Assembly: GCA_001910725.1 (NCBI GenBank)
Contig: MJGA01000004.1
Location: 1,860,001 to 1,924,000 of the forward strand
DNA from: Phanerodontia chrysosporium
Taxonomy: Eukaryota; Basidiomycota; Agaricomycetes; Polyporales; Phanerochaetaceae
Direction of reading: 5' to 3'
DNA length: 64,000 nucleotides
The notes under the pieces were generated by a model. It had not been told where the DNA came from and searched no databases. It saw nothing but the letters and a program-made list of their open reading frames with translations. This document shows positions 1 to 64,000 of this stretch, piece after piece. Numbering within the stretch: position 1 is the stretch's first letter; each line of letters begins with the position of its first letter. The translations under genes and the position numbers were made by a program.

Positions 1-1540
1 CCACAACCTGCAAGCTGCCAATGCGGCAATGCTCGAAGTCGCGCGGGACACTGCCCACAAGCTCGGTGTGAAGCACCGTACCGAGACAATACCCTGGGGG
101 CACGAGCCTTTTCCGGCCAGGCCCGAGGCTGGCCAGCCTATTGAAGAGGTTGCCCGTTCGGCCCGCAGCACACGACTCTTCATGGCCATGCAGGCTTTGG
201 ATGCGCAATGCATAGCTTACGCGCATCATGCAGACGACCAGGTGGAGACCTCTATCATGCGTCTCATCAAGGGCAGTCAGATGTGGGGCGCTGCCGGGAT
301 GCTGCCGGTCCGCAGATGGGGGATGGGCTCGCCACAGGACATTGTGCCTGCTGGCGCAGCAGGCATGTTCAATTGGGTCATTCGACCGTTGTTGAACGTG
401 TCAAAGGTGAGATTTGCTCGCTGCTAGAACGAGCGTCACGCCAATGCGGACTAGGACAGGATCTTGGCAACATGTGAAGCGAACGAATTAGAATATGCGA
501 TCGACCTTACTAACTTCCAACCGGATATCACTCTGAGAAATTCTGTGCGGGCGTATCTCCAGGAAAGAGAGAACCAGCTTGCGTCCGGAGCGGTGAACTA
601 CTTTCACGTCTCTCTCGACTTATCCATGCTAAAGACCATTGTCTAGGATGCTATTGTTACGCCTAGCTGGTTAAATGAAGAAGATGCACAATCATATGAG
701 AAAGCCATTCAGAGACTTCAAGAGCTTGTATCTGGTACCGGAATCTTGTCAGACTTGCGCGAAGCAGCGAGGCAAGCCGGCAAAGAAGTCGAGCGGATAG
801 ACGTACAAGGTCGGGAGCCTTTACCTTCTGCCTCTTGCCTATAGCTCAGAGCCTCATCAGCTAGCAACGCAATGAGCCAATGCGTGCTTCCGTCGCCTCC
901 TTCCACAGTCATCCTCGCTCAAGAGGCGCTCTCGCAGGTCACCGACAACGACGTTCGACACGCCATTGTGCGCCGCATCCTGCGGTACGTCTCTCCAAAA
1001 CCATGGGGCTCAGTCGCGGCCGTCGCGCACGGTAAAACATCCAACATACAGAAGATCGTCGACAATCTCTGGACAAATTCTACACACGAAACGGCGCCGC
1101 TGACGCTCGGCGGCGACGTGCTCTGGACGCCCGCCGTGCTGGGGCGTGACGGCCAGCTCCGGCTACGCGCCCCGTTGCACGCGGACGAGCCCGCGCTTTG
1201 GGTGGCTCAGCGTGCGCCACCGACGCGCGCGCTCGAGCCAACGCTGACGGTCGACCTCACCGAGCAGCTGCGCACCTTCAGCGGCCCGCGCATGCTGTAC
1301 CTCTACGACAACCGCTTTTGGCTCAGGTTCGACAAGGAGTGGGCCGGCGAGGGGCTTTCTCTCGAGGAGGTGCTGCACCGTGGGCGCGTCGAGATCAGGC
1401 CGGACACGCAGTTCTACCTGCCGCAGGTGGTGTGGGTGCGAGAGGGCAAGGAGGATATATTCCTCGGACGCTATGCTCCGGCCTGGCGCGGTGTACCATG
1501 GATCCAGACCTGTGGCATACGTGTCCTCACCGTGTTGTAG
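1..1540 (+). CDS. PP-loop tRNA(Ile)-lysidine synthase-like protein (TilS/MesJ family), 5' end outside window
   Basis: The frame is open from the first base, so the true start and the ATP-binding SGGxDS loop lie upstream of the window. Readable exons are about 1-406, 455-592, 647-802 and 845-1540, joined in frame across introns of 42-54 nt with GT...AG ends. The motif AHHADDQVETSIMRL is typical of the PP-loop ATPase family that includes bacterial TilS, and the later segment LATCEANELEY...TLRNSVR also fits that family. Bacterial TilS makes lysidine at C34 of tRNA-Ile; the role of fungal nuclear homologues is less certain, and an organellar tRNA is an inference. The 3' end is uncertain: the straight reading stops at 1538-1540, but a further intron starting near 1491 would move the stop to about 1560-1650. 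Convergent with the SRP40 gene. Confidence 0.75.
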
Positions 1541-1656
1541 TACCGCACACTGGACCTTCGATTGGGGAGAAATCTAAGTGAGGACTTGGACGTCAATGTC
1601 CCCACGGATCCAAAACAAAATCTAACAGCTACACAAGATGCTTTAGATCTATGAGT

Positions 1657-3575
1657 TCAGTCAGTGAATTTGATACTGTGGCTTTCCATCTGTGCGGGAA
1701 TGAATATGCGAGTCTAAAGCAAAAGGTAGAGCCGAAGCTTACCGTAATCTCTCCGCCACGGTAGCTTCCCCGCTTCTTCTTGTTTTTCTCCTTTCGGAAG
1801 CCAGCACCACGGGTGACGATGAGATCTTGGCTTGCGCGAGCACCGTAGTCGTTTTGGGTGGCGAACTGGACCCTCAGGGTCAGCATGCTCCGTGTGTGAA
1901 AAACAAAAAAGGAATACGCACCCTTGATTCGAAGCTGTTATCCTTCAGACGTTCGTCGGCGAAGACGACCTTCTCGGGCTTGATGCGCGAGAAGCGTTCG
2001 CCAGGCGTGCGGGGCTGCTTGCCCTTCTTGCCATTCTGCTTCACCGAGCCGTTCGCCGTTGGCGTCTCGGACACCTCGCGCGAGGTGGATGCGGTCGCGG
2101 TCGCGACGGCGTCGCCGCCCTCCGTCGTGCGACGCTTCTTCGTGACGGTCTGCTCGTCCGTGTGCTTGCGGGCTCTGGCTTCGCCTCAGTCGCGGGCTTG
2201 GCGTCTTTTGCAGGCTTGATGTCTTTCGCGGGCTTCTTCTCGTCTTCAGAGCTTGACGAGTCCGAGTCCGAGTCCGAGTCCGAATCCGAGTCTGAAGAGC
2301 TGGAGGAAGAGCTCGAGCTGCTCTCGCCGTCGACCTCCATCTTCGTGTCATCCTTTTTAACTTCCTTCTTACCCTTCTTGCCGTCCTTCTTCTCGTCCTC
2401 ACTCTCACTATCACTGCTGCTCTCGTCGCTGCTCTCCTTCGACTCCTCCTCAGACTCACTGTCGCTCGAGTCCTCGCTGTCTCCCTCACTTCCACTGTCG
2501 CCATCGCTCTCGCTAGAGCTGCTCTCCGCCTTCTTCACTGACTTCTTCTCCTCCTTCGCAGCCTTGACCGGCTTCTCCTCGACGGTCTTCTGTTTATTCG
2601 TGACAACCTTCTTTGTCTTTCCAGCGGAAGATGTGCTGGACGAGCTCGAGCTCGAATCGCTGTCGCTGTCACTGTCCGAGTCGGAGGAAGAATCGGACTC
2701 CTTCTGCTCGCTGCCAGTGGTCAGCGTCTCGCTGGAGGCAACCGGTGGAGACTTTGGCTTGGGCTCGGCCTTCGCCACAGCCTTGGGTTTCTCCTCTTCT
2801 ACAAGGAAGTTTGAGCGTCATACTACAAATGTGTGCAGGGCAAACGCACCGGATTCAGAACTCGAGCTGTCAGAGCTGGAGTCGGAAGAGCTCGAAGACG
2901 AGCTGGACGCTGGGAGCTCACTTCAGTATTAAATTATATGGCGCATAGCACAACACTCACCCTTGGAAGATGACGCCTTTTTAGCCTTCTTCACAGTGTT
3001 CTTCGCCTCAGACTCGGAAGACGATCCCTTCTTCGGCTTCAGTGACTGCTTGCCTTCTTTTCCTTCTTTACCGCAGTACTGTCGGAGTCTTCAGAGCTTG
3101 AACTCGAGCTCGAACTGGACGAGGACGACGAAGAACCTGCACACGCATTAGAGCACGAATGGACGCCCTTACGAGGACTCACTATCAGAGTCAGAGTCAG
3201 AGTCAGAGCCGGAGTCGGAGTCTGAGCTCTTCTCGCTCCTGATGTAATCGCATTTGAGCACAACGTAGTAGGCAGAGACGGAGAATGCTCACGAGGACAC
3301 AACTGTGAGGGCTTTCCACATTTTAACTACCTCATCCATGGAAGGCCCTTCGGTCTCTACACCATCCTTCAGCACCACAACATCCTTTGCGGCAGCCTTA
3401 ACGGCTTCTGCGGCCTTGTTCTGCGACTGTTTCTTCAAGAACGAATAAATCAGCGTGTATGTTGCTGTAAGTATGTGCGTTTGTGTTAGTCCTTCCCATG
3501 TAGAACGTGTGACTACTTACCAGCGAGGTCGGCGGGCGTCGTCTCGGACTTTGTCTGCTTCTCCTTCTTCGCCAT
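1657..3575 (-). CDS. SRP40: Nopp140/SRP40-type nucleolar phosphoprotein
   Basis: Predicted chaperone-like nucleolar protein involved in snoRNP/ribosome biogenesis. Exon 1 (3521-3575) begins MAKKEKQTKSETTPADLA. Exon 2 continues with a LisH-like N-terminal segment (TYTLIYSFLKKQ...). The middle is several hundred residues of serine/aspartate/glutamate tracts with lysine-rich spacers, the expected CK2-phosphorylated region. The C-terminal SRP40 domain is clear: FSRIKPEKVVFADERLKDNSFESR, an intron, then YGARASQDLIVTRGAGFRKE and KKKRGSYRGGEIT. A last short exon ends ESHSIKFTD at a TGA on 1657-1659. One apparent frame break lies near 2166-2170, between the acidic region and the C-terminal domain; one extra base joins them. 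Long plus-strand frames over the serine tracts are shadows of this repetitive coding. The start is shared with a short intergenic region upstream of RIB4 (divergent). Confidence 0.9.
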
Positions 3576-3778
3576 TTTTGGTGCCGGATGGAATGTGGGC
3601 AAGTAGGAAGGGTATGTTATGACGAAGGCAGAGGGATGTGCACTTGAGCCAATGGCAGGGCAAATCCGCCAAATTTCGGTAAGCGCGCCTGTAAGCGCCA
3701 AATCAAAGCGTACAAACGCCCAGGTCTCGGTTACTCTAATGGGCGTCTGGGGCGTCTCTCCCGAAGTCCCGCACGACG

Positions 3779-4461
<683 letters not shown>

Positions 4462-4679
4462 AGGCGTAGTACTGAACTTCACCGGACTCTATAGCAAAGA
4501 CCGAAAGATGTATAAACAGGATGTAACTCATAAGCACCGTCTTGGAAAGGATGTAAAACTTCCACTCGGCGCGCGACATTACCCCGGTGCTTTGCGCGAT
4601 GGTCAAAATGACTCGGCTGTCACTTACTTGACTCCTCCTTCCTGCAACGCTCCGCCTCTGTAGTGCATTCCGCGCCGCC

Positions 4680-5853
4680 ATGTCGTCCAGGTCGTTCACC
4701 ATCCGCGTTCCGGCAACATCAGCCAATATCGGCCCCGGTTTTGATGTCGTGGGATTGTCACTATCTCTCTATCTCACTCTTACCGTCACCTTGAAGCCGC
4801 CGACTGCTTCTTCCCCTGCAGCTCCCCCTGTCATCACATATTCCGGCGAAGGCGCGGACGAAGTGCCCCTCGATGCATACAAAAACCTCACCACACGTGT
4901 TGCTCTCTATGTCCTCCGCTGCCATGGCATAGTGAGATTCCCCGCAAATCTCACCATCCATGCTCAAAACGAGATCCCGTTCGGTCGTGGCCTCGGCTCA
5001 TCTGGCGCAGCGGTCATTGCAGGAGTCCTCCTAGGCAATGAAATCGGCCAGCTCAACCTTTCCACGGAGCGGATGCTTGACTTCGCCCTGATGGTCGAGA
5101 GGCATCCGGACAACGTGACTGCTGCCCTTGTCGGTGGTTTCGTCGGGTCCTACTTGCGCGAGCTGGACGAGGCCGCGACGGAGGCTGCTAGTGTCCCTCT
5201 CAGCGAAGTCCTTCCGGAGTACCCTCCCGATGCTGGTGAGGACTGGGGCCTCAATCCTCCACAACCACCATTCGGCATTGGGCACTATGTCCGCTTCGGA
5301 TGGTCGAAGAGTGTGAAGGCCATCGCGATCATCCCGAGGTTTGAGCTGAGCACTGCAAAGGCGCGGGAGGTACTGCCACAGAGCTATTCTCGCAAGGATC
5401 TGGTAAGTTTTTTTAGCCACAGCAACGTGACCTTAAGCGTTGACTCCTGTCCGCAGGTCTTCAATCTGCAGCGTCTAGCTGTGCTTACAACAGCACTCGC
5501 GCAAGACCCGCCAGATGCCGAGCTGATTTACGAAGCAATGAAAGACAAGGTTCACCAGCCTTACAGGAAGGCTTTGGTATGTCACGCGACCCACTCATGC
5601 TTTGCCGTTCGACTGAGACGCTTCCGCAGATTCCTGGTCTTCCAGAAGTCACCTCCAATATCACTCCTTCGAGTCATCCAGGCTTGCTCGGTATTTGCCT
5701 TTCAGGTGCAGGACCAACCATCCTGGCTCTGGCCACCAAGGATTCGATCTCATTGCAGAAGATGCTCGCGCCATATTCAGGGAGAAGGGAATTGAGGTTG
5801 ATTGGAAGGTGCTCGAGGTAGTTGGTGGTAGCGTGGTTCAGCAGAGCAAGTGA
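4680..5853 (+). CDS. THR1: Homoserine kinase (GHMP kinase family)
   Basis: Phosphorylates L-homoserine with ATP in threonine synthesis; cytosolic. Starts MSSRSFTIRVPATSANIGPGFD, the typical N-terminus of the family. The ATP-binding GHMP loop is visible as PFGRGLGSSGAAV at about residues 98-110, followed by VERHPDNV. The late motif CLSGAGPTILALAT is the GHMP C-terminal glycine loop. Three exons; introns at about 5404-5457 (gtaagt...ccgcag) and 5578-5630 (gtatgt...cgcag). The unshifted frame stops at 5819-5821, but one base added near 5740 opens the expected tail (FDLIAEDARAIF ... VVGGSVVQQSK) ending at the TGA on 5851-5853, so I use that end. Tandem with RIB4, 218 bp apart. Confidence 0.93.
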
Positions 5854-6821
5854 TGATCACACCTCACCTTCTCTCATCAAAACTACGGCACTTGCTCATA
5901 CAGAGATACGACCTCATAGAAACCAAAAGTATATACCGCTCTTGCTATCACCGCGGAGTCCATTGCCACAATAGTTGTAGGCCAGACTGTTAGAACCCAT
6001 TCTTCTCATGCTTTTCTGTGCCCGATTTACACGTCCCTGCTTATCTGTCTTATGTTACTTTTCATTCGTGGTGTGTCCTTCACTTGCATTTGCCGAAGGT
6101 CGTCTGTCCGGTCTCCGGCCGCATTGACTTGGGTTGGAGGACTGGCGCGCATTCTGGACAGACTGAATGGGCCCGAACCACTCGTCTGTACCTACTGAGA
6201 CCAAATGAACAGAAGACGACCTAGGAAGTTGCAAAGCAATGATTGCTTCGTACTCTGCAAAATGAGCGACTCGGATGTGGCGTCCTTGCCTCCGTGACTT
6301 CCGTTAAAGGATAGTCACACCTTTGTGGCGCCCGTCACGCTGGAACCGCAGGCTTTCGTTCTCTTTGTCGGCCGGTCGAGTAATGTACAGGAGTGTAAGC
6401 TGATCAACAAGCGTTGTCATTGACGACTCTGCGTTGGCCGAGCTCAACTCGAGTTTTTATCCCTGTTGGGACATTGATTCCGTCATCATTCGGCTGCATC
6501 TACCGCCTTCAAGAAACTGCTTCGCACAATATGAGTCCGCGTAGTTCCTCTCCGCATTCAGACTATACTGCAGACTTGTTCGTCCAAGTCACGATCTTGT
6601 GTAATGGACAACGAGTCTCCTTGGCGTGATCTATGGGCGCCTATTTCGTCAGGCTCCTTTTCCCGAGCTCGCGCGGCGTCGATGCAAGAGACGCCATGCC
6701 TTGCTTCCAGCTCTTCACCACACTCTCAGCTCAGCTCGTCCACTACCCTTCTGCAGGGTAAATAATAAGGTCTCAACATCTCCACAGATACTTGAGACAC
6801 GTCCCAGATCCCTCCAACAAA
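5854..6821. other. Intergenic, THR1 3' side and GTR1 promoter region
   Basis: About 970 bp with only short open frames in all phases and no recognisable protein. The part nearest 6822 presumably holds the GTR1 promoter and 5' leader; I see no clear TATA box. Confidence 0.6.
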
Positions 6822-8086
6822 ATGAAGAAAAAGGTGCGTTTGCCCGACTGTCTGTGCTCAGGGACGCCCAGTGATATGCTTCACGCCGCAGGTTTTGCTT
6901 ATGGGGGCGTCAGGGAGTGGGAAAACATCAATGAGATCTTTGATTTTGTGAGTAGCAGTTGCGTACGTTCACCGATTGTGCCGACTCAGCCTACCAGTTC
7001 AAACAACCCCGCCTCCCTAACTACTCGCCTCGGCGCGACCATAGACGTCGAACAGAACCATGTCCGCTTCCTCGGCGACCTGATCCTCAATCTCTGGGAC
7101 TGCGGAGGACAAGATGCGTTTATGGACTCGTACCTGTCGACGCAGCAGTCCACTATCTTCCAGCACGTCGGTGTGCTCATCTACGTCTTCGAGGTCGAGA
7201 GCCGGAGCGTGCAGCGCGACCTGGAGTACTACATGGAATGTCTGCACGCACTCAAGAAGTTCAGTCCGGAAGCCGCAGTGTTCCTGCTTGTGCATAAGAT
7301 GGATTTGGTCCGCCCGCCGAGGGGTCCTGTGCTGGAGAAGAAGGCGGCAGAGCTGAGGGCAGCTAGTGGCGACACTCAGATTACTGTGTTCGGCACGAGC
7401 ATATACGATGAGAGCCTGTATAAGGTGCGTAAGCTGCTCAGTTGACCGTTATCGGCTCACTCATTCGGCTCTGGTAGGCCTGGTCGCGGATAGTACACAC
7501 CCTGATACCTAACGCATCCGTCCTTACGCGACACCTGGGGAAGCTCGCCGATGCGTGTAACGCAACGGAAGTGGTTCTATTCGAGCGCACCACGTTCCTG
7601 GTTATCGCCACATCTGCTCAGCAGCCTCCTTCGCCGCCAGCACCTGCGCTTTCTGAATTACCCCAAACACCCCCTAGGACAGGCACAACGCCGTCATCGC
7701 TCTCCAGCTTTGGGTCGCATACCGAACACGGCTCTCTCATACAACAAGAAGACGATAGCGACCCTCACAAGCTGGAGCCGACGCGATACGAGCGGACATC
7801 TGAGCTAATCAAGGCCTTCAAGCACTCATGCACCCGCGTCCGGGAAGAATTCCACGCGCTCGAGATGGAGCTTGCAGACTTCACGGCGGTATTAGACGAG
7901 CTGACCAAGAATACGTATGTTCTCATCGTGGCCCATGATCCTACCGTCGGTGAGTGCCTTTTTTCCGCCGTATCGTGTTATCGATAGTCTGACTCCACCG
8001 GTACAGAAACGGCTGCCTTGAGGATGAACATCAGACTTGCTCGGAAGAAGTTCGAGGAACTCCAAAGCGATAGTTTGCTCACCTAG
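6822..8086 (+). CDS. GTR1: Rag-family GTPase Gtr1 (RagA/B type), TORC1 activator
   Basis: Small GTPase of the vacuolar/lysosomal EGO (Rag) complex that signals amino-acid sufficiency to TORC1. Five exons: a 12-nt first exon (MKKK), then 6892-6947, 6998-7424, 7478-7949 and 8007-8086. Exon 2 encodes the P-loop GASGSGKTS, so the nucleotide-binding motif is only seen after splicing. TRLGATIDVEQNHVRF is the switch I region, LNLWDCGGQDAFMDSY is switch II, and VHKMDL is the base-specific motif. The C-terminal roadblock-like half follows (FERTTFLVIATS, ELIKAFKHSCTRVREEF), with a proline/serine-rich insert of about 45 residues between. Ends ARKKFEELQSDSLLT. No frame problem seen. Convergent with DAD3. 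Confidence 0.95.
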
Positions 8087-8267
8087 TGATGATTCTCATA
8101 ATGCGGACCTTCATGTGTTGTATCTATCCACGCAATTGGCGAATGCTGTATACCCGATCGTGAATGCACAATGGATTTTGCCTCATGTTTTGCATCCTCT
8201 CACACAAGGACGATGATCATCCAGTTGTAAAGCGTAAGCTACCTCATCCTATGGACAATGGGCTGTC

Positions 8268-8720
8268 TTATTGCATAATGGTATCATCGGCAGTCTGGTC
8301 TAGGTATACAGGCGTACTATCGTCTGCAGGCTGTTCATTAATCACCGCCCAGACTGATGCCTTGAACTGATGTTGTCGTAAACAGGGACGTATTAGAGCT
8401 CGTTGCTGCGGTGTAAACTGCGCGACGACGCACCAAAGTGAGGACGAGCCCCATTTTCATCTCGAGCGTCCGGAGACGCTTCAGCAGGGTCTCGTCTGGA
8501 GCCTCGCTCAGGCGGCGTGTCTCTGCGACAAGCTAGATCGCCGTGTGAGCGCGGCGGACAGTCAGCTATGCGCGCGTACGCGGGCGCAGGCACGCACCTC
8601 CTTCACGTTCTGCGCGAGCCTCGCGTACTGCCAGAGGACGTCCGCCTCGAGCTCGCTCAGGCCGGGCTGGCCCTCGTACGGGTTCGCGTCGTGTATGCTG
8701 CTCGCCAGCGCGCTCGCCAT
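8268..8720 (-). CDS. DAD3: DASH/Dam1 complex subunit DAD3
   Basis: Kinetochore protein of the DASH ring that couples chromosomes to spindle microtubules. It is a small gene (106 residues) hidden in three exons, 8598-8720, 8434-8532 and 8268-8366, joined in phase 0 through introns with gtgcgt donors. Reads MASALASSIHD..., then NPYEGQPGLSELEADVLWQY, ARLAQNVKE | LVAETRRLSEAPDETLLKRL, LEMKMGLVLTL | FKASVWAVINEQ. These are the conserved DAD3 signatures (ALxxLExxVLWxYAKL type, LVLTLFKASVW). Exon lengths are exact codon multiples (123, 99 and 99 nt including stop). No single open frame is longer than about 70 codons, so the gene is easily missed. Confidence 0.93.
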
Positions 8721-8850
8721 GGGTCCGTCGCGTCCGTGGGTGTCCGTGCGGGCCTAGGTCCACATGAACGGTCACCCGAGCGTGAGTGTCGGAGGCAAGG
8801 GGACGCGCCTCGGACTCGCAGCGGGCCTGCGATCCAGGCGCCCGCGGAGA

Positions 8851-9000
8851 TTACGGGCGCCTGCGGATGTGCTCCTCCCTGCTCGACGCGACCACGACCT
8901 CCGCGTGTTTGATGCCGCCGCGCTGCAGAGACAATTGGCTCTGCCTCATGTCCGCCAGGCCCTGCTCGTCCTGCGCGTGCTGCTGGTCCGAACATGCCAT
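8851..9000 (-). CDS. Small unassigned open frame, possibly a first exon
   Basis: An ATG on 8998-9000 opens a 49-codon frame rich in Gln, Arg and Glu (ACSDQQHAQDEQ ... SLQRGGIKHAEVVVASSREE) that stops at 8851-8853. A gtaatc donor near its end could join it to something downstream, but I could not find a convincing partner exon. It lies just upstream of DAD3 on the same strand. I do not recognise the protein, and it may be chance in GC-rich DNA. Confidence 0.2.
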   Translation of the reverse strand: MACSDQQHAQDEQGLADMRQSQLSLQRGGIKHAEVVVASSREEHIRRRP

Positions 9001-11102
9001 CCTAGGGAGCTAGCGGCCCTGTGTCCCTACACGAGGCCTTGCCCAGGGCGTCCGACCTGGATTGCGGCGCATTTCGCTCGTATTTTTGGCGTACATGGGG
9101 ACCTACGCGCCGACCGCACGGGGATCCCCAAACCAGGTGAGCTGAGGCGGCGTTTCATTTGGCCTCTCGTGAGCTCATCGATGCCGTCTGAGAAAGTCGT
9201 CCAGCAGGCACGTCGTATGAGATGCCCTCGGTCATATGTCGTGGAACGCCGCATTCGAGCGCAGCCGTTCCGTGCATCCGTTGGACTTTTTTCCAGGTCT
9301 TCTCATGGGTTGTCAACCGCATGCAACGCAGATTGCTATCTGCGACATGCCAGGATCAGTCGACCAGCTCTGAGCGATATCTGCGCCGCTGTGAACTAAA
9401 TCACGGCAAGATCACATCAAGTGGCCGTGTGCACAGGGAAAAGTCGAGTAGCTGCGCGAGGACAGCTGTCTGACATTGCTGTCCATTCCTTAGGCTGTCA
9501 CCGCGCCATTCGCAGCAGTAGCCACACGATTTATTGTTCTTTAGCGAAGAAAAATGCTCTGTCGCAAACTGCTCCGCTTACGCTGTCTCATGGCCACCGC
9601 CGTACATTTTAGGCACCTTCAAAGACGTCGCGGATCTTTGTCGCGGGTGAGGTCTCTCGATTGTTCGAAGCTTTGAGCCTTTGACTCACCACCATGCCTG
9701 CAGTCTCCATTTCCCGGGACCTGTCTCATGGGTGATATCATCGCTAGTAAACATCGATAGCCAGCAAAGGGTCACCCATGCCGTGCTGCTCGGGATGCGT
9801 CCGCCGACCATTGTCCCTGCGGCAGCGTACGATGCGTAGCCCGGGTGCTTGGGACACCGCCTCGCGACATTGACGCCGCCAGAGCGTCATCCCCGAGGCC
9901 TGCATATGGTGCGACTGGCATCACCGAACCATACTGGTTTATTTGGGTTCTGCTTCTGCAACACGTAGATTTCCGACGATAACTTCTCCACCCAGCAGTG
10001 CCGAATCGTGACAATGGTGGGAAGAGTGCGGCATGCGAAAGGCTGATCTCCCTGGAGTAGCAAGTTAGGTGGCAGCATGCTCGGTGTGCTATCCTGGTAA
10101 GGATAGGCGGGCAGGGTCGCTATGTGAGTGCCGGGGTACTCGGTACGACACATAATACCATGCTGACATGTCTTCATAGGATAGCGTTTCGGGCGTAAAC
10201 ACGAGGAGGGCGCTTTGGGTGGAAACACGGTGGACAGAGCTGCGCTGTGCACGCTTCGAGCAGGTCGATCCCGACTGACAGGAGTCGCCCGACGTCGCGA
10301 CCGCTCTCTACCGCTTCGCCGCGCAGGTCGCTCTGCTGCCGAGCGAAGCGTGCTCCATAGTAGGGCAGCTGTGCGCTGCGAGCGCGCTCTCGGCCCTGGT
10401 GCATCCATTGGTCGCTAGAGGGGATAGTTAACACGAGCCAGGGAGGAAGAATGGATATTTCTTGTGTAGCCGTCGCGGTTGTTGGCCCTTGTGGGTCCTG
10501 CCGACAGATGCGCTTTTTGTGGGAGCACCCGGAGGCCGAGGAGATGGGTGCGTCGGCGGACTGAGGCGCGATCGGGATGTGAGACAAGGCGGCGGGGACG
10601 GCAGGAGGAATATTCTGAATATTTGGGTGAGAATGATAAATGAGATGGGCAGGGGACGCGGGACACGAGGCGGTGGTCGTGAACGGTGCTAGCGAGAGAA
10701 CAATAAGGGCGGCCGGAAAAGGCGAGGCGTGGCGCCGGAAAGCAGGTCTCGCTGGATTTCAAATCAATTCTGGGCAGCGTCCGCCAGATTACTCTCCTCT
10801 CCTTTTCCAATCCGTCTCCTTGTCGTCCGTCGTCAACAAGATCTCTCAAGCAGGCCTCGCCCATACTTCTCTTCTTCCAAACAGTATTTCTCGCCTAATT
10901 TTTGTGCTATATATCCCCACCCGCTCGCGCTCCCTTCCTCCTGACCCGGCCCCTCATCTGATCTTCCGCCTTCCAGTGTCTCGCAATTGTCATTGACTTT
11001 CATCCTTGTCCCGTCTGCTGGATCGCCCTTTCCATTCCCAGGGGTCTCCTGCTGCCGCTCGCTGCGTTTCGCCACTCGAAAACAAAACAAAAGCACGCAC
11101 AC
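9001..11102. other. Gene-poor region upstream of the BTB gene
   Basis: About 2.1 kb. Open frames up to about 210 codons occur (for example 8764-9399 plus and 9887-10408 minus), but they are Arg/Pro/Ser-rich frames of GC-rich DNA without any motif I recognise. I find no tRNA. The last 200 bp form a pyrimidine-rich promoter and leader for the BTB gene. Confidence 0.5.
10908..10914 (+). promoter_or_regulatory. TATA-like box of the BTB gene
   Basis: TATATAT lies 189-195 bp upstream of the ATG at 11103 and is followed by a long CT-rich leader. Position and context fit a core promoter; inferred. Confidence 0.4.
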
Positions 11103-12420
11103 ATGTTCCAAACGCGCCAGGGCAATTGTGTCCTAGGATCCGACGCCCAAGCTATAAGGCTCTCCGAACAGGGCCCTGCACCCGAGGCGAGCTCCCATCC
11201 CTCAGGGCGCCCCTCTCCTGGCCCGGACCCCCGCTGCACCGCGCCCCGCCGTGCAATGCACTCCTTCGTGCCCCGCCCCTTCCCCCCGCCCTCGCTTGCC
11301 AACGTCCCGGTCGAGTACATCATCGACCAGTTGCACAACCTCGCTCCCCACTACTGGAGCAAGCCAGAGACCGCGGACTGTTCCATCAGTGCGTTCTAGC
11401 CCTTCATATAACTCTAATATCCTCAAGCTTTTACTCTTTAGTCGTTCCGCTCGATGGTGTCCTCCGCAACGCCGCACACCCTCCGCGTTCGTCTGGCGCG
11501 ACTCCTGATCCGTTCTCGGGCGTGTGCTCGCCACAGGATCCTGCCGCGCACAACCAGAGGGTCTCCGAGCCCAACGTCCGCCCTGCGCCACGGATGGTCA
11601 TGAAGGTACGCGTCTAGACTGCTCCCATGGCGCTGCACACTAACCTTCCATTGTGCAGCTCCATATTGACTACCTCTCTGCGCACTCCACGCTCCTCCGG
11701 GGTCTCTTCAGTGGGACGTCCCCTGTCGATCTCATCCCTTCGTCGCCTCAGGCAACCCCTCGCGGCTCGTTCTTCCACCTGCCCATTCCGCCAGATCCTG
11801 AGCACGAGATGTCGAAGCCGTCTGCGGCGCGCGGGCTTCCGATAGCCCCTCTGCTTCCCCGCCTGCTGCCCTCTTCCCCGACACATCCAACAGTGTACCT
11901 TCCTGTGCCTGACCCTTCGTCCCTTCGCCTTCTCATTCATTACATGTACTTCGGATCGACGACCTACATCGAGGAAGCCCTCGACGAGGGCACCGTCGCC
12001 TGGGAAGGTCTCGCGCGCAACGTCGAGTTCCTCGGCATGGGCATGGACATCAAGGTCTGTCTCGGGCGCTGGTACGGCCGGTGGCGCCGCGGGCGCAGCG
12101 GCGACGTTGCCGAGAACCTCAGCACATACGCGTACTACGACGAGGACTCGAGCGACAGTGACGACGACAGCTATTTCGACAGCGACGAGGACGAGGTGAT
12201 GGCGCCGTCCTCGGTGACGACAGCGTCGCTGGAGGACGACGGCATGGACATCGAGGACTCGCTCCGCGCAGCGAAGCTCGACACGGCGCGCGGCCGCCAG
12301 CGCACGCAGCGCCGGCTGGGGCACGCGATATCCGACCCAGGACCCATTCGTGGCCGGCGGTCACACGCTGTCCCACACACCTCGCACTCGTCGTCACCCA
12401 CCCGCATGCAGGCGGATTGA
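11103..12420 (+). CDS. BTB/POZ-domain protein of fungal type
   Basis: Three exons, about 11103-11388, 11442-11605 and 11659-12420. After a Pro/Ser-rich N-terminus comes VPVEYIIDQLHNLAPHYWSK. The BTB-like core follows, interrupted by introns and a long Pro/Ser insert: VPLDGVLRNAAH ... LHIDYLSAHSTLLRGLFSG ... VYLPVPDPSSLRLLIHYMYFG ... WEGLARNVEFLGM. The C-terminus is acidic (DEDSSDSDDDS) then Arg/Ser-rich. Proteins of this type are common in agaricomycetes and usually lack assigned function; substrate adaptor or transcriptional roles are possible but not shown. An internal in-frame ATG at 11257 is an alternative start. Confidence 0.75.
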
Positions 12421-13736
12421 CATCACGAAGTAATGCCTTCGCCACGGCAACACATTGCGCATCAAACGCCGACGCAGTCTCGGTTTCTGTACATAGTCTA
12501 ATTCATTCGCTGGCCTGGCGCGCCCCTTTCTCTCATCGTGAGTGTCCATCATTGCGGTACTGCCGGAACTCGCTTCTGAAGCATTTTTGTCGCCAGGGAC
12601 CCCCTCACAACTTCGCAACTGTACGAGACACTATCGCTGCTGATGGTTGTCCTCCTTCTCTATCGCACTCTCTCTCTCAACCCTGTCCCGACGCTCGTGT
12701 AGAGCTGGCTCAGAAGCGCACGCGCACTCCCTACAGCCCCTTGGCGACACCCCTATCTGCACTGTACCCATCTTAATTCTGCGGGCTCTACGTGTAGGGT
12801 ACTCTCTCGCCCGCCTTTTCGCTGTTGTTTGTATACGCTGTACCATCTTCCCCGAACGGACCTTTGCCGTCGTTACGATACGCTCTGTCGTACTTCAACC
12901 CACCCACGCTCGTTGCACGTGCTCGCCGGCCGCTCCCAAAGCGCAAGGGCAACTTTGGAACTATTTATTAGTCATATTTACTGTTAATCCAGTTGTACAT
13001 TCCCCAATAGTCTGTCTGCGTTCTCTGGCCCGCTGGGGCATTGTGAGCGGCATCAGCGCTGCGCGAGGTGCATCTGCGTGCATCAAGCTTGGGCCTCCTC
13101 GCCCGGAGCCCATCGAAAAAATCGCAGACTCTTCCTTCCGGTCACACCGGAATTACAGAGATCGTGGAATGCAGCACGCTGTTGCGCGATCGCTTTATTG
13201 CGCTATCGAAGGCTGCAGTCGATTTTTCAGGCTATTTTATCGCGGATTTTCTTGTTGCGTAGACGAGCGATCGCGCTGACTGCGGACGGCCGGCGGCGTA
13301 GTGTGGCGGAGCCGCTCGCCGGTTCCGCCACCCAGGGGCCCTGGCGAGCGACGCCGCGACGCCGTATCATGCAGTGCGGGGATCGCCCGGTGTCCTGATC
13401 ATTCGCCGGGAAGGAAGCACCCCGAAGGAGCTGCCGCGGGCAACGCAGGAAGCACAGGGCTCGGTGCTCTCGCAGCCCGCACGCTGTGAGACGGGGTCTG
13501 GGCGGCGCATCAAGACCCGCTGCGTGCCCCCCTCACATGCATGGATGCGGTGCGGCGGGCGATGGAGGGCCCGCAGGCCGTCCTTATTGTCTCGTCCTGC
13601 TAGAAGGGGCGTCGCAAGCTGCGAGATCCATATGCGAGATAGCCATGCGCGCGACGCGCGAAGCTCCGGGCGGAATGACCATGAGGGGTATGTCAGAGCA
13701 TCTGCGCGGAAATCTGGCATTGCCGAGATGCTGTCA
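12421..13736. other. Intergenic between convergent BTB and kinase genes
   Basis: About 1.3 kb holding the 3' ends of two convergent genes. Only short frames of mixed composition; nothing recognised. Confidence 0.5.
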
Positions 13737-16700
13737 TTAGCCCACGAGCACGATCAGGTTAACAAAAGAGAGGGGCGCGGCCAGATGCTTCCGCATCACC
13801 CTTAGCATTCTTCCGTGAAAGGTATATTTCGCTAGATTAATGGCGAGTTTCGATGCTAAATCCCAAGTCCGCGGTGTAGACCTCGTCGACGCAAGGCCCA
13901 ACCTCCAGAGAAGAAATATTAAGGCGAGAGAGAAGACCACGCTCGCGTGACTGTTGAAGATCTCCGACTTGCTCGGAAAGAAGGATCCATTATGGTGACC
14001 ATCGGGGAGGGGAGCCAATGACGGTGCCGGTGGGCGAACCAAGGCCTGTGGGCGAGCCAACGACGGTACCTGCAGGTGACAAAGGCGGCGACCAAACGAG
14101 CGGAGGGTTGTGCGGTCCTGCAGACGACCAGAGGCTCGAGGAGCCCTAGATCTAGTAGGCGTGCGGTCCCGCTCACTAGGCGACCCGCCACGCAAGACAA
14201 GAGAACCGAGCGGCAGCAGATCGTCGCCAGAGCTGATGCGCCGCATGCCTCCCGTATTGTCTGCTGCAGACGATGACGAAGGAGGCGGCGCCGCTCCCGC
14301 TCGAGTCGGACTACGCGAGCGCCGCGCGCCTTGGCCCGCAGCACTGGCGCCGCCGCCGCCCGTTCTTCGAAAGCGGCGCGAGGCAACTGTAACAGGTCCC
14401 GCACCTGATGGAGGGCTCACGTATGGCCTCGAACCGAGCTTGAATATCTGACCCGGTGGTGTCCGCGGAGGAGGCGGAAGAGGCCCAAGCAGCGACGGCT
14501 GCACCCTTGCGCCCAGCGCGGCCGTACTGCCCGCCGTGCTGCTCCCAGCTCTCTCTTGACCTTGCTGAACGTCCTGCGACTGCTCTGCACGTTGACCTGT
14601 CTTGCTACCACGCACAACGGCTTGCCCCCGCCCGGCCTGCGACACCACATGCCCGTCTGGTCCGTGCATACGGGGGCGCCCCACAGCAGCCGCAGGAGGC
14701 GCACCTGCACCCCGTACTTTGGCCGTCGTGCCGTCAGGAATCCGAGCAGGGTACGGATGATACCTCACGCCTGCTTGCTGTGGCGGCATACCATGCCCGA
14801 CTGATGCAGCTGCCATCGACGGGCTAGAGGAAGCTGTGCTTCTGCCCGTGCCCGCTGCTCAGGCTGAGCTGTACATTCCTCAGGCTGCGACATTGCCCGC
14901 TGCATCACGCCCAGGAGTGGAGGTCTTGGCAGGGTCAAGGAGGCAGGAGGGGCATTCGAAGGGCCTGCAGCGGGCGGCGAGGATTCTGGCGACCCCAGAA
15001 CGTTCAGCATCGACGGCTGACGGCTCAAGGGAGCAGGCCTCCTCGGTGCTGCCGGCTGAGCAGCAGGACCAGCCGGCGGCAGCACCGGAGGCTGGCTCGA
15101 AGACGATGCCTGCAACGGCGTCCCAGTCGACGTCCCGGCCGTGGGCTGAACAGCCTTGAGCTTGTCCTCGCTCTCCCGTATCTCCTTGTACTCCTGGAGC
15201 AATCCCTCCATCACGTCGAGCGACTCGTTGATCATATCCTCGCTATGCCCCATGTTGCGGCCGTACCGCTGCAGTGTCTCGCGCAGGGTCCATCCCCATG
15301 TCTTCGCGGCCAGGAGCATTTGGTCAAGACGCGGTCCGAACCGCGCTAATTCCTCGCTGGTAAAGCTTGAAGTGGACTGCACGTTCTGCTGCACCTTTTG
15401 CGATCCAGGTGTCGCAGACTTGCCAGACTTCTTCTTCTCAGATCGTGCCTGAATGATGTCGGCGACCTCCTCGTCTGGCCACAGGTGCGTCTCCTGGAGT
15501 ATAGAGTTGACGCGAGATTTGCCGCACTGCAAGTTGGCGACGCGGAGCCGTTCCTGCTCCCATAGTATCTCCTCCTTCGTGGGGGCCCATCCTTCCCCTC
15601 GATCGCATACTTCCACTTCAACACTTTCATCGCAAGGCGACGCACTGTCCAGCCCTGGGCAGCCCCGTATTCAAGCAGTTCTCGGACTGTCACGGGCACC
15701 GCATTGAACTCCTGCACAAGCTCCGTCTCTTCGAGTGCAGGAGACGAAGGCAATGAACCAGGTGCGGTCACTTTCGGCTTGACGTTAGGTGCTCGGAAGA
15801 GGGGGAGTGAGCCGGCCTTGAGCGAACGCGGGATCGAGTTCGTCGGAACCGTCTCCAGCTCATTCGGATCGCGTCTCTTCGTGCCTCTCCCTTCTTGCTT
15901 GGCCTGCGAGTCGGCTTTGGCATTGGCTCCATCACTTGTGTCAGTTCTGGTCGAGGTAGCAGCAGGCTCGCCCTGTGGCATTGGCGGTTGCTCTGAGGCG
16001 CCCGTCACAGGGTCCTGTGTGGAACCTTGATGCCTCACGGTATTCACGTCCTGGGCGGCATCATCATTCGCCGCCTCTGTCTCCTGGTGCCGCTTATATT
16101 CCTCGGTGTGTTTAGCGAACTTTGCCTGCAATGCCGCGCGATCCTTGGCCCGTTGTGCCTCATCAGATATAAACGGGAGTCTCCAGCGACGAGAGCGCGT
16201 GTCGTGCTCCAAGTGTCGCGGAGGCTGCACCTGGGGCAGGCCAGGCGTCTCCGCTTGAGGCGGCATTGGGCGTTCGTGCCATGTTTCTGCACTGGGTGTC
16301 CGTTCTGTAGGAAGGTATGGTGCCTAACACGCATGTCAGAATCAAGTCTTGGTCACGTTAGGAGGCCGACACGTACTAGGTACGTCCTGTTCTCGATGTC
16401 CGCCCAGCAATAGCCGTCGTACCATGCATGACAGCGGATATCGACGTTGACCACCTTTCCAGACTCCAACCTCTTGCACTTCGCCCCAAGGCGCTTCTCG
16501 AGATCCCACACCAGCATGTCGTCCACGAGGCTTTTCAGCAACGGGTCGACCGCAATTGCGTTCGGCCAGCAGTAGTGCGCTGCGAGCACGCGCATGAAGA
16601 CGTCGTCGGTCTCATCGTCCTCGGTGAGAAACTGCTCCGGATCAGGGTGCGGGTTCGCGAACACCATCTTGCCCGTCGCCATCTCGTACAGGATGCACGC

Positions 16701-17855
16701 CGCGCCCCACCAGTCGAGTGCCTGCTTCACGGCGGACGACTCCTCGCACCGCGTGATCTCCGGGGATCCGTACGCCATTGTGCAGATCTCCATCCGCTGC
16801 ATCTCGTCCCAGCGCGACGAGATCCCGAAGTCGGCAAGCATGAGGTACCCGTTGCTGCCGATGAGGATGTTGGCCGGCTTGAGGTCGCCGTGGGCGAGCT
16901 TCAGCGCCGCAAGGTGTTCGAGCGCGACGACAATGTTCGAGAAGTAGAATTGTGAGACGGAGGGGCGGAGCGGCGCGTGCTTCTCGATGTATGCGGCGAG
17001 CGTACCGAGAGATCCGAGTTCTTGCAATGTGTACAGGTTGCGCGAGTCTGCGAGGCAGTCATACATGCCTGCGAAGAATGGGTCCCAAGGGAGCCACTGG
17101 AGGTTCCCTCGTTCGACATTCTTCACGTCCCAGAAACGATCCGTAAACCAAGTTGGGTGCTCCTGTATACATGGTCCACATTCAGCACCTCGACCGCGCA
17201 GCAGCCATGAGCAGAGTACACTAACCGGTCCCTCTTCGCGTACCTTCCTCTTTAGTACGGATTTGACAGCCATTTCGCAACCCTCAAAATCAAGGGGGTG
17301 GGCATACTGCCTCTTCCGTACGCGCACGACACCGACACGGCCGTACGAACCGACGCCTGAGCAGCCAAATGGTCAGCATACGACATCCCAGTCGAGCAAT
17401 ATGTACAGACGCACCCAGTGCCTTGACATACTCGAGATCCGTCAAATCCAGGCGACTAGGCCGTAGCTGATCACGCTGCCACTTCTGCTTGCGCCGCAGT
17501 GGCTCCCGGCCGTCGGTGGCGCTCTCATACCAGGCGATGGCGTCTTCCGCCTTCCTCGCCTTGCTCTGCTTCTGCTACGCATCAGCATACATGCACCGCC
17601 GTCTCAAAGGACACTCACAGGAAACTTGTGCGCGACGTACGCGTAGCGCACCTGCTTCTCGCCGACGCGCTGCTTCTTGCGCTTGCGCGCGCCCTCGGAC
17701 TCGGAGTCGGAGAGCTCCCACGGGTGCGGCCGTTTCTTGCTCTTCTTCCCAGCCTGGGTCTGCTGCATGAGCGGGTCGTGTTTGAGCACGCTCGCCACCG
17801 CGGCCACAGGCGAAGACCCCCTAGGCCGCTCAGGTGAGTCTGGTATTTCTGGCAT
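13737..17855 (-). CDS. Atypical AGC-like Ser/Thr protein kinase with long disordered tail
   Basis: Begins MPEIPDSPERPRGSS. A basic bipartite nuclear-localisation-like stretch (KKSKKRP ... ARKRKKQRVG) follows within the first 70 residues. After two introns the kinase domain starts: LDLTDLEYVKAL, glycine loop GVGSYGRVGVV, VAIK-like lysine in EMAVKSVLKRK. The catalytic loop is HGDLKPANILI (Gly replaces the Arg of HRD), then ADFGIS, YGSPE instead of APE, DWWGAACILYEMATG, and DLEKRLGAK, all AGC-like. The remaining C-terminal part is long, Ser/Pro-rich and not recognised, with two similar GWTxR-containing helical segments. Two frame breaks occur in it (near 15591 and near 14845), each repaired by one base, so the end of the protein, given here at 13737, is uncertain. 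Likely nuclear; substrate unknown. Confidence 0.75.
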
Positions 17856-18497
17856 AGTTCGCAGAGGCTGTCCTAGGTCGCGCTGAGTTGCTGTGGTGGA
17901 AGATGTGGGGAAATGTGGTTAGGTCTCGCAAGAGCGAGAAGGGTGGTGGTGGTAGCGGTACAGGTTGTGAAAGAGAGGACCATCCTTGTTGCCAAAGAGC
18001 TTTGTGGCCAAAGACAAGAGAAAGCCACCCGCGTTGACTGCCATTCCTGGCACGCGTCTGATACCATCAATGATCTTTCACCGAGAGCAGGAATGGAAAG
18101 TACTTCTCACGACCCTCGCTTGCGAGAAAGCACACCGCAATACAAGACGAGTGTTCGTGAGTGTATTCAAAAGTACAACAAATGATACAGGAAAGCCGTG
18201 AGGTGTGCGAAAGCGCGCGTACATACACAGCGTAGGTAGAATGAGAAGGAAGTAGTCCGCAGTGCATCAAACGTTGGCCCAAGAGTGATTGTAGAGACGT
18301 CGCGAATAATGAAGAGCGATTATGGCAAGTTGGCAGTGGATAAGTTACTCTATGTCTTCTCTATGTGGTTGCCGTTTGCTTGAGTTCGTGTGTATGGTGC
18401 TTTTTGTCAACTGAAGGCGTTCTGTGCGTCGTGGAGGGCATCCAGGGGGGTATGACGACGACGGTACATGGGAGCGTGTGGGGGCGATGACGCGAGT
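17856..18497. other. Intergenic, kinase promoter region
   Basis: About 640 bp between the start of the kinase gene and the 3' end of the SDR gene (both minus strand). No protein or RNA gene recognised. Confidence 0.5.
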
Positions 18498-19966
18498 TTA
18501 GACGCAGCAGTAGCCACCGTCAACGAGGATCTCTGTGCCGGTCATGAAGCGAGACGCGTCGCTTGCAAGGAACACGATGGCACCCTAGACGCGTCAATAA
18601 AGTGAGCAGAGATCGTTTTGGCAATGCGGGAAATGGATCTTACAGCAAGATCCTCCGGGTCACCCATGCGGCCCATGGGTGTGAGGCTTTCCCAAGTTTT
18701 CTATCGCAGACGTCAGGATCCGGCAGAGGATTGCGCCAAGGACGGGCTATCTACGCACCTTGAGCTCCTGGTCGTGGGCGAGAATGGTCTTTGTGAGCTT
18801 GGTCAACATGTAGCCGGGGCTGCACATTCGAGAACACGGCGGTGAGCGACGGAATGAGTGACGTAGGCGGTGAAACGTACCTGAGGCAGTTGACACGGAC
18901 ACCCTTTTTCGCCCACTCCACGGCGAGCGAGGACGTCATGTGCTTGACCGCTGCAAAGCAGAACCGCGGTGGTGAGCAGACCGGCACGGAAATTGAGTGA
19001 GGGTGGAGAGGACGCACCAGCCTTGGCGGCGTTGTAGGGCGTCTGTGGCTGGGGAATGTTGACAATCTGTGCAAGCGGCGGGCGTCAGCGTCTGAGGGCG
19101 GCGCAGGCGTCGGGGCAGCGACGTCATAGACCGGGGCCACTTACGTTGGCGGACATGGAGGCGACCAGGACGACGCTGCCTCCGCCCTGGGGGATCATGT
19201 GTCGCGCCGCCTCCCGCGCGGTGAAGAACGCGCCGTGCACGTTGATGTCGTACAGACGCTTTATCCGGTCAAAGGGGTAGTCGAACGCAGAGTAGTTCTC
19301 GACAATGCCTAGTTCGAGTCAGTATGTGAGGGATAGCTCAGGGAAGCAGTAGCACGCACCGGCACTCGCGACGACGCTGTCGATGCGGCCAAAGGTGTCC
19401 ATGGTGCGCCTGTACGCCTGCTGCACGCTGAGCTCGCTCGAGACGTCGCAGCCGATGCCAATGATCTGGTAGTCCTTCGGGTCCATGTCACTGTCAACTT
19501 CACACCTTATCAGCACGCTGCGCACGACAAGAGGGCAAGGGGGAATCCGCACGGCATGCTTCGTCGATGAGAGCGCGGGCAGACTCTTCGGCCTCCTCTT
19601 CCTTGAGGTCGACGATGGCGAGGTTCGTGCAGCCGGAGCGCACAAAAGCGCGACAGAACTCGTTTCCGAGGCCGCGGGCGCCGCCTGTCACGAGGGCGAC
19701 CTGGGCGACACGTCCGTGAGCGTCAGCGCGCGAGGGGGGAGACGGGGGCGCGCCCTTACCTTGCCGGCCATGGAGAACTCGGGGAGGAACTTTTCCTTGC
19801 GTGCCTTGGCGGCGACGGCGCTGTTCCACCGGACCTGTGCGCCGACGAGGATGCGCTGCCTGTGTGCGGACGGGACGCGGCTCGCGGCGACGGCCTGGGA
19901 CGCGGGGGCGGGGAGGAGGGCGCGGGACGAGGAGGGCACCGCGCGAGAGAAGAGTCGCGTCGACAT
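18498..19966 (-). CDS. Short-chain dehydrogenase/reductase with probable mitochondrial leader
   Basis: NAD(P)-dependent oxidoreductase of the classical SDR family, closest in feel to D-arabinitol/L-xylulose/sorbose-type polyol reductases; the substrate cannot be set from sequence alone. The N-terminus (MSTRLFSRAVPSSSRALL ... VRWNSAV) is Arg/Ser/Ala-rich without acidic residues, like a mitochondrial presequence. Cofactor loop VALVTGGARGLGNEF, then AIVDLKEEE (acidic end of beta2), CDVSSELSV, VASAGI, SVVLVASMSAN, catalytic YNAAKAAVKHM (YxxxK), a PGYMLT-type segment, and the C-terminus FMTGTEILVDGGYCCV. At least seven short introns; all join in frame. Stop TAA at 18498-18500. Confidence 0.9.
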
Positions 19967-21316
19967 GGTGGGTGTGGGCTGGGTGCGTGCGAGGGGGGGT
20001 TGGGGACGAGAGAGAGAGATGAAGGAGGGCGAGGAGGGGCGCGGGCGCGGGCTATAAGGGATCGGGGATGGGGCTGGAGCACCACTTCACCACCCGGGAA
20101 AAAGGAAAATTGAGGACTGGGAGGCTCCGAGAAGGCAAAAAGACAGGCAGGCTCGCGCTAGGAGGAGAGACCCTGTCTGGGCCCAGGAGGTGCGTCGGAC
20201 CGCAGAGGAGGCTCTGCACCGGAAGCCAATCGAGAGCAGGCCATGATCCGCACCGCACCTTAGACCCGCGCGTGTCTGTGCCAGATGACCACCACAACCA
20301 CTGCCGAGCCTGCGCGGTCTCTCACCGTTGTACGTCTTTCCTGACAACCCGCGGCGGGGCACGCCCAATTGCAGCCTGGCATCACCCTCACGCCTCACGT
20401 TTATCGCCCCCGGCGTGTCTTCTAGCGAACACAACGGCAGCGTCGCCAACGCCGCTCTTCGCAGGGGGCACTCTGCGACCCGCTGCCCACGCCCGGAGCT
20501 TGTGAGCTACGCGGTTGGCCGATACAACACTCGAAACCCGTTCGCCAGCGCTCTCGTCCCAGCCGCGGTCGGCATCGCAAAACTTACGTTTCTCGTCGAC
20601 GCGGGTATACTTCGGCCGCATCTCCGCGGTTCCTGTCCACGTTGCCCACCGCCGGGCCCAGCCCCGCCACGCCCCCCGCCTCATCCCCACGTCCGAAGCC
20701 TTACCCCACATGGCAACCCCGCCCCCGCTTTTGGCAACTTTGCCCTCGCCCCGCAGACCAGAGTTCGGTGGACAGCATAAAATTCGACATACTCTATACT
20801 GGTGCTACTAGAGACCCTGTACGTGCGGCAGGCGCGCAGTACAGCTATATATACGTAGAGAGAGGCATATGGCGGTAACCAGTCAATCCAAACGAACGTG
20901 GGGGCCAGACCGAGAGAAACGTCTTGGTGCAATATGGTGGGTGGTATGAGTGATCGAGTGTAAAGGGGTATCTCCAGCATGAAACACAGAATGCGGAAGC
21001 GAAGGGCGGATGAACAGAAAATAGCAGTCACGGCGCAAAAAGAGCAAAACGACAAGGTGCGAATAGGTCGGGGAGTCACTGACGAAAGTGCAGTGGGTGG
21101 AATTATATGCGGACGAGTATGTGTGATGATTCCCGGGTAGACGATGAGTTCCGAGGGGAGCGAGATAGAGTGAAGAGACGACGCCGGCCAGGTGCGGACC
21201 GTGTTCATAGAGCGATCGGTCCAGGGCAGCCAGAGGCCGATCAGGAGAGATAATCCAATCGAGACCAGAAATTCCAGGGGAAGGGCGGAGGGGAACACGC
21301 GGGCAGAAGGGACCGA
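19967..21316. other. Intergenic between SDR promoter and kinesin 3' end
   Basis: About 1.35 kb. Frames over 100 codons exist in the GC-rich part (20068-20811) but show no family motif and are Arg/Pro-rich. Probably the SDR promoter plus the kinesin 3' untranslated region. Confidence 0.5.
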
Positions 21317-24300
21317 TTACAAGCACGCGAACTTGGACTTGCGCCGCTGCAGCTCGTCCATCCGATTGTCGAGCTGTGCGCGAGCACGCTCCTTGGCACG
21401 ACGCTCCTCGTCGAGGCGGATCTCGAGGCTCTGCTTCTCCTCCACAATCGAGCGGCGGACGTTGGCGACCTCGTTCTTCGCCTCTGCAAGCTCCTGGCGC
21501 AGCGTGACAACTTGGGTGTTCAAGTTGTCCCGCTCGCGCGAGATCTCGGTAGCCTGCATGCGCGCCTTGCGTACTGAGACCGAGGTCAGAAAGAAGGCAA
21601 AAGGTAAACCTTAATGGGAGAAACTCACAGTTCTTCTCGGCGTCCGCCAGGGAAGTCTCAAGCGTGGCCACCATGTCCATGTGCGCCTGCAGGTCGCTCT
21701 CGCAGTGCATCAGCTGCTTGTTGAGCGTCTTGATCATCGCGTCTTGCTCCTCGAGCTGTTTCGCCTGGGCCTGCACCTGCTGCAGCAACTTCGAGTCCGG
21801 TTGCGCAATCGCGGGCGACGCGACCGAGGGTGCCACGGAGGTCGCAGGCGTGGACGGAGCATCCATCGAGTCGATGCTTCGCGACGAGAGGGACAGTGCC
21901 GAAGACGCCGTGCTCGGCTGGGCTTCGTGAGAGCGAAGCGTTGGAGTCGGGGGTGTGCCGTCAGGGAGACTCGGCAGGGGTGTGAGCGGGGGGAGCTTCG
22001 GCGCCGGGATTCCGTTCGAGCGGCCAGCGGCGCTGCCGACCCGTTGCGGTGGCGACGGACTACGGGTGTGCAGCTGCGCTTGCAAGTCCCGGAGCGCGGC
22101 ATCCTGCTGGCTCTTCTCAGCCTGAAGCGTCTCCATCTCGTCCTTCGTCTTCTGGAGGCTCTGTTGCATCTCTGTGAGAGCCGTCCGGTGGCGCTCGAGT
22201 TCTTCCGCTAGCGACGCACGCTGTGCCGCTTCGTGCTCGAGCTCCGAGGTCTTGTTCCGCGCTTCGTCGAGCTCTGCACGTAGCTTGTCGAGCTCAGAGC
22301 TCAGTGCAGCACGTTCGGAGTTGACATGAGAGAGCTGCTGTTGCAATGATGCGACTTCGTCGGCCTTCTCCTGGAGAGCAGCCTCTTGTTTAACACGATC
22401 GGCCTCCCAAGCTGCGTTCGACTCCTCAGCGGCTGTCTTGTGAGACTCGAGTTCCTCGAGTAGAAGGTCGTGTTCCTGCTGTAGAACCGCGTATTGCGCA
22501 GCGTGTCGCGTGCTCATGTCTGCAACTGACGCCGAGAGCTGTGCCTTCTCAGCCGCGAGAGCATCACGCTCTTCGAGGAGCGCCGAGAGCTCAGCCTGAT
22601 GCTTCGCAGCAAGCTGAGACAGCGATTCGGAGAGTCGAACCTTCTCCTCGGCCAACAAGTCGCGGTCCTTGCGCAATGTGGAAAGCTCCTCTGTCTGCTT
22701 TCCCTCAAGATCCGAGAGCGAAGAGGTCAGACGAGCCTTCTCCTCCAGCAGGCGCTCCGTTTGTGCGCGGGAATCCTCCAGGTCCCTCCTGTGCTGTTCC
22801 TGTGCTGCGAGGAGCTCGGACTGGGCTGCGGCCACCGCGGTCTGATGCTCGGCCTTCAATCGCGCGAGCTCCTCCGCGTGGGCCTGGGCGAGCGCATCAC
22901 GCTCCTCTTGTTGACGTAGTTCCGCGTCTTCCAGGGCAGAATCGTGCGCCGCCTTCAGTCGCGTGACTTCCTCTTCGTGGCCACGCTCGACCTCTTGGAG
23001 AACAACGGCCTGCTGCTGTTTAGTCGCTTGGAGACTCTCCTCAACCTGTTGGCGTGCGGCCTCGGCGGAAAGCTTCTCCTGTCGCACCTTCTCCAGCTCG
23101 GCAGTCAGTTGAGCAATCTCGGCGGCGGAATCATCTTGAAGCTTTTTCATCTGAGCTGAGTGCTCAGCTACCAGCTTTTCAAGCTCTGCCTGGTGCTGCG
23201 AGTCCTTGGCTGCGAGAGCCTTGGCGTGGTCGGCGGAAAGCTTCTCGATAGCGTCATTGTAGGCAGACTCCTTGTCGTGAAGGATGGCCGCATGGTCGGC
23301 TTTGAGCCTCTGGACGGATGTGCGGTGCTGCTCGTCCTTCGTCGCGAGTGTCTGCGCGTGCTCGTCCTTGACCTTCTGAAGGTCCTCCGCGAACTGTCTC
23401 TCCTTGGTGGCAACGGCAGACGCATGTGCCTCCTGCAACTCCCGCAGAGCAGTCTCTTGCGCAGACTGAGACTCTGTAAGGGAGCCCTCACGAGCGATCT
23501 CTGCCATGCGAAGCTCGCGGATATGCTCGTCCTTGAGACGTTCGATAGCGGTGGCATGTTCAGTGGCTTGCTTCTCGAGTGCTTGTGCATGGTCCATCCG
23601 CAGTTTCATCAGGGCCTCGTAGTATTCCTCCTCGGTGCGCTGCAGCGTCGCGGACGACTCATCCTCCTTGTTCTTGAGAGACTGTTGATGGTCCGAGATA
23701 AGTTTCGATATCGCTTCCTCGTACTCCTTCCGCGTCTCCTCGACAGCGAGCTTGTGGTCCTCGGCGCGCTTGTGCAGCTCTAGGTCGTGCTCCGCGCGGA
23801 GCTTGGCAATAGCCTCTTCATGCTCGGACTTGGCCTTTTCGAGAGCGGCGGCGACCTCAGCTTCATGCTCCTCCCGAATACGCTGAAGGGTCTGAGTGAC
23901 TTCTTCGTTGCGACGACGGAGTTCTTCCTCGTGATCTGCCTGCAGCTTGCCAAACGCGGATTCATGCTCTTGACGGGCTTTCTCAAGTGCAGCTGAGGCG
24001 TCAGCGAGCTGGGAGCAGAGGTCTTGAACTCCGGCGTCGTGTTCGTCCTTGAGCTTCGACAGGATACCGTCGACCTCAGCTTCCTTGACCCGGAGAGCTG
24101 CCTCGTGGTCTGCCTTCAGCTTTTCCACTGCCGTGGCGTGCTCAATTTGAGCACGCTCAAGGGCCTGAAGCAAGTCTGCTTCGTGCCGCTGCACCTCCTC
24201 TAACTTGCTAGATCCTCTTCGTGCTTGTACCGCAAACCTTCGATCTCGTTCGACATGTTGAGAGCCTAAGCGTAGGTTTAGTACAGTTGAGGCAAACAGA

Positions 24301-27300
24301 CGCAGTAGTACGCACCTGGTCACGCGACAACACAGTCAACTCGTCGTGTTGTCGGCGTAACTGACTCAGTTCGGCATTCAGCCCGTCGACAATCTCTCGA
24401 TGACTCGATTCTTTCTGTGCCATAGCCCTAATTCCACATGTGAGCATAGAGAATTCGGCAACAGGGCCGTACTTACCGCATCAGCTCGTTCAGTCGCACT
24501 AGAGACTCATCCGCGTCAGGGACGGCGGCATTCTCCGAATGACTGATACTGTTGTGCAGCTCCTCGAACTGACTCCTAGTCTTGGGAGATAGATGGACCA
24601 TGGCACTCGAGTCAACTTGGACTGGGGTCGCAGGCGAAGGGGACTGCGACGCTGCCGCCGCGCGGTCCTTCTCTTTGAGGGTCTGCTCGAGAACACTGAT
24701 CTCCGCCTCGCGCTCCTTCAGTACATCTTGGAGTCGCATGATCTCCTGTTCCAGGCTCTGGACCGATCGTTCGTTGGGACCAACGTGTAGTGATAGTGAG
24801 GGTCGGGAGCCTGGAGACATAGAAAGGGAGCTACTCGTGCCGTGACTGGAGGTAGAGGTTTTGCGCGACCTGGCCGAGGACAGCTCCTGCGAGAGCGATA
24901 AGGATTGCGACATAGATCTGTGACTGGTGAGTAAAAGCGCATACGGGGTCCAACATTGAATACTCACCTCCCGTGTAGAGACTCTGTTGAGGCCGCCTGC
25001 CTGTATTGGAGGCGTCTGCCGGTCAGAGGTCCGTCCAGACCGTCCTTGGACATGCCCCTGGTCATCCGCCTCCGAGGAGAGGAGACTTCAGCTGGCCGCT
25101 CTGGAGATTCCGAGAGTGGAGTCGGAGGAATAGATGCATTCACCTTTGCTTCCTGAAGCTGAGCAGCCAAATCCGCTATTTCGCGGAGGGCATCGCGGTA
25201 CTTGGCTGACACCGATGAGAGATCAGCCAGGGTAGCGGTGTGCGTCTGCTGAAGAGCGACGAGCTGTTCCTCAAGAGAGTTGTCGTAGCTGTGCACCGAG
25301 GAGACTTCGGATTTTATGCTGGCAACCTCCAAGTTCTTGCGAGCCTCGCTAACATCGTTGACGATAGCACCCAACCGCTCGCGGTTTTCCGCCATCGCTT
25401 TCAGCGCCTCCTCACGCTCCTTGAGTTCCGCTTCCATCTTCTGGATCTTCTTCTCCCTCTCCTCCAGGTCTGTCCTCCAACCTTGACCGTCACGCTGCAA
25501 CTGCTCTAGACGGTTCTGCAGAGCTTTGACATCCTCCCGACGGGCTTCGCACTCCTCCTCGAGTCGTTCGACCATTTGCTGCAAGGCGATGATCGACTCG
25601 TCAGACTTCGCGAGTCGTGCTTCGAGTTCAGCGATGTACTGAGCTGAATGCGTCTCGGCGTCTCTGACTTTCGCGAGTTCGCGCTTGAGATCGCTCATGG
25701 AACCACTGGTAGTCATATTGTCTTCGCTGAAAAGCTTGATCTTCTCCTCGAGGTCGCGGATGTAAGCCTGTTTCACCATGTAAGCATCACTGTGTCCACG
25801 TGGTGCATCACGTCAGGACGTACCTCGGTCGACGCCTCTCGCTCCGTGAGCTTGGCGACTCGAGAGCGCAACTCCTCGACATACATCTCCGTTGTGACAT
25901 GCCGCTCAGTAAGTTGAGCGAGCTCGGCCTCCTTCTCGTCGACTAGATCGTTCGTGTGTCGCAGAGCGGCGCGGTTGAGGCTGAGTTCAGCCTCCATGGC
26001 ACTGATAGTCTTCTCATACTCCTCGATGACCGGGCCGACGATCTCCTCGTACTTGGCTGTGCCGCCCATGGCACCGCCGGAAGCACGCTGCTTCTCCGCC
26101 AGCTCACGACGGAGACGAGTAAGTTCCTCCGTACGGTCCACATACTTGGCACGGAGGTCTTCGTAGCTATTCCGCAGCTCAGCCATCTGAGAATAGGCCT
26201 TCTGGACTGCGGCGGACGAGACCTCGGGTTGCGTGGAAGGAGAGGCGGTCACGATCGCGCCACCGTCCTTTATCGACTTCAGCTCCTTCCGAAGCCGTGT
26301 GACCATGCCCTGCAGCCATTCAACATCATCCCACCCTTCCTCTTTCTCGTTGAGGGTGACTCTGTTTTTGATGTTGCGGGCGCGATTCGCGTACTTCAAA
26401 GTGTTAATAGTCTCGTTGGCGTTCCACTCCGCGGGGCTGACACACGCAATCATAAGAGTATGCGCGTTACCGCCTAGCGAGTCTTGTAGCAGGCGAGTAA
26501 GCTTGGAGTCACGGTAGGGAATATATGTCGCAGTATGTGTCTTCGCTTTTGCAGGGTCACCGAGAGCTGAGATGACGTTGCCGAGTGCGAGAAGACCGCT
26601 GTTGATAGAGATACCCTCCTTTACACGTTCTCCAGCGGCGGCTGTTCGTTTGAGCTGGCGGAGGAAGTGAGCCGCAGTGCATACAGCAGTCATATCGCAA
26701 AGCATACCCGTTCTGAACCAGCCAAGTCGACGAAGTGGAATTTTGACACGACTGTCACCCACTCCCCCTCGCCTTCACCACTCGCCTGAGGTCCTCCTGG
26801 AGATAGACTTTGCCTCCGGCCATCTGTAGGAGACAACATGCCCATTGAGCTTGGTGGTCTGATGCCGCTTCCACCTCGCCCCATGGCGGACGCGAAACTC
26901 GGCGTTGCCGGACGACCAAATGTAGGTGAAGAGACCCGGTTACCAGTCGCGCTGCCGTACATGGTTGAACTTGGTCTAGCGAGGCGGGAAGGCGAGCGAC
27001 CGCCGCCAGGCGGCATAGGAGAAGACGATCGTGGAGGTGGCCCGGAGCCAACATACTTCTTCTGCGTCAACGTGAGCGAGAAGATAGCATGCGAGCGTGA
27101 GGACTGCGCGTTCATGTCGGTCTCGTTAGTCCGACGGAACGATGTTCCTTTGCGGATTAAGCTATAGGACAAGCACGTTAGCAGCAAGCAGGATGCAGAT
27201 GAATACCGGCGTAACATACCTCATGACTTCATTGGAATTCTTCACGGTAACTTCGCGCAGACCCTCCCAGATGATATGGCCCTGCTTGTCCTCACGAATT

Positions 27301-27980
27301 TGGACATTGCTAGCCTTCCCACCAGACTCATCGATACCAAGGAGGTCGATCAAGTCCTCGTTGTAGAGCTCTATGAAGGACCCCTTGATGTTGTAATTCC
27401 ATGCAGAACCGCGCTCCTCCTTCAGTTCGCGACACTGTTGGAATATGCTCGCCACGGCACGAGGAATGATACCCATGCCATTATTAGGGTCAGTTGGGTC
27501 TTGGTCCAGGTCGATACCCGTCATGGTGAAGGTTTTGCCGCTACTCGTCTGGCCATATGCGAGGATGGTGCAGTTGAACCCTTCGATGAAACGGGAAATG
27601 AGAGGTTGGGCGGTCGAGGTAAACAGCTGGTACTGTGTGGTAGGAGGTGGATGAACTTGGTCGAAAGTAAATACTTGCTTCTTGCCCGAAGACGCAGACG
27701 AGGTAGAGGGTGAAGCGGCGGCGTTGGAACCGACAGACGAAGGAGTGGAAGACGTGGCATCGACTGCGACACTGGTCGGAGATATGGCATTAATGACTGG
27801 TCTCTGAAAGCGAGCGGGAATGGAGGTAGAATCCTGGTTGGTAGGGGGACGAATACGGAGGGCTGTTGGTGTGTGCTTCAGTACGCGCGAGCTTGGAATT
27901 CACAGAAGCGTGTCAGCGAGATACGCACCCACTTGGACCGAGGTCGTCGTGCCGTTCGACGACGACGACGTCGGTGCCAT
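21317..27980 (-). CDS. Kinesin-4/KIF21-like motor protein with long coiled coil
   Basis: Plus-end-type microtubule motor. Starts [16 protein letters not shown]. The N-terminal motor has FTFDQVHPP, the P-loop [30 protein letters not shown] (switch I) and VDLAGSER (switch II), plus [14 protein letters not shown] and [15 protein letters not shown] loop of about 100 Pro/Ser/Gly residues is inserted between the SSRSH segment and VDLAGSER. The neck reads [19 protein letters not shown], a kinesin-4-like pattern. The rest, about 1,500 residues, is almost continuous heptad coiled coil rich in E/K/A/L, with one Pro/Ser-rich break around 21750-22080. Ends RKSKFACL at 21317. Many short introns. One apparent frame break near 24206-24211, repaired by one base. 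Family assignment beyond kinesin is moderately certain. Confidence 0.9.
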
Positions 27981-28529
27981 GGTAAATTATTAATACAGAA
28001 AGACGTTGGGAGAAATCCTCAACGACCTCAAAAGTCGCAGGACAAGCTGTCCAAGTGGGAAGTGGAAAAGCGTTCCTGAACGCCCAAGACCCAGGTACTT
28101 ACCCAGCTGCTTACCAATTGTTACCGTGGTAACTAACGCAGCTTATCACGCCTAGTCTCGGACCGGACCGTCTAAAGGTACCCTTCACTTCGTTTGAAAC
28201 CTCCGTCCAGACCACCTTCAAATCACGGGCAGATCCTTTTAACCGAGCTGAAGCGCGCTCTGATGGACACCATCTGCAGCGGCTTGACAACGTCAATCCA
28301 TCGAGATCCCAACGCTATAAGCCAGGTTCGCAAGCCTCGTGGCATCATCCTGAGTACAAATTCACGACCACAATTGGACGTATACAATCGCACGCTTTCT
28401 TTTGGAGCTAGTGGATCCATGCATATTTCCCGAGCAGGAGCATGACCATCGCCTGAAAGCGAATCCTCTTTGGTAACAATGACATCAAAATGTCAGAGAG
28501 GCAGGCTGAAATGTACCGGTGAACTCACC
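27981..28529. other. Kinesin promoter region and GNAT 3' side
   Basis: About 550 bp upstream of the kinesin ATG. Nothing coding recognised. Confidence 0.5.
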
Positions 28530-29605
28530 TCAGCTGCCCGTGATCTGAACAGTCCGCAAGGTCGTAGCGAACCAGCCCTTCTTCCCGCTAACAGGATCCC
28601 GGTCGTTCTCGCCCAACAGGAACCCGCATGTTTTGTACAACCTCTCGACGAAATCCTCTAGAACATTCAAACAAATCTCCTGCTTGACACCGTCAGCCGG
28701 AGGACCTTCCGGCGCCCTTCGAAGCCCAGAGGCTGAGCTCCAAGCAGGTACCGCGTCGTAGCAGTAGTCATCGCTTCTGCGATCCCCTTCCGGCGATGCT
28801 GAGGAGAAACATAGACATTACGGATTGCCACAGTTCGAGGCGTCGCCCGTCCTGTGGCAACGTAGCCTGCGAGCTCGTCGTGAACCCGACAGACCCATAT
28901 TTGCCCCAGCCTAATGGATCCCTCCATCCATTTCTTTGCGTCATCGAGGGACAATGCGGCCGGCGTCGGACGGAGAAACTCGACGTAAAGGTGAGCGAGG
29001 GCCTCCGCGTCACCTGAGTTCGCCAGCTCTATCTTGTACTTGGAAAGGATAGGCGGTGGCGGGGGCAATGTGGAAAGGGTGGCGAAGGAGGCCTTCGAGC
29101 GGAAGACTATGGGACAGTTCTCTATGTGGATTCTGTGGGCCTGCGCGTAAATGATCCACTCCTCTAGGAATATATCCACCACAAACTGGGGCCCGAAGAG
29201 TTTGTCGAGTGATCTTGGATCGACTATGGATGCAAGGGAGGCAGCGAGCAGTGAGGTAGCTGCCCTGGTATCCGCCTCGGAGGTGATCCTGTCGCTCGGG
29301 CAAGCCAGAGACCATGCAAAGTTGCCCGGAACCTGGACTAGTACCAGGCTGAGCGAGTATGAATGAGCACTTGCGGTACTAGAAATAATCAGGGTAGGCG
29401 GTACTTACGTCAATGCGTTCCCGTCAAATACGCACACAATCGTTCTCGAGTATTGTGTGATCTCGTCCCGGGCTTTCGTCTCTTCCTCGCGGAGACTATC
29501 CATTAACGAGCCGAGCGCGAAGTTCCAATAGCAGTCATCGTCGTCTTTGACCGCTTCGACGAACTCCCGGGGGTCTGTGAACGTTGCAACTCGCAATGAA
29601 GCCAT
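28530..29605 (-). CDS. GNAT-family N-acetyltransferase
   Basis: Acetyl-CoA-dependent acyltransferase of unknown substrate. N-terminal half MASLRVATFTDPREF ... has no domain I recognise. The C-terminal half is a GNAT fold: YKIELANSGDAEALAHLYVEF, WVCRVHDELAGYVATGR, then AIRNVYVSPQHRRKGIAEAM, where Q/RxxGxA-like HRRKGIA is the acetyl-CoA pyrophosphate-binding motif. The last strand/helix continues as GVKQEICLNVLEDF ... LYKTCGFLLGEND and ends at 28530, but this needs one extra base in a C run near 28714-28717 (a G on the coding strand); without it the frame stops at 28667. Divergent from ARPC1 over 584 bp. Confidence 0.85.
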
Positions 29606-30189
29606 TGTGAGTCTGTCGCATGCCAGGGAGGACGTTCACGAGAGATCTCTGGTCTATGTACCTCGCAGGAGAGGCGTAATCGCCCACCGAGTCATACGGA
29701 ATTCTCCCGCACTGACTCAAGTGCTATCAGAATCATCTGTATTAAATTCGCCCTGTCATCTAATTACAATTGAGATAGAGCATGACTCACAAGAGTGAAC
29801 GCTGACATCGGCGCACAGTGTGCCACACGCCACGTCGTCTCGTAAATTCCATGTCCTGTATAGTGGCATAAAGGCAGGGCTCACGAGCCACCCAAGACGA
29901 TACGAGCCTACCGCATTCAGACGATGTGACATTTGACGCTAAGCTCAAGAGTTGAGATCTTGAGAGCTGTTAGAATGGCGAAAGCTGAACGTCGCTCTGC
30001 CAGGGCCTCCGCAGTTCGGATCGTGTGATGCCATCAAGCGGACTGAGCGCTGGTGCGCAGTAACCGCGCTGCGGCGTCATCGGCAACGCCGTTACCTACA
30101 CACACCTTCCACCTGTCCCCCCTTAGTATCAAGCTCGTCGCAGTCGCAGTTGTAGACTGAACAGAGTCCTCTGCGACACTCATCAAATC
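29606..30189. promoter_or_regulatory. Divergent promoter region, GNAT / ARPC1
   Basis: 584 bp between two divergent start codons. Short frames only; no sharp TATA box seen. Confidence 0.45.
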
Positions 30190-31670
30190 ATGGCTGCTCC
30201 AGAAGTCTTTTCGCTCGGTCAAACCCCCATCACCTCCCACGCCTTCAATGCTGACCGTACCCGTGAGTACCTTCATATAAGGACGAGTCTTCCCCCTGAC
30301 ATATACGTCTGCAGAGGTCGCGGTGAGCTTGAACTCCAATGATGTTCAGATCTTTGCTCGCCAAGGGAATGACTGGACCCCTACCGAGACGCTTTCTGAG
30401 GTACGCAACGCAGCCTGAAAGGAAGAACTATCCTGACCGTCCCACAGCACGATAAGCTGATCACCTCCATTGACTGGGCCCCCAACTCAAACCGCATCGT
30501 TACCTCTGCTCAAGACAGAAATGCTTACGTGTGGCAGCAAACCCCTGACCCCCAGACGGGACGGATGATCTGGAAGCCCACGCTGGTGCTCCTTCGCATT
30601 AACCGAGCTGCTACATACGTGAAGTGGAGTCCCAATGAGGACAAGTTCGCTGTTGCTAGTGGTGCTCGGTAGGCATTGCTCTAGACTCAGGGAAAGACAG
30701 TCGCTCATTACCTGTAGGGCTATCGCTATCTGTTCATTCGATCCAGAGGGCGACTGGTGGGTGTCTCGTCTTTTGAAGAAGCCCATCAGGTCTACGATCC
30801 TCTCTGTCGACTGGCATCCCAACAATGTACTCCTAGCTGCCGGAGGAGCGGACATGAAGGCCCGCGTGTTCTCTGCTTACATTAAGGATGTGGATAAACG
30901 GTAGGGTTAGAATACATGGTCGAGTGAAGCGCAGTTCTCATCGATGATACACAGTCCAGCGCCATCGGTTTGGGGCGAGAAGCTCCCTTTCAACACGATC
31001 TGTGGCGAATACGCTAGTCCGGCTGGTGGATGGGTTCACTCTGTTGGCTTTTCTCCATCTGGAGATGTTCTTGCGTTTGCCAGTGCGTACTGCTCAGATG
31101 TGACTGCGAGTAGTCCTAAAAGGACATTTCGCGACAGGCCACGACAGCTCCATCACGGTAGTCTATCCTGGCAGCCAGGCCATCTACCATATCAAGATGA
31201 CCACCTTGCCTTTGGTCACCTTGACGTGGACTAGCGAGGAGGCATTGGTTGCTGCTGGACATGACTGCCAGCCGTTCGTTTTCTCAGGCAACGAGGGCGG
31301 GTGGCAACTCGTCGGTACTCTGGACGACCCCAACCAGAACAAGGGCTCTGGTCGTTCAGGCTTTGGCGCGCCCCCTTCCCCTGTCGGCCGCTTGCAAAGC
31401 TCTGCATTCAATACTTTCCGAAATGCAGACAGTCGCGGACTTGGCGGCGCCGGTACCTCTGATGGTGGCAAGTCAAACGACACTGAACTCTTCACTGTGC
31501 ACCAGAACACGATCACTAACATCAGACCTTACGATGGAGTCCCCGGAGCAGTGACCAGGGTCAGCACCTCTGGTGTCGACGGCAAGCTTGTCATTTGGGA
31601 TGCGAGCGCAGTCAGCCCCGTCAGCGTCGGCTCCCTCGCGGGTAAGATGGGCGGCATGCACCTTCGGTAA
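30190..31670 (+). CDS. ARC40: Arp2/3 complex subunit 1 (ARPC1/Arc40), WD40 protein
   Basis: WD40 scaffold of the Arp2/3 actin-branching complex in cortical patches. Starts [21 protein letters not shown]. Repeats are visible as [76 protein letters not shown] and ITVVYPGSQ. The characteristic C-terminal insert follows, ending in [12 protein letters not shown] and [10 protein letters not shown]. Six exons with introns of about 50 nt, for example after NADRT, SASGAR-type borders and within FAS. Ends GKMGGMHLR. No frame problem. 254 bp upstream of PAC1 in tandem; both act on the cytoskeleton. Confidence 0.95.
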
Positions 31671-31924
31671 ACATGTATACCCAATGTGTAGCATAGAACA
31701 CAAACAGTGGAACGGGATGATCAGCTCAAATGCAAACGGATGCTTTTCGTGAGGATTGGGAGCCCTTGATGCTGCTCAGGACAGCCTGATTGAGTCCGGA
31801 GAATAAGCGCCACGTTTCTCTACCATTCACGACCATCTTCACGACAAGCAAGAGCTCTCGTGCTTACCTCACCACGCTCGCCCGCGCCGTTCTAAAGAAA
31901 CAGTGGCAGCACGAGTAGGCCACT

Positions 31925-33658
31925 ATGTCTCTACTCTCAGACAGGCAGAAGGAAGAACTGTACGTTCTGCGTTCCTTGTGAAGCTCGGAAGTGAACTGGG
32001 CAGGTCGCGAGCGCGTTCATATCACGTCTCTACAGCCACAAGTCCATCCTGGAGTATCTTCATGCAAACAACTTCATGGACTCGTACAATGCACTCAAGG
32101 CAGATACTGGAGTTGATTACACGCCAGATGCCAAGTCTCGTTATGGAGGCTTGCTTGAGAAGAAGTGGACCAGTGTGATTCGGCTGCAGAAGAAGGTCAG
32201 CATGTCCCCCTGCTTGCTATATGCGCGTTCTCGCGTCGATTGCTGAGGATCGCGACCTGACCAGATCATGGACCTTGAAAACCGGAATGCAGCTCTACAA
32301 GAGGAACTATCACTTGCACCCGCGAAACGTGCAGCACTTCAGACAGACTGGGTGCCGAGAGCCCCGGCGTCCTACACCCTCACAGGCCATCGCGGAGAGA
32401 TCACGAAAGTAGCATTTCATCCAACATTCAATCTTCTCGCGTCCGCCAGCCAGGACGCCACCGTGAAGATCTGGGACTGGGAAACAGGCGAATTCGAGCG
32501 AACGCTGAAGGGCCATACGAGACATGTCACTGATCTCGACTTCGATAGCAAAGGCAAGCTTCTAGGTACGTCACTTCCCCGTACCAACATCGGTGCCCAG
32601 CATATATGCACTAATTACACTTACCTCACGTCTTAGTCACCTGCTCATCCGATCTATTCATCAAGATATGGGATGTCGAGAACGAGTGGAAGAATACGAA
32701 AACCTTCCCTGGGCATGAGCATACTGTATCGGCCGTACGCTTCATGCCCGGAGACCAGCAAGTCGTCAGTGCCAGTCGAGACCGAACTATCCGGATATTT
32801 GACGTTGCATCAACGTTCGTACGCTCTTCGTATCAAAGGAAGCATGTTGTCGCTAACCATGATCCTGGGTCAGACATCTCATCAGGACCATCACTGGTCA
32901 TTCCGAGTGGGTACGATGTGTGACACCGTCTGACGACGGCAAGCTTCTCGCAAGCTGCTCAAAGGACCATGTACGTCCTTGGTTCGATGTAACCTTTCTC
33001 TGTCATCTTACCGGTAGCATAGACCGTGCGCTGCATAGATCCTACAACCGGCGAGACAAAGATGGAGTTCAGGGGCCATGAAAATGACGTAGAAGTCGTT
33101 GTTTTTGCTCCAATCTCTGCGTACGGTCCAATCCGCGAATTAGCTGGCATACCAGTGCGTTTCCATTCCCTGCTGAGACGCCGCGCCCGCTTGACGCTCT
33201 CGTATAGAATACGGACAAGTCAAGGCGACCAGGTCAATTCATAGCAAGCGGGAGCAGAGATAAAACGATCAAGATTTGGGACACTCAAACGGGGCAACTA
33301 CTCAGGACATTGGTCAGTGTTTTATTCCATTAGGATGATAGGAGTGTGTCTAAACCTCCCGCAGAGCGGGCATGACAACTGGGTCCGTGCCATTGTGTTC
33401 CATCCGAGTGGAAAATACCTACTGTCAGGCTCCGACGACCACACCATACGAGTATGGGAGCTGGCTACGGGACGCTGCGTGAAGACTGTCCAGGCACATT
33501 CGCATTTCGTTACATGTCTTGCATGGGGTCGACAACCGCCTTCAGCTAACGACAGTGGAGCCTCAACGAATGGGTCTGCGGCATCCGAGCCGGAGAAAAT
33601 CATCAATGTCGTTGCAACAGGAAGCGTGGATCAGACTGTTAAGATATGGTTGCCATAG
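31925..33658 (+). CDS. PAC1: Nuclear distribution protein PAC1 (LIS1 homologue)
   Basis: Dynein regulator needed for nuclear migration in hyphae. N-terminal LisH is split by the first intron: [12 protein letters not shown] then [21 protein letters not shown] coiled coil follows ([15 protein letters not shown]), then seven WD40 repeats: [84 protein letters not shown] and [12 protein letters not shown], ending [11 protein letters not shown]. The loop before the last strand holds a Ser/Asn-rich insert, usual in fungal PAC1. Eight or more exons, all in frame. Confidence 0.96.
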
Positions 33659-34228
33659 TGTGGTTCGTAGACTGCTGTCTTTATGATCTGTCTGGATTCT
33701 ATTCTTCTCCCAAATTTCTGCACGCTCTGTCTCTGCTGTACGTCCTGTTCCATTGTGAGCGTCTCATTTCTGCCCCATCGAAGCTTTGTACTGATCATGG
33801 CTCATTCATAGTAGATTCCTCCCATTCGTACGACTTGACAGCACACTGTTACACTCTGCAAGACACGCTTTCTTGTCCATACTAATCGCATTGCATCTTT
33901 CCCCTTGCTCTCGCTGCATTCATTATTTCTTCTTCCGCTGTGGCCCTCCTGTCGTTACCCTCCACACTACATGTTCACGACTCATACCCATATTCGTATC
34001 ATTTTGGCTATATTACCTGTAGTTCTCGGAATCACGAACTCCTGGAGCTGATCGTCGAGGAAGCTACTTGTTTGAGGGTGTACATAGTGTGTATAAGATA
34101 TTGTCGAGGTAATAGAATAGTACTTCTCGCTTGTGCGGTTGCTATTGCGATTGCTGGTATTCGGTCAATTGGGCATGTTAGATTCTCTCCAATTATACAT
34201 TGAGCCGTACACGCTTGTCGCACCGGTA
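33659..34228. other. Intergenic between convergent PAC1 and MTHFR genes
   Basis: 570 bp, T-rich at the PAC1 side; holds two 3' untranslated regions. No gene recognised. Confidence 0.5.
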
Positions 34229-36563
34229 TTATACCAGGGGCTCTCCGTCGTCGAAGATGAACCTCCACAAAGCATCTGGATCCTTGTAATCGTGATGAAC
34301 GATACTGACGAGCCACCGCTTGCTTCTGACACCCTGAAGGAGCTTGCGCTCGTCAGAATCAGGAGGGTAGTACGAGGCCCACTCCGCCCAAATGTCAAAG
34401 GCCTCTTCCTGCATAGGAGCTTAATTGAGAGGGGAGCCAGACTTTGTCTCATTGCACGCACCTTCCATGCCAGGAATGACTCCTTCTCTATGATAGTCGA
34501 CTGCGCGACCTCTTGACCGGGGAAAATGCCCCAAGTGACTGCGTTGCGTCCGCCTTCCGGCACGTTCGAGCGGAACTCACCGGCAAGATTGCTGGCAAAG
34601 TAGTCGACCCAGCCATGTCCACGCTCACGAACCTTGCGCTCGATTTTGTCGACGCTGTCGGTCTCGACGAAGAACTCCACGAAGGACTTCTGGTAGACAT
34701 AGCCACCCTTCGGGCCCCAACCGACGACTTCATCCGATGACAGGGCACCATCGACCGCAGGCTGCGATCCGACTGTCCACCAGCCTTTCTGCGTAAGCCG
34801 CTCAAGGTACCGGATGATCATGAGCGACTCGGGGGACAGAGGCTCAGGAGAGAAAGGAGTTGTCGCCAGCTTGGAATGGAGATACCGCAGAAATAAATTC
34901 GAGATGTCTTCCTCTGTCTTCGGATGTCCCCAGTGCGCAAGGACCTGGTTACGCTGATACACCCTTAGCGTAAGTAGTGATTCCTTGCTGATAGACTAGG
35001 CCACTCACCGACACGTTCGTTGTACCCCAAGGATTGGGGTCACCGAACGCAGGACTTTTGAAGTCTCCGAACCGACCATTAGGGAAGTCGTCCCAAGTTG
35101 CTGCACTGTTGAGTTCTCCTTTTCCTGCTTCAGTCTCTGTGTTGGCTATTACAGCAAGCTTGCTAGTCGCAGAGTCGGTGGCTTTTCGAGGGGTGATCGT
35201 GAACTCAGATTGGCGAGGTACTGCGGACGTTGGAGTGTTGGTGCCAGATATGTCCTAGAAACAATATTCAGGACTGTCTTGAACGTTGTTACCGATCATA
35301 CTCACTGCGATCAACTTGTTAGTAATCTTCGAATAGTTCGGGGCTCCCCATCCGAGTCCTTCAAGCACCCGCTGCACGCTCTTCTCTAGGTTCAGAGTGC
35401 AAAGGTGTACTCCAGGAATGTCGGCCTCTGAAGTAAGCCGTTTGATCATCTCTATCGCGAGCTTGACACCGTAGTCTTTGACCTTCTGGTCGTCATGCTA
35501 ATTACAAACGAAGATGTAACAGTCAGTTGAGCAATGAATGCATTGAGTTCGATATACATACCCGTATCTCAGCAAGGTCGGCCATCAACTTGTGTGGGAC
35601 GCGCGTACCACATAGCTTTGTCAAGCGGAGGAACGATGCATAGGTTTGTATCGGCATGATTCCAGGCACTATGGGCACGGCGATTCCTAGAAGCCGTACA
35701 ATCATGAGGCACACATGTATCTTCTTCACTTGAGGAAACATACCCTTCGCTCGCACTTTCTTTTCCCACCGAAGAAACCCATCGACGTCGTAGAAAAGCT
35801 GCGTTATGATGTAATCCGCGCCAGCATCGACCTTTTGCTTGAGGTACTCGATCTCGCCATCTTCGTCAGTTTGGCTTTCTGGATGTCCGTCAGGGTAGCC
35901 TGATAGATAGCAGGTTAATCAAGAATAGCGAGAGAACGGAGATAAGATGTAACCTGCCACAGCAATGCTGAAGTCGGAGTACTCAGGCAGTGACCTGATG
36001 TATTTCACGAGATCTACTCCGTGCACAAAGCGAGGGTCTGTCGGGATCCAGTCTTCATCACCCCTGGGTGCGTCTGATGATCGTGTGAGACTCGATGATG
36101 GTTTGTTCGGTGTTGTGACTCACCGCCTCTGAGAGCGAGTAGACTAGTGATTCCTCTTTCTTTGGCAGCCTGGACCGCGCTTAGATAGGGCAGAGTTGCG
36201 ATTGAAGGGGACACAAACCTTCAAGGCCTGATCTATTGAACCCTTCTCCATATTCGTACACGTTAGGTGCATGACTGTGTCGAGACCATACTCCTGTTGG
36301 GTCAAGCCGGCGAGCTCCAAGCTGCGCTCCCTAGTGCTGCCGCCTGCGCCCCATGTAATAGAGACGGCAAGAGGACCCAGTGCCGAGAGCCGCGATATAC
36401 GGGACAGCAAGTTCTCGAAACCCTGTCGATATAACGTCAATACACAGGGTAGGTGCTCGTTGACCAGCAAGCACAGAACCTGGTCCGTCTTTGGCGGAAA
36501 GAATTCCAGGGTAAAGAAAGGCCTTTCGCCCTTGTAGCTTGCAATTTTGTCGGCCAGCCGCAT
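34229..36563 (-). CDS. MET13: Methylenetetrahydrofolate reductase
   Basis: FAD enzyme reducing 5,10-methylene-THF to 5-methyl-THF for methionine and SAM synthesis; SAM is also the donor for DNA methylation. Starts MRLADKIASYKGERPFFTLEFFPPKT (a longer in-frame start at 36668 is unlikely). Catalytic domain: PLAVSITWGAGGST, VMHLTCTNME, ITSLLALRGG, DFSIAVAGYPDGHPES, DAGADYIITQLFYD and VPIVPGIMPI. The eukaryotic C-terminal regulatory domain follows: WGAPNYSKITNKLIA, the GWWTVGSQPAVDG segment, GGYVYQKSFVEFFV, VTWGIFPGQEV and EEAFDIWAEWASYYP, ending DDGEPLV. About eight exons, all in frame. Symbol follows yeast; MET12 is the alternative paralogue. Confidence 0.96.
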
Positions 36564-36853
36564 CTTTTGGTTACGGAGAGGGTGTATGGGGACAAGTCGA
36601 TGGTAGAGAGTCAGACTGCAATTGCGTGCGCATGAGATGGCGGAGAGATGCGCAATGTGAAGATTCATTATACGGGCGCCAATCTAATCTCGACTTCCCC
36701 GGATCCCGGGCGCTTGAGGTGAAGACGTCGGCGGCAGCGCGCCACGACGGCCATCCTACCCTGTCCTCCCACCTCCGTCGCGACGTTTCATCCTCTCCTC
36801 CTTCCCCTGCATAGGCTCTCTTACCACAGAATAGACTCTCTGGGATTGCAAGC
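36564..36853. promoter_or_regulatory. Divergent promoter region, MTHFR / YPT6
   Basis: 290 bp between divergent start codons; moderately GC-rich, no clear TATA box. Confidence 0.45.
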
Positions 36854-37762
<909 letters not shown>

Positions 37763-37999
37763 GCTATCATGCTTAGCAGTGCATTTGCGAGCAAGTCGCA
37801 AGGAGCACATTCTGGGTAGACAGCGGACGCAAGAGTGCCCTTCGCTGTATAGACCACCTGCTATTAATTATGTCGGTTATTCTCCCTTCTATGTTGTGCG
37901 ATAATGGATATATACCGAGCACCTCCGCTGTACCTGACATGGTGTATTGTATAGCGATTATACATTTGGATTCTTGTATATGTAGGACCTAGCCTCGGT

Positions 38000-39435
38000 T
38001 CATCCTGTTGCCTGCCCCTTCGGATGCGTGTCGGTATACTGCGCCCATTTCTCATCCTTCTGTCGTTTCTCCTCAGCTCGCTGCTCGCCAAAGGCTGTGC
38101 CGTCCATCTCGGAGTCTAGCTGCAATTGCTCTGAGGTTGTGAGCTTGTTCTCCGATGCGGGTCTGGGAGATGGTTCAGTTGCGTGTAAGGAGTACTGCAG
38201 TACCACTCAGACACGTACCCTCCGCCCGTGATAATGTTGCCTCTTTGCTGTTCGATCTCGAGGTATTCGTCGATAGACATGGTCGGTAGCCTATGGTCGG
38301 GTTGGAACACTTGAGCTTGCAACCGTGCACGGTCCGAGGCACCGGATGGTAAAATTGTGAATGGCCGTAAGGGCTGTATAGTTGTGGTAAAAGCCGATTG
38401 CCGATACTACCGGTAGTACTCACCTTGCCCTGTGGGTCCAATAATGGTCCTTTACCGTCCGGCCCTCCCCTAGGTACTTGGTCAAGCCTCCACGTATTAT
38501 CACGTTCTCCCGCTGCCGCTCTCTGCTCGCGCAGATCAGCTGAGGGTCTCTGTGTAGAAGGCATACTCTTCAGTAGCTCAAGCTCCTGTTGAAGACTTTC
38601 CAGCGAAGTCTGAGCTTGTGCATATGTTAGCCGGAAGAGTAGCAAAGTGGCTTCACGGAGGATTTCTTCTGTTTCAGAATCCTCCTCGGCTTCGAGGGTC
38701 GACTGGGCAGCGGAGGGGGTCGACAGGAGCGACGCGATGAGTTCGAAGTCAGACGAAGGTTCTTCGGCGGCCGTCTGACTCCTACGCTTGCGCAGAGTCT
38801 ATGCGAGGTACACGGTCAGCAGAGCCGAAGTAAGAGATTCAGCGCATTGCACACCTCAATCATTCGGCGTATTTCCTTCTCCTTCTGGTACTGCTTGATT
38901 TTGAGCTCACGGCGCTTTGCGGGCTCCGCAATAGAGCTCGTCTTCTTCCCATACAGCTCTTTCTCTGCGGGTGGGATTATCTCATAGTTTTCGACATAAC
39001 CGAGGTACTCCTCGAGATAACCCTGTGGGTGATTGTCACTGGTCAGCAAGATACCCAGACAAGGAGAAGACCGACCTGCGCACTCCCTATGCGCCCCATG
39101 CGCTCTTCCGGGTTTTGTGTCCTTGCTCGATTCTCAACTTCCGCTAGAGCATAGGGTACAAAGAGATATACGAGATTCTTGGTGGATATGTCTTGCAGTG
39201 TTTCATTGGGGCTGAAGAGTGAGAGATCTCTGACGCGATTGCGAACGATATTGAGGTCAGAAAGGGAGAACTGGATGAGATCCTGCAGCATCGGCGGACG
39301 TAAGAACTTGGACACGTCTCCAGTGGAAGAGCTGAACGCACTAACCTGAGTCTCGTCCTCAATGGTGGGCAGATTGAACGCTTTCGCTGCAGTCGTCAGC
39401 GCGCGGGTAAAGAGGGCACCGAGTGGGACGTCCAT
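38000..39435 (-). CDS. TAP42: TAP42-family PP2A-associated protein
   Basis: Binds type-2A phosphatase catalytic subunits downstream of TORC1. Starts MDVPLGALFTRALTTAAKAF and continues NLPTIEDETQ. Helical core: LRPPMLQDLIQFSLSDLNIV, NLVYLFVPYALAEVENRAR, RIGSAQ | GYLEEYLGYVENYEII, and EPAKRRELKIKQYQKEKEI. The C-terminal TAP42 signature is MSIDEYLEIEQQRGNIITGG followed by a charged tail ending DTHPKGQATG. Introns of about 50 nt. The start is an ATG on 39433-39435; the upstream open sequence has no ATG. Divergent from ATG9 over 337 bp. Confidence 0.94.
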
Positions 39436-39772
39436 GTAAAGTTGTTGGGGCAAATTATTCGCCGTGGTATGATGAATGAAGCCTGAAGAGTGGTGGTGAG
39501 AGTCTGAGATTCGAGAAGCGACCCGCTCTCGCGTCTTGGTAGGAGGGGCGCCAAAGCAAGGAAGGTTACGATGTAACGCCTACGTAATGGGTCACAGCGG
39601 ACGCTCGAGACACGGTCTGAGCACGTGCTGAGAACGACCTGCCTGATGCGCGATATGCGGGGGACGCAAGCAGATCCGCTGCTTGCCCCGGACCTGCAAC
39701 AGCGCCCTTGCAAGCGAGCTCGGTCGTCTACCATTCCCTAAGCCCTCACCTAGATTCTTGAATGCTTCAGAA
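39436..39772. promoter_or_regulatory. Divergent promoter region, TAP42 / ATG9
   Basis: 337 bp between the two start codons, including both leaders. It must contain both promoters unless leaders overlap the genes. No obvious TATA box. Confidence 0.5.
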
Positions 39773-42700
39773 ATGTCCAAGTCTTCCCCTGATTCTTCAG
39801 CTCGTCCTCCATCGTCCTCGCGTTCATTTCACGGCTCCCAGTCGATATTTCCAGGAGTCAGCGGCTCTCGTCCATTTCTCAACATGCTCAATCCTATGAT
39901 GGGTCGCACATATCAAGGCTACATGCAGGCAAACGCATCTGTTTTGGAGGAAGAGGATGAAGAGGATGATAACGGGCACGCGACTGGTGACATCGAGGCG
40001 GGACATGTGTACCGCAGCTCATCCACCTCTAAGGGCAAACAGCGGCGCGTAGGCTGGCGTGGAGACACCTCGGAGATGAATGTCTTGAGGCCTAATATCA
40101 AACAGGACGACCTTATACACGAGAACGATTCGTCTGATGACGAGGTCCCGCAGGACTTCATGATTGAGGCGGCTGCTCCTACTCCTAGTAGCCGCAAGCC
40201 TCAGTCGCCGACCACGCCGCGCCCAGCGTCGCATAAGGGCAAGACACGCGAGGGCCGTGCACAACCGTTATACTCTACGGGGCGTAAACCGATGCCGCCT
40301 GTACATGCTGCATCCGACTTGAAGACGCCACCACGACCGTCTGAAGTAGACGTGGAAGACGACGCGTCTACAGCTCCTCTTTCAGAACCGCACAAGCCAA
40401 AACAGATGCGCGGCCTCGATGCGTACGAACACGCGTTATGGAACTGGGTCAACGTGTACAATCTCGACGAGTTCCTGCAAGAGGCCTACTACTATTACGA
40501 AGGCAAAGGGATATACAGCATAGCCTTGTCGCGTGGGTTGAACTTGCTGTCGGTAATCATCTAGTTTCTCACTCCCGTGCGTGGAATAATTGATTTTGTT
40601 GCTAGCACTGTTGGCTTCGTCATTGGGTTTTCCACATTCCTTCTAGGGTGTGTGGACTACTCGAGAATCCGCCATGACCAGGCAACTCGACTGTCGGACG
40701 TAGTTGTTCCACGCTGCGTGTCCAGGTGCAGTACTTCATCGATCAAGTCGCCTCTCTATTTACATGCTAGCAGATTCTCTGGATTTACGTTCCTATTCTT
40801 CGTGCTCTTCGTAGCGTTCTTCGTTTGGCAGTTCGTGGCATATGTCATGAGCATAGCCCGTCTGGTGGACATGTATAATTTCTACACCCACCTGCTGCGC
40901 ATTCCTGATGTAAGGCGCCACATGTATCCCCTTCGTCCTAGCTAACTATACGGGTCACAGGCGGATATACAAACCATTTCTTGGCCAGAAGTGGTGCGCC
41001 GCATCGGTGCAATACGCGAAGAGAACCCTTTGACAGCCATTTCTTCCACTGGGACTGCCTCAGTGACCGCTAAGCTGGACGCGCACGACATAGCAAACCG
41101 GATAATGCGGCAAGAGAACTATCTCATTGCTCTCTTCAACAAGGAGCTTCTCGACTTGCGCATCCCTTTGCCACCCATTCTTCGACGCTGGGTCGGCGAG
41201 GAAGAAGGGAAGGGCAGGATGCTGACTCGTGCTCTGGAATGGAATCTTCGATTCTGCCTCATGGAGTTTCTCTTCAACAGAAGTGGGAAGGTCAGGAAGA
41301 TTTTCCTCAACAGCAGAAATAGACCCCATTTAATTGAAGGGTACGCACGCTGAGAGCTAGCGCTAAGTTGCTCGCTAACTGTTTTCAGGCTGAGGCGACG
41401 CTTCATTTTCATGGGCATCCTGAATGCCATCTTCGCTCCTTTGATTGTCCTCTACCTGCTTATGTACTCGTTCTTTCGGTATTTCGAGGTATGTTTTCCA
41501 TGAACAGAAACGGAAAGAAGGCTGCTGATACGAACCATGCTGCAGGAGTATCATAAGAATCCCTCGAACATGAGCGGTCGTCGGTACACACCGTTTGCGC
41601 AGTGGAAGTTCCGAGAGTTCAATGAACTTCCTCACAACTTCGCCCGCAGGCTGAATGAGTCGTATCCTACGGCCAGTCTATATATCGGACAATTTCCGAA
41701 CGAAAAGGTCACAATCATCATGCGGTACGCCAATTACTACGACCTAGGAGGAATAGGTCTGCATAGATTGACACGCTGCTTTTAGCTTTGTGGCGTTCAT
41801 CGCAGGTTCATTCGCCGCCGTTCTTCTTCTGGCCTCTGTGCTTGATCCCGACACGATTGTACACTTTGAGATCACACCTCACCGGACAGTCCTGTTCTAC
41901 CTCACTCTGTTCGGCTCCATCCTGGCGGTTGCGCGAGGCATGATCCCAGAAGAGAACAGAGTCTTCGATCCAGAACTCCTCATGACAGAGGTCATTCAGT
42001 ATACGCATTACATGCCTGAAGAGTGGAAGGGCCAGCTTCACTCGAAGAAGGTATGTACCACGTTGTAGTTACTTTGACCTCGCTTTACATGTTTCACAGG
42101 TCCACCAGGAGTTCGGAGAGCTCTTTCAGATGAAGATCATCATCTATGCCCAAGAGCTCCTTTCGGTGCTGCTCACTCCCTTCGTACTCTGGTACTCCCT
42201 GCCAAAATGTGCACCTGCTATCGTCGACTTCTTCAGGGAGTTCTCTGTACACGTCGACGGACTGGGTTATGTCTGCAGCTTCGCCGTTTTCGACTTCCAG
42301 AGACACGGCAATGTGAAGGTCGGTCGACTTGAACAAACCCATTATGTGACCTTACTGATTGCTATTCAGTTTGGTGCACCTACTCAAGTGAACGATGAGC
42401 GGCTGATGTCGAAGGAGGGCAAAATGGAAAAGAGTTTCCTGAATTTCAAGGCGGCACATCCGGAGTGGACGCCCTCAGATCCTTCAGGATCGCTGTACCT
42501 TAGCCGAATGGCGGATCTCAACACTATGGGTCTAGGACGACGAAAGCCAATGAGGAAGCCTTCCTACGGAATGGAATCTACGATACATGAGACAGACCGC
42601 AACGCTGAACTTAGCGCGAAGGCCAGCCAGTACGACCGTGCGCTACAGGCCAGTCAGACAGCCCGGCGACGCATGGGACAAAGCCGGGTCGGTGGTCCCT

Positions 42701-43038
42701 CATCCTCTTCCATCTTCCACAGTAGTGCAGGCCTCGGCATGGCACAGACCGCTGTCCTGGGAGACTCTCACGGAAGCACCGGCCCAGCAGCGCCAGAGCA
42801 GAACCTGCAGACGAGCACGATCCCCGAGGAAGATTTGGCGGAAGATGGGGATGTGGGCAGTATGCTAGGGGAGTCGTACGTCGATGGCCGGAGGCCGAAG
42901 GGTCGCTCCGTGTCTCAGTCCCAACAAGAGGAAGATGAGGAGCTCGAGGATGGCGGTGTGCTAGGATTGCTTGCGCAGATCTATGGCACAGGCGTCAATT
43001 TGAAGGGGCGAGGAAGAGGTCCGCCAAGGGCGATCTGA
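39773..43038 (+). CDS. ATG9: Autophagy protein ATG9 (lipid scramblase)
   Basis: Multispanning membrane protein that seeds autophagosome membranes. Acidic/serine-rich N-terminus from [15 protein letters not shown]; then [38 protein letters not shown]. Membrane segments include [40 protein letters not shown], the [24 protein letters not shown] segment, and [20 protein letters not shown]. Core motifs: [64 protein letters not shown]. Long Ser-rich cytosolic tail ending [10 protein letters not shown]. About nine exons joined in frame. ATG chosen at 39773; the open sequence upstream lacks an ATG. Confidence 0.96.
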
Positions 43039-43349
43039 ATGTTTCATCCCTCTACATTGTACCTCTACGTGGCACATATTTACCAGTTGTCTGCACCAAC
43101 CCATAGACCTCTGGCAACCGTCCCACATCTGCGCAATTGATCTTTGGGTTTTTGTGGGAACGTCCGAAGGCGCTCTGAGTTCCTAGGAATCATGAAACTG
43201 ATGAAGACCGCACTTGCGCTGCTACTTTCACCGCCTCAGCATTGAATTCTTCATATCCCTCCCCTCGGCTTTAATCTACTTCAGAAGCCCTCGCTGGCAG
43301 CCCTAGTCTCTCCTTTCATCTCTCGCAGGGATACCCTGCTCCAGCTCCG
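43039..43349. other. Intergenic ATG9 - KEX2
   Basis: 311 bp with the ATG9 3' untranslated region and the KEX2 promoter. Nothing else seen. Confidence 0.5.
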
Positions 43350-46084
43350 ATGCGTCTCTCCGGCCTGGTTGTCGCGCTCCTTGTACACTCTGTCCTCGCG
43401 GCAAGACCGGCCAAGCGACACTACGATACACACGCCTACTACGTTATAGAGCATGACCCTTCGGCGAACGCTTCGCTGGACGAAGTCGCGAGGGCATTGG
43501 GGGTAGAGGTGGTAGAGCAAGCTGGAGAGCTGCGCAATCACTACCTAGTGCGGACAGAGCTGCCCTCCCTCTCGGCCAGGACGGAAGAAGACCATGTGCT
43601 CCGCGCGTTCGACGCTATACGCTCACGAGCAGAGAACTCGGTGCATGCACGAGACGAGGATGACCTCAGCAAGAGGGTAGCGTCATCCGTCAAGTACCTC
43701 TCCCGCCAGACGTTGCGGCAGCGCGCGAAACGAGCACCACCTCCGATACGGCCAGGTGACCATGCAGATGCGCCATCCGCCGACGATGTTGCTAGGTCAT
43801 TGAGCATCGTTGACCCCGAGTTCAGGCGGCAATGGCATCTCGTCAATGACGACTTCCCTCAGCACATGATGAATGTCTCTGCGCTTTGGGAGCAAGGAAT
43901 AACTGGCAAGGGCGTCATTACTACGCTGGTGGACGATGGTCTGGACTACAACAGCGATGACCTTGCGGCGAACTTCGTGAGTAGCTCTCGCTCGGTGGTG
44001 GGAGTCCTCCGGAGCTGACACGCCACCTAGTACGCAGAGGGTTCTCACGACTACAATGATCATGAAGACCTTCCGACGCCAAAACTGTTCGACGATCATC
44101 ATGGCACGCGCTGTGCAGGCCAGATTGCTGCAGTGAAGAACGATGTCTGCGGAGTGGGCATAGCCTATGAGTCCAAAGTTGCTGGCGTCCGAATCCTCTC
44201 AGGTCCGATATCCGATATCGACGAAGCGGCCTCCCTCAACTTTGGCTATCAGAACGCGTCGATCTTCTCTTGTAGTTGGGGACCTCCGGACGACGGACGA
44301 TCCATGGAGGCTCCTGGCTATCTCGTCAAGAAGGCTATTGTCAACGGGATTCAGAATGGCGTGGAGGCCTCGGTTCTGTGTTCGTCTTTGCCAGTGGCAA
44401 CGGGGGACGGAGTGGTGATCAGTGCAACTTTGACGGTTACACGAACAGTATCTACTCTATCACCGTTGCATCACTCGACTATAAGGGCCTTCACCCGGAC
44501 TACTCTGAAGCATGCGCTGCGAACATGATTGTGGCGTACTCGTCGGGTAGCGGGAACCATATCGTGAGTACTGCTCGCCTCCTTGTAACAATATGCACTA
44601 AGCTGGTCCAGACAACGACGGACGTTGGCAAGAACAAGTGCGCGCATACTCACGGCGGAACATCTGCAGCGGCACCCAACGCCGCTGGTGTCTTCGCGCT
44701 CGCCTTGAGCGTTCGTCCAGACCTTAACTGGCGCGATATGCAGCACCTCTGCGTACGGACTGGAGTCAAGGTTAACCCGGAGGATCCGGACTGGGAGCAG
44801 ACTGCTGCTGGTCGTTTCTACAGCTACAAGTACGGCTACGGCGCCCTCAACGGCGTCGAGTTCGTCAATGCAGCGAGAGATTGGCAGTCGGTCAAACCTC
44901 AGGCATGGATCGAGATGCCTACTATTCAAATCAACAACGGCACGATGGACCTCTTCCAAGCAATGAGTGGTGGCGAGGAGATTACCGCGGACGGTGTCAC
45001 TAGCAAGATGACTGTCACTGAGGATATGTTACGCGAGCACAATTTCGAAAAGCTGGAACACGTCACCGTCAAGGTCTGGATCCAGCACGATCGCAGAGGC
45101 GATGTAGAGGTCGAGCTTGTCAGCCCCAACGGCATCAAGAGCGTCCTGGCAGGCAAGCGACACGGAGATGCGGCTACAACTGGTTTCCCTGGCTGGACTT
45201 TCAGCACAGTCAAGCATTGGGATGAGAACCCTGTCGGCGAGTGGACGATTCGCGTCTCTGATCAGGTCAACGAGCAGCAGACGGGTAAATTCCTTGGTTG
45301 GACCATGACTTTTTGGGGCTCCGTCATCGACCCTGCTCTGGCCAAGCTGTACGACGTGCCTATCCTCGAGGGTACCTTACCTCCGCTATACCCCAGCGAG
45401 GACGAGACCCCAGTGTCCTCACCATCCGCTACTACCAGCAAGACCATCCCTAAGCCGACGGCGCATCTCCCCGGCGACCACGGTGACGCACCAGGCGAGG
45501 CAAACAAGCCGACATTCCCAGGCTCTAACAACTCAACCGATGGCAAGCCTGCCGAAGATGAAGCCATCCCCGCGAATACACCCTCGTCGACGCCGACTCC
45601 TGACGAGGGTTGGTTCTCCGACCTGTCGACGCTGATGACAAGCCAAACGTGGTTCTTCGTTGCGCTGGGCGCCGTTGTCCTCTTCGGCGTGGGCGTCGGC
45701 CTTTTCTTCTGGCGTCGCTCGGTGCGTCGCCGACAGAATTACACGAGCCTGCCCGCAGGCGACGACGTCGCCATGAGTCACGTGGGTGGCAGCCGCACTG
45801 GGCCGCGCTCGAAAGAGTTATACGCCGCGTTTGACGAAGACGAGGACGACGAGGATGCAGATGAGGAGACAAGTCTGCGTAGAGGCGCAGGTACTCCACA
45901 TGTCGGGTTGGGTTACCACTCCGCATTCTTGGACGACGATGATCCCGCAAGTGCCGGGGGTCCGCCGACTCGCTACAAGGACGATCCTGAGCCACATATA
46001 AAGGAGCGATCGGATAGTCCTGCTGGAAGCGGGAGCGGGAGCGGAGAGAGTTGGGAACACGCATCGCAAGAGCCGCATTCATGA
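43350..46084 (+). CDS. KEX2: Kexin, Golgi proprotein convertase (S8 family)
   Basis: Ca2+-dependent serine protease cleaving after KR/RR in the late Golgi. Signal peptide MRLSGLVVALLVHSVLAARP; propeptide ending in a dibasic RQRAKRA site. Catalytic triad motifs: VITTLVDDGLDY (Asp), FDDHHGTRCAG (His), oxyanion Asn in ASGNGG, HGGTSAAAPNAAG (Ser). A P-domain follows (HVTVKVWIQHDRRGDVEVELVSPNG ... GEWTIRVSD), then a Ser/Thr/Pro stalk, one transmembrane segment (WFFVALGAVVLFGVGVGLFF) and an acidic cytosolic tail with YAAF-like tyrosine signal. Introns near 43979 and 44564. A single-base break near 44360, just before the oxyanion segment, needs one extra C. Confidence 0.95.
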
Positions 46085-46229
46085 CCCCCGTTGTAGTTTT
46101 CTGTTCCATCTATCATGGTATATTTATATTGGAGGATAACACGGGTTAGACACGAAGATACCACAGAGAGCAACGGAAAAGCAAGCGAATTGATACATAG
46201 CGAACAAGAAATGTACAGTGAGTCCCAGG

Positions 46230-48931
46230 TCAGTCTACCAAGCGGAGCTTGGTGCCATTTGCTACGCGCATCCAGATATCGAGCCTCTCATACTGACATT
46301 GCTAGCATAAGAACATAGCTATGATGAAGTATGACTGGTCGACGTACCTCAAGAATAGTCTCCGTAAAGTCGTGCTCTGCAAATCCGCTGGCCAGAACAC
46401 GCGCGCGGAGGTCCAAAATCGAGATTTCATCGGTTTCTTCCTCATCGCTGTCCATGTCCATGTCACGCTCGCCCTCGGGCCCTTACCAAGTCGGCGAGCA
46501 CCGCGCCGACGTCTGCGTCCACCGCCAGATTTGCGCTTGTTGAACTCTTCCTTGATGAGCCGGTAAATCTTGCTCGTGTCGGAGTAGTCCGTGTCTCGCT
46601 CTTTCTCGTCGTCATCGAGCAGGCTTTCCTTGCTCGCCTCCATCAGTCGAAGTGCCTCATCGACGTCACCTTCTTCAACCTCGTCCGAGTAACGCAGCCG
46701 CGCAAGTGCTTGTGAGAGGCGCAGCACGCCTAGTAGTGTACGGGCCGACGCGTATGAGTGCGACTTCTCAGCCTTCTCGTTCTCAATAGACTGCTTGCGC
46801 AGGCGAACGTATGCGTCAACGACATAGTCTGACACTTCCTGCGGGACAGTGGGACGCTTTTGCCGGGCACCCGCGATATAATGGCTACGTATGGAGGATG
46901 AGTTTAGAAGACTGTTCGAGAAGTCGAAAACGCACCGAATGAGCACAGGGTCAATGGTCTCGTACTCGAGTTCCGGTGGAGCATTGAACATGTGCACATG
47001 GGTGACGTGCTGCGCGAGTCGTTCATCCTCGTCTCGCGAAGGCTTGTCAACGATGAGGAAGAGCAGGTCGAAACGCGATAACAGTGCCGCCGGAAGGTTG
47101 ATGTTCTCAACAGGCGACAGTTTCTTGTTGTAACGACCATACAGCGGGTTGGCTGCCGCAAGTATTGACGTGCGCGCGTTCAATGTTGTTGAGATACCCG
47201 CCTTGGAGATTGAGATCGTCTGCTGCTCCATGACCTCGTGAATCGCTGTCCGGTCAGATTCTTCCATCTTGTCGAACTCGTCTATGCAGCATATGCCATT
47301 GTCCGCAAGAACGAGAGCACCACCCTCTGTAGATAAATGTAAGCACATTTTCGCACATCGATCATTTGACTCCTTACCCAAGACCATCTCGTCCGTCACA
47401 GGGTCGCGCATGACAGCGGCAGTAAGACCCACACCGGACGATCCCTTGCCAGTGGTGTATACACCTCGCGGTGCAACCTTTGAAATGTACTTCAACAGCT
47501 GGGACTTCGCAACACCGGGGTCACCCATTAAGCAGATATTGATGTCACCCCTAATTTTCATCCCATCGCCCATCGTCTTCGTTGCACCACCGACGAGTAA
47601 GAGAAGCAGCGCCTTCTTCACGTCAATGTGGCCGTAGATCTCAGGCGCGATGCTTTGCGCGAGCTTCTGGTACAGTGCAGGATCTTGGCGCAGCGTACGA
47701 AGTTGAGCCTCGATCTCCGCTGTCAGCTCCATTTCGCTGTACTGCTTCTTGAGCTGGTGGATGTGGTGTGCTTCGAGGTAGGTGTCCGTTAACAGGCCTG
47801 CCCTGACGGCTTGGTACCCGGTGTATGGTATGGGCAGGAATATCCCGCCCAAATGCACGATGTCTCCAGGGTTCATCTGACGCGTCAGTGCGCCGTTGAC
47901 ATGCACCGTCATCGAGCGAGGAATATGTCCGACAGGAACCTGATCCGCCATCTCTTGTATCTTGACCTCCTGGAACGGACTAAACCTGCATGCGCGTGTT
48001 TGCATGTGCAGTGAACCGTGAATACCATTCTTCTTGCATTCGTTCTCGTTCTGGCAGTCGACAATGGGGGTGAACTGCTTGTGCGAGACATCTTGGAAGG
48101 TCTCCGCGCCGCAGACGTCGCAAGTGTAGGCGTTCACGAGAAGCAGCGGCTTGACTTCTGAGACACGGGTCACGATGCCACGAACAGTGATAAGTTTTCC
48201 CAGATGTATGCCCTTGACATCTCGTACAGCCATGGCAACGTCGGATCGCAGTGGTTGGAAGTAGAGGTTGCTGCACGCCGGTGAGTTTGCTTTCTTCAAC
48301 CGCAGAAACCCACTTACTATCGTCGCAGGAGGTGTTCTGGGAAACCCTCCTGAGTGCCTTCTAACCGCTCATTTCGCTCTCTTCGCTGATGTAGAATCAC
48401 ATCAATGACTTCATCATGTTCGCTGATGTCTTTTGTCGGGATGGGCATGAGCTTGTCGATGACTTCGCTAAATAGTGCTACATAACGTCGAGTGTTGTTC
48501 CGAATGCGCGACACAAGCTCAGACACGGTCTTTTCGTGCTATTCCTAGATTTGAGCGTAAAATGACGCGTAATTTCCAAGTGCTCTCACCTCGGCGATGT
48601 CCTCAAGGTCGATAACCAACATTTGTTGTTCGCGGTTGGCTACACGTTGCTACGTTGGCGGGTCAGAAGATAAGTCGCGTCGGATAGCAATGTTATAACG
48701 CACTAGCTGGTCCATATACTTTAGACCCTTGCTCCTGGTCTCTGGGGCATCGTCGTCCAGATCGAGCTGAGCTAGGCCACGGCTAAGGTCCTCGCCGGCG
48801 AAGTTTGAAAGAAATTGACCAATTTTATCTGGAAATGCGCGTGTCAAGTATGTTCCCCGCGGTCAGAACAAAAGAAATATACCCTTTTCAGCCTCATAAT
48901 CGATATTGATGTTCACGACGGGGAGGGCCAT
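46230..48931 (-). CDS. MCM7: MCM7, replicative helicase subunit
   Basis: AAA+ subunit of the MCM2-7 helicase that licenses and unwinds replication origins. Starts [17 protein letters not shown]-terminal OB/zinc region with CDVCG ... CQNENEC. AAA+ motifs: Walker [15 protein letters not shown], Walker B and MCM-specific CIDEFDKM, arginine-finger [33 protein letters not shown] is MCM7-like. The winged-helix C-terminus ends [18 protein letters not shown] after a final intron. A break near 46478-46482 (missing base in a GGG/CCC run) separates KRKSGGGR... from the acidic [12 protein letters not shown] linker; without repair the frame runs into nonsense. Small exons near 48540-48860. Confidence 0.95.
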
Positions 48932-49093
48932 GGCGGTGGAAGACAAGGTGGGCGGCGCCAATGGGCAAGCGTGAACGCGTCGCGTTTCTTGATGGGCGCT
49001 AGTACAACGGCGGGGACCTGACCTGAATATTTCGCAACTTTCTCAAGAACAACATTCTCTTCCTCTTTACTACGTGGAACACACAAGACCTGA
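48932..49093. promoter_or_regulatory. Short divergent promoter, MCM7 / DNMT1-like
   Basis: Only 162 bp separate the two start codons, so the leaders and core promoters of a replication helicase gene and a maintenance-type methyltransferase gene must be shared or overlapping. No TATA box is evident. Confidence 0.6.
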
Positions 49094-50548
49094 ATGCCGC
49101 GCGCACTGAACTCGAGAAAATTGGCAGAACAGGAGGATGCCAGCTCCTACAGGCCTCGCGTGGCTTCTTGTCCGCCTGCCGCGTCTTATACAGCCAAACG
49201 GCGGGGTACCTTCATCGGGAAACCTCCGTGAGTAATTGTGCTTTGCAAACTTATGAAAGCTAATTTAGTTCAGTCCTGGGTGCAGAGAGATTTCTGTAAG
49301 GCCTACCAGGTATTATGTAGGCGCGCCACCGCCGTGAGTGCCGGATTTTGCTGCCACATCTGCATGTACTAATGCTTGCGGCTCAGTCACCTGATGAGAA
49401 TGGAGGTGGAAAGGCTGTGCGAAAAGTGAGTGAACAATCGAATTAATAGTATAGGCCTTCACAGCGGCTTGTTCAGTACGAGTACGACTTGGACTGCCAG
49501 GTCTTCAGCATCGGCGCCGTTCGTCGGTACGGTTTTGGAAGCACCGCCTGACAACGAAAGTGCCGGAATCCGTCAGAAGAGAGCTAGGTGCGTGGCTCAC
49601 ATATGTTGAGAGACCTTGATGACAACGGAGCACTACAGTACCTCCCACTTGAACTCTCAAGACAAGAGCGCAGTGCGCTTTTATGAGGCGCCATGTGAGG
49701 AGATAGATGAGAATTTCTTGTTTATCCCTGAGGAGGAGACTCCGACACAACGAGATGGCAAGATTCCCGTGCGCGTTCTCGAAGACTTCGCGATATACGA
49801 GGTGAAGACTGGGCGCCTCGTTCATCTGGAGGAAGTTGATGGCAGTGGACGGTACAGCGCTTCAGGCGCAGTCCTGCCATGGTTCGGCGGCGACGAGGAG
49901 AGCGTTTGCCGCTTTGAACCTGACGACAAAAGCAGCAGATCTCCTGAACCCACGCTACCCCGAGTATATCTCTCCAACATCCTGGAAGTGAATATCCATC
50001 ACGCAACGGTCAACAAGTCTGACACGAGCAAGTCTGATGTGACGCTCTCTCTTGATCCGTGAGTACTCAGCTCACTGCTATAGACGTGCCTGATTCTTCT
50101 CAGTCATATATACATTGGCACTGCACATGCATGGTATATCATACAAGATCCCCTGCCTATCTACACCCAGTTCTTTGCTTCTCTACAGATCAAATGTTTC
50201 CTCTTCCATGAACTAGTAACATGTGCTCTTCAGGATCCAGATAACCAGCTAACTCTGGAAGAGTTTACAAGCTGGTTATCACTTTCAGAGCCGTTGGCAT
50301 CAGGCATACAGGTTGCTGGTGAACATCTGACTTCACCTGATGCTGTGAGACTCTTTCTGTAGATCTCACTCTAATACTCACCACAATCACAGATTCTGCA
50401 CATCACAGAGACATTCAACAGATTGTGCTCTGACAAGGTTATCAGGAAAGTCCTTGCTCCCTTAACAACTGCACCTGCCCTGGCTGCTCTCCTTTGTCAA
50501 GATGCTGTCACAGTGGCGCACCATACAAGTGTGGCCATTGAGAGGTAT
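49094..50548 (+). pseudogene. DNMT1: DNMT1-type DNA (cytosine-5) methyltransferase, 5' part, interrupted by retrotransposon
   Basis: N-terminal part of a methyltransferase gene whose remainder lies at 59119-62670. ATG on 49094-49096 (MPRALNSRKLAEQEDASSY); several short exons follow. The replication-foci (RFD) domain is clear in 49633-50060: IPVRVLEDFAIYEVKTGRLV, HLEEVDGSGRYSASGAVLPW, YLSNILEVNIHHA. It continues after an intron with IYIGTAHAWYIIQDPLPIY and in the next exon (about 50390-50548) with ILHITETFNRLCSDKVIRK. That exon is cut by the element after a codon pair read as Glu-Arg. RFD domains target DNMT1 to replicating, hemimethylated DNA. From about 50086 the host sequence is almost free of CpG. 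As it stands, transcripts would run into an 8.6-kb antisense element, so I call the allele disrupted. Confidence 0.9.
50544..50548. repeat. Target-site duplication, left copy (GGTAT)
   Basis: GGTAT directly precedes the left LTR; the same five bases follow the right LTR at 59119-59123. A 5-bp duplication is typical of Ty3/gypsy integrases. Confidence 0.95.
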
Positions 50549-51072
50549 TGTCAAAGTAAACCCCGCTACTTACCTTAGTAGCTTTGGTGGGGTGAGACTT
50601 GACTGCGAGAGTGAAGTAGTGGTAGACGAGGTAGATGATGCTGGGGACTTAAGCCCAGCAGAGCCCGGTATATATACATGAAGGGGAGGACCCCTGGTAC
50701 TACCCGAGACCCTTGATACTGTCCATCACATGCGCGATGGCGTGCTGATGGTGCGATACTTGCCAAGACACTCCGGGCTCGGCGAAGTCTAAAGCCGAGT
50801 ACCGGATGTGTCCGGAACCTTCTACGCTATTCTAGAATACACTACCCGGACCCTGGGTCCGGCTACCTACTATACCCTTGTACCGGAGCGTCTACATCAT
50901 AGATAAGATAAAGATAAGATCCTCACATGACTCTGAGTCCTTTCCCAGCACGTGACCAACACGTGACCGCGTTCTGACGCGTGCCTGTCCTAACCCTAGT
51001 CCATAACCCTAACCCCAGCGCCTACTGGGCGCTTACGAGAATAAAACCGTAGGGAATTAGAAAACTGTGACA
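50549..51072 (-). repeat. Left (3') LTR, 524 bp
   Basis: Same sequence as 58595-59118 by inspection. In element orientation U3 comes first: two telomere-like TTAGGG motifs, two CACGTG E-boxes (50949-50954 and 50960-50965), three GATAAG/GATAA motifs on the opposite strand (50902-50919), a TATA box (50669-50676), then the predicted transcript start at 50642. Confidence 0.97.
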
Positions 51073-51086
51073 GTACCCCCTCTTCA
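51073..51086 (-). promoter_or_regulatory. Polypurine tract of the retrotransposon
   Basis: Immediately inside the 3' LTR the element strand reads GAAGAGGGGG then TAC, the expected plus-strand primer site. Three non-purine-tract bases lie between it and the LTR. Confidence 0.7.
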
Positions 51087-51112
51087 GATTCGAACTCCCG
51101 AGAGAAGACTTT

Positions 51113-54100
51113 TTATTTTCCAGTGGATCCAAACCCGCCTGAACCACGATCGGTTGACTGTAGTGTCTCGACAACTTCTATGTCGGCATCGGCAACTTTC
51201 TCCAGGATCAATTGAGCCGCCCTATCTCCAGTCGTGACTGTGAAGTCACTGTCGCTTGTGTTAAGGAGTAGTATTTTGACGATACCCGTGTAGTCCCGGT
51301 CGATAACGCCTGCGCCGACATGAATGCCTTTGAGTGCAAGTCCTGATCGTGGTGCAATCCGTCCGTAGGTTCCAGTTGGAACTCGGATGTGAATGCCAGT
51401 GCTGATGAGTTTGCGGTCTCCTGCCGGAATTGTCGCGTCTTCTGCTGCATACAGGTCCCAGCCTGCTGCCTCGGTGGTGCTCTTGGATGGTGTTTTTCCA
51501 CCATCTAGAACGATCTGAAGGGTTTCCTCTTCATCGAGTTCTAAACCGTCTGTTTCCATAGGTGCTTCTTCGTTCCGAACGCGCCAAAATTCCGCGATCT
51601 TCTCTTTAGCACCTTCCAGATTACTCTCTGGTTCCCATTTGTCTTCTTCTGGCCCATAACCCTTCCATCGAACCATGTACCAGTTTCGTTTCCTGACACG
51701 CCCGGTAGTTTTGTGGTTGAGAATTTTCTCGACCTCGTACTCGAGCTCTCCGTCATGAACTTCTGGCTCTGGCGGTGCGGCTCGTTGGCCGACGATGGAG
51801 GGTGTAGAATAGGGGATTAATTTACTAGCGTGGAACACCGGGTGATATGCCCTGTATTGTGGAGGCAGTTTCACCTTGAAGGTTACTTTGGATAGTTGTT
51901 CGATGATTTCGAACGGTCCTAGGTACCTCGGTGTCAGCGTGCGTTGAGTGGTTTGGTAATCCTTTGAATTCAGCAAGACTTTGTCGCCGACTTTAAACGG
52001 CACTTCTTGCTTGTTCTGGTCGTAATACCACTTCATACGGTCCGCTGCTAGTTGTAGGGCTGCTTTGGCCTTGTCTTGGGCGTCTTGCCTAAGTCTGAAT
52101 ATCTCGTTCAAGTCTTTGCTTTTGGGTTGCTTGTCGAGAGTTGGTCCTGCCCGTGGGTGTCTACCATATTCTAGAAAGAACGGCGTGTCCTTTGTACTTT
52201 CATGTGCTGCATTGTTGTAGGCGAATTCTGCGGTGGGCAGATAATCGACCCAGTCTTCGTGATTGACATTATCAGCGAAGCAGCGTAGGTACTGTTCTAG
52301 AACTTGATTTACTCGTTCTGTTTGACCGTCTGTCTGAGGGTGGTATGCCGTAGACATCGCTGACTCGATACCGAGTAGCTTACACCATTCTTGAAAGAGT
52401 TCCGCCGCGAATTGAGTTCCTCTGTCTGAGATTATTTGCAAAGGTAGTCCGTGGATAGGGTAAATTCTATCCATCAGGATCTTTGCGAGGTCTTTAGCAG
52501 AGAATTTGTTCGTTATCGCAAAGAAACGTGCTCTCTTGGTGAGTCGGCATACAACGACTAGAATGGCATCCTTTCCTCTTGACGGCATCAACTGAGTAAT
52601 CAAGTCGATGGTAATAACTTCCCAAGGTCCATTAGGTACCTTGTTGGGCATGAGTTGTCCGTAGGTCTGCTGTGTGCGATTCTTCATTCGCTGACACGTG
52701 TCGCAACCTGTGACGTATTTCTTGACGAAGACAGACATTCCCGGCCACCAATAGTTTCGGGAGACAAGTTCGTAGGTCTTCCATCTGCCTGGATGTCCGG
52801 CTGATGGGTGGTCGTGGTGCATTTGGACTACTCGTCGTCGTAAGTCCTCATTCTCATCCTTTGGTATGTAGATATGTCCCCGGAAGAGTAGCAATCCATT
52901 CTCAAAGTTCCATTCCTCTAACGGTTTCTTGAACTCGCGTGGGCCTGATTTGAGTAACGATTGATAGTTCTTGGTGACTTCGTCGGATAACAGAGCCTTC
53001 TTGACCTCTTGGAGCAGTAAATTGTCGTTTACTGGAGCGTCATGGGAGGCGTCGATCGCGCAGACTTCGAGCAGATTGGCGAAAAATTCTGGCTTCAGAA
53101 GAATATGGTCGCGATTATCGAGTTCTACCCCCTCTTCATGATCTGGTCTCCTGGACAGAGGGTCTTCAGCTTCCATTGTTTTACCCGGCTTGTGGTGTAG
53201 TGTGAAATGGAATCTTGTTAGGTATAATGCCCAACGAGCTTGACGACGAGACAATTTCTGGGCCTGCTTGAAATAAGTCAGGTTTTGGTGGTCTGACCAT
53301 ATCTCGAATTTCTCCGGATGTCCCTCTAGATAGTGCCTATACTCTTCTAACCCGCGGATTATGGCCAACATCTCCTTGTCGTATATCTCATAGTTCCTTT
53401 CGTGAACATTGAGTGACTTGGAGTGGAAGGCTACCGGATGGTAAAGCTTATCGTTTGGGTCGAGTTGTGACAGAACCGAGCCGATCGCGAAGTCACTCGC
53501 GTCGGTAGAGAGCCTGAACGGATTAACGTCGTCCGGAATTCGTAGAATTGGTGCAGAAGTGAACGCCTTTTTCAGGTCGTCAAATGCCTTCTGCTGGTCG
53601 GGACCCCATTCCCATGGTTGATCCTTCTTGGTGAGTACCGTGAGTGACTTCGTGATCTTCGCAAAGTCTTTAATGAACCTGCGATAGAAATTCGCGAATC
53701 CAAGGAATGCCTGAACGTGCTTGACCTTGGTCGGTATGGGCCACTCCGTTACGCCTGTGACTTTAGCAGGGTCCATTTCCACATGATTCTTGGATATAAT
53801 CATGCCGAGATAGGCGAGCTTGTCCTTCTCGAATAGACACTTTTCTGCCTTTGCGAAGAGGTCGTTGTCTTCCAGTCGCTGCAACACTTCGTGTACGATC
53901 TTTCGATGTTCCTCGCGGTCGTTGCCGAAGATGAGGATATCGTCGAGGTAGACCATAACCTTTCCTTGACGGATAAGGTCTTCGAAAATGTTGTTCATCA
54001 TATTCTGAAATGTTGCTGGTGCGTTTGCGAATCCAAAGTACATAACTTTGGCCTGGAATAAACCGTCCTTGGTTACAAAAGCCGTTTTCCACTCGTCACC

Positions 54101-55264
54101 TTCTTTGATGCGGACATTGTTATATCCCCATCGAAGGTCGATCTTTGTGAATATCGACGCCTGAGACAGTGCGTCGATTAAGTCGGTGATGCGAGGGATA
54201 GGATAACGGTTTTTCTTTGTAATTCCATTCAAGGGGCGGTAATCCATGCAAGGTCGCAAACTACCATCGGCCTTCTTTACGAAAAAGAATGATGCAGCGA
54301 TGGGTGACTTCGACTCTTCTATGTAGCCTTTTCGGCGTTCCTCACGAATCCACTCGTCGAAAGACGAGCGTTGTCTCTGGTCTAGTGGGTACACCTTTCC
54401 GATTGGGGGCAGCTTAGCTCCTTCCTCAAATTCGATGGCATGATCCCATGGTTTGTGGGTGGGCATGCGTTCAGACTTGGTTTTACTGAAAACGCTTTCG
54501 AATTTGTGGACCCAACTCGGTACCTGTGATTTCCATTGCGAGGTGTCAACTGTATCGTCATCATCCTTTTCCAGGATGTCAGCAACAGCCTCGGCTTGCG
54601 TTCGTTCCTCTGGGTTACTGAAATCAACCCAGTTGATGTGGTGGGGAATATCCTCTTCTCCAATATCGTCCAGTGAGGATTCCCAAGGTTGCTCTGGTTC
54701 GAGCTCTGCCAGCTCCTCGTCATTGCCGATCTCAATGTCGAGGGCTTGGACTTTCTGTGCCATGCTGGAGACTTTGCATGATTCAGGACATCTGGTGAAC
54801 TCCCAATTGCCTTTTGCCCAGTCGATTTCTGGGTTATGCCGGTGTAGGAACTTGTACCCTATATACATGTCTTTGTCGTGCAAATCCGTCACGAGCAAGT
54901 ACTGGGTATGTTTGTGCGTTCCAATTTCCAAGTAGGCTCGCAGGGCGTGAGTGATTCGTCCTGCTTTATTGATCGTTCCATCCGCATTTTTTACTTCATA
55001 CGGATTTGCCAACTTAATAGTTACCAGATTGTTCTTTTCGACGAAGCTGTGATTGATGAAACTCGTCGTGGCGCCTGAATCAACCAGGGCTTCTGCCTGC
55101 GCTTTTTTACCATACACCCACAGAGTAATAGGAAGTTTGAACGATAATGATTTATTACGCGAGACGTTCAATACATCAATATCAATTACTCTATCTACAT
55201 CCAGTGTAGACTCGGCCGTGGGTACATGATCAGCGTTATTAACCTGTAGGACGCAGGGATCCAC
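51113..55264 (-). CDS. pol: Pol polyprotein: protease, RT, RNase H, integrase, chromodomain, dUTPase
   Basis: 1,383 codons, uninterrupted. Order with rough residues: aspartic protease DSGATTSFI at 62-70; RT from about 290 to 450 with YLDD at 439-442; RNase H with LSTDASDFAIGSVLS; integrase zinc finger (HHDHPSAGH ... CDTCQRMK), DDE core (TIDLI, ISDRGTQFAAELF, TAYHPQTDGQTERVNQ); GPY-like module (LTPRYLGPFEIIE); chromodomain EYEVEKILNHKTTG ... YMVRWKGYGPEEDKWEP; and from about 1245 a dUTPase with all five motifs (AAGWDLYAAED, PRSGLALK, GVIDRDYTGIVK, GDRAAQLIL, RGSGGFGSTGK). There is no ATG near the start: the frame opens at 55294 and the listed boundary is a GTG, so it must be reached from gag by frameshift, splicing or similar. 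Codons lie in a different phase from gag. Confidence 0.97.
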   Translation of the reverse strand: MDPCVLQVNNADHVPTAESTLDVDRVIDIDVLNVSRNKSLSFKLPITLWVYGKKAQAEALVDSGATTSFINHSFVEKNNLVTIKLANPYEVKNADGTINKAGRITHALRAYLEIGTHKHTQYLLVTDLHDKDMYIGYKFLHRHNPEIDWAKGNWEFTRCPESCKVSSMAQKVQALDIEIGNDEELAELEPEQPWESSLDDIGEEDIPHHINWVDFSNPEERTQAEAVADILEKDDDDTVDTSQWKSQVPSWVHKFESVFSKTKSERMPTHKPWDHAIEFEEGAKLPPIGKVYPLDQRQRSSFDEWIREERRKGYIEESKSPIAASFFFVKKADGSLRPCMDYRPLNGITKKNRYPIPRITDLIDALSQASIFTKIDLRWGYNNVRIKEGDEWKTAFVTKDGLFQAKVMYFGFANAPATFQNMMNNIFEDLIRQGKVMVYLDDILIFGNDREEHRKIVHEVLQRLEDNDLFAKAEKCLFEKDKLAYLGMIISKNHVEMDPAKVTGVTEWPIPTKVKHVQAFLGFANFYRRFIKDFAKITKSLTVLTKKDQPWEWGPDQQKAFDDLKKAFTSAPILRIPDDVNPFRLSTDASDFAIGSVLSQLDPNDKLYHPVAFHSKSLNVHERNYEIYDKEMLAIIRGLEEYRHYLEGHPEKFEIWSDHQNLTYFKQAQKLSRRQARWALYLTRFHFTLHHKPGKTMEAEDPLSRRPDHEEGVELDNRDHILLKPEFFANLLEVCAIDASHDAPVNDNLLLQEVKKALLSDEVTKNYQSLLKSGPREFKKPLEEWNFENGLLLFRGHIYIPKDENEDLRRRVVQMHHDHPSAGHPGRWKTYELVSRNYWWPGMSVFVKKYVTGCDTCQRMKNRTQQTYGQLMPNKVPNGPWEVITIDLITQLMPSRGKDAILVVVCRLTKRARFFAITNKFSAKDLAKILMDRIYPIHGLPLQIISDRGTQFAAELFQEWCKLLGIESAMSTAYHPQTDGQTERVNQVLEQYLRCFADNVNHEDWVDYLPTAEFAYNNAAHESTKDTPFFLEYGRHPRAGPTLDKQPKSKDLNEIFRLRQDAQDKAKAALQLAADRMKWYYDQNKQEVPFKVGDKVLLNSKDYQTTQRTLTPRYLGPFEIIEQLSKVTFKVKLPPQYRAYHPVFHASKLIPYSTPSIVGQRAAPPEPEVHDGELEYEVEKILNHKTTGRVRKRNWYMVRWKGYGPEEDKWEPESNLEGAKEKIAEFWRVRNEEAPMETDGLELDEEETLQIVLDGGKTPSKSTTEAAGWDLYAAEDATIPAGDRKLISTGIHIRVPTGTYGRIAPRSGLALKGIHVGAGVIDRDYTGIVKILLLNTSDSDFTVTTGDRAAQLILEKVADADIEVVETLQSTDRGSGGFGSTGK

Positions 55265-55328
55265 TACAGGTCGTTGAGAAAATCCACTTTCCGGTCAGAC
55301 GATTTCGCGTATTTAGCAGCTCGGGCCC

Positions 55329-56828
55329 TCATACGTGCACGCCTAGCTTCCCGCTCATCAACGGGTTCCTGGGGGGAGTCTGTTTCAACTCCTTCTCGTC
55401 CTCCTCCGTCCATTCGTGGATATGGGCCGCATTGATGACGACTTCGTCGTCGGCCTCGAGTCCCGCGATCTCCTTCTCCAATTCGGCCATCCTGGCCTTC
55501 GCTTGATTGAAGGAGTTCTTCTTGGCGGCGATTGCCGCTGCGTTCTTGCCTTTTCCTTGATTATTACTCCCCCCGCTCGAGGAGGAGGCCTTGCCGTTGT
55601 TGTTGTTACCAGAGGACTGTTGCGGCTTTTGGTCCTTGAGCGAGAAGCAGTCCGAAGTCACGTGCGTTTTAGCACGCGCGAACTTCTTCAGCTCGGTGCA
55701 AATGGCGCAGGGAGTGGAAACCTTCTTGGCTTCCTGAGAATTCGCCTGTTGTTTCCCCTTGCCTTTGCCCTTGCCTGTCTGAGCCGCGCTGATGTCCATA
55801 GCGTTCGGGTCCGGTGTAGAACCCGAGCCGTGCGAGTTTCCCTTGCTGAAGATGTGCGTCGCTGCGCGGTCGGGGTAGAGTTCCTTGTATGCCTCAACGA
55901 GATACGTCATGAATTCCGACGCAGTTGTAGGCCAACTCGAGCGACCGCGACCCAGCACGAAGATGCCCAGCTTCTCCTCGACGTTGTCGTACAGCTTGTT
56001 AATCATATGCGCGTCCGTGAACGGCTTGCTGCTGTTGTCGAGGAGTACCTTGAAGCGAACCGAGTAGTCGATGATATCCTTCTGAAGGGCCGACTTGTCG
56101 TTGAGTAGCTTCTCGAGGTCCTTCGTTGCCGTGCGCGTAACATCCTTTTGACCGTAAACCGTCTGGAGACTAGCCCAGAAACTGTCGACCGAGCCCATGT
56201 CCTCGCCCCTGGCGTTCTTGTCCAACAGTGGTTGCATCAGCTTCAGGGCCGGTTCACGCAACAGGGACAACGCATTGACGATGCGCTGTTTGTCCGTTGT
56301 GATGCCCTGGGTGCTGTTCCAAAGTTCGACCAGATTTTTCCATTCCTCAAACTTCGTCGTATTCTTCTCGCCTGAGAAGAGCGGCGGTTGGGCGGACTTG
56401 GGGCGAGCAGGTGCGCCACCTCCTGAACCGATACCGGCTGGGAGGGCGTTCAACTGTTTGATCGCATTGTCTGCGACCCCCTTGACGCTTTCCAGCGCGG
56501 CTTCCTGGACATAGGTGATTTTCTGGGTTTCGACCAGCTCTTCGCGGACTTCGTCCACCTTCTCCAGAATCGTCGTCATAGCCCCGTTAAAAATATTGAG
56601 GAACCCATCGAATAGGTGCCTCACGTGGGCCTCGTTCTGACGGGAGGCTTCGACAACCCCCGCGTAGATCGATTCTTGAATGAAAATCCTTTGGTTCTGC
56701 GATATCTCCTCTGGTGCTGCGACCGAGGAGATTGCCTGAACCGTGGTCTCGTGCGAGAGCTGAATATTGTCCGAGGACAAGTTGATTTCGGTCCAGTTGA
56801 TTTGTGCGATTTGATCAGCGTCGGCCAT
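55329..56828 (-). CDS. gag: Gag-like protein of the retrotransposon
   Basis: 499 codons from MADADQIAQINWTEIN. Coiled-coil-like N-terminus, then a Ty3-type capsid segment (PPLFSGEKNTTKFEEWKNLVE ... FWASLQTVYGQKD). The C-terminal third is Gly/Ser/Lys-rich with an atypical knuckle CAIC-x10-H-x4-C (CAICTELKKFARAKTHVTSDC). The frame ends at 55329, but the -1 frame just upstream is also coding-like and runs to a TAG at 55264-55266, overlapping the pol frame; so the true gag end is uncertain. Confidence 0.88.
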   Translation of the reverse strand: MADADQIAQINWTEINLSSDNIQLSHETTVQAISSVAAPEEISQNQRIFIQESIYAGVVEASRQNEAHVRHLFDGFLNIFNGAMTTILEKVDEVREELVETQKITYVQEAALESVKGVADNAIKQLNALPAGIGSGGGAPARPKSAQPPLFSGEKNTTKFEEWKNLVELWNSTQGITTDKQRIVNALSLLREPALKLMQPLLDKNARGEDMGSVDSFWASLQTVYGQKDVTRTATKDLEKLLNDKSALQKDIIDYSVRFKVLLDNSSKPFTDAHMINKLYDNVEEKLGIFVLGRGRSSWPTTASEFMTYLVEAYKELYPDRAATHIFSKGNSHGSGSTPDPNAMDISAAQTGKGKGKGKQQANSQEAKKVSTPCAICTELKKFARAKTHVTSDCFSLKDQKPQQSSGNNNNGKASSSSGGSNNQGKGKNAAAIAAKKNSFNQAKARMAELEKEIAGLEADDEVVINAAHIHEWTEEDEKELKQTPPRNPLMSGKLGVHV

Positions 56829-56961
56829 TGTTTCTTAGTCAAAATGTATATTAGTACAAATTCTTTCCACTTTTACAGTTGGAAAGTAAGGAAAACTCTT
56901 ATGTATCACACAGAAGTTCAGTGTCAGGTGGAGTTTTTATTACATCGGGTTACAGGTGGAT

Positions 56962-57747
56962 TTAGTATTCGAATGAGATATTGAGAGCGACGAGCTCCCT
57001 TGCGATCTCTACATATCGAGTACTAAAATTTTCGAAGGATACATATTTTATTTTCTTTAGATCCCTCGTAATCCACCTGTAGTGCTTTCCCTTCAACTTC
57101 TTTCTCCCCTTGTTCTCGTCGAAGTGGTCGTATAGGTCTTCGAAGTCGACGAGCAACTTCGAGACTTCGTCGCCTAGCTCCTTGTCGACCTTGTCGATGT
57201 CGACGAGGTGGTCGCTGAGCGGTACCAAACGAAGGTTTACCGCGTTGAACAAATTCATCATCTCTTTTGTTCGATCGATGATGTGCGACTTCTGTATACG
57301 ACCTGCTTCTTTCGGGACCTTGCCTTGCATATCGCCGTCGTTCCCGTATGTCTCCTCGACCTCTTCTTGAGACAGGTGCTGAGGGGGGCCCAGGCGACTC
57401 AGGAGTGAGGGAGCCGGATTCGAAATCCGGTCCTCGAGACGCTTGCGCGCCTTCATCTTCATGATGAGCCTGGAGGCCTGTTCGAGCGCCCAGAGGCGTT
57501 CCTCGAACTCCTCGTTGATGCGGTCCTGCTCGGCCTTCGGGACGGGGCGGGTGACGGTGCGACGGTTACGCTCGCGCTGGAGGAGATACTTCTCGCGCTG
57601 TTTGGGGCGCTCGATCTCGGCCAGCTTCTCCTTGACCTCCTCGTAGACCTTTTCCTGGGTCTCCTTGCGAAGCGAAATACGCTCGGCAAGGGAGGGGTAG
57701 GGGGCGGCGGCGTTGCGGGCAATGATGGTCTTGTTGTAGAACTTCAT
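56962..57747 (-). CDS. Extra ORF ahead of gag, unknown function
   Basis: 261 codons from an ATG, on the element's coding strand between the leader and gag. The product is highly charged and helical (KEKLAEIERPKQREKYLLQR, LEQASRLIMKMKARKRLED), with a short PSLLSRLGPP segment and an acidic middle. No domain recognised. Such an ORF is not part of the standard gag-pol plan. A gtaaaa...cacacag pair spanning 57748-57782 could be a 35-nt intron ending directly at its ATG. It could be a captured gene, a second capsid-like protein or a regulator; nothing in the sequence decides. Confidence 0.7.
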   Translation of the reverse strand: MKFYNKTIIARNAAAPYPSLAERISLRKETQEKVYEEVKEKLAEIERPKQREKYLLQRERNRRTVTRPVPKAEQDRINEEFEERLWALEQASRLIMKMKARKRLEDRISNPAPSLLSRLGPPQHLSQEEVEETYGNDGDMQGKVPKEAGRIQKSHIIDRTKEMMNLFNAVNLRLVPLSDHLVDIDKVDKELGDEVSKLLVDFEDLYDHFDENKGRKKLKGKHYRWITRDLKKIKYVSFENFSTRYVEIARELVALNISFEY

Positions 57748-58581
57748 CTGTGTGATAACATAATCAACCAGCGTCCTTTTACAGGTACGGCTTATGGAAG
57801 GAAAAGTGCTCAGAAAATGAGGGTTACCAGCCCTCTCTTGCTGCGGTTCGAATCTTGATGCGCGCGCATTCGTGGGTAGAGTCGTTTACGGCATGCCATT
57901 ATCTCTCTGCACATGCGCGATGGGGGAGTTTCAGATCTCAGTCGGGTTTCCACACCCGCTGCAAATGGTTTGTCGTGCCTTACAGCTACGATCTCCACGG
58001 ACTTCCTAGATGCTAGCGTCTTACCGCTTGTCATCCAGTACCGGGGATGCGGTCACCTTGCGGTGGACTCAACACCCCACGCGTCGCGTGGCCACTTACG
58101 CCTGTGGATCGGCAAGGAGATTCCCATGCTGTATTGCACAGCCCGCCCACGTGGTCGCACTCCTGGCGCCACGTGTCCAACGGTGGGTCTCAACATGTCA
58201 AGCCCCTTGTCAGGTGGCCCAACGTATCCCCCAGATCCCAAGTCGTTTAGGTCTCCGGACAGGCCGAGCACAGCATCGCCTATTACAGGTCGAAGTGCGC
58301 TGCGAACCCGCCAACACAAACATCACTCGCGATAATTCGACGAGTAATGCCCATGCGACCCCATGGCCGACGACGTACAGCCCCCTTTTACAGGTGGACC
58401 TCAGTCGCCAGCCCCACGAATGATAACTACCCCTATTACAGGTGGTAGTCGCGCATCGAAGAAACGAACCTGCGAACGCAAGATTATGAGTAGTAAAGGT
58501 GCCGACGTCGCCGGCAACGACGTCGAGCATGCTGCGCACGACGATCAAGCCCTTAAGGCCGACGTCGACGCGAAGGGGTAT
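57748..58581 (-). other. Retrotransposon 5' leader with repeated ACCTGTAA motifs
   Basis: About 830 bp between the primer site and the extra ORF. No convincing protein. Element-strand ACCTGTAA recurs at 58436-58443, 58388-58395, 58283-58290 and 57779-57786, with a further copy before gag at 56950-56957; most are followed by A/TAGG. Might be splice donors or RNA-binding (packaging) sites. Confidence 0.5.
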
Positions 58582-58592
58582 AGCATCATCTA
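58582..58592 (-). promoter_or_regulatory. Primer-binding site, self-priming type
   Basis: Two bases inside the 5' LTR the element strand reads TAGATGATGCT, with no TGG start as for a tRNA primer. It is an exact 11-nt reverse complement of AGCATCATCTA in the LTR (58678-58688), which lies about 30 bp after a TATA box and so is the predicted 5' end of the transcript. This is the Tf1/sushi self-priming arrangement. Confidence 0.8.
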
Positions 58593-58594
58593 AA

Positions 58595-59118
58595 TGTCAA
58601 AGTAAACCCCGCTACTTACCTTAGTAGCTTTGGTGGGGTGAGACTTGACTGCGAGAGTGAAGTAGTGGTAGACGAGGTAGATGATGCTGGGGACTTAAGC
58701 CCAGCAGAGCCCGGTATATATACATGAAGGGGAGGACCCCTGGTACTACCCGAGACCCTTGATACTGTCCATCACATGCGCGATGGCGTGCTGATGGTGC
58801 GATACTTGCCAAGACACTCCGGGCTCGGCGAAGTCTAAAGCCGAGTACCGGATGTGTCCGGAACCTTCTACGCTATTCTAGAATACACTACCCGGACCCT
58901 GGGTCCGGCTACCTACTATACCCTTGTACCGGAGCGTCTACATCATAGATAAGATAAAGATAAGATCCTCACATGACTCTGAGTCCTTTCCCAGCACGTG
59001 ACCAACACGTGACCGCGTTCTGACGCGTGCCTGTCCTAACCCTAGTCCATAACCCTAACCCCAGCGCCTACTGGGCGCTTACGAGAATAAAACCGTAGGG
59101 AATTAGAAAACTGTGACA
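58595..59118 (-). repeat. Right (5') LTR, 524 bp
   Basis: Promoter LTR of the element. Reads the same as the left LTR over its whole length. Contains the U3 GATA and E-box motifs, a TATA box and the predicted transcript start. Confidence 0.97.
58715..58722 (-). promoter_or_regulatory. TATA box of the retrotransposon promoter
   Basis: TATATATA in the 5' LTR, placed at -34 to -27 relative to the A at 58688 that begins the 11-nt segment complementary to the primer site. Confidence 0.75.
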
Positions 59119-59123
59119 GGTAT
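59119..59123. repeat. Target-site duplication, right copy (GGTAT)
   Basis: Follows the 5' LTR directly and matches 50544-50548. Confidence 0.95.
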
Positions 59124-62100
59124 ATTCACCCTATAGTCAACAAGGCAGTTGTTACCTCAAGTGTATACAGCATAGCTTCCCAACTATTCCCTTCACAGCA
59201 TCTGCTGGAATTATCAAGAGATTTCAACACATATGGGAGCTGCCACAGAAGGGAAGGGCCAGATATCCATCACATACATGGTATACATGTCAATCACCAC
59301 TGGGGCCATGCAAATCCACTATGTCCAGGACACTATGACTCGGTATTCATTGATGGTGTTTATTATGAGGTACGTCTTCTTGATCTTGTCAAAATTCTCC
59401 AATAATGTATATTTACAGGCAGGAAATATAGTCATTGTTGAAGGTGGTCAAGATAGTGACAGAACAAGAGCAAAAAATGCAAGCAGTGAGCCAGCAAGAA
59501 CAGGAGACAGTACTCTTGACCAAAGATGGTAACAAATACCATCTTGGCTTGTATATATGCCCTGCACTTACAAATGGCCTTTATAGGTTCATGAAAATTT
59601 CCTACTTCTTTGAGCAGGAAGAGCAAGTCCAGACCAGGACCAGTGGCATGCAAAGAATCAAAACACAGTGGTTCCATGGGCACTACTACCAACATGGCTC
59701 AAAGCTGCTTTTTCAGGAGGTAGCCCATCCACAAACACTTTATCTTCTTGATGAATGCGATGACCAAAGACTTGGTTGCATTTTTCAAAAGATTAATGCA
59801 CATGAGCTTGACTTGCTTGAACAAGAGCCGCCACTACTCCCCCTTCACACTATTGGACACAGAGCATTCTTTACAAGGTGCCTTTATTTTACATATGCCA
59901 ACCTGATTATATTCTAACAACACATTGCTTCAGCACCCTATGGGACCAAACAGCAATGATGTTCCGTGAGCTGGACTCGGCCGAAAAGCACGCGGCACTC
60001 AGTACTTGCATGCCTGGTCAAGAGTGCCTGAACTGCGGCTTGACACAGCTGCGCACTCTGCGCAGTTCCTGGATTGTCACCACACACGAGGTGTTGCGGA
60101 ATTGCACCACCTACCATATCCACGACTTTGTGTACCTGCGCCCTGTGAACACAAGCCCTCCAGACCTGTATGTCATAGGCCAGATCACGGAGATCATGCT
60201 CGCGCGCGGGCAAGGCGAGCATCAAGTGGAAGTACGGATCCTGGAGCGGTATGACAAGGTCATCAGAAGCGAGTGGGGTCCGCGCAAGGAAGGCCTTCGG
60301 ACAGATGAGGTGAGCACACATCCTCCTGAACCATAGTCGAAATGATGGCTCACCCACTGCAGCGTCGCCTGTTTCTCACAGACGAGATCCGTACTTTCAC
60401 CGTCTCGCACATCGAGGGCAAGGCTTTCGTAGCGCATCCGTCAGCCCTCGGCGGCACAGCTGCTGCGGATGAATGGGTCACGCACGATGACCACTTCCTC
60501 GTCGACCTCTATGCACCAACAAGCCACCCAAAACGCACGCAACTGCAGAAGCTGGTGCCGCGCCAGCTTAAGCGTTGCGAGGCCTGCGTCACGTCTAGGC
60601 AGGAGGACTTGGACAAAGACAAGGAGCTCCTGCGCCAGCACGGGCCGCTCCGCTGTCTCGAGCTGTTCGCCGGCGCAGGTGGGCTCACGGCTGGTCTGCA
60701 CCAGTCTGGCTTTGTCGAGACCAAGTGGGCAGTCGAAGTGTCGCCTAGCGCCGCGTTGTCGTTTGCGTACGTGTTCTTGATGGGTTCTCTCTCCCTTTGT
60801 ATGCTGAACGCCATCTCTCCGCGCGCAGAGCCAACAATCCGGACTGCACAGTCTATACGCAGTGTTCGAGTGTCCTGCTCCAGCATGCGATCGAGATGGA
60901 ACGCGGACTCAAGCCGGAGCCACTCGCGAGTCGCGACCCAAGGGACAAGAAACCGTTGCCGCCAATGCCGAAGCCAGGAGAGGTGGATTTCATATGTGGG
61001 GGACCACCTTGCCAGAGTTTTTCTGGGGCAAACCGGGGAAAGGTAGGTCATTCAACGTCATTTCAGAGCAGGCAACTTATCGCAGGTCACTATCTAGAAG
61101 GCGGACGACATAAGGTAAGGTTAAACCTCTTGACTAATATCTTGAACTCCTCACATTCCCTGATTTAGGACGACGCTGATCTGCAACATGCTTTCCTATG
61201 TCGACTTTTACCGGCCGAAATATTTCCTGCTTGAGAACGTCGTCGGCTTGCTGTCTTTCCCCTTGGGCGCAAAGCAGCAAGGCAGTGTGATGGTCGGCGG
61301 GATCGCCATGGGCGTCGTGAAGTTCATCTTCCGCACGCTCGTGTCGCTCGGGTGCGTGGCAGCTCGTCTTCGCATCACCCGCACGCCAGTAATTGACAGC
61401 GGGGCGCAGGTACCAAGTGCACTGCAAAGTCCTGCAGGCAGCACAGTACGGCGCAGCACAGGCTCGGGAACGCGTGTTCTTCTGGGCCGCACGCCGCGAC
61501 GTCGTGCTGCCAGAGTTCCCGTACCCGACGCACCACTATGCGCGCGGCGTACACAGCTATAACCTGCCCGACGGCGAGGTACTCCATCGCCCGGTACGAG
61601 TGCCACCGCATGAGAACGCGCGGCGCAGTGACTACGCGCAGTACGCGCCGTTCCGGCGGTGACTGTGGAAGATGCAATCAGCGACCTGGTAGGTGCCAAG
61701 AGTCTGTGATGAAGGGAAAGGCATGGAGCTGACATGTGTTGGGCAGAGAAAATTTGATTGGCGCGACGCGGAGGCGTTTACCGAGGAGGACCAGCAGCGT
61801 CTCGCACAGGGCATCATGCGCTTTGACGCGGTCGCGAACCGCAAGGCGCGTGTCCCGTACGCGGGCTACGGCGGCAAGGGCACGACGTATCGGCACAAGC
61901 CGCTGAATCGCTACCAGATGGAGATGCGTGAGGGCCTCGCTGAGAACGAGGAGGTGACGTACCATTATACCCAGAAGTTCACAGAGGCCGTTGTGAAGCG
62001 GTGCGTAGCCAGCTTTGCATGCTGGTCGTTCGTGCTGATGCGGAGTGTAGCGTGCTTGGGGTTCCCCTCCGCCCTGGAGCCAATCATCAGGATTTACCTT

Positions 62101-62670
62101 CGTCGCTGCGCGATAAGCGCAAGTTACAGGCAAACGGGAAGTCGAAGAGGGAGTATGAGAGTGAGTCTCGAGCAGGGTTTTCGCGGTTCCATGTCAACTG
62201 ATGTAATTTCTGCGCAGAGCACTACAAACGCATCGACCGAGACGGGCAGTTTGCGACCATGCTCACGTCCATCAAGCCGCATAGCATGAACGCGACGGTC
62301 CTGCATCCGACGGTACGCCGTCTGTTACTCGTCCCGACATCATGACTTATGCGTGTCATACACAGCAAAAGCGAGTGCTGACCGTCCGCGAGTGCGCCCG
62401 CGCCCAGGGCTTCCACGACGGGCACCAGTTCCTCTCGGTGCACACCATACCGGCCAAGATTGTCGAAGATGTGAGTCCGGGTGTACGCCCTGTCTGATCG
62501 GAGCGCACTGACATCCCCTTCAGCAACTTCGCCAGATTGGCAACGCTGTGCCCGTGCCGCTGGCACGCGCGTTGGGCAAGGAGCTCGGTAAGGCGCTGCT
62601 GAAGACGTGGCGAGCGGAGGAGGCGGCCGCCCGCGAGTTGAGCCCGCGAGACGCGATGGAGGTCGAGTGA
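59119..62670 (+). pseudogene. DNMT1: DNMT1-type DNA (cytosine-5) methyltransferase, 3' part (BAH domains and catalytic domain)
   Basis: Continuation of the gene from 49094 after the element. The first exon resumes in phase at YIHPIVNKAVV. First BAH domain about 59419-59879 (WFMKISYFFEQEE, HGSKLLFQEVAHPQTLYLLDEC), second about 59938-60480 (YHIHDFVYLRPV, YVIGQITEIM, RRLFLTDEIRTFTVSHIEGKAFV). Catalytic motifs: I, LELFAGAGGLTAGL; IV, ICGGPPCQSFSGANRGK with the nucleophilic Cys; VI, YFLLENVVGLLSF; VIII, QYGAAQARERVFFWAA; IX/X, LTVRECARAQGF and QIGNAVPVPLARALGKEL. It ends at a TGA on 62668-62670. All introns join in frame except one single-base break near 61654-61656 in front of VTVEDAISDL. Preserved motifs suggest it was functional until the insertion. 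Confidence 0.93.
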
Positions 62671-63088
62671 GTAGGGGTTGTATCTGGCAGCGTCCGGTTC
62701 TCGTATCTTGGTTTCATTGTCCTGGAAATATCTTGTTCTGTGCGTGACGCATGCTGTGAAGCGCGGGAATGGCCGTCCTGGCCAGGCACCGGGGACGGCA
62801 TATCAGGCAAGGGACGGCCTTGTGGCGCAGATCAATCTGTGGAGCGGCGCCATGCGCCGCGCGAACGCAAGCGAGGCACAGCGAGGCCCGTCGATAGCCT
62901 GGAGCCGCCCTGGCCATGGCGCAAGGTCGGGTCCCTGACCAGCCGGATCCGGGACTTTGGCCGGCTGCACGAGAATCGGATAGCAGATCGGGGGAGCTGT
63001 GCCTTGCCACGCCTCGTGTCCGCCATGTTATTACAGGTATTAAGTACAGGGAGGAGCAGTCCAGGATATGCGTCCGTGGGTCGGATGA
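62671..63088. other. Intergenic between convergent DNMT1-like and COA1 genes
   Basis: 418 bp holding two 3' untranslated regions. Nothing else recognised. Confidence 0.5.
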
Positions 63089-63939
63089 TCATGCGTGCAG
63101 CGAGTTTGTAGAAACCTCGATGATCTTGCCATTATCGCAGATGACCCGGAACCGTACTGCTTAGGAGTCAGATGGAGCCCCATTGCTATTGACGAGAAAC
63201 ACGCACGAATGGTGAAGGGTTCGCCTTTTGTTTTCCGTATGCTAGTAAAGTATAGAGTGCCAGCACCTGCAAAACATGACGCTAAGCATGGATCGCCGCA
63301 ACTGCCAATACTCGGACGCACCTTTGTGTCCCTTGATGCGGAAGGACAGGTCCACATTGCCCTGCAGCATGTGAACCTGAGGGCACCGTCAGAGCACGCA
63401 CGTGTAAAGCGAAGAATTCTGGACTCACCCCGCCCTTGATGTATGGGTCCCCATTCAGCCACCAGACAGGTTCGAAGCGGATCGCTTCCCCTAACTCCTC
63501 TCGCAGCTGCTCATTCTCCGCGACGGTGGTCATGATCTGCTTGACCACGGAGGATGACAGGCGTTCCTGGTTCGCGGCGTAGAGGTAGAATGCGCCCCAC
63601 GCCGAGACACCGAGGATGCTAGCAACAAGGATGCCCGGCCACTTGCGCTGGGTTTGCGGGAGGCGTCCGAGAGACAGAGCCGTCAGGATGCATACGGGAG
63701 AAGCGTCCAGGCACAGGACGTACCTGCAATGGAGGCAAGTCACGCTGAGGTCGCGCGTAGTACTCGCGCGGACGCGCTGTGTCCGAGAAAGTCTCGACCT
63801 CGGGTAGTGGCGGGATGGGTTGGCGTGCCTCAGAGGAGGTCGTCGTCGCGTATGTCCGGGGCAGGCGTACAAAGCGTGTGCTTTGCGACGCACGTACGCA
63901 TGAGTTGGCGCTTCGAAGGAGTGTCGTTCGCGAGGCCAT
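63089..63939 (-). CDS. COA1: Cytochrome c oxidase assembly factor Coa1
   Basis: Mitochondrial inner-membrane factor acting on newly made Cox1. N-terminal presequence MASRTTLLRSANSCVRASQS ... RLPRTYATTTSSEA. After an intron comes one membrane segment (KWPGILVASILGVSAWGAFYLYA), a helical stretch (VKQIMTTVAENEQLREELG) and EPVWWLNGDPYIKGG. Then HMLQGNVDLSFRIKGHKG | AGTLYFTSIRKTKGEPFTI | LRFRVICDNGKIIEV, which is the Coa1 core GxGTxYFTSIR, split by two introns. Ends STNSLHA at a TGA on 63089-63091. Plus-strand frames over it are shadows. Confidence 0.92.
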
Positions 63940-64000
63940 CGTGTCGAGACAGCAGGACAGGGTGCAGGGAGGAGTTGGCGGCTTGACTCGAGAGGGTGGT

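Follow-up and report, generated by a model that had tools for sequence, protein, structure and literature searches.

In fungi, 5-methylcytosine (5mC) has mainly been described on repeats, where its mutational footprint is the mark of dead copies. Animal gene-body methylation, in turn, is accompanied by CpG depletion over whole genes or long gene parts. RIP of the dim2 genes of Zymoseptoria tritici shows a CpA preference. A study of these dim2 genes reported that they were mutated after amplification and occur as mosaic alleles (PMC8016269). In Basidiomycota, Amselem et al. described CpG-directed RIP-like decay of transposable elements (TEs) (PMC4352252), and decay of the same kind was reported for the TEs of Ganoderma sinense (PMC4457147). 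CpG hypermutation in genes was reported for Rhizoctonia solani AG8 (PMC4014442).

Here, we analyse a 64,000-nucleotide stretch of Phanerodontia chrysosporium DNA (hereafter, the window), which contains a 1.3-kb block with near-complete CpG loss inside a gene for a DNA methyltransferase. Among the literature matches listed, the titles and abstract beginnings contain no description of such a block.

The Host Gene and the CpG-Poor Block

The features of the locus, in window coordinates, are as follows:

49619..50058, plus strand: first coding exon of the DNMT1-type gene; open frame, CpG O/E 1.02, partly covered by a tblastn match of protein P0001
50086..50548, plus strand: left side of the CpG-poor block, coding for the RFD end; 2 CpG, PF12047 match
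50544..50548: left copy of the target-site duplication GGTAT
50549..59118, minus strand: young Ty3/gypsy chromovirus with identical 524-bp LTRs; CpG O/E 1.06
51113..55264, minus strand: pol frame of the element, with protease, RT, RNase H, integrase, chromodomain and C-terminal dUTPase
59119..59123: right copy of the target-site duplication GGTAT
59119..59964, plus strand: right part of the CpG-poor block, first BAH domain; 4 CpG in 59119-59960, PF01426 match
59965..62670, plus strand: remaining gene, with exons for the second BAH domain and the methyltransferase; CpG at ordinary levels, frame shift near 61656

The presence of RFD, BAH and DNA_methylase domains together in one gene points to a DNMT1/Masc2-type methyltransferase. 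The RFD exon scores 23.6 bits against PF12047 (cut-off 22), or 21.0 bits, below the cut-off, in a six-frame search, and the DNA_methylase exon scores 28.5 bits (cut-off 22). The first BAH domain reaches 17.4 bits against PF01426, below the cut-off of 30.8, and is matched by solved DNMT1 chains with a best E of 3.3e-4. Polypore relatives, in the ten best matches, are 41-44% identical to the right-hand part. The block corresponds to exons 2-5 (the RFD end and the first BAH domain) with their introns, and the five GT-AG introns that the block contains or borders on are all intact. The gene as a whole lacks an end-to-end open frame: it is interrupted by an 8.6-kb element and, beyond the block, its frame shifts near 61656, possibly through an assembly error. 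This frame shift was not mentioned in the initial annotation.

The CpG O/E is 0.087 in 50086-50548 (2 CpG) and 0.109 in 59119-59960 (4 CpG), as compared to 1.02 in the preceding exon (49633-50062), 0.98 downstream (59961-61500) and 1.03 in the whole window. The initial annotation had given the same two counts, and its description of a depleted patch, A+T-richer and rich in TG and CA, between CpG-rich neighbours is borne out: the O/E is 0.09-0.11 against ~1.0 in the flanks and 1.03 for the window average, TpG+CpA reaches 1.6 (left part) and 1.5 (right part) times the expectation, and GC drops to 45% and 42%, respectively. GpC is normal across the block (1.05 left, 1.14 right). The five longest CpG-to-CpG gaps of the window all lie inside the block or reach into it, and a scan of positions 1-49600 in 10-bp steps found nothing comparable, with a minimum O/E of 0.56 for 463-bp stretches and 0.70 for 837-bp stretches. 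The edges were located by a two-edge fit on cytosines followed by G, with the element left out; 6 of 315 cytosines are followed by G inside the block versus 417 of 1317 elsewhere, which improves the fit by 82 ln units. Edge positions less than 2 ln units from the best fit fall at 50045-50105 and 59938-59964, i.e., they are defined to about 60 and 26 bp.

Context Dependence of the Loss

Codon context, used in place of an ancestral sequence, shows that the CpGs of the block decayed. Third-position C in the block is kept before G in only 1 of 53 codons, versus 58% before other bases; in the flanking exons, NNY codons before G keep C in 64% of cases, as against this 2% in the block. The NCG:NCA ratio is 4:40 in the block and 62:42 in the flanking exons, and arginine is encoded by CGN and AGR codons at 0:14 and 49:4, respectively. 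Codon bias or low GC alone is ruled out by this context test. However, third-position G is also low (0.46 in the block versus 0.79), and because non-CpG G and C are reduced as well, the decay was not purely at CpG. The CpG-to-TpG/CpA footprint recognized in the initial annotation is thus supported by codon context. With CpG lost, TpG and CpA gained and other C contexts less affected, the pattern fits gene-body 5mC followed by deamination; it also fits RIP-like mutation, in which C:G changes to T:A with the CpG preference found in Basidiomycota.

The same process has acted on repeats of this genome. Among 29 copies of one piece of the resident element, CpG positions make up 12% of the bases and 355 of 814 transitions. 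CpG losses and gains are in balance in the young copies, four older copies have lost 37-47 of 91 CpG and gained 4-5, and one old copy has 82 of 176 CpG bases altered by transition. As for the methylation machinery, a putative second DNMT1-type paralogue gives a tblastn match over nearly its whole length. There is also a methylase frame with an SNF2 frame after it.

Protein Constraint and Rate of Evolution

The block contains no stop in 347 codons, in agreement with the intact frame noted in the initial annotation. Simulated neutral decay at the rates of the old element copies, starting from the flanking exons, gave 6.0 expected stops; 0.1% of 2000 runs were stop-free, and none of the 2000 attained 14 AGR codons. 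When only CpG decayed, 0.37 stops were expected; because 66% of these runs were stop-free, an open frame by itself carries little weight. Of the conserved columns in the right-hand part, 61 of 87 are retained by the window's protein and 58 of 90 by the paralogue. That protein constraint was maintained during the CpG loss is well supported. An excess of CpG-type replacements at conserved columns was sought and not found (2 versus 2 reverse). In amino-acid content, His is raised (8.1% versus 4.6, sd 1.1), and the share of Lys is low (2.8% versus 5.0, sd 0.9).

The block has changed more rapidly than the flank, since the block/flank identity ratio is 0.785 compared with 0.912 (sd 0.093) among 220 pairs of relatives, and the end branch of the tree is 1.66 for the block versus 0.71 for the flank, i.e., 2.3 times longer. 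Together with P0004, the window's gene has the lowest mean block/flank identity of the 23 rows. Faster evolution of this kind would also follow from a foreign source or from relaxed selection. The block tree is compatible with the placement derived from the flank (p 0.3); a separate phylogenetic source for the block was not seen, and the two trees are without conflict.

The Resident Chromovirus

The LTRs, target duplication, RT, RNase H, integrase and chromodomain, all present, place the element among the chromoviruses. It is judged to be young because its 524-bp LTRs are identical, and it would have split the gene later than the CpG loss. Aligned to MPP8 chromodomain chains, its chromodomain has Y (versus F), W and Y at three places that we take to be those of the aromatic cage residues. 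With the three aromatic residues of H3K9me readers, it is predicted to belong to group I, following the published group I rule (PMC2832683).

At 17 of 19 other insertions, no flank falls under O/E 0.4. A CpG-poor flank accompanies 2 of the 19 (3 of 34 sides), compared with 0 of 292 background tiles. With sides as the unit, p is 0.001, but the sides are non-independent; the per-insertion test, which used twice the upper bound of a background drawn from a non-random sample of tiles, gives P 0.057 without the window's own insertion and 0.0075 with it. The evidence that the element prefers CpG-poor DNA is therefore suggestive only.

Other Methylase Loci, a Second Desert and Donor Searches

The initial annotation suggested self-targeting, i.e., a special link between the desert and a methyltransferase gene. 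This idea is not supported: the four other methylase loci examined (L013-L016) have no desert, with no 200-bp window below O/E 0.57, and an unrelated LRR-like gene on C54 has a similar bounded desert of its own, also with a young copy of the same element.

No second DNA copy of either block side was found in the assembly, nor was any other copy of a 51-bp piece of the block when up to 3 mismatches were allowed. Among proteins, the donor search returned one relative, 45% identical, whose locus has ordinary CpG. No recent donor within the genome was found by these searches. A search of the protein collection for the block alone found none in 476 candidates, with low sensitivity, as it was limited by word matching and also missed known polypore relatives of the right-hand part. 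In addition, the block does not appear to be duplicated DNA, the target of RIP, although a copy may have been lost, and it is free of the inactivating stops that RIP leaves in coding targets.

Origin of the Block

The CpG loss is plain from the counts. We infer that 5mC was its cause and that the decay acted in place. The reading we favour, tentatively, is long-lasting CpG methylation of a single bounded block while the gene was working, followed by insertion of the chromovirus. A DNMT1/Masc2-type paralogue would have been functional over a long period, during which the block alone was methylated and the exons on either side were unmarked. Methylation of the block would lead to decay of its CpGs to TpG and CpA on both strands, while selection preserved the conserved residues of the protein, so that arginine was finally confined to AGR codons. 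A young chromovirus would then have inserted in the block and disrupted the gene. Against this reading, methylation that spreads would not be expected to end so abruptly; our leading guess is that the mark was confined by a homology-defined target, a partial copy that is now lost.

Import by recombination (gene conversion or introgression) would have brought 1.3 kb from an allele, a paralogue or a related species in which the gene was CpG-depleted throughout, the edges being recombination ends. Both edges are sharp, 1.3 kb is a common length for such tracts, and the block has diverged beyond the prediction of its flank, with its end branch 2.3 times longer. Mosaic dim2 alleles made by recombination are described for Zymoseptoria (PMC8016269). 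However, the donor was not found as DNA, the sole protein relative (45%) has normal CpG, no protein in the collection matched the block alone in the search limited by word matching, the trees of block and flank show no conflict, and the puzzle is merely shifted to the donor; we consider import unlikely. Gene conversion from a methylated paralogue, as offered in the initial annotation, is kept among these rivals, with its donor not found. Less probable still is RIP- or MIP-like, CpG-directed mutation or methylation triggered by a partial copy of the block, both copies being hit and one later lost, so that the edges are duplication ends. This would account for the sharp edges and has parallels in the CpG-preferring RIP-like decay of methylated TEs in the polypore Ganoderma (PMC4457147), in the CpG signatures of basidiomycete TEs (PMC4352252) and in the repeats of this genome, but no second copy was found in the assembly, and after a brief burst AGR arginines should be few and the protein damaged, neither of which is the case.

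An origin without methylation, through codon choice, selection on composition or chance, could draw on the lower overall GC of the block (42-45%) and its low non-CpG third-position G; it is very improbable, as C is lost before G and largely kept before other bases, and no comparable stretch exists within 1-49600. The least credible reading is that methylation spread from the resident element, which lies within the block; in the polypore Wolfiporia, methylation on both sides of TE bodies has been reported (PMC9503964). This reading is largely refuted as a young element in an old desert, because the element has identical LTRs and is itself CpG-rich (1.06), and 17 of 19 other insertions lack a depleted flank.

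If the favoured reading of long-lived methylation within a working gene is correct, a fungal gene in use could be stably methylated over an internal stretch, and this would be detectable from sequence alone. Because the edges are sharp, what directed the mark can be tested through a comparison of strains. More broadly, and doubtfully, some genes here may hold sharply bounded blocks of ~1.1-1.3 kb that were long methylated while the gene worked, as a fungal counterpart of gene-body methylation restricted to a block, and in which chromodomain retrotransposons land, with the DNMT1 paralogue and the C54 LRR-like gene as two examples. If such blocks are preferred by the chromovirus, a desert would also document, in the sequence, old heterochromatin and the sites where elements of this kind land.

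Comparison with Known Systems

The block shares with basidiomycete TE decay the change of C:G to T:A with CpG preference, and the old element copies here are alike in this; there, however, the targets are repeats, whereas the block is single-copy in the assembly and keeps its frame and conserved residues. In Z. tritici, too, a cytosine methyltransferase gene was marked by its own genome's C-to-T machinery, but the account of dim2 concerns RIP of amplified copies with loss of function, whereas here a bounded inner block was affected, the change is tied to CpG and the block's frame is kept. Rhizoctonia solani AG8 likewise shows CpG-to-TpG change in Agaricomycete coding regions; there, this takes the form of widespread SNPs between nuclei, in contrast to the near-total loss seen here within a single block flanked by normal exons. 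The element itself resembles PosPlaTy3-4 of the polypore Postia, a dUTPase-bearing chromovirus (PMC2864245), in being Ty3/gypsy with a chromodomain and a dUTPase at the Pol C-terminus; it is unusual only in its insertion site, a CpG-poor coding block. Finally, the locus resembles animal gene-body methylation in its long-term CpG loss under protein constraint, whereas here the loss covers 1.3 kb of a gene whose adjoining parts are normal.

A CpG-depleted block within the methyltransferase gene

The CpG observed/expected ratio (O/E) is 1.03 over the whole 64-kb window and 1.02 and 0.98 in the exons adjoining the block upstream and downstream, whereas 50086–50548 holds 2 CpG (O/E 0.09) and 59119–59960 holds 4 (O/E 0.11), bearing out the depletion beside normal neighbours described in the initial annotation. 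A likelihood fit with two edges, made on the sequence flanking the element that splits the block, found a G after 6 of 315 cytosines inside, compared with 417 of 1317 outside, and placed the edges, within 2 ln units, at 50045–50105 and 59938–59964. By our own reading of the splice sites, intron 1 (50059–50103) lies inside the left interval and the intron at 59878–59933 ends 5 bases ahead of the right one, so the block consists of exons 2–5 and their introns.

The following features are relevant here:
50549–59118, minus strand: Ty3/gypsy chromovirus, recognized by LTRs, target duplication and Pol domains
C80, 1.942–1.946 Mb: paralogue of the methyltransferase, placed by the flank tree as sister of a protein from Phlebiopsis gigantea
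G000:C69:371000-380999 (L014): third methyltransferase relative with an RFD domain, highly divergent
G000:C44:460094-464499 (L016): methylase frame with an SNF2 frame after it

The chromovirus has 524-bp LTRs with zero differences, a 5-bp target duplication (GGTAT), and a Pol with protease, RT, RNase H, integrase, chromodomain and C-terminal dUTPase. The element is young and has a CpG O/E of 1.06, so the desert predates the insertion. Its RT piece has at least 41 genomic matches, 92–100% alike, and an extra frame (56962–57747, minus strand) gave no convincing Pfam match. Elements bearing a dUTPase are known in Postia and Phanerochaete, according to PMC2864245.

The element disrupts the window's gene copy. 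In its right-hand exons this copy is 41–44% identical to DNMT1-type proteins of polypores (ten best of 44 matches). The frame shifts near 61656, between two conserved stretches, which is either a genuine lesion or an artefact of assembly. The tblastn alignment of L014 lacks PCQ, which we take to be the usual motif, so this relative may be inactive. The methylase and SNF2 frames of L016 presumably represent the DNMT5 type. This reading also draws on a review (PMC7862722).

CpG loss in the codons of the block

The loss was dissected by comparing 347 placeable block codons with 702 flanking codons. Third-position C ahead of G was retained in 1 of 53 block cases (2%) versus 64% in the flank, while ahead of other bases the values were 58% and 72%. 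NCG:NCA was 4:40 versus 62:42, and arginine CGN:AGR was 0:14 versus 49:4, which together tie the loss to CpG on both strands. Other G and C were lost to a lesser extent (third-position G 0.46 versus 0.79). TpG+CpA reaches 1.6 and 1.5 times its expected value in the two parts, and the previously noted CpG loss with TG/CA gain is thus upheld. Set against 17 relatives, the protein encoded by 59119–59877 is unusually His-rich and Lys-poor, the pattern to be expected had CGN arginine become His and AAR lysine become AGR arginine.

The frame had been described as intact through the block, and it indeed has 0 stops. Simulated decay of the flanking exons at old-copy rates gave 6.0 expected stops, with 0.1% of 2000 runs stop-free; CpG-only decay, however, left 66% of runs stop-free, so the intact frame alone is weak proof. 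The fourteen AGR codons were attained in 0 of 2000 runs under either decay. Conserved columns of the right-hand part are retained at 61 of 87 in the window's protein and at 58 of 90 in the paralogue. For the window's protein, the block/flank identity ratio over like-for-like columns is 0.785, with P0004 as low, compared with a value of 0.912 (sd 0.093) across 220 pairs of relatives. The end branch of this protein measures 1.66 for the block versus 0.71 for the flank, so the block evolved faster at variable sites. No excess of CpG-type replacements was found at conserved sites. Judged from these comparisons, the block was under constraint, though less tightly than the flank.

The same decay in repeats, and a second block

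CpG-directed decay operates in element copies of this genome. A 1.5-kb element piece was compared pairwise with 29 copies, in which CpG positions make up 12% of bases yet account for 355 of 814 transitions. Losses and gains even out in young copies; four older copies, two of which gave the same counts and perhaps stem from a single event, lost 37–47 of 91 CpG and gained 4–5. Two further loci are relevant:
G000:C91:1119340-1122439 (L077, L055): old copy of a related element, far decayed, next to a young copy
G000:C54:734671-744336 (L103, L104): second CpG-poor block, in an LRR-like gene, element excluded

The O/E of the C91 copy ranges from 0.00 to 0.75 across 15 windows (200 bp each) and is below 0.35 in nine. 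Over 1543 aligned columns (L077), transitions have altered 82 of 176 CpG bases, compared with 10–21% of bases where C stands in another context and 3% of A/T. RIP-like change of methylated transposons prefers CpG in Ganoderma (PMC4457147), and in Wolfiporia CG makes up 93% of methylated sites and methylation tracks transposons (PMC9503964).

The C54 block was found while examining flanks of other element insertions. A G follows 7 of 261 cytosines inside versus 250 of 871 outside, with edges at 734657–734691 and 744295–744404; repeat-like sequence adjoins on the left, so the left edge may be a junction rather than a methylation edge. The block contains a young element copy (LTRs 99.2% alike, duplication ATATG) and an open frame of 261 residues from stop to insertion, without a Pfam match and LRR-like by our own reading. 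NNY before G retains C in 3 of 34 cases, NCG:NCA is 0:20 and CGN:AGR is 4:4. The contig also carries four relatives of the gene, whose CpG is ordinary.

Origin of the block

Self-targeting or autoregulation of the methyltransferase had been proposed; the loci of paralogues and of other methylase matches (L013 to L016) show no desert, and the similar block on C54 indicates that such a block is not special to this gene. The most likely mechanism, which we favour tentatively, is that one block of a working gene was methylated over long times, whereby its CpG would have decayed in place. Import of a CpG-poor tract, which includes the earlier proposal of gene conversion from a methylated paralogue, ranks second and is rather unlikely, and mutation triggered by homology to a partial copy since lost ranks third, as improbable. 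Both would account for how sharp the edges are and for the added divergence of the block; yet searches of the assembly and of the protein collection, the latter of low sensitivity for the block alone, found neither a donor nor a second copy, the block and flank trees do not conflict, and conserved residues are retained.

Landing sites of the element

Of 40 flank stretches from 20 loci, 6 were element interior and were dropped, whereby the C2 locus was lost entirely. Among the 19 other insertions for which one flank or both could be read, 2 adjoin CpG-poor DNA, namely those on C54 and C91 (the latter in an old element). Including the window's own, 3 of 20 insertions have such neighbours versus 0 of 292 background tiles; enrichment is only suggested, because, apart from five 2-kb picks, these tiles come mostly from gene-rich places. 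The chromodomain of the element aligns with MPP8 (E 2e-12), with aromatic residues at the positions that we take to be the H3K9me cage of MPP8. The MAGGY group I chromodomain binds methylated H3K9 and can direct integration to heterochromatin, according to PMC2832683.

Comparison with published systems

Among the titles and abstract beginnings listed, we found none describing a CpG-poor block with sharp limits within a fungal gene. CpG change within coding regions is spread genome-wide in Rhizoctonia solani AG8 (PMC4014442), and gene-body CpG methylation is associated with the lower-expressed allele in Puccinia striiformis (PMC12129025). In Zymoseptoria, the methyltransferase gene dim2 was hit by its own genome's C-to-T machinery and, in contrast to the block described here, lost function (PMC8016269).
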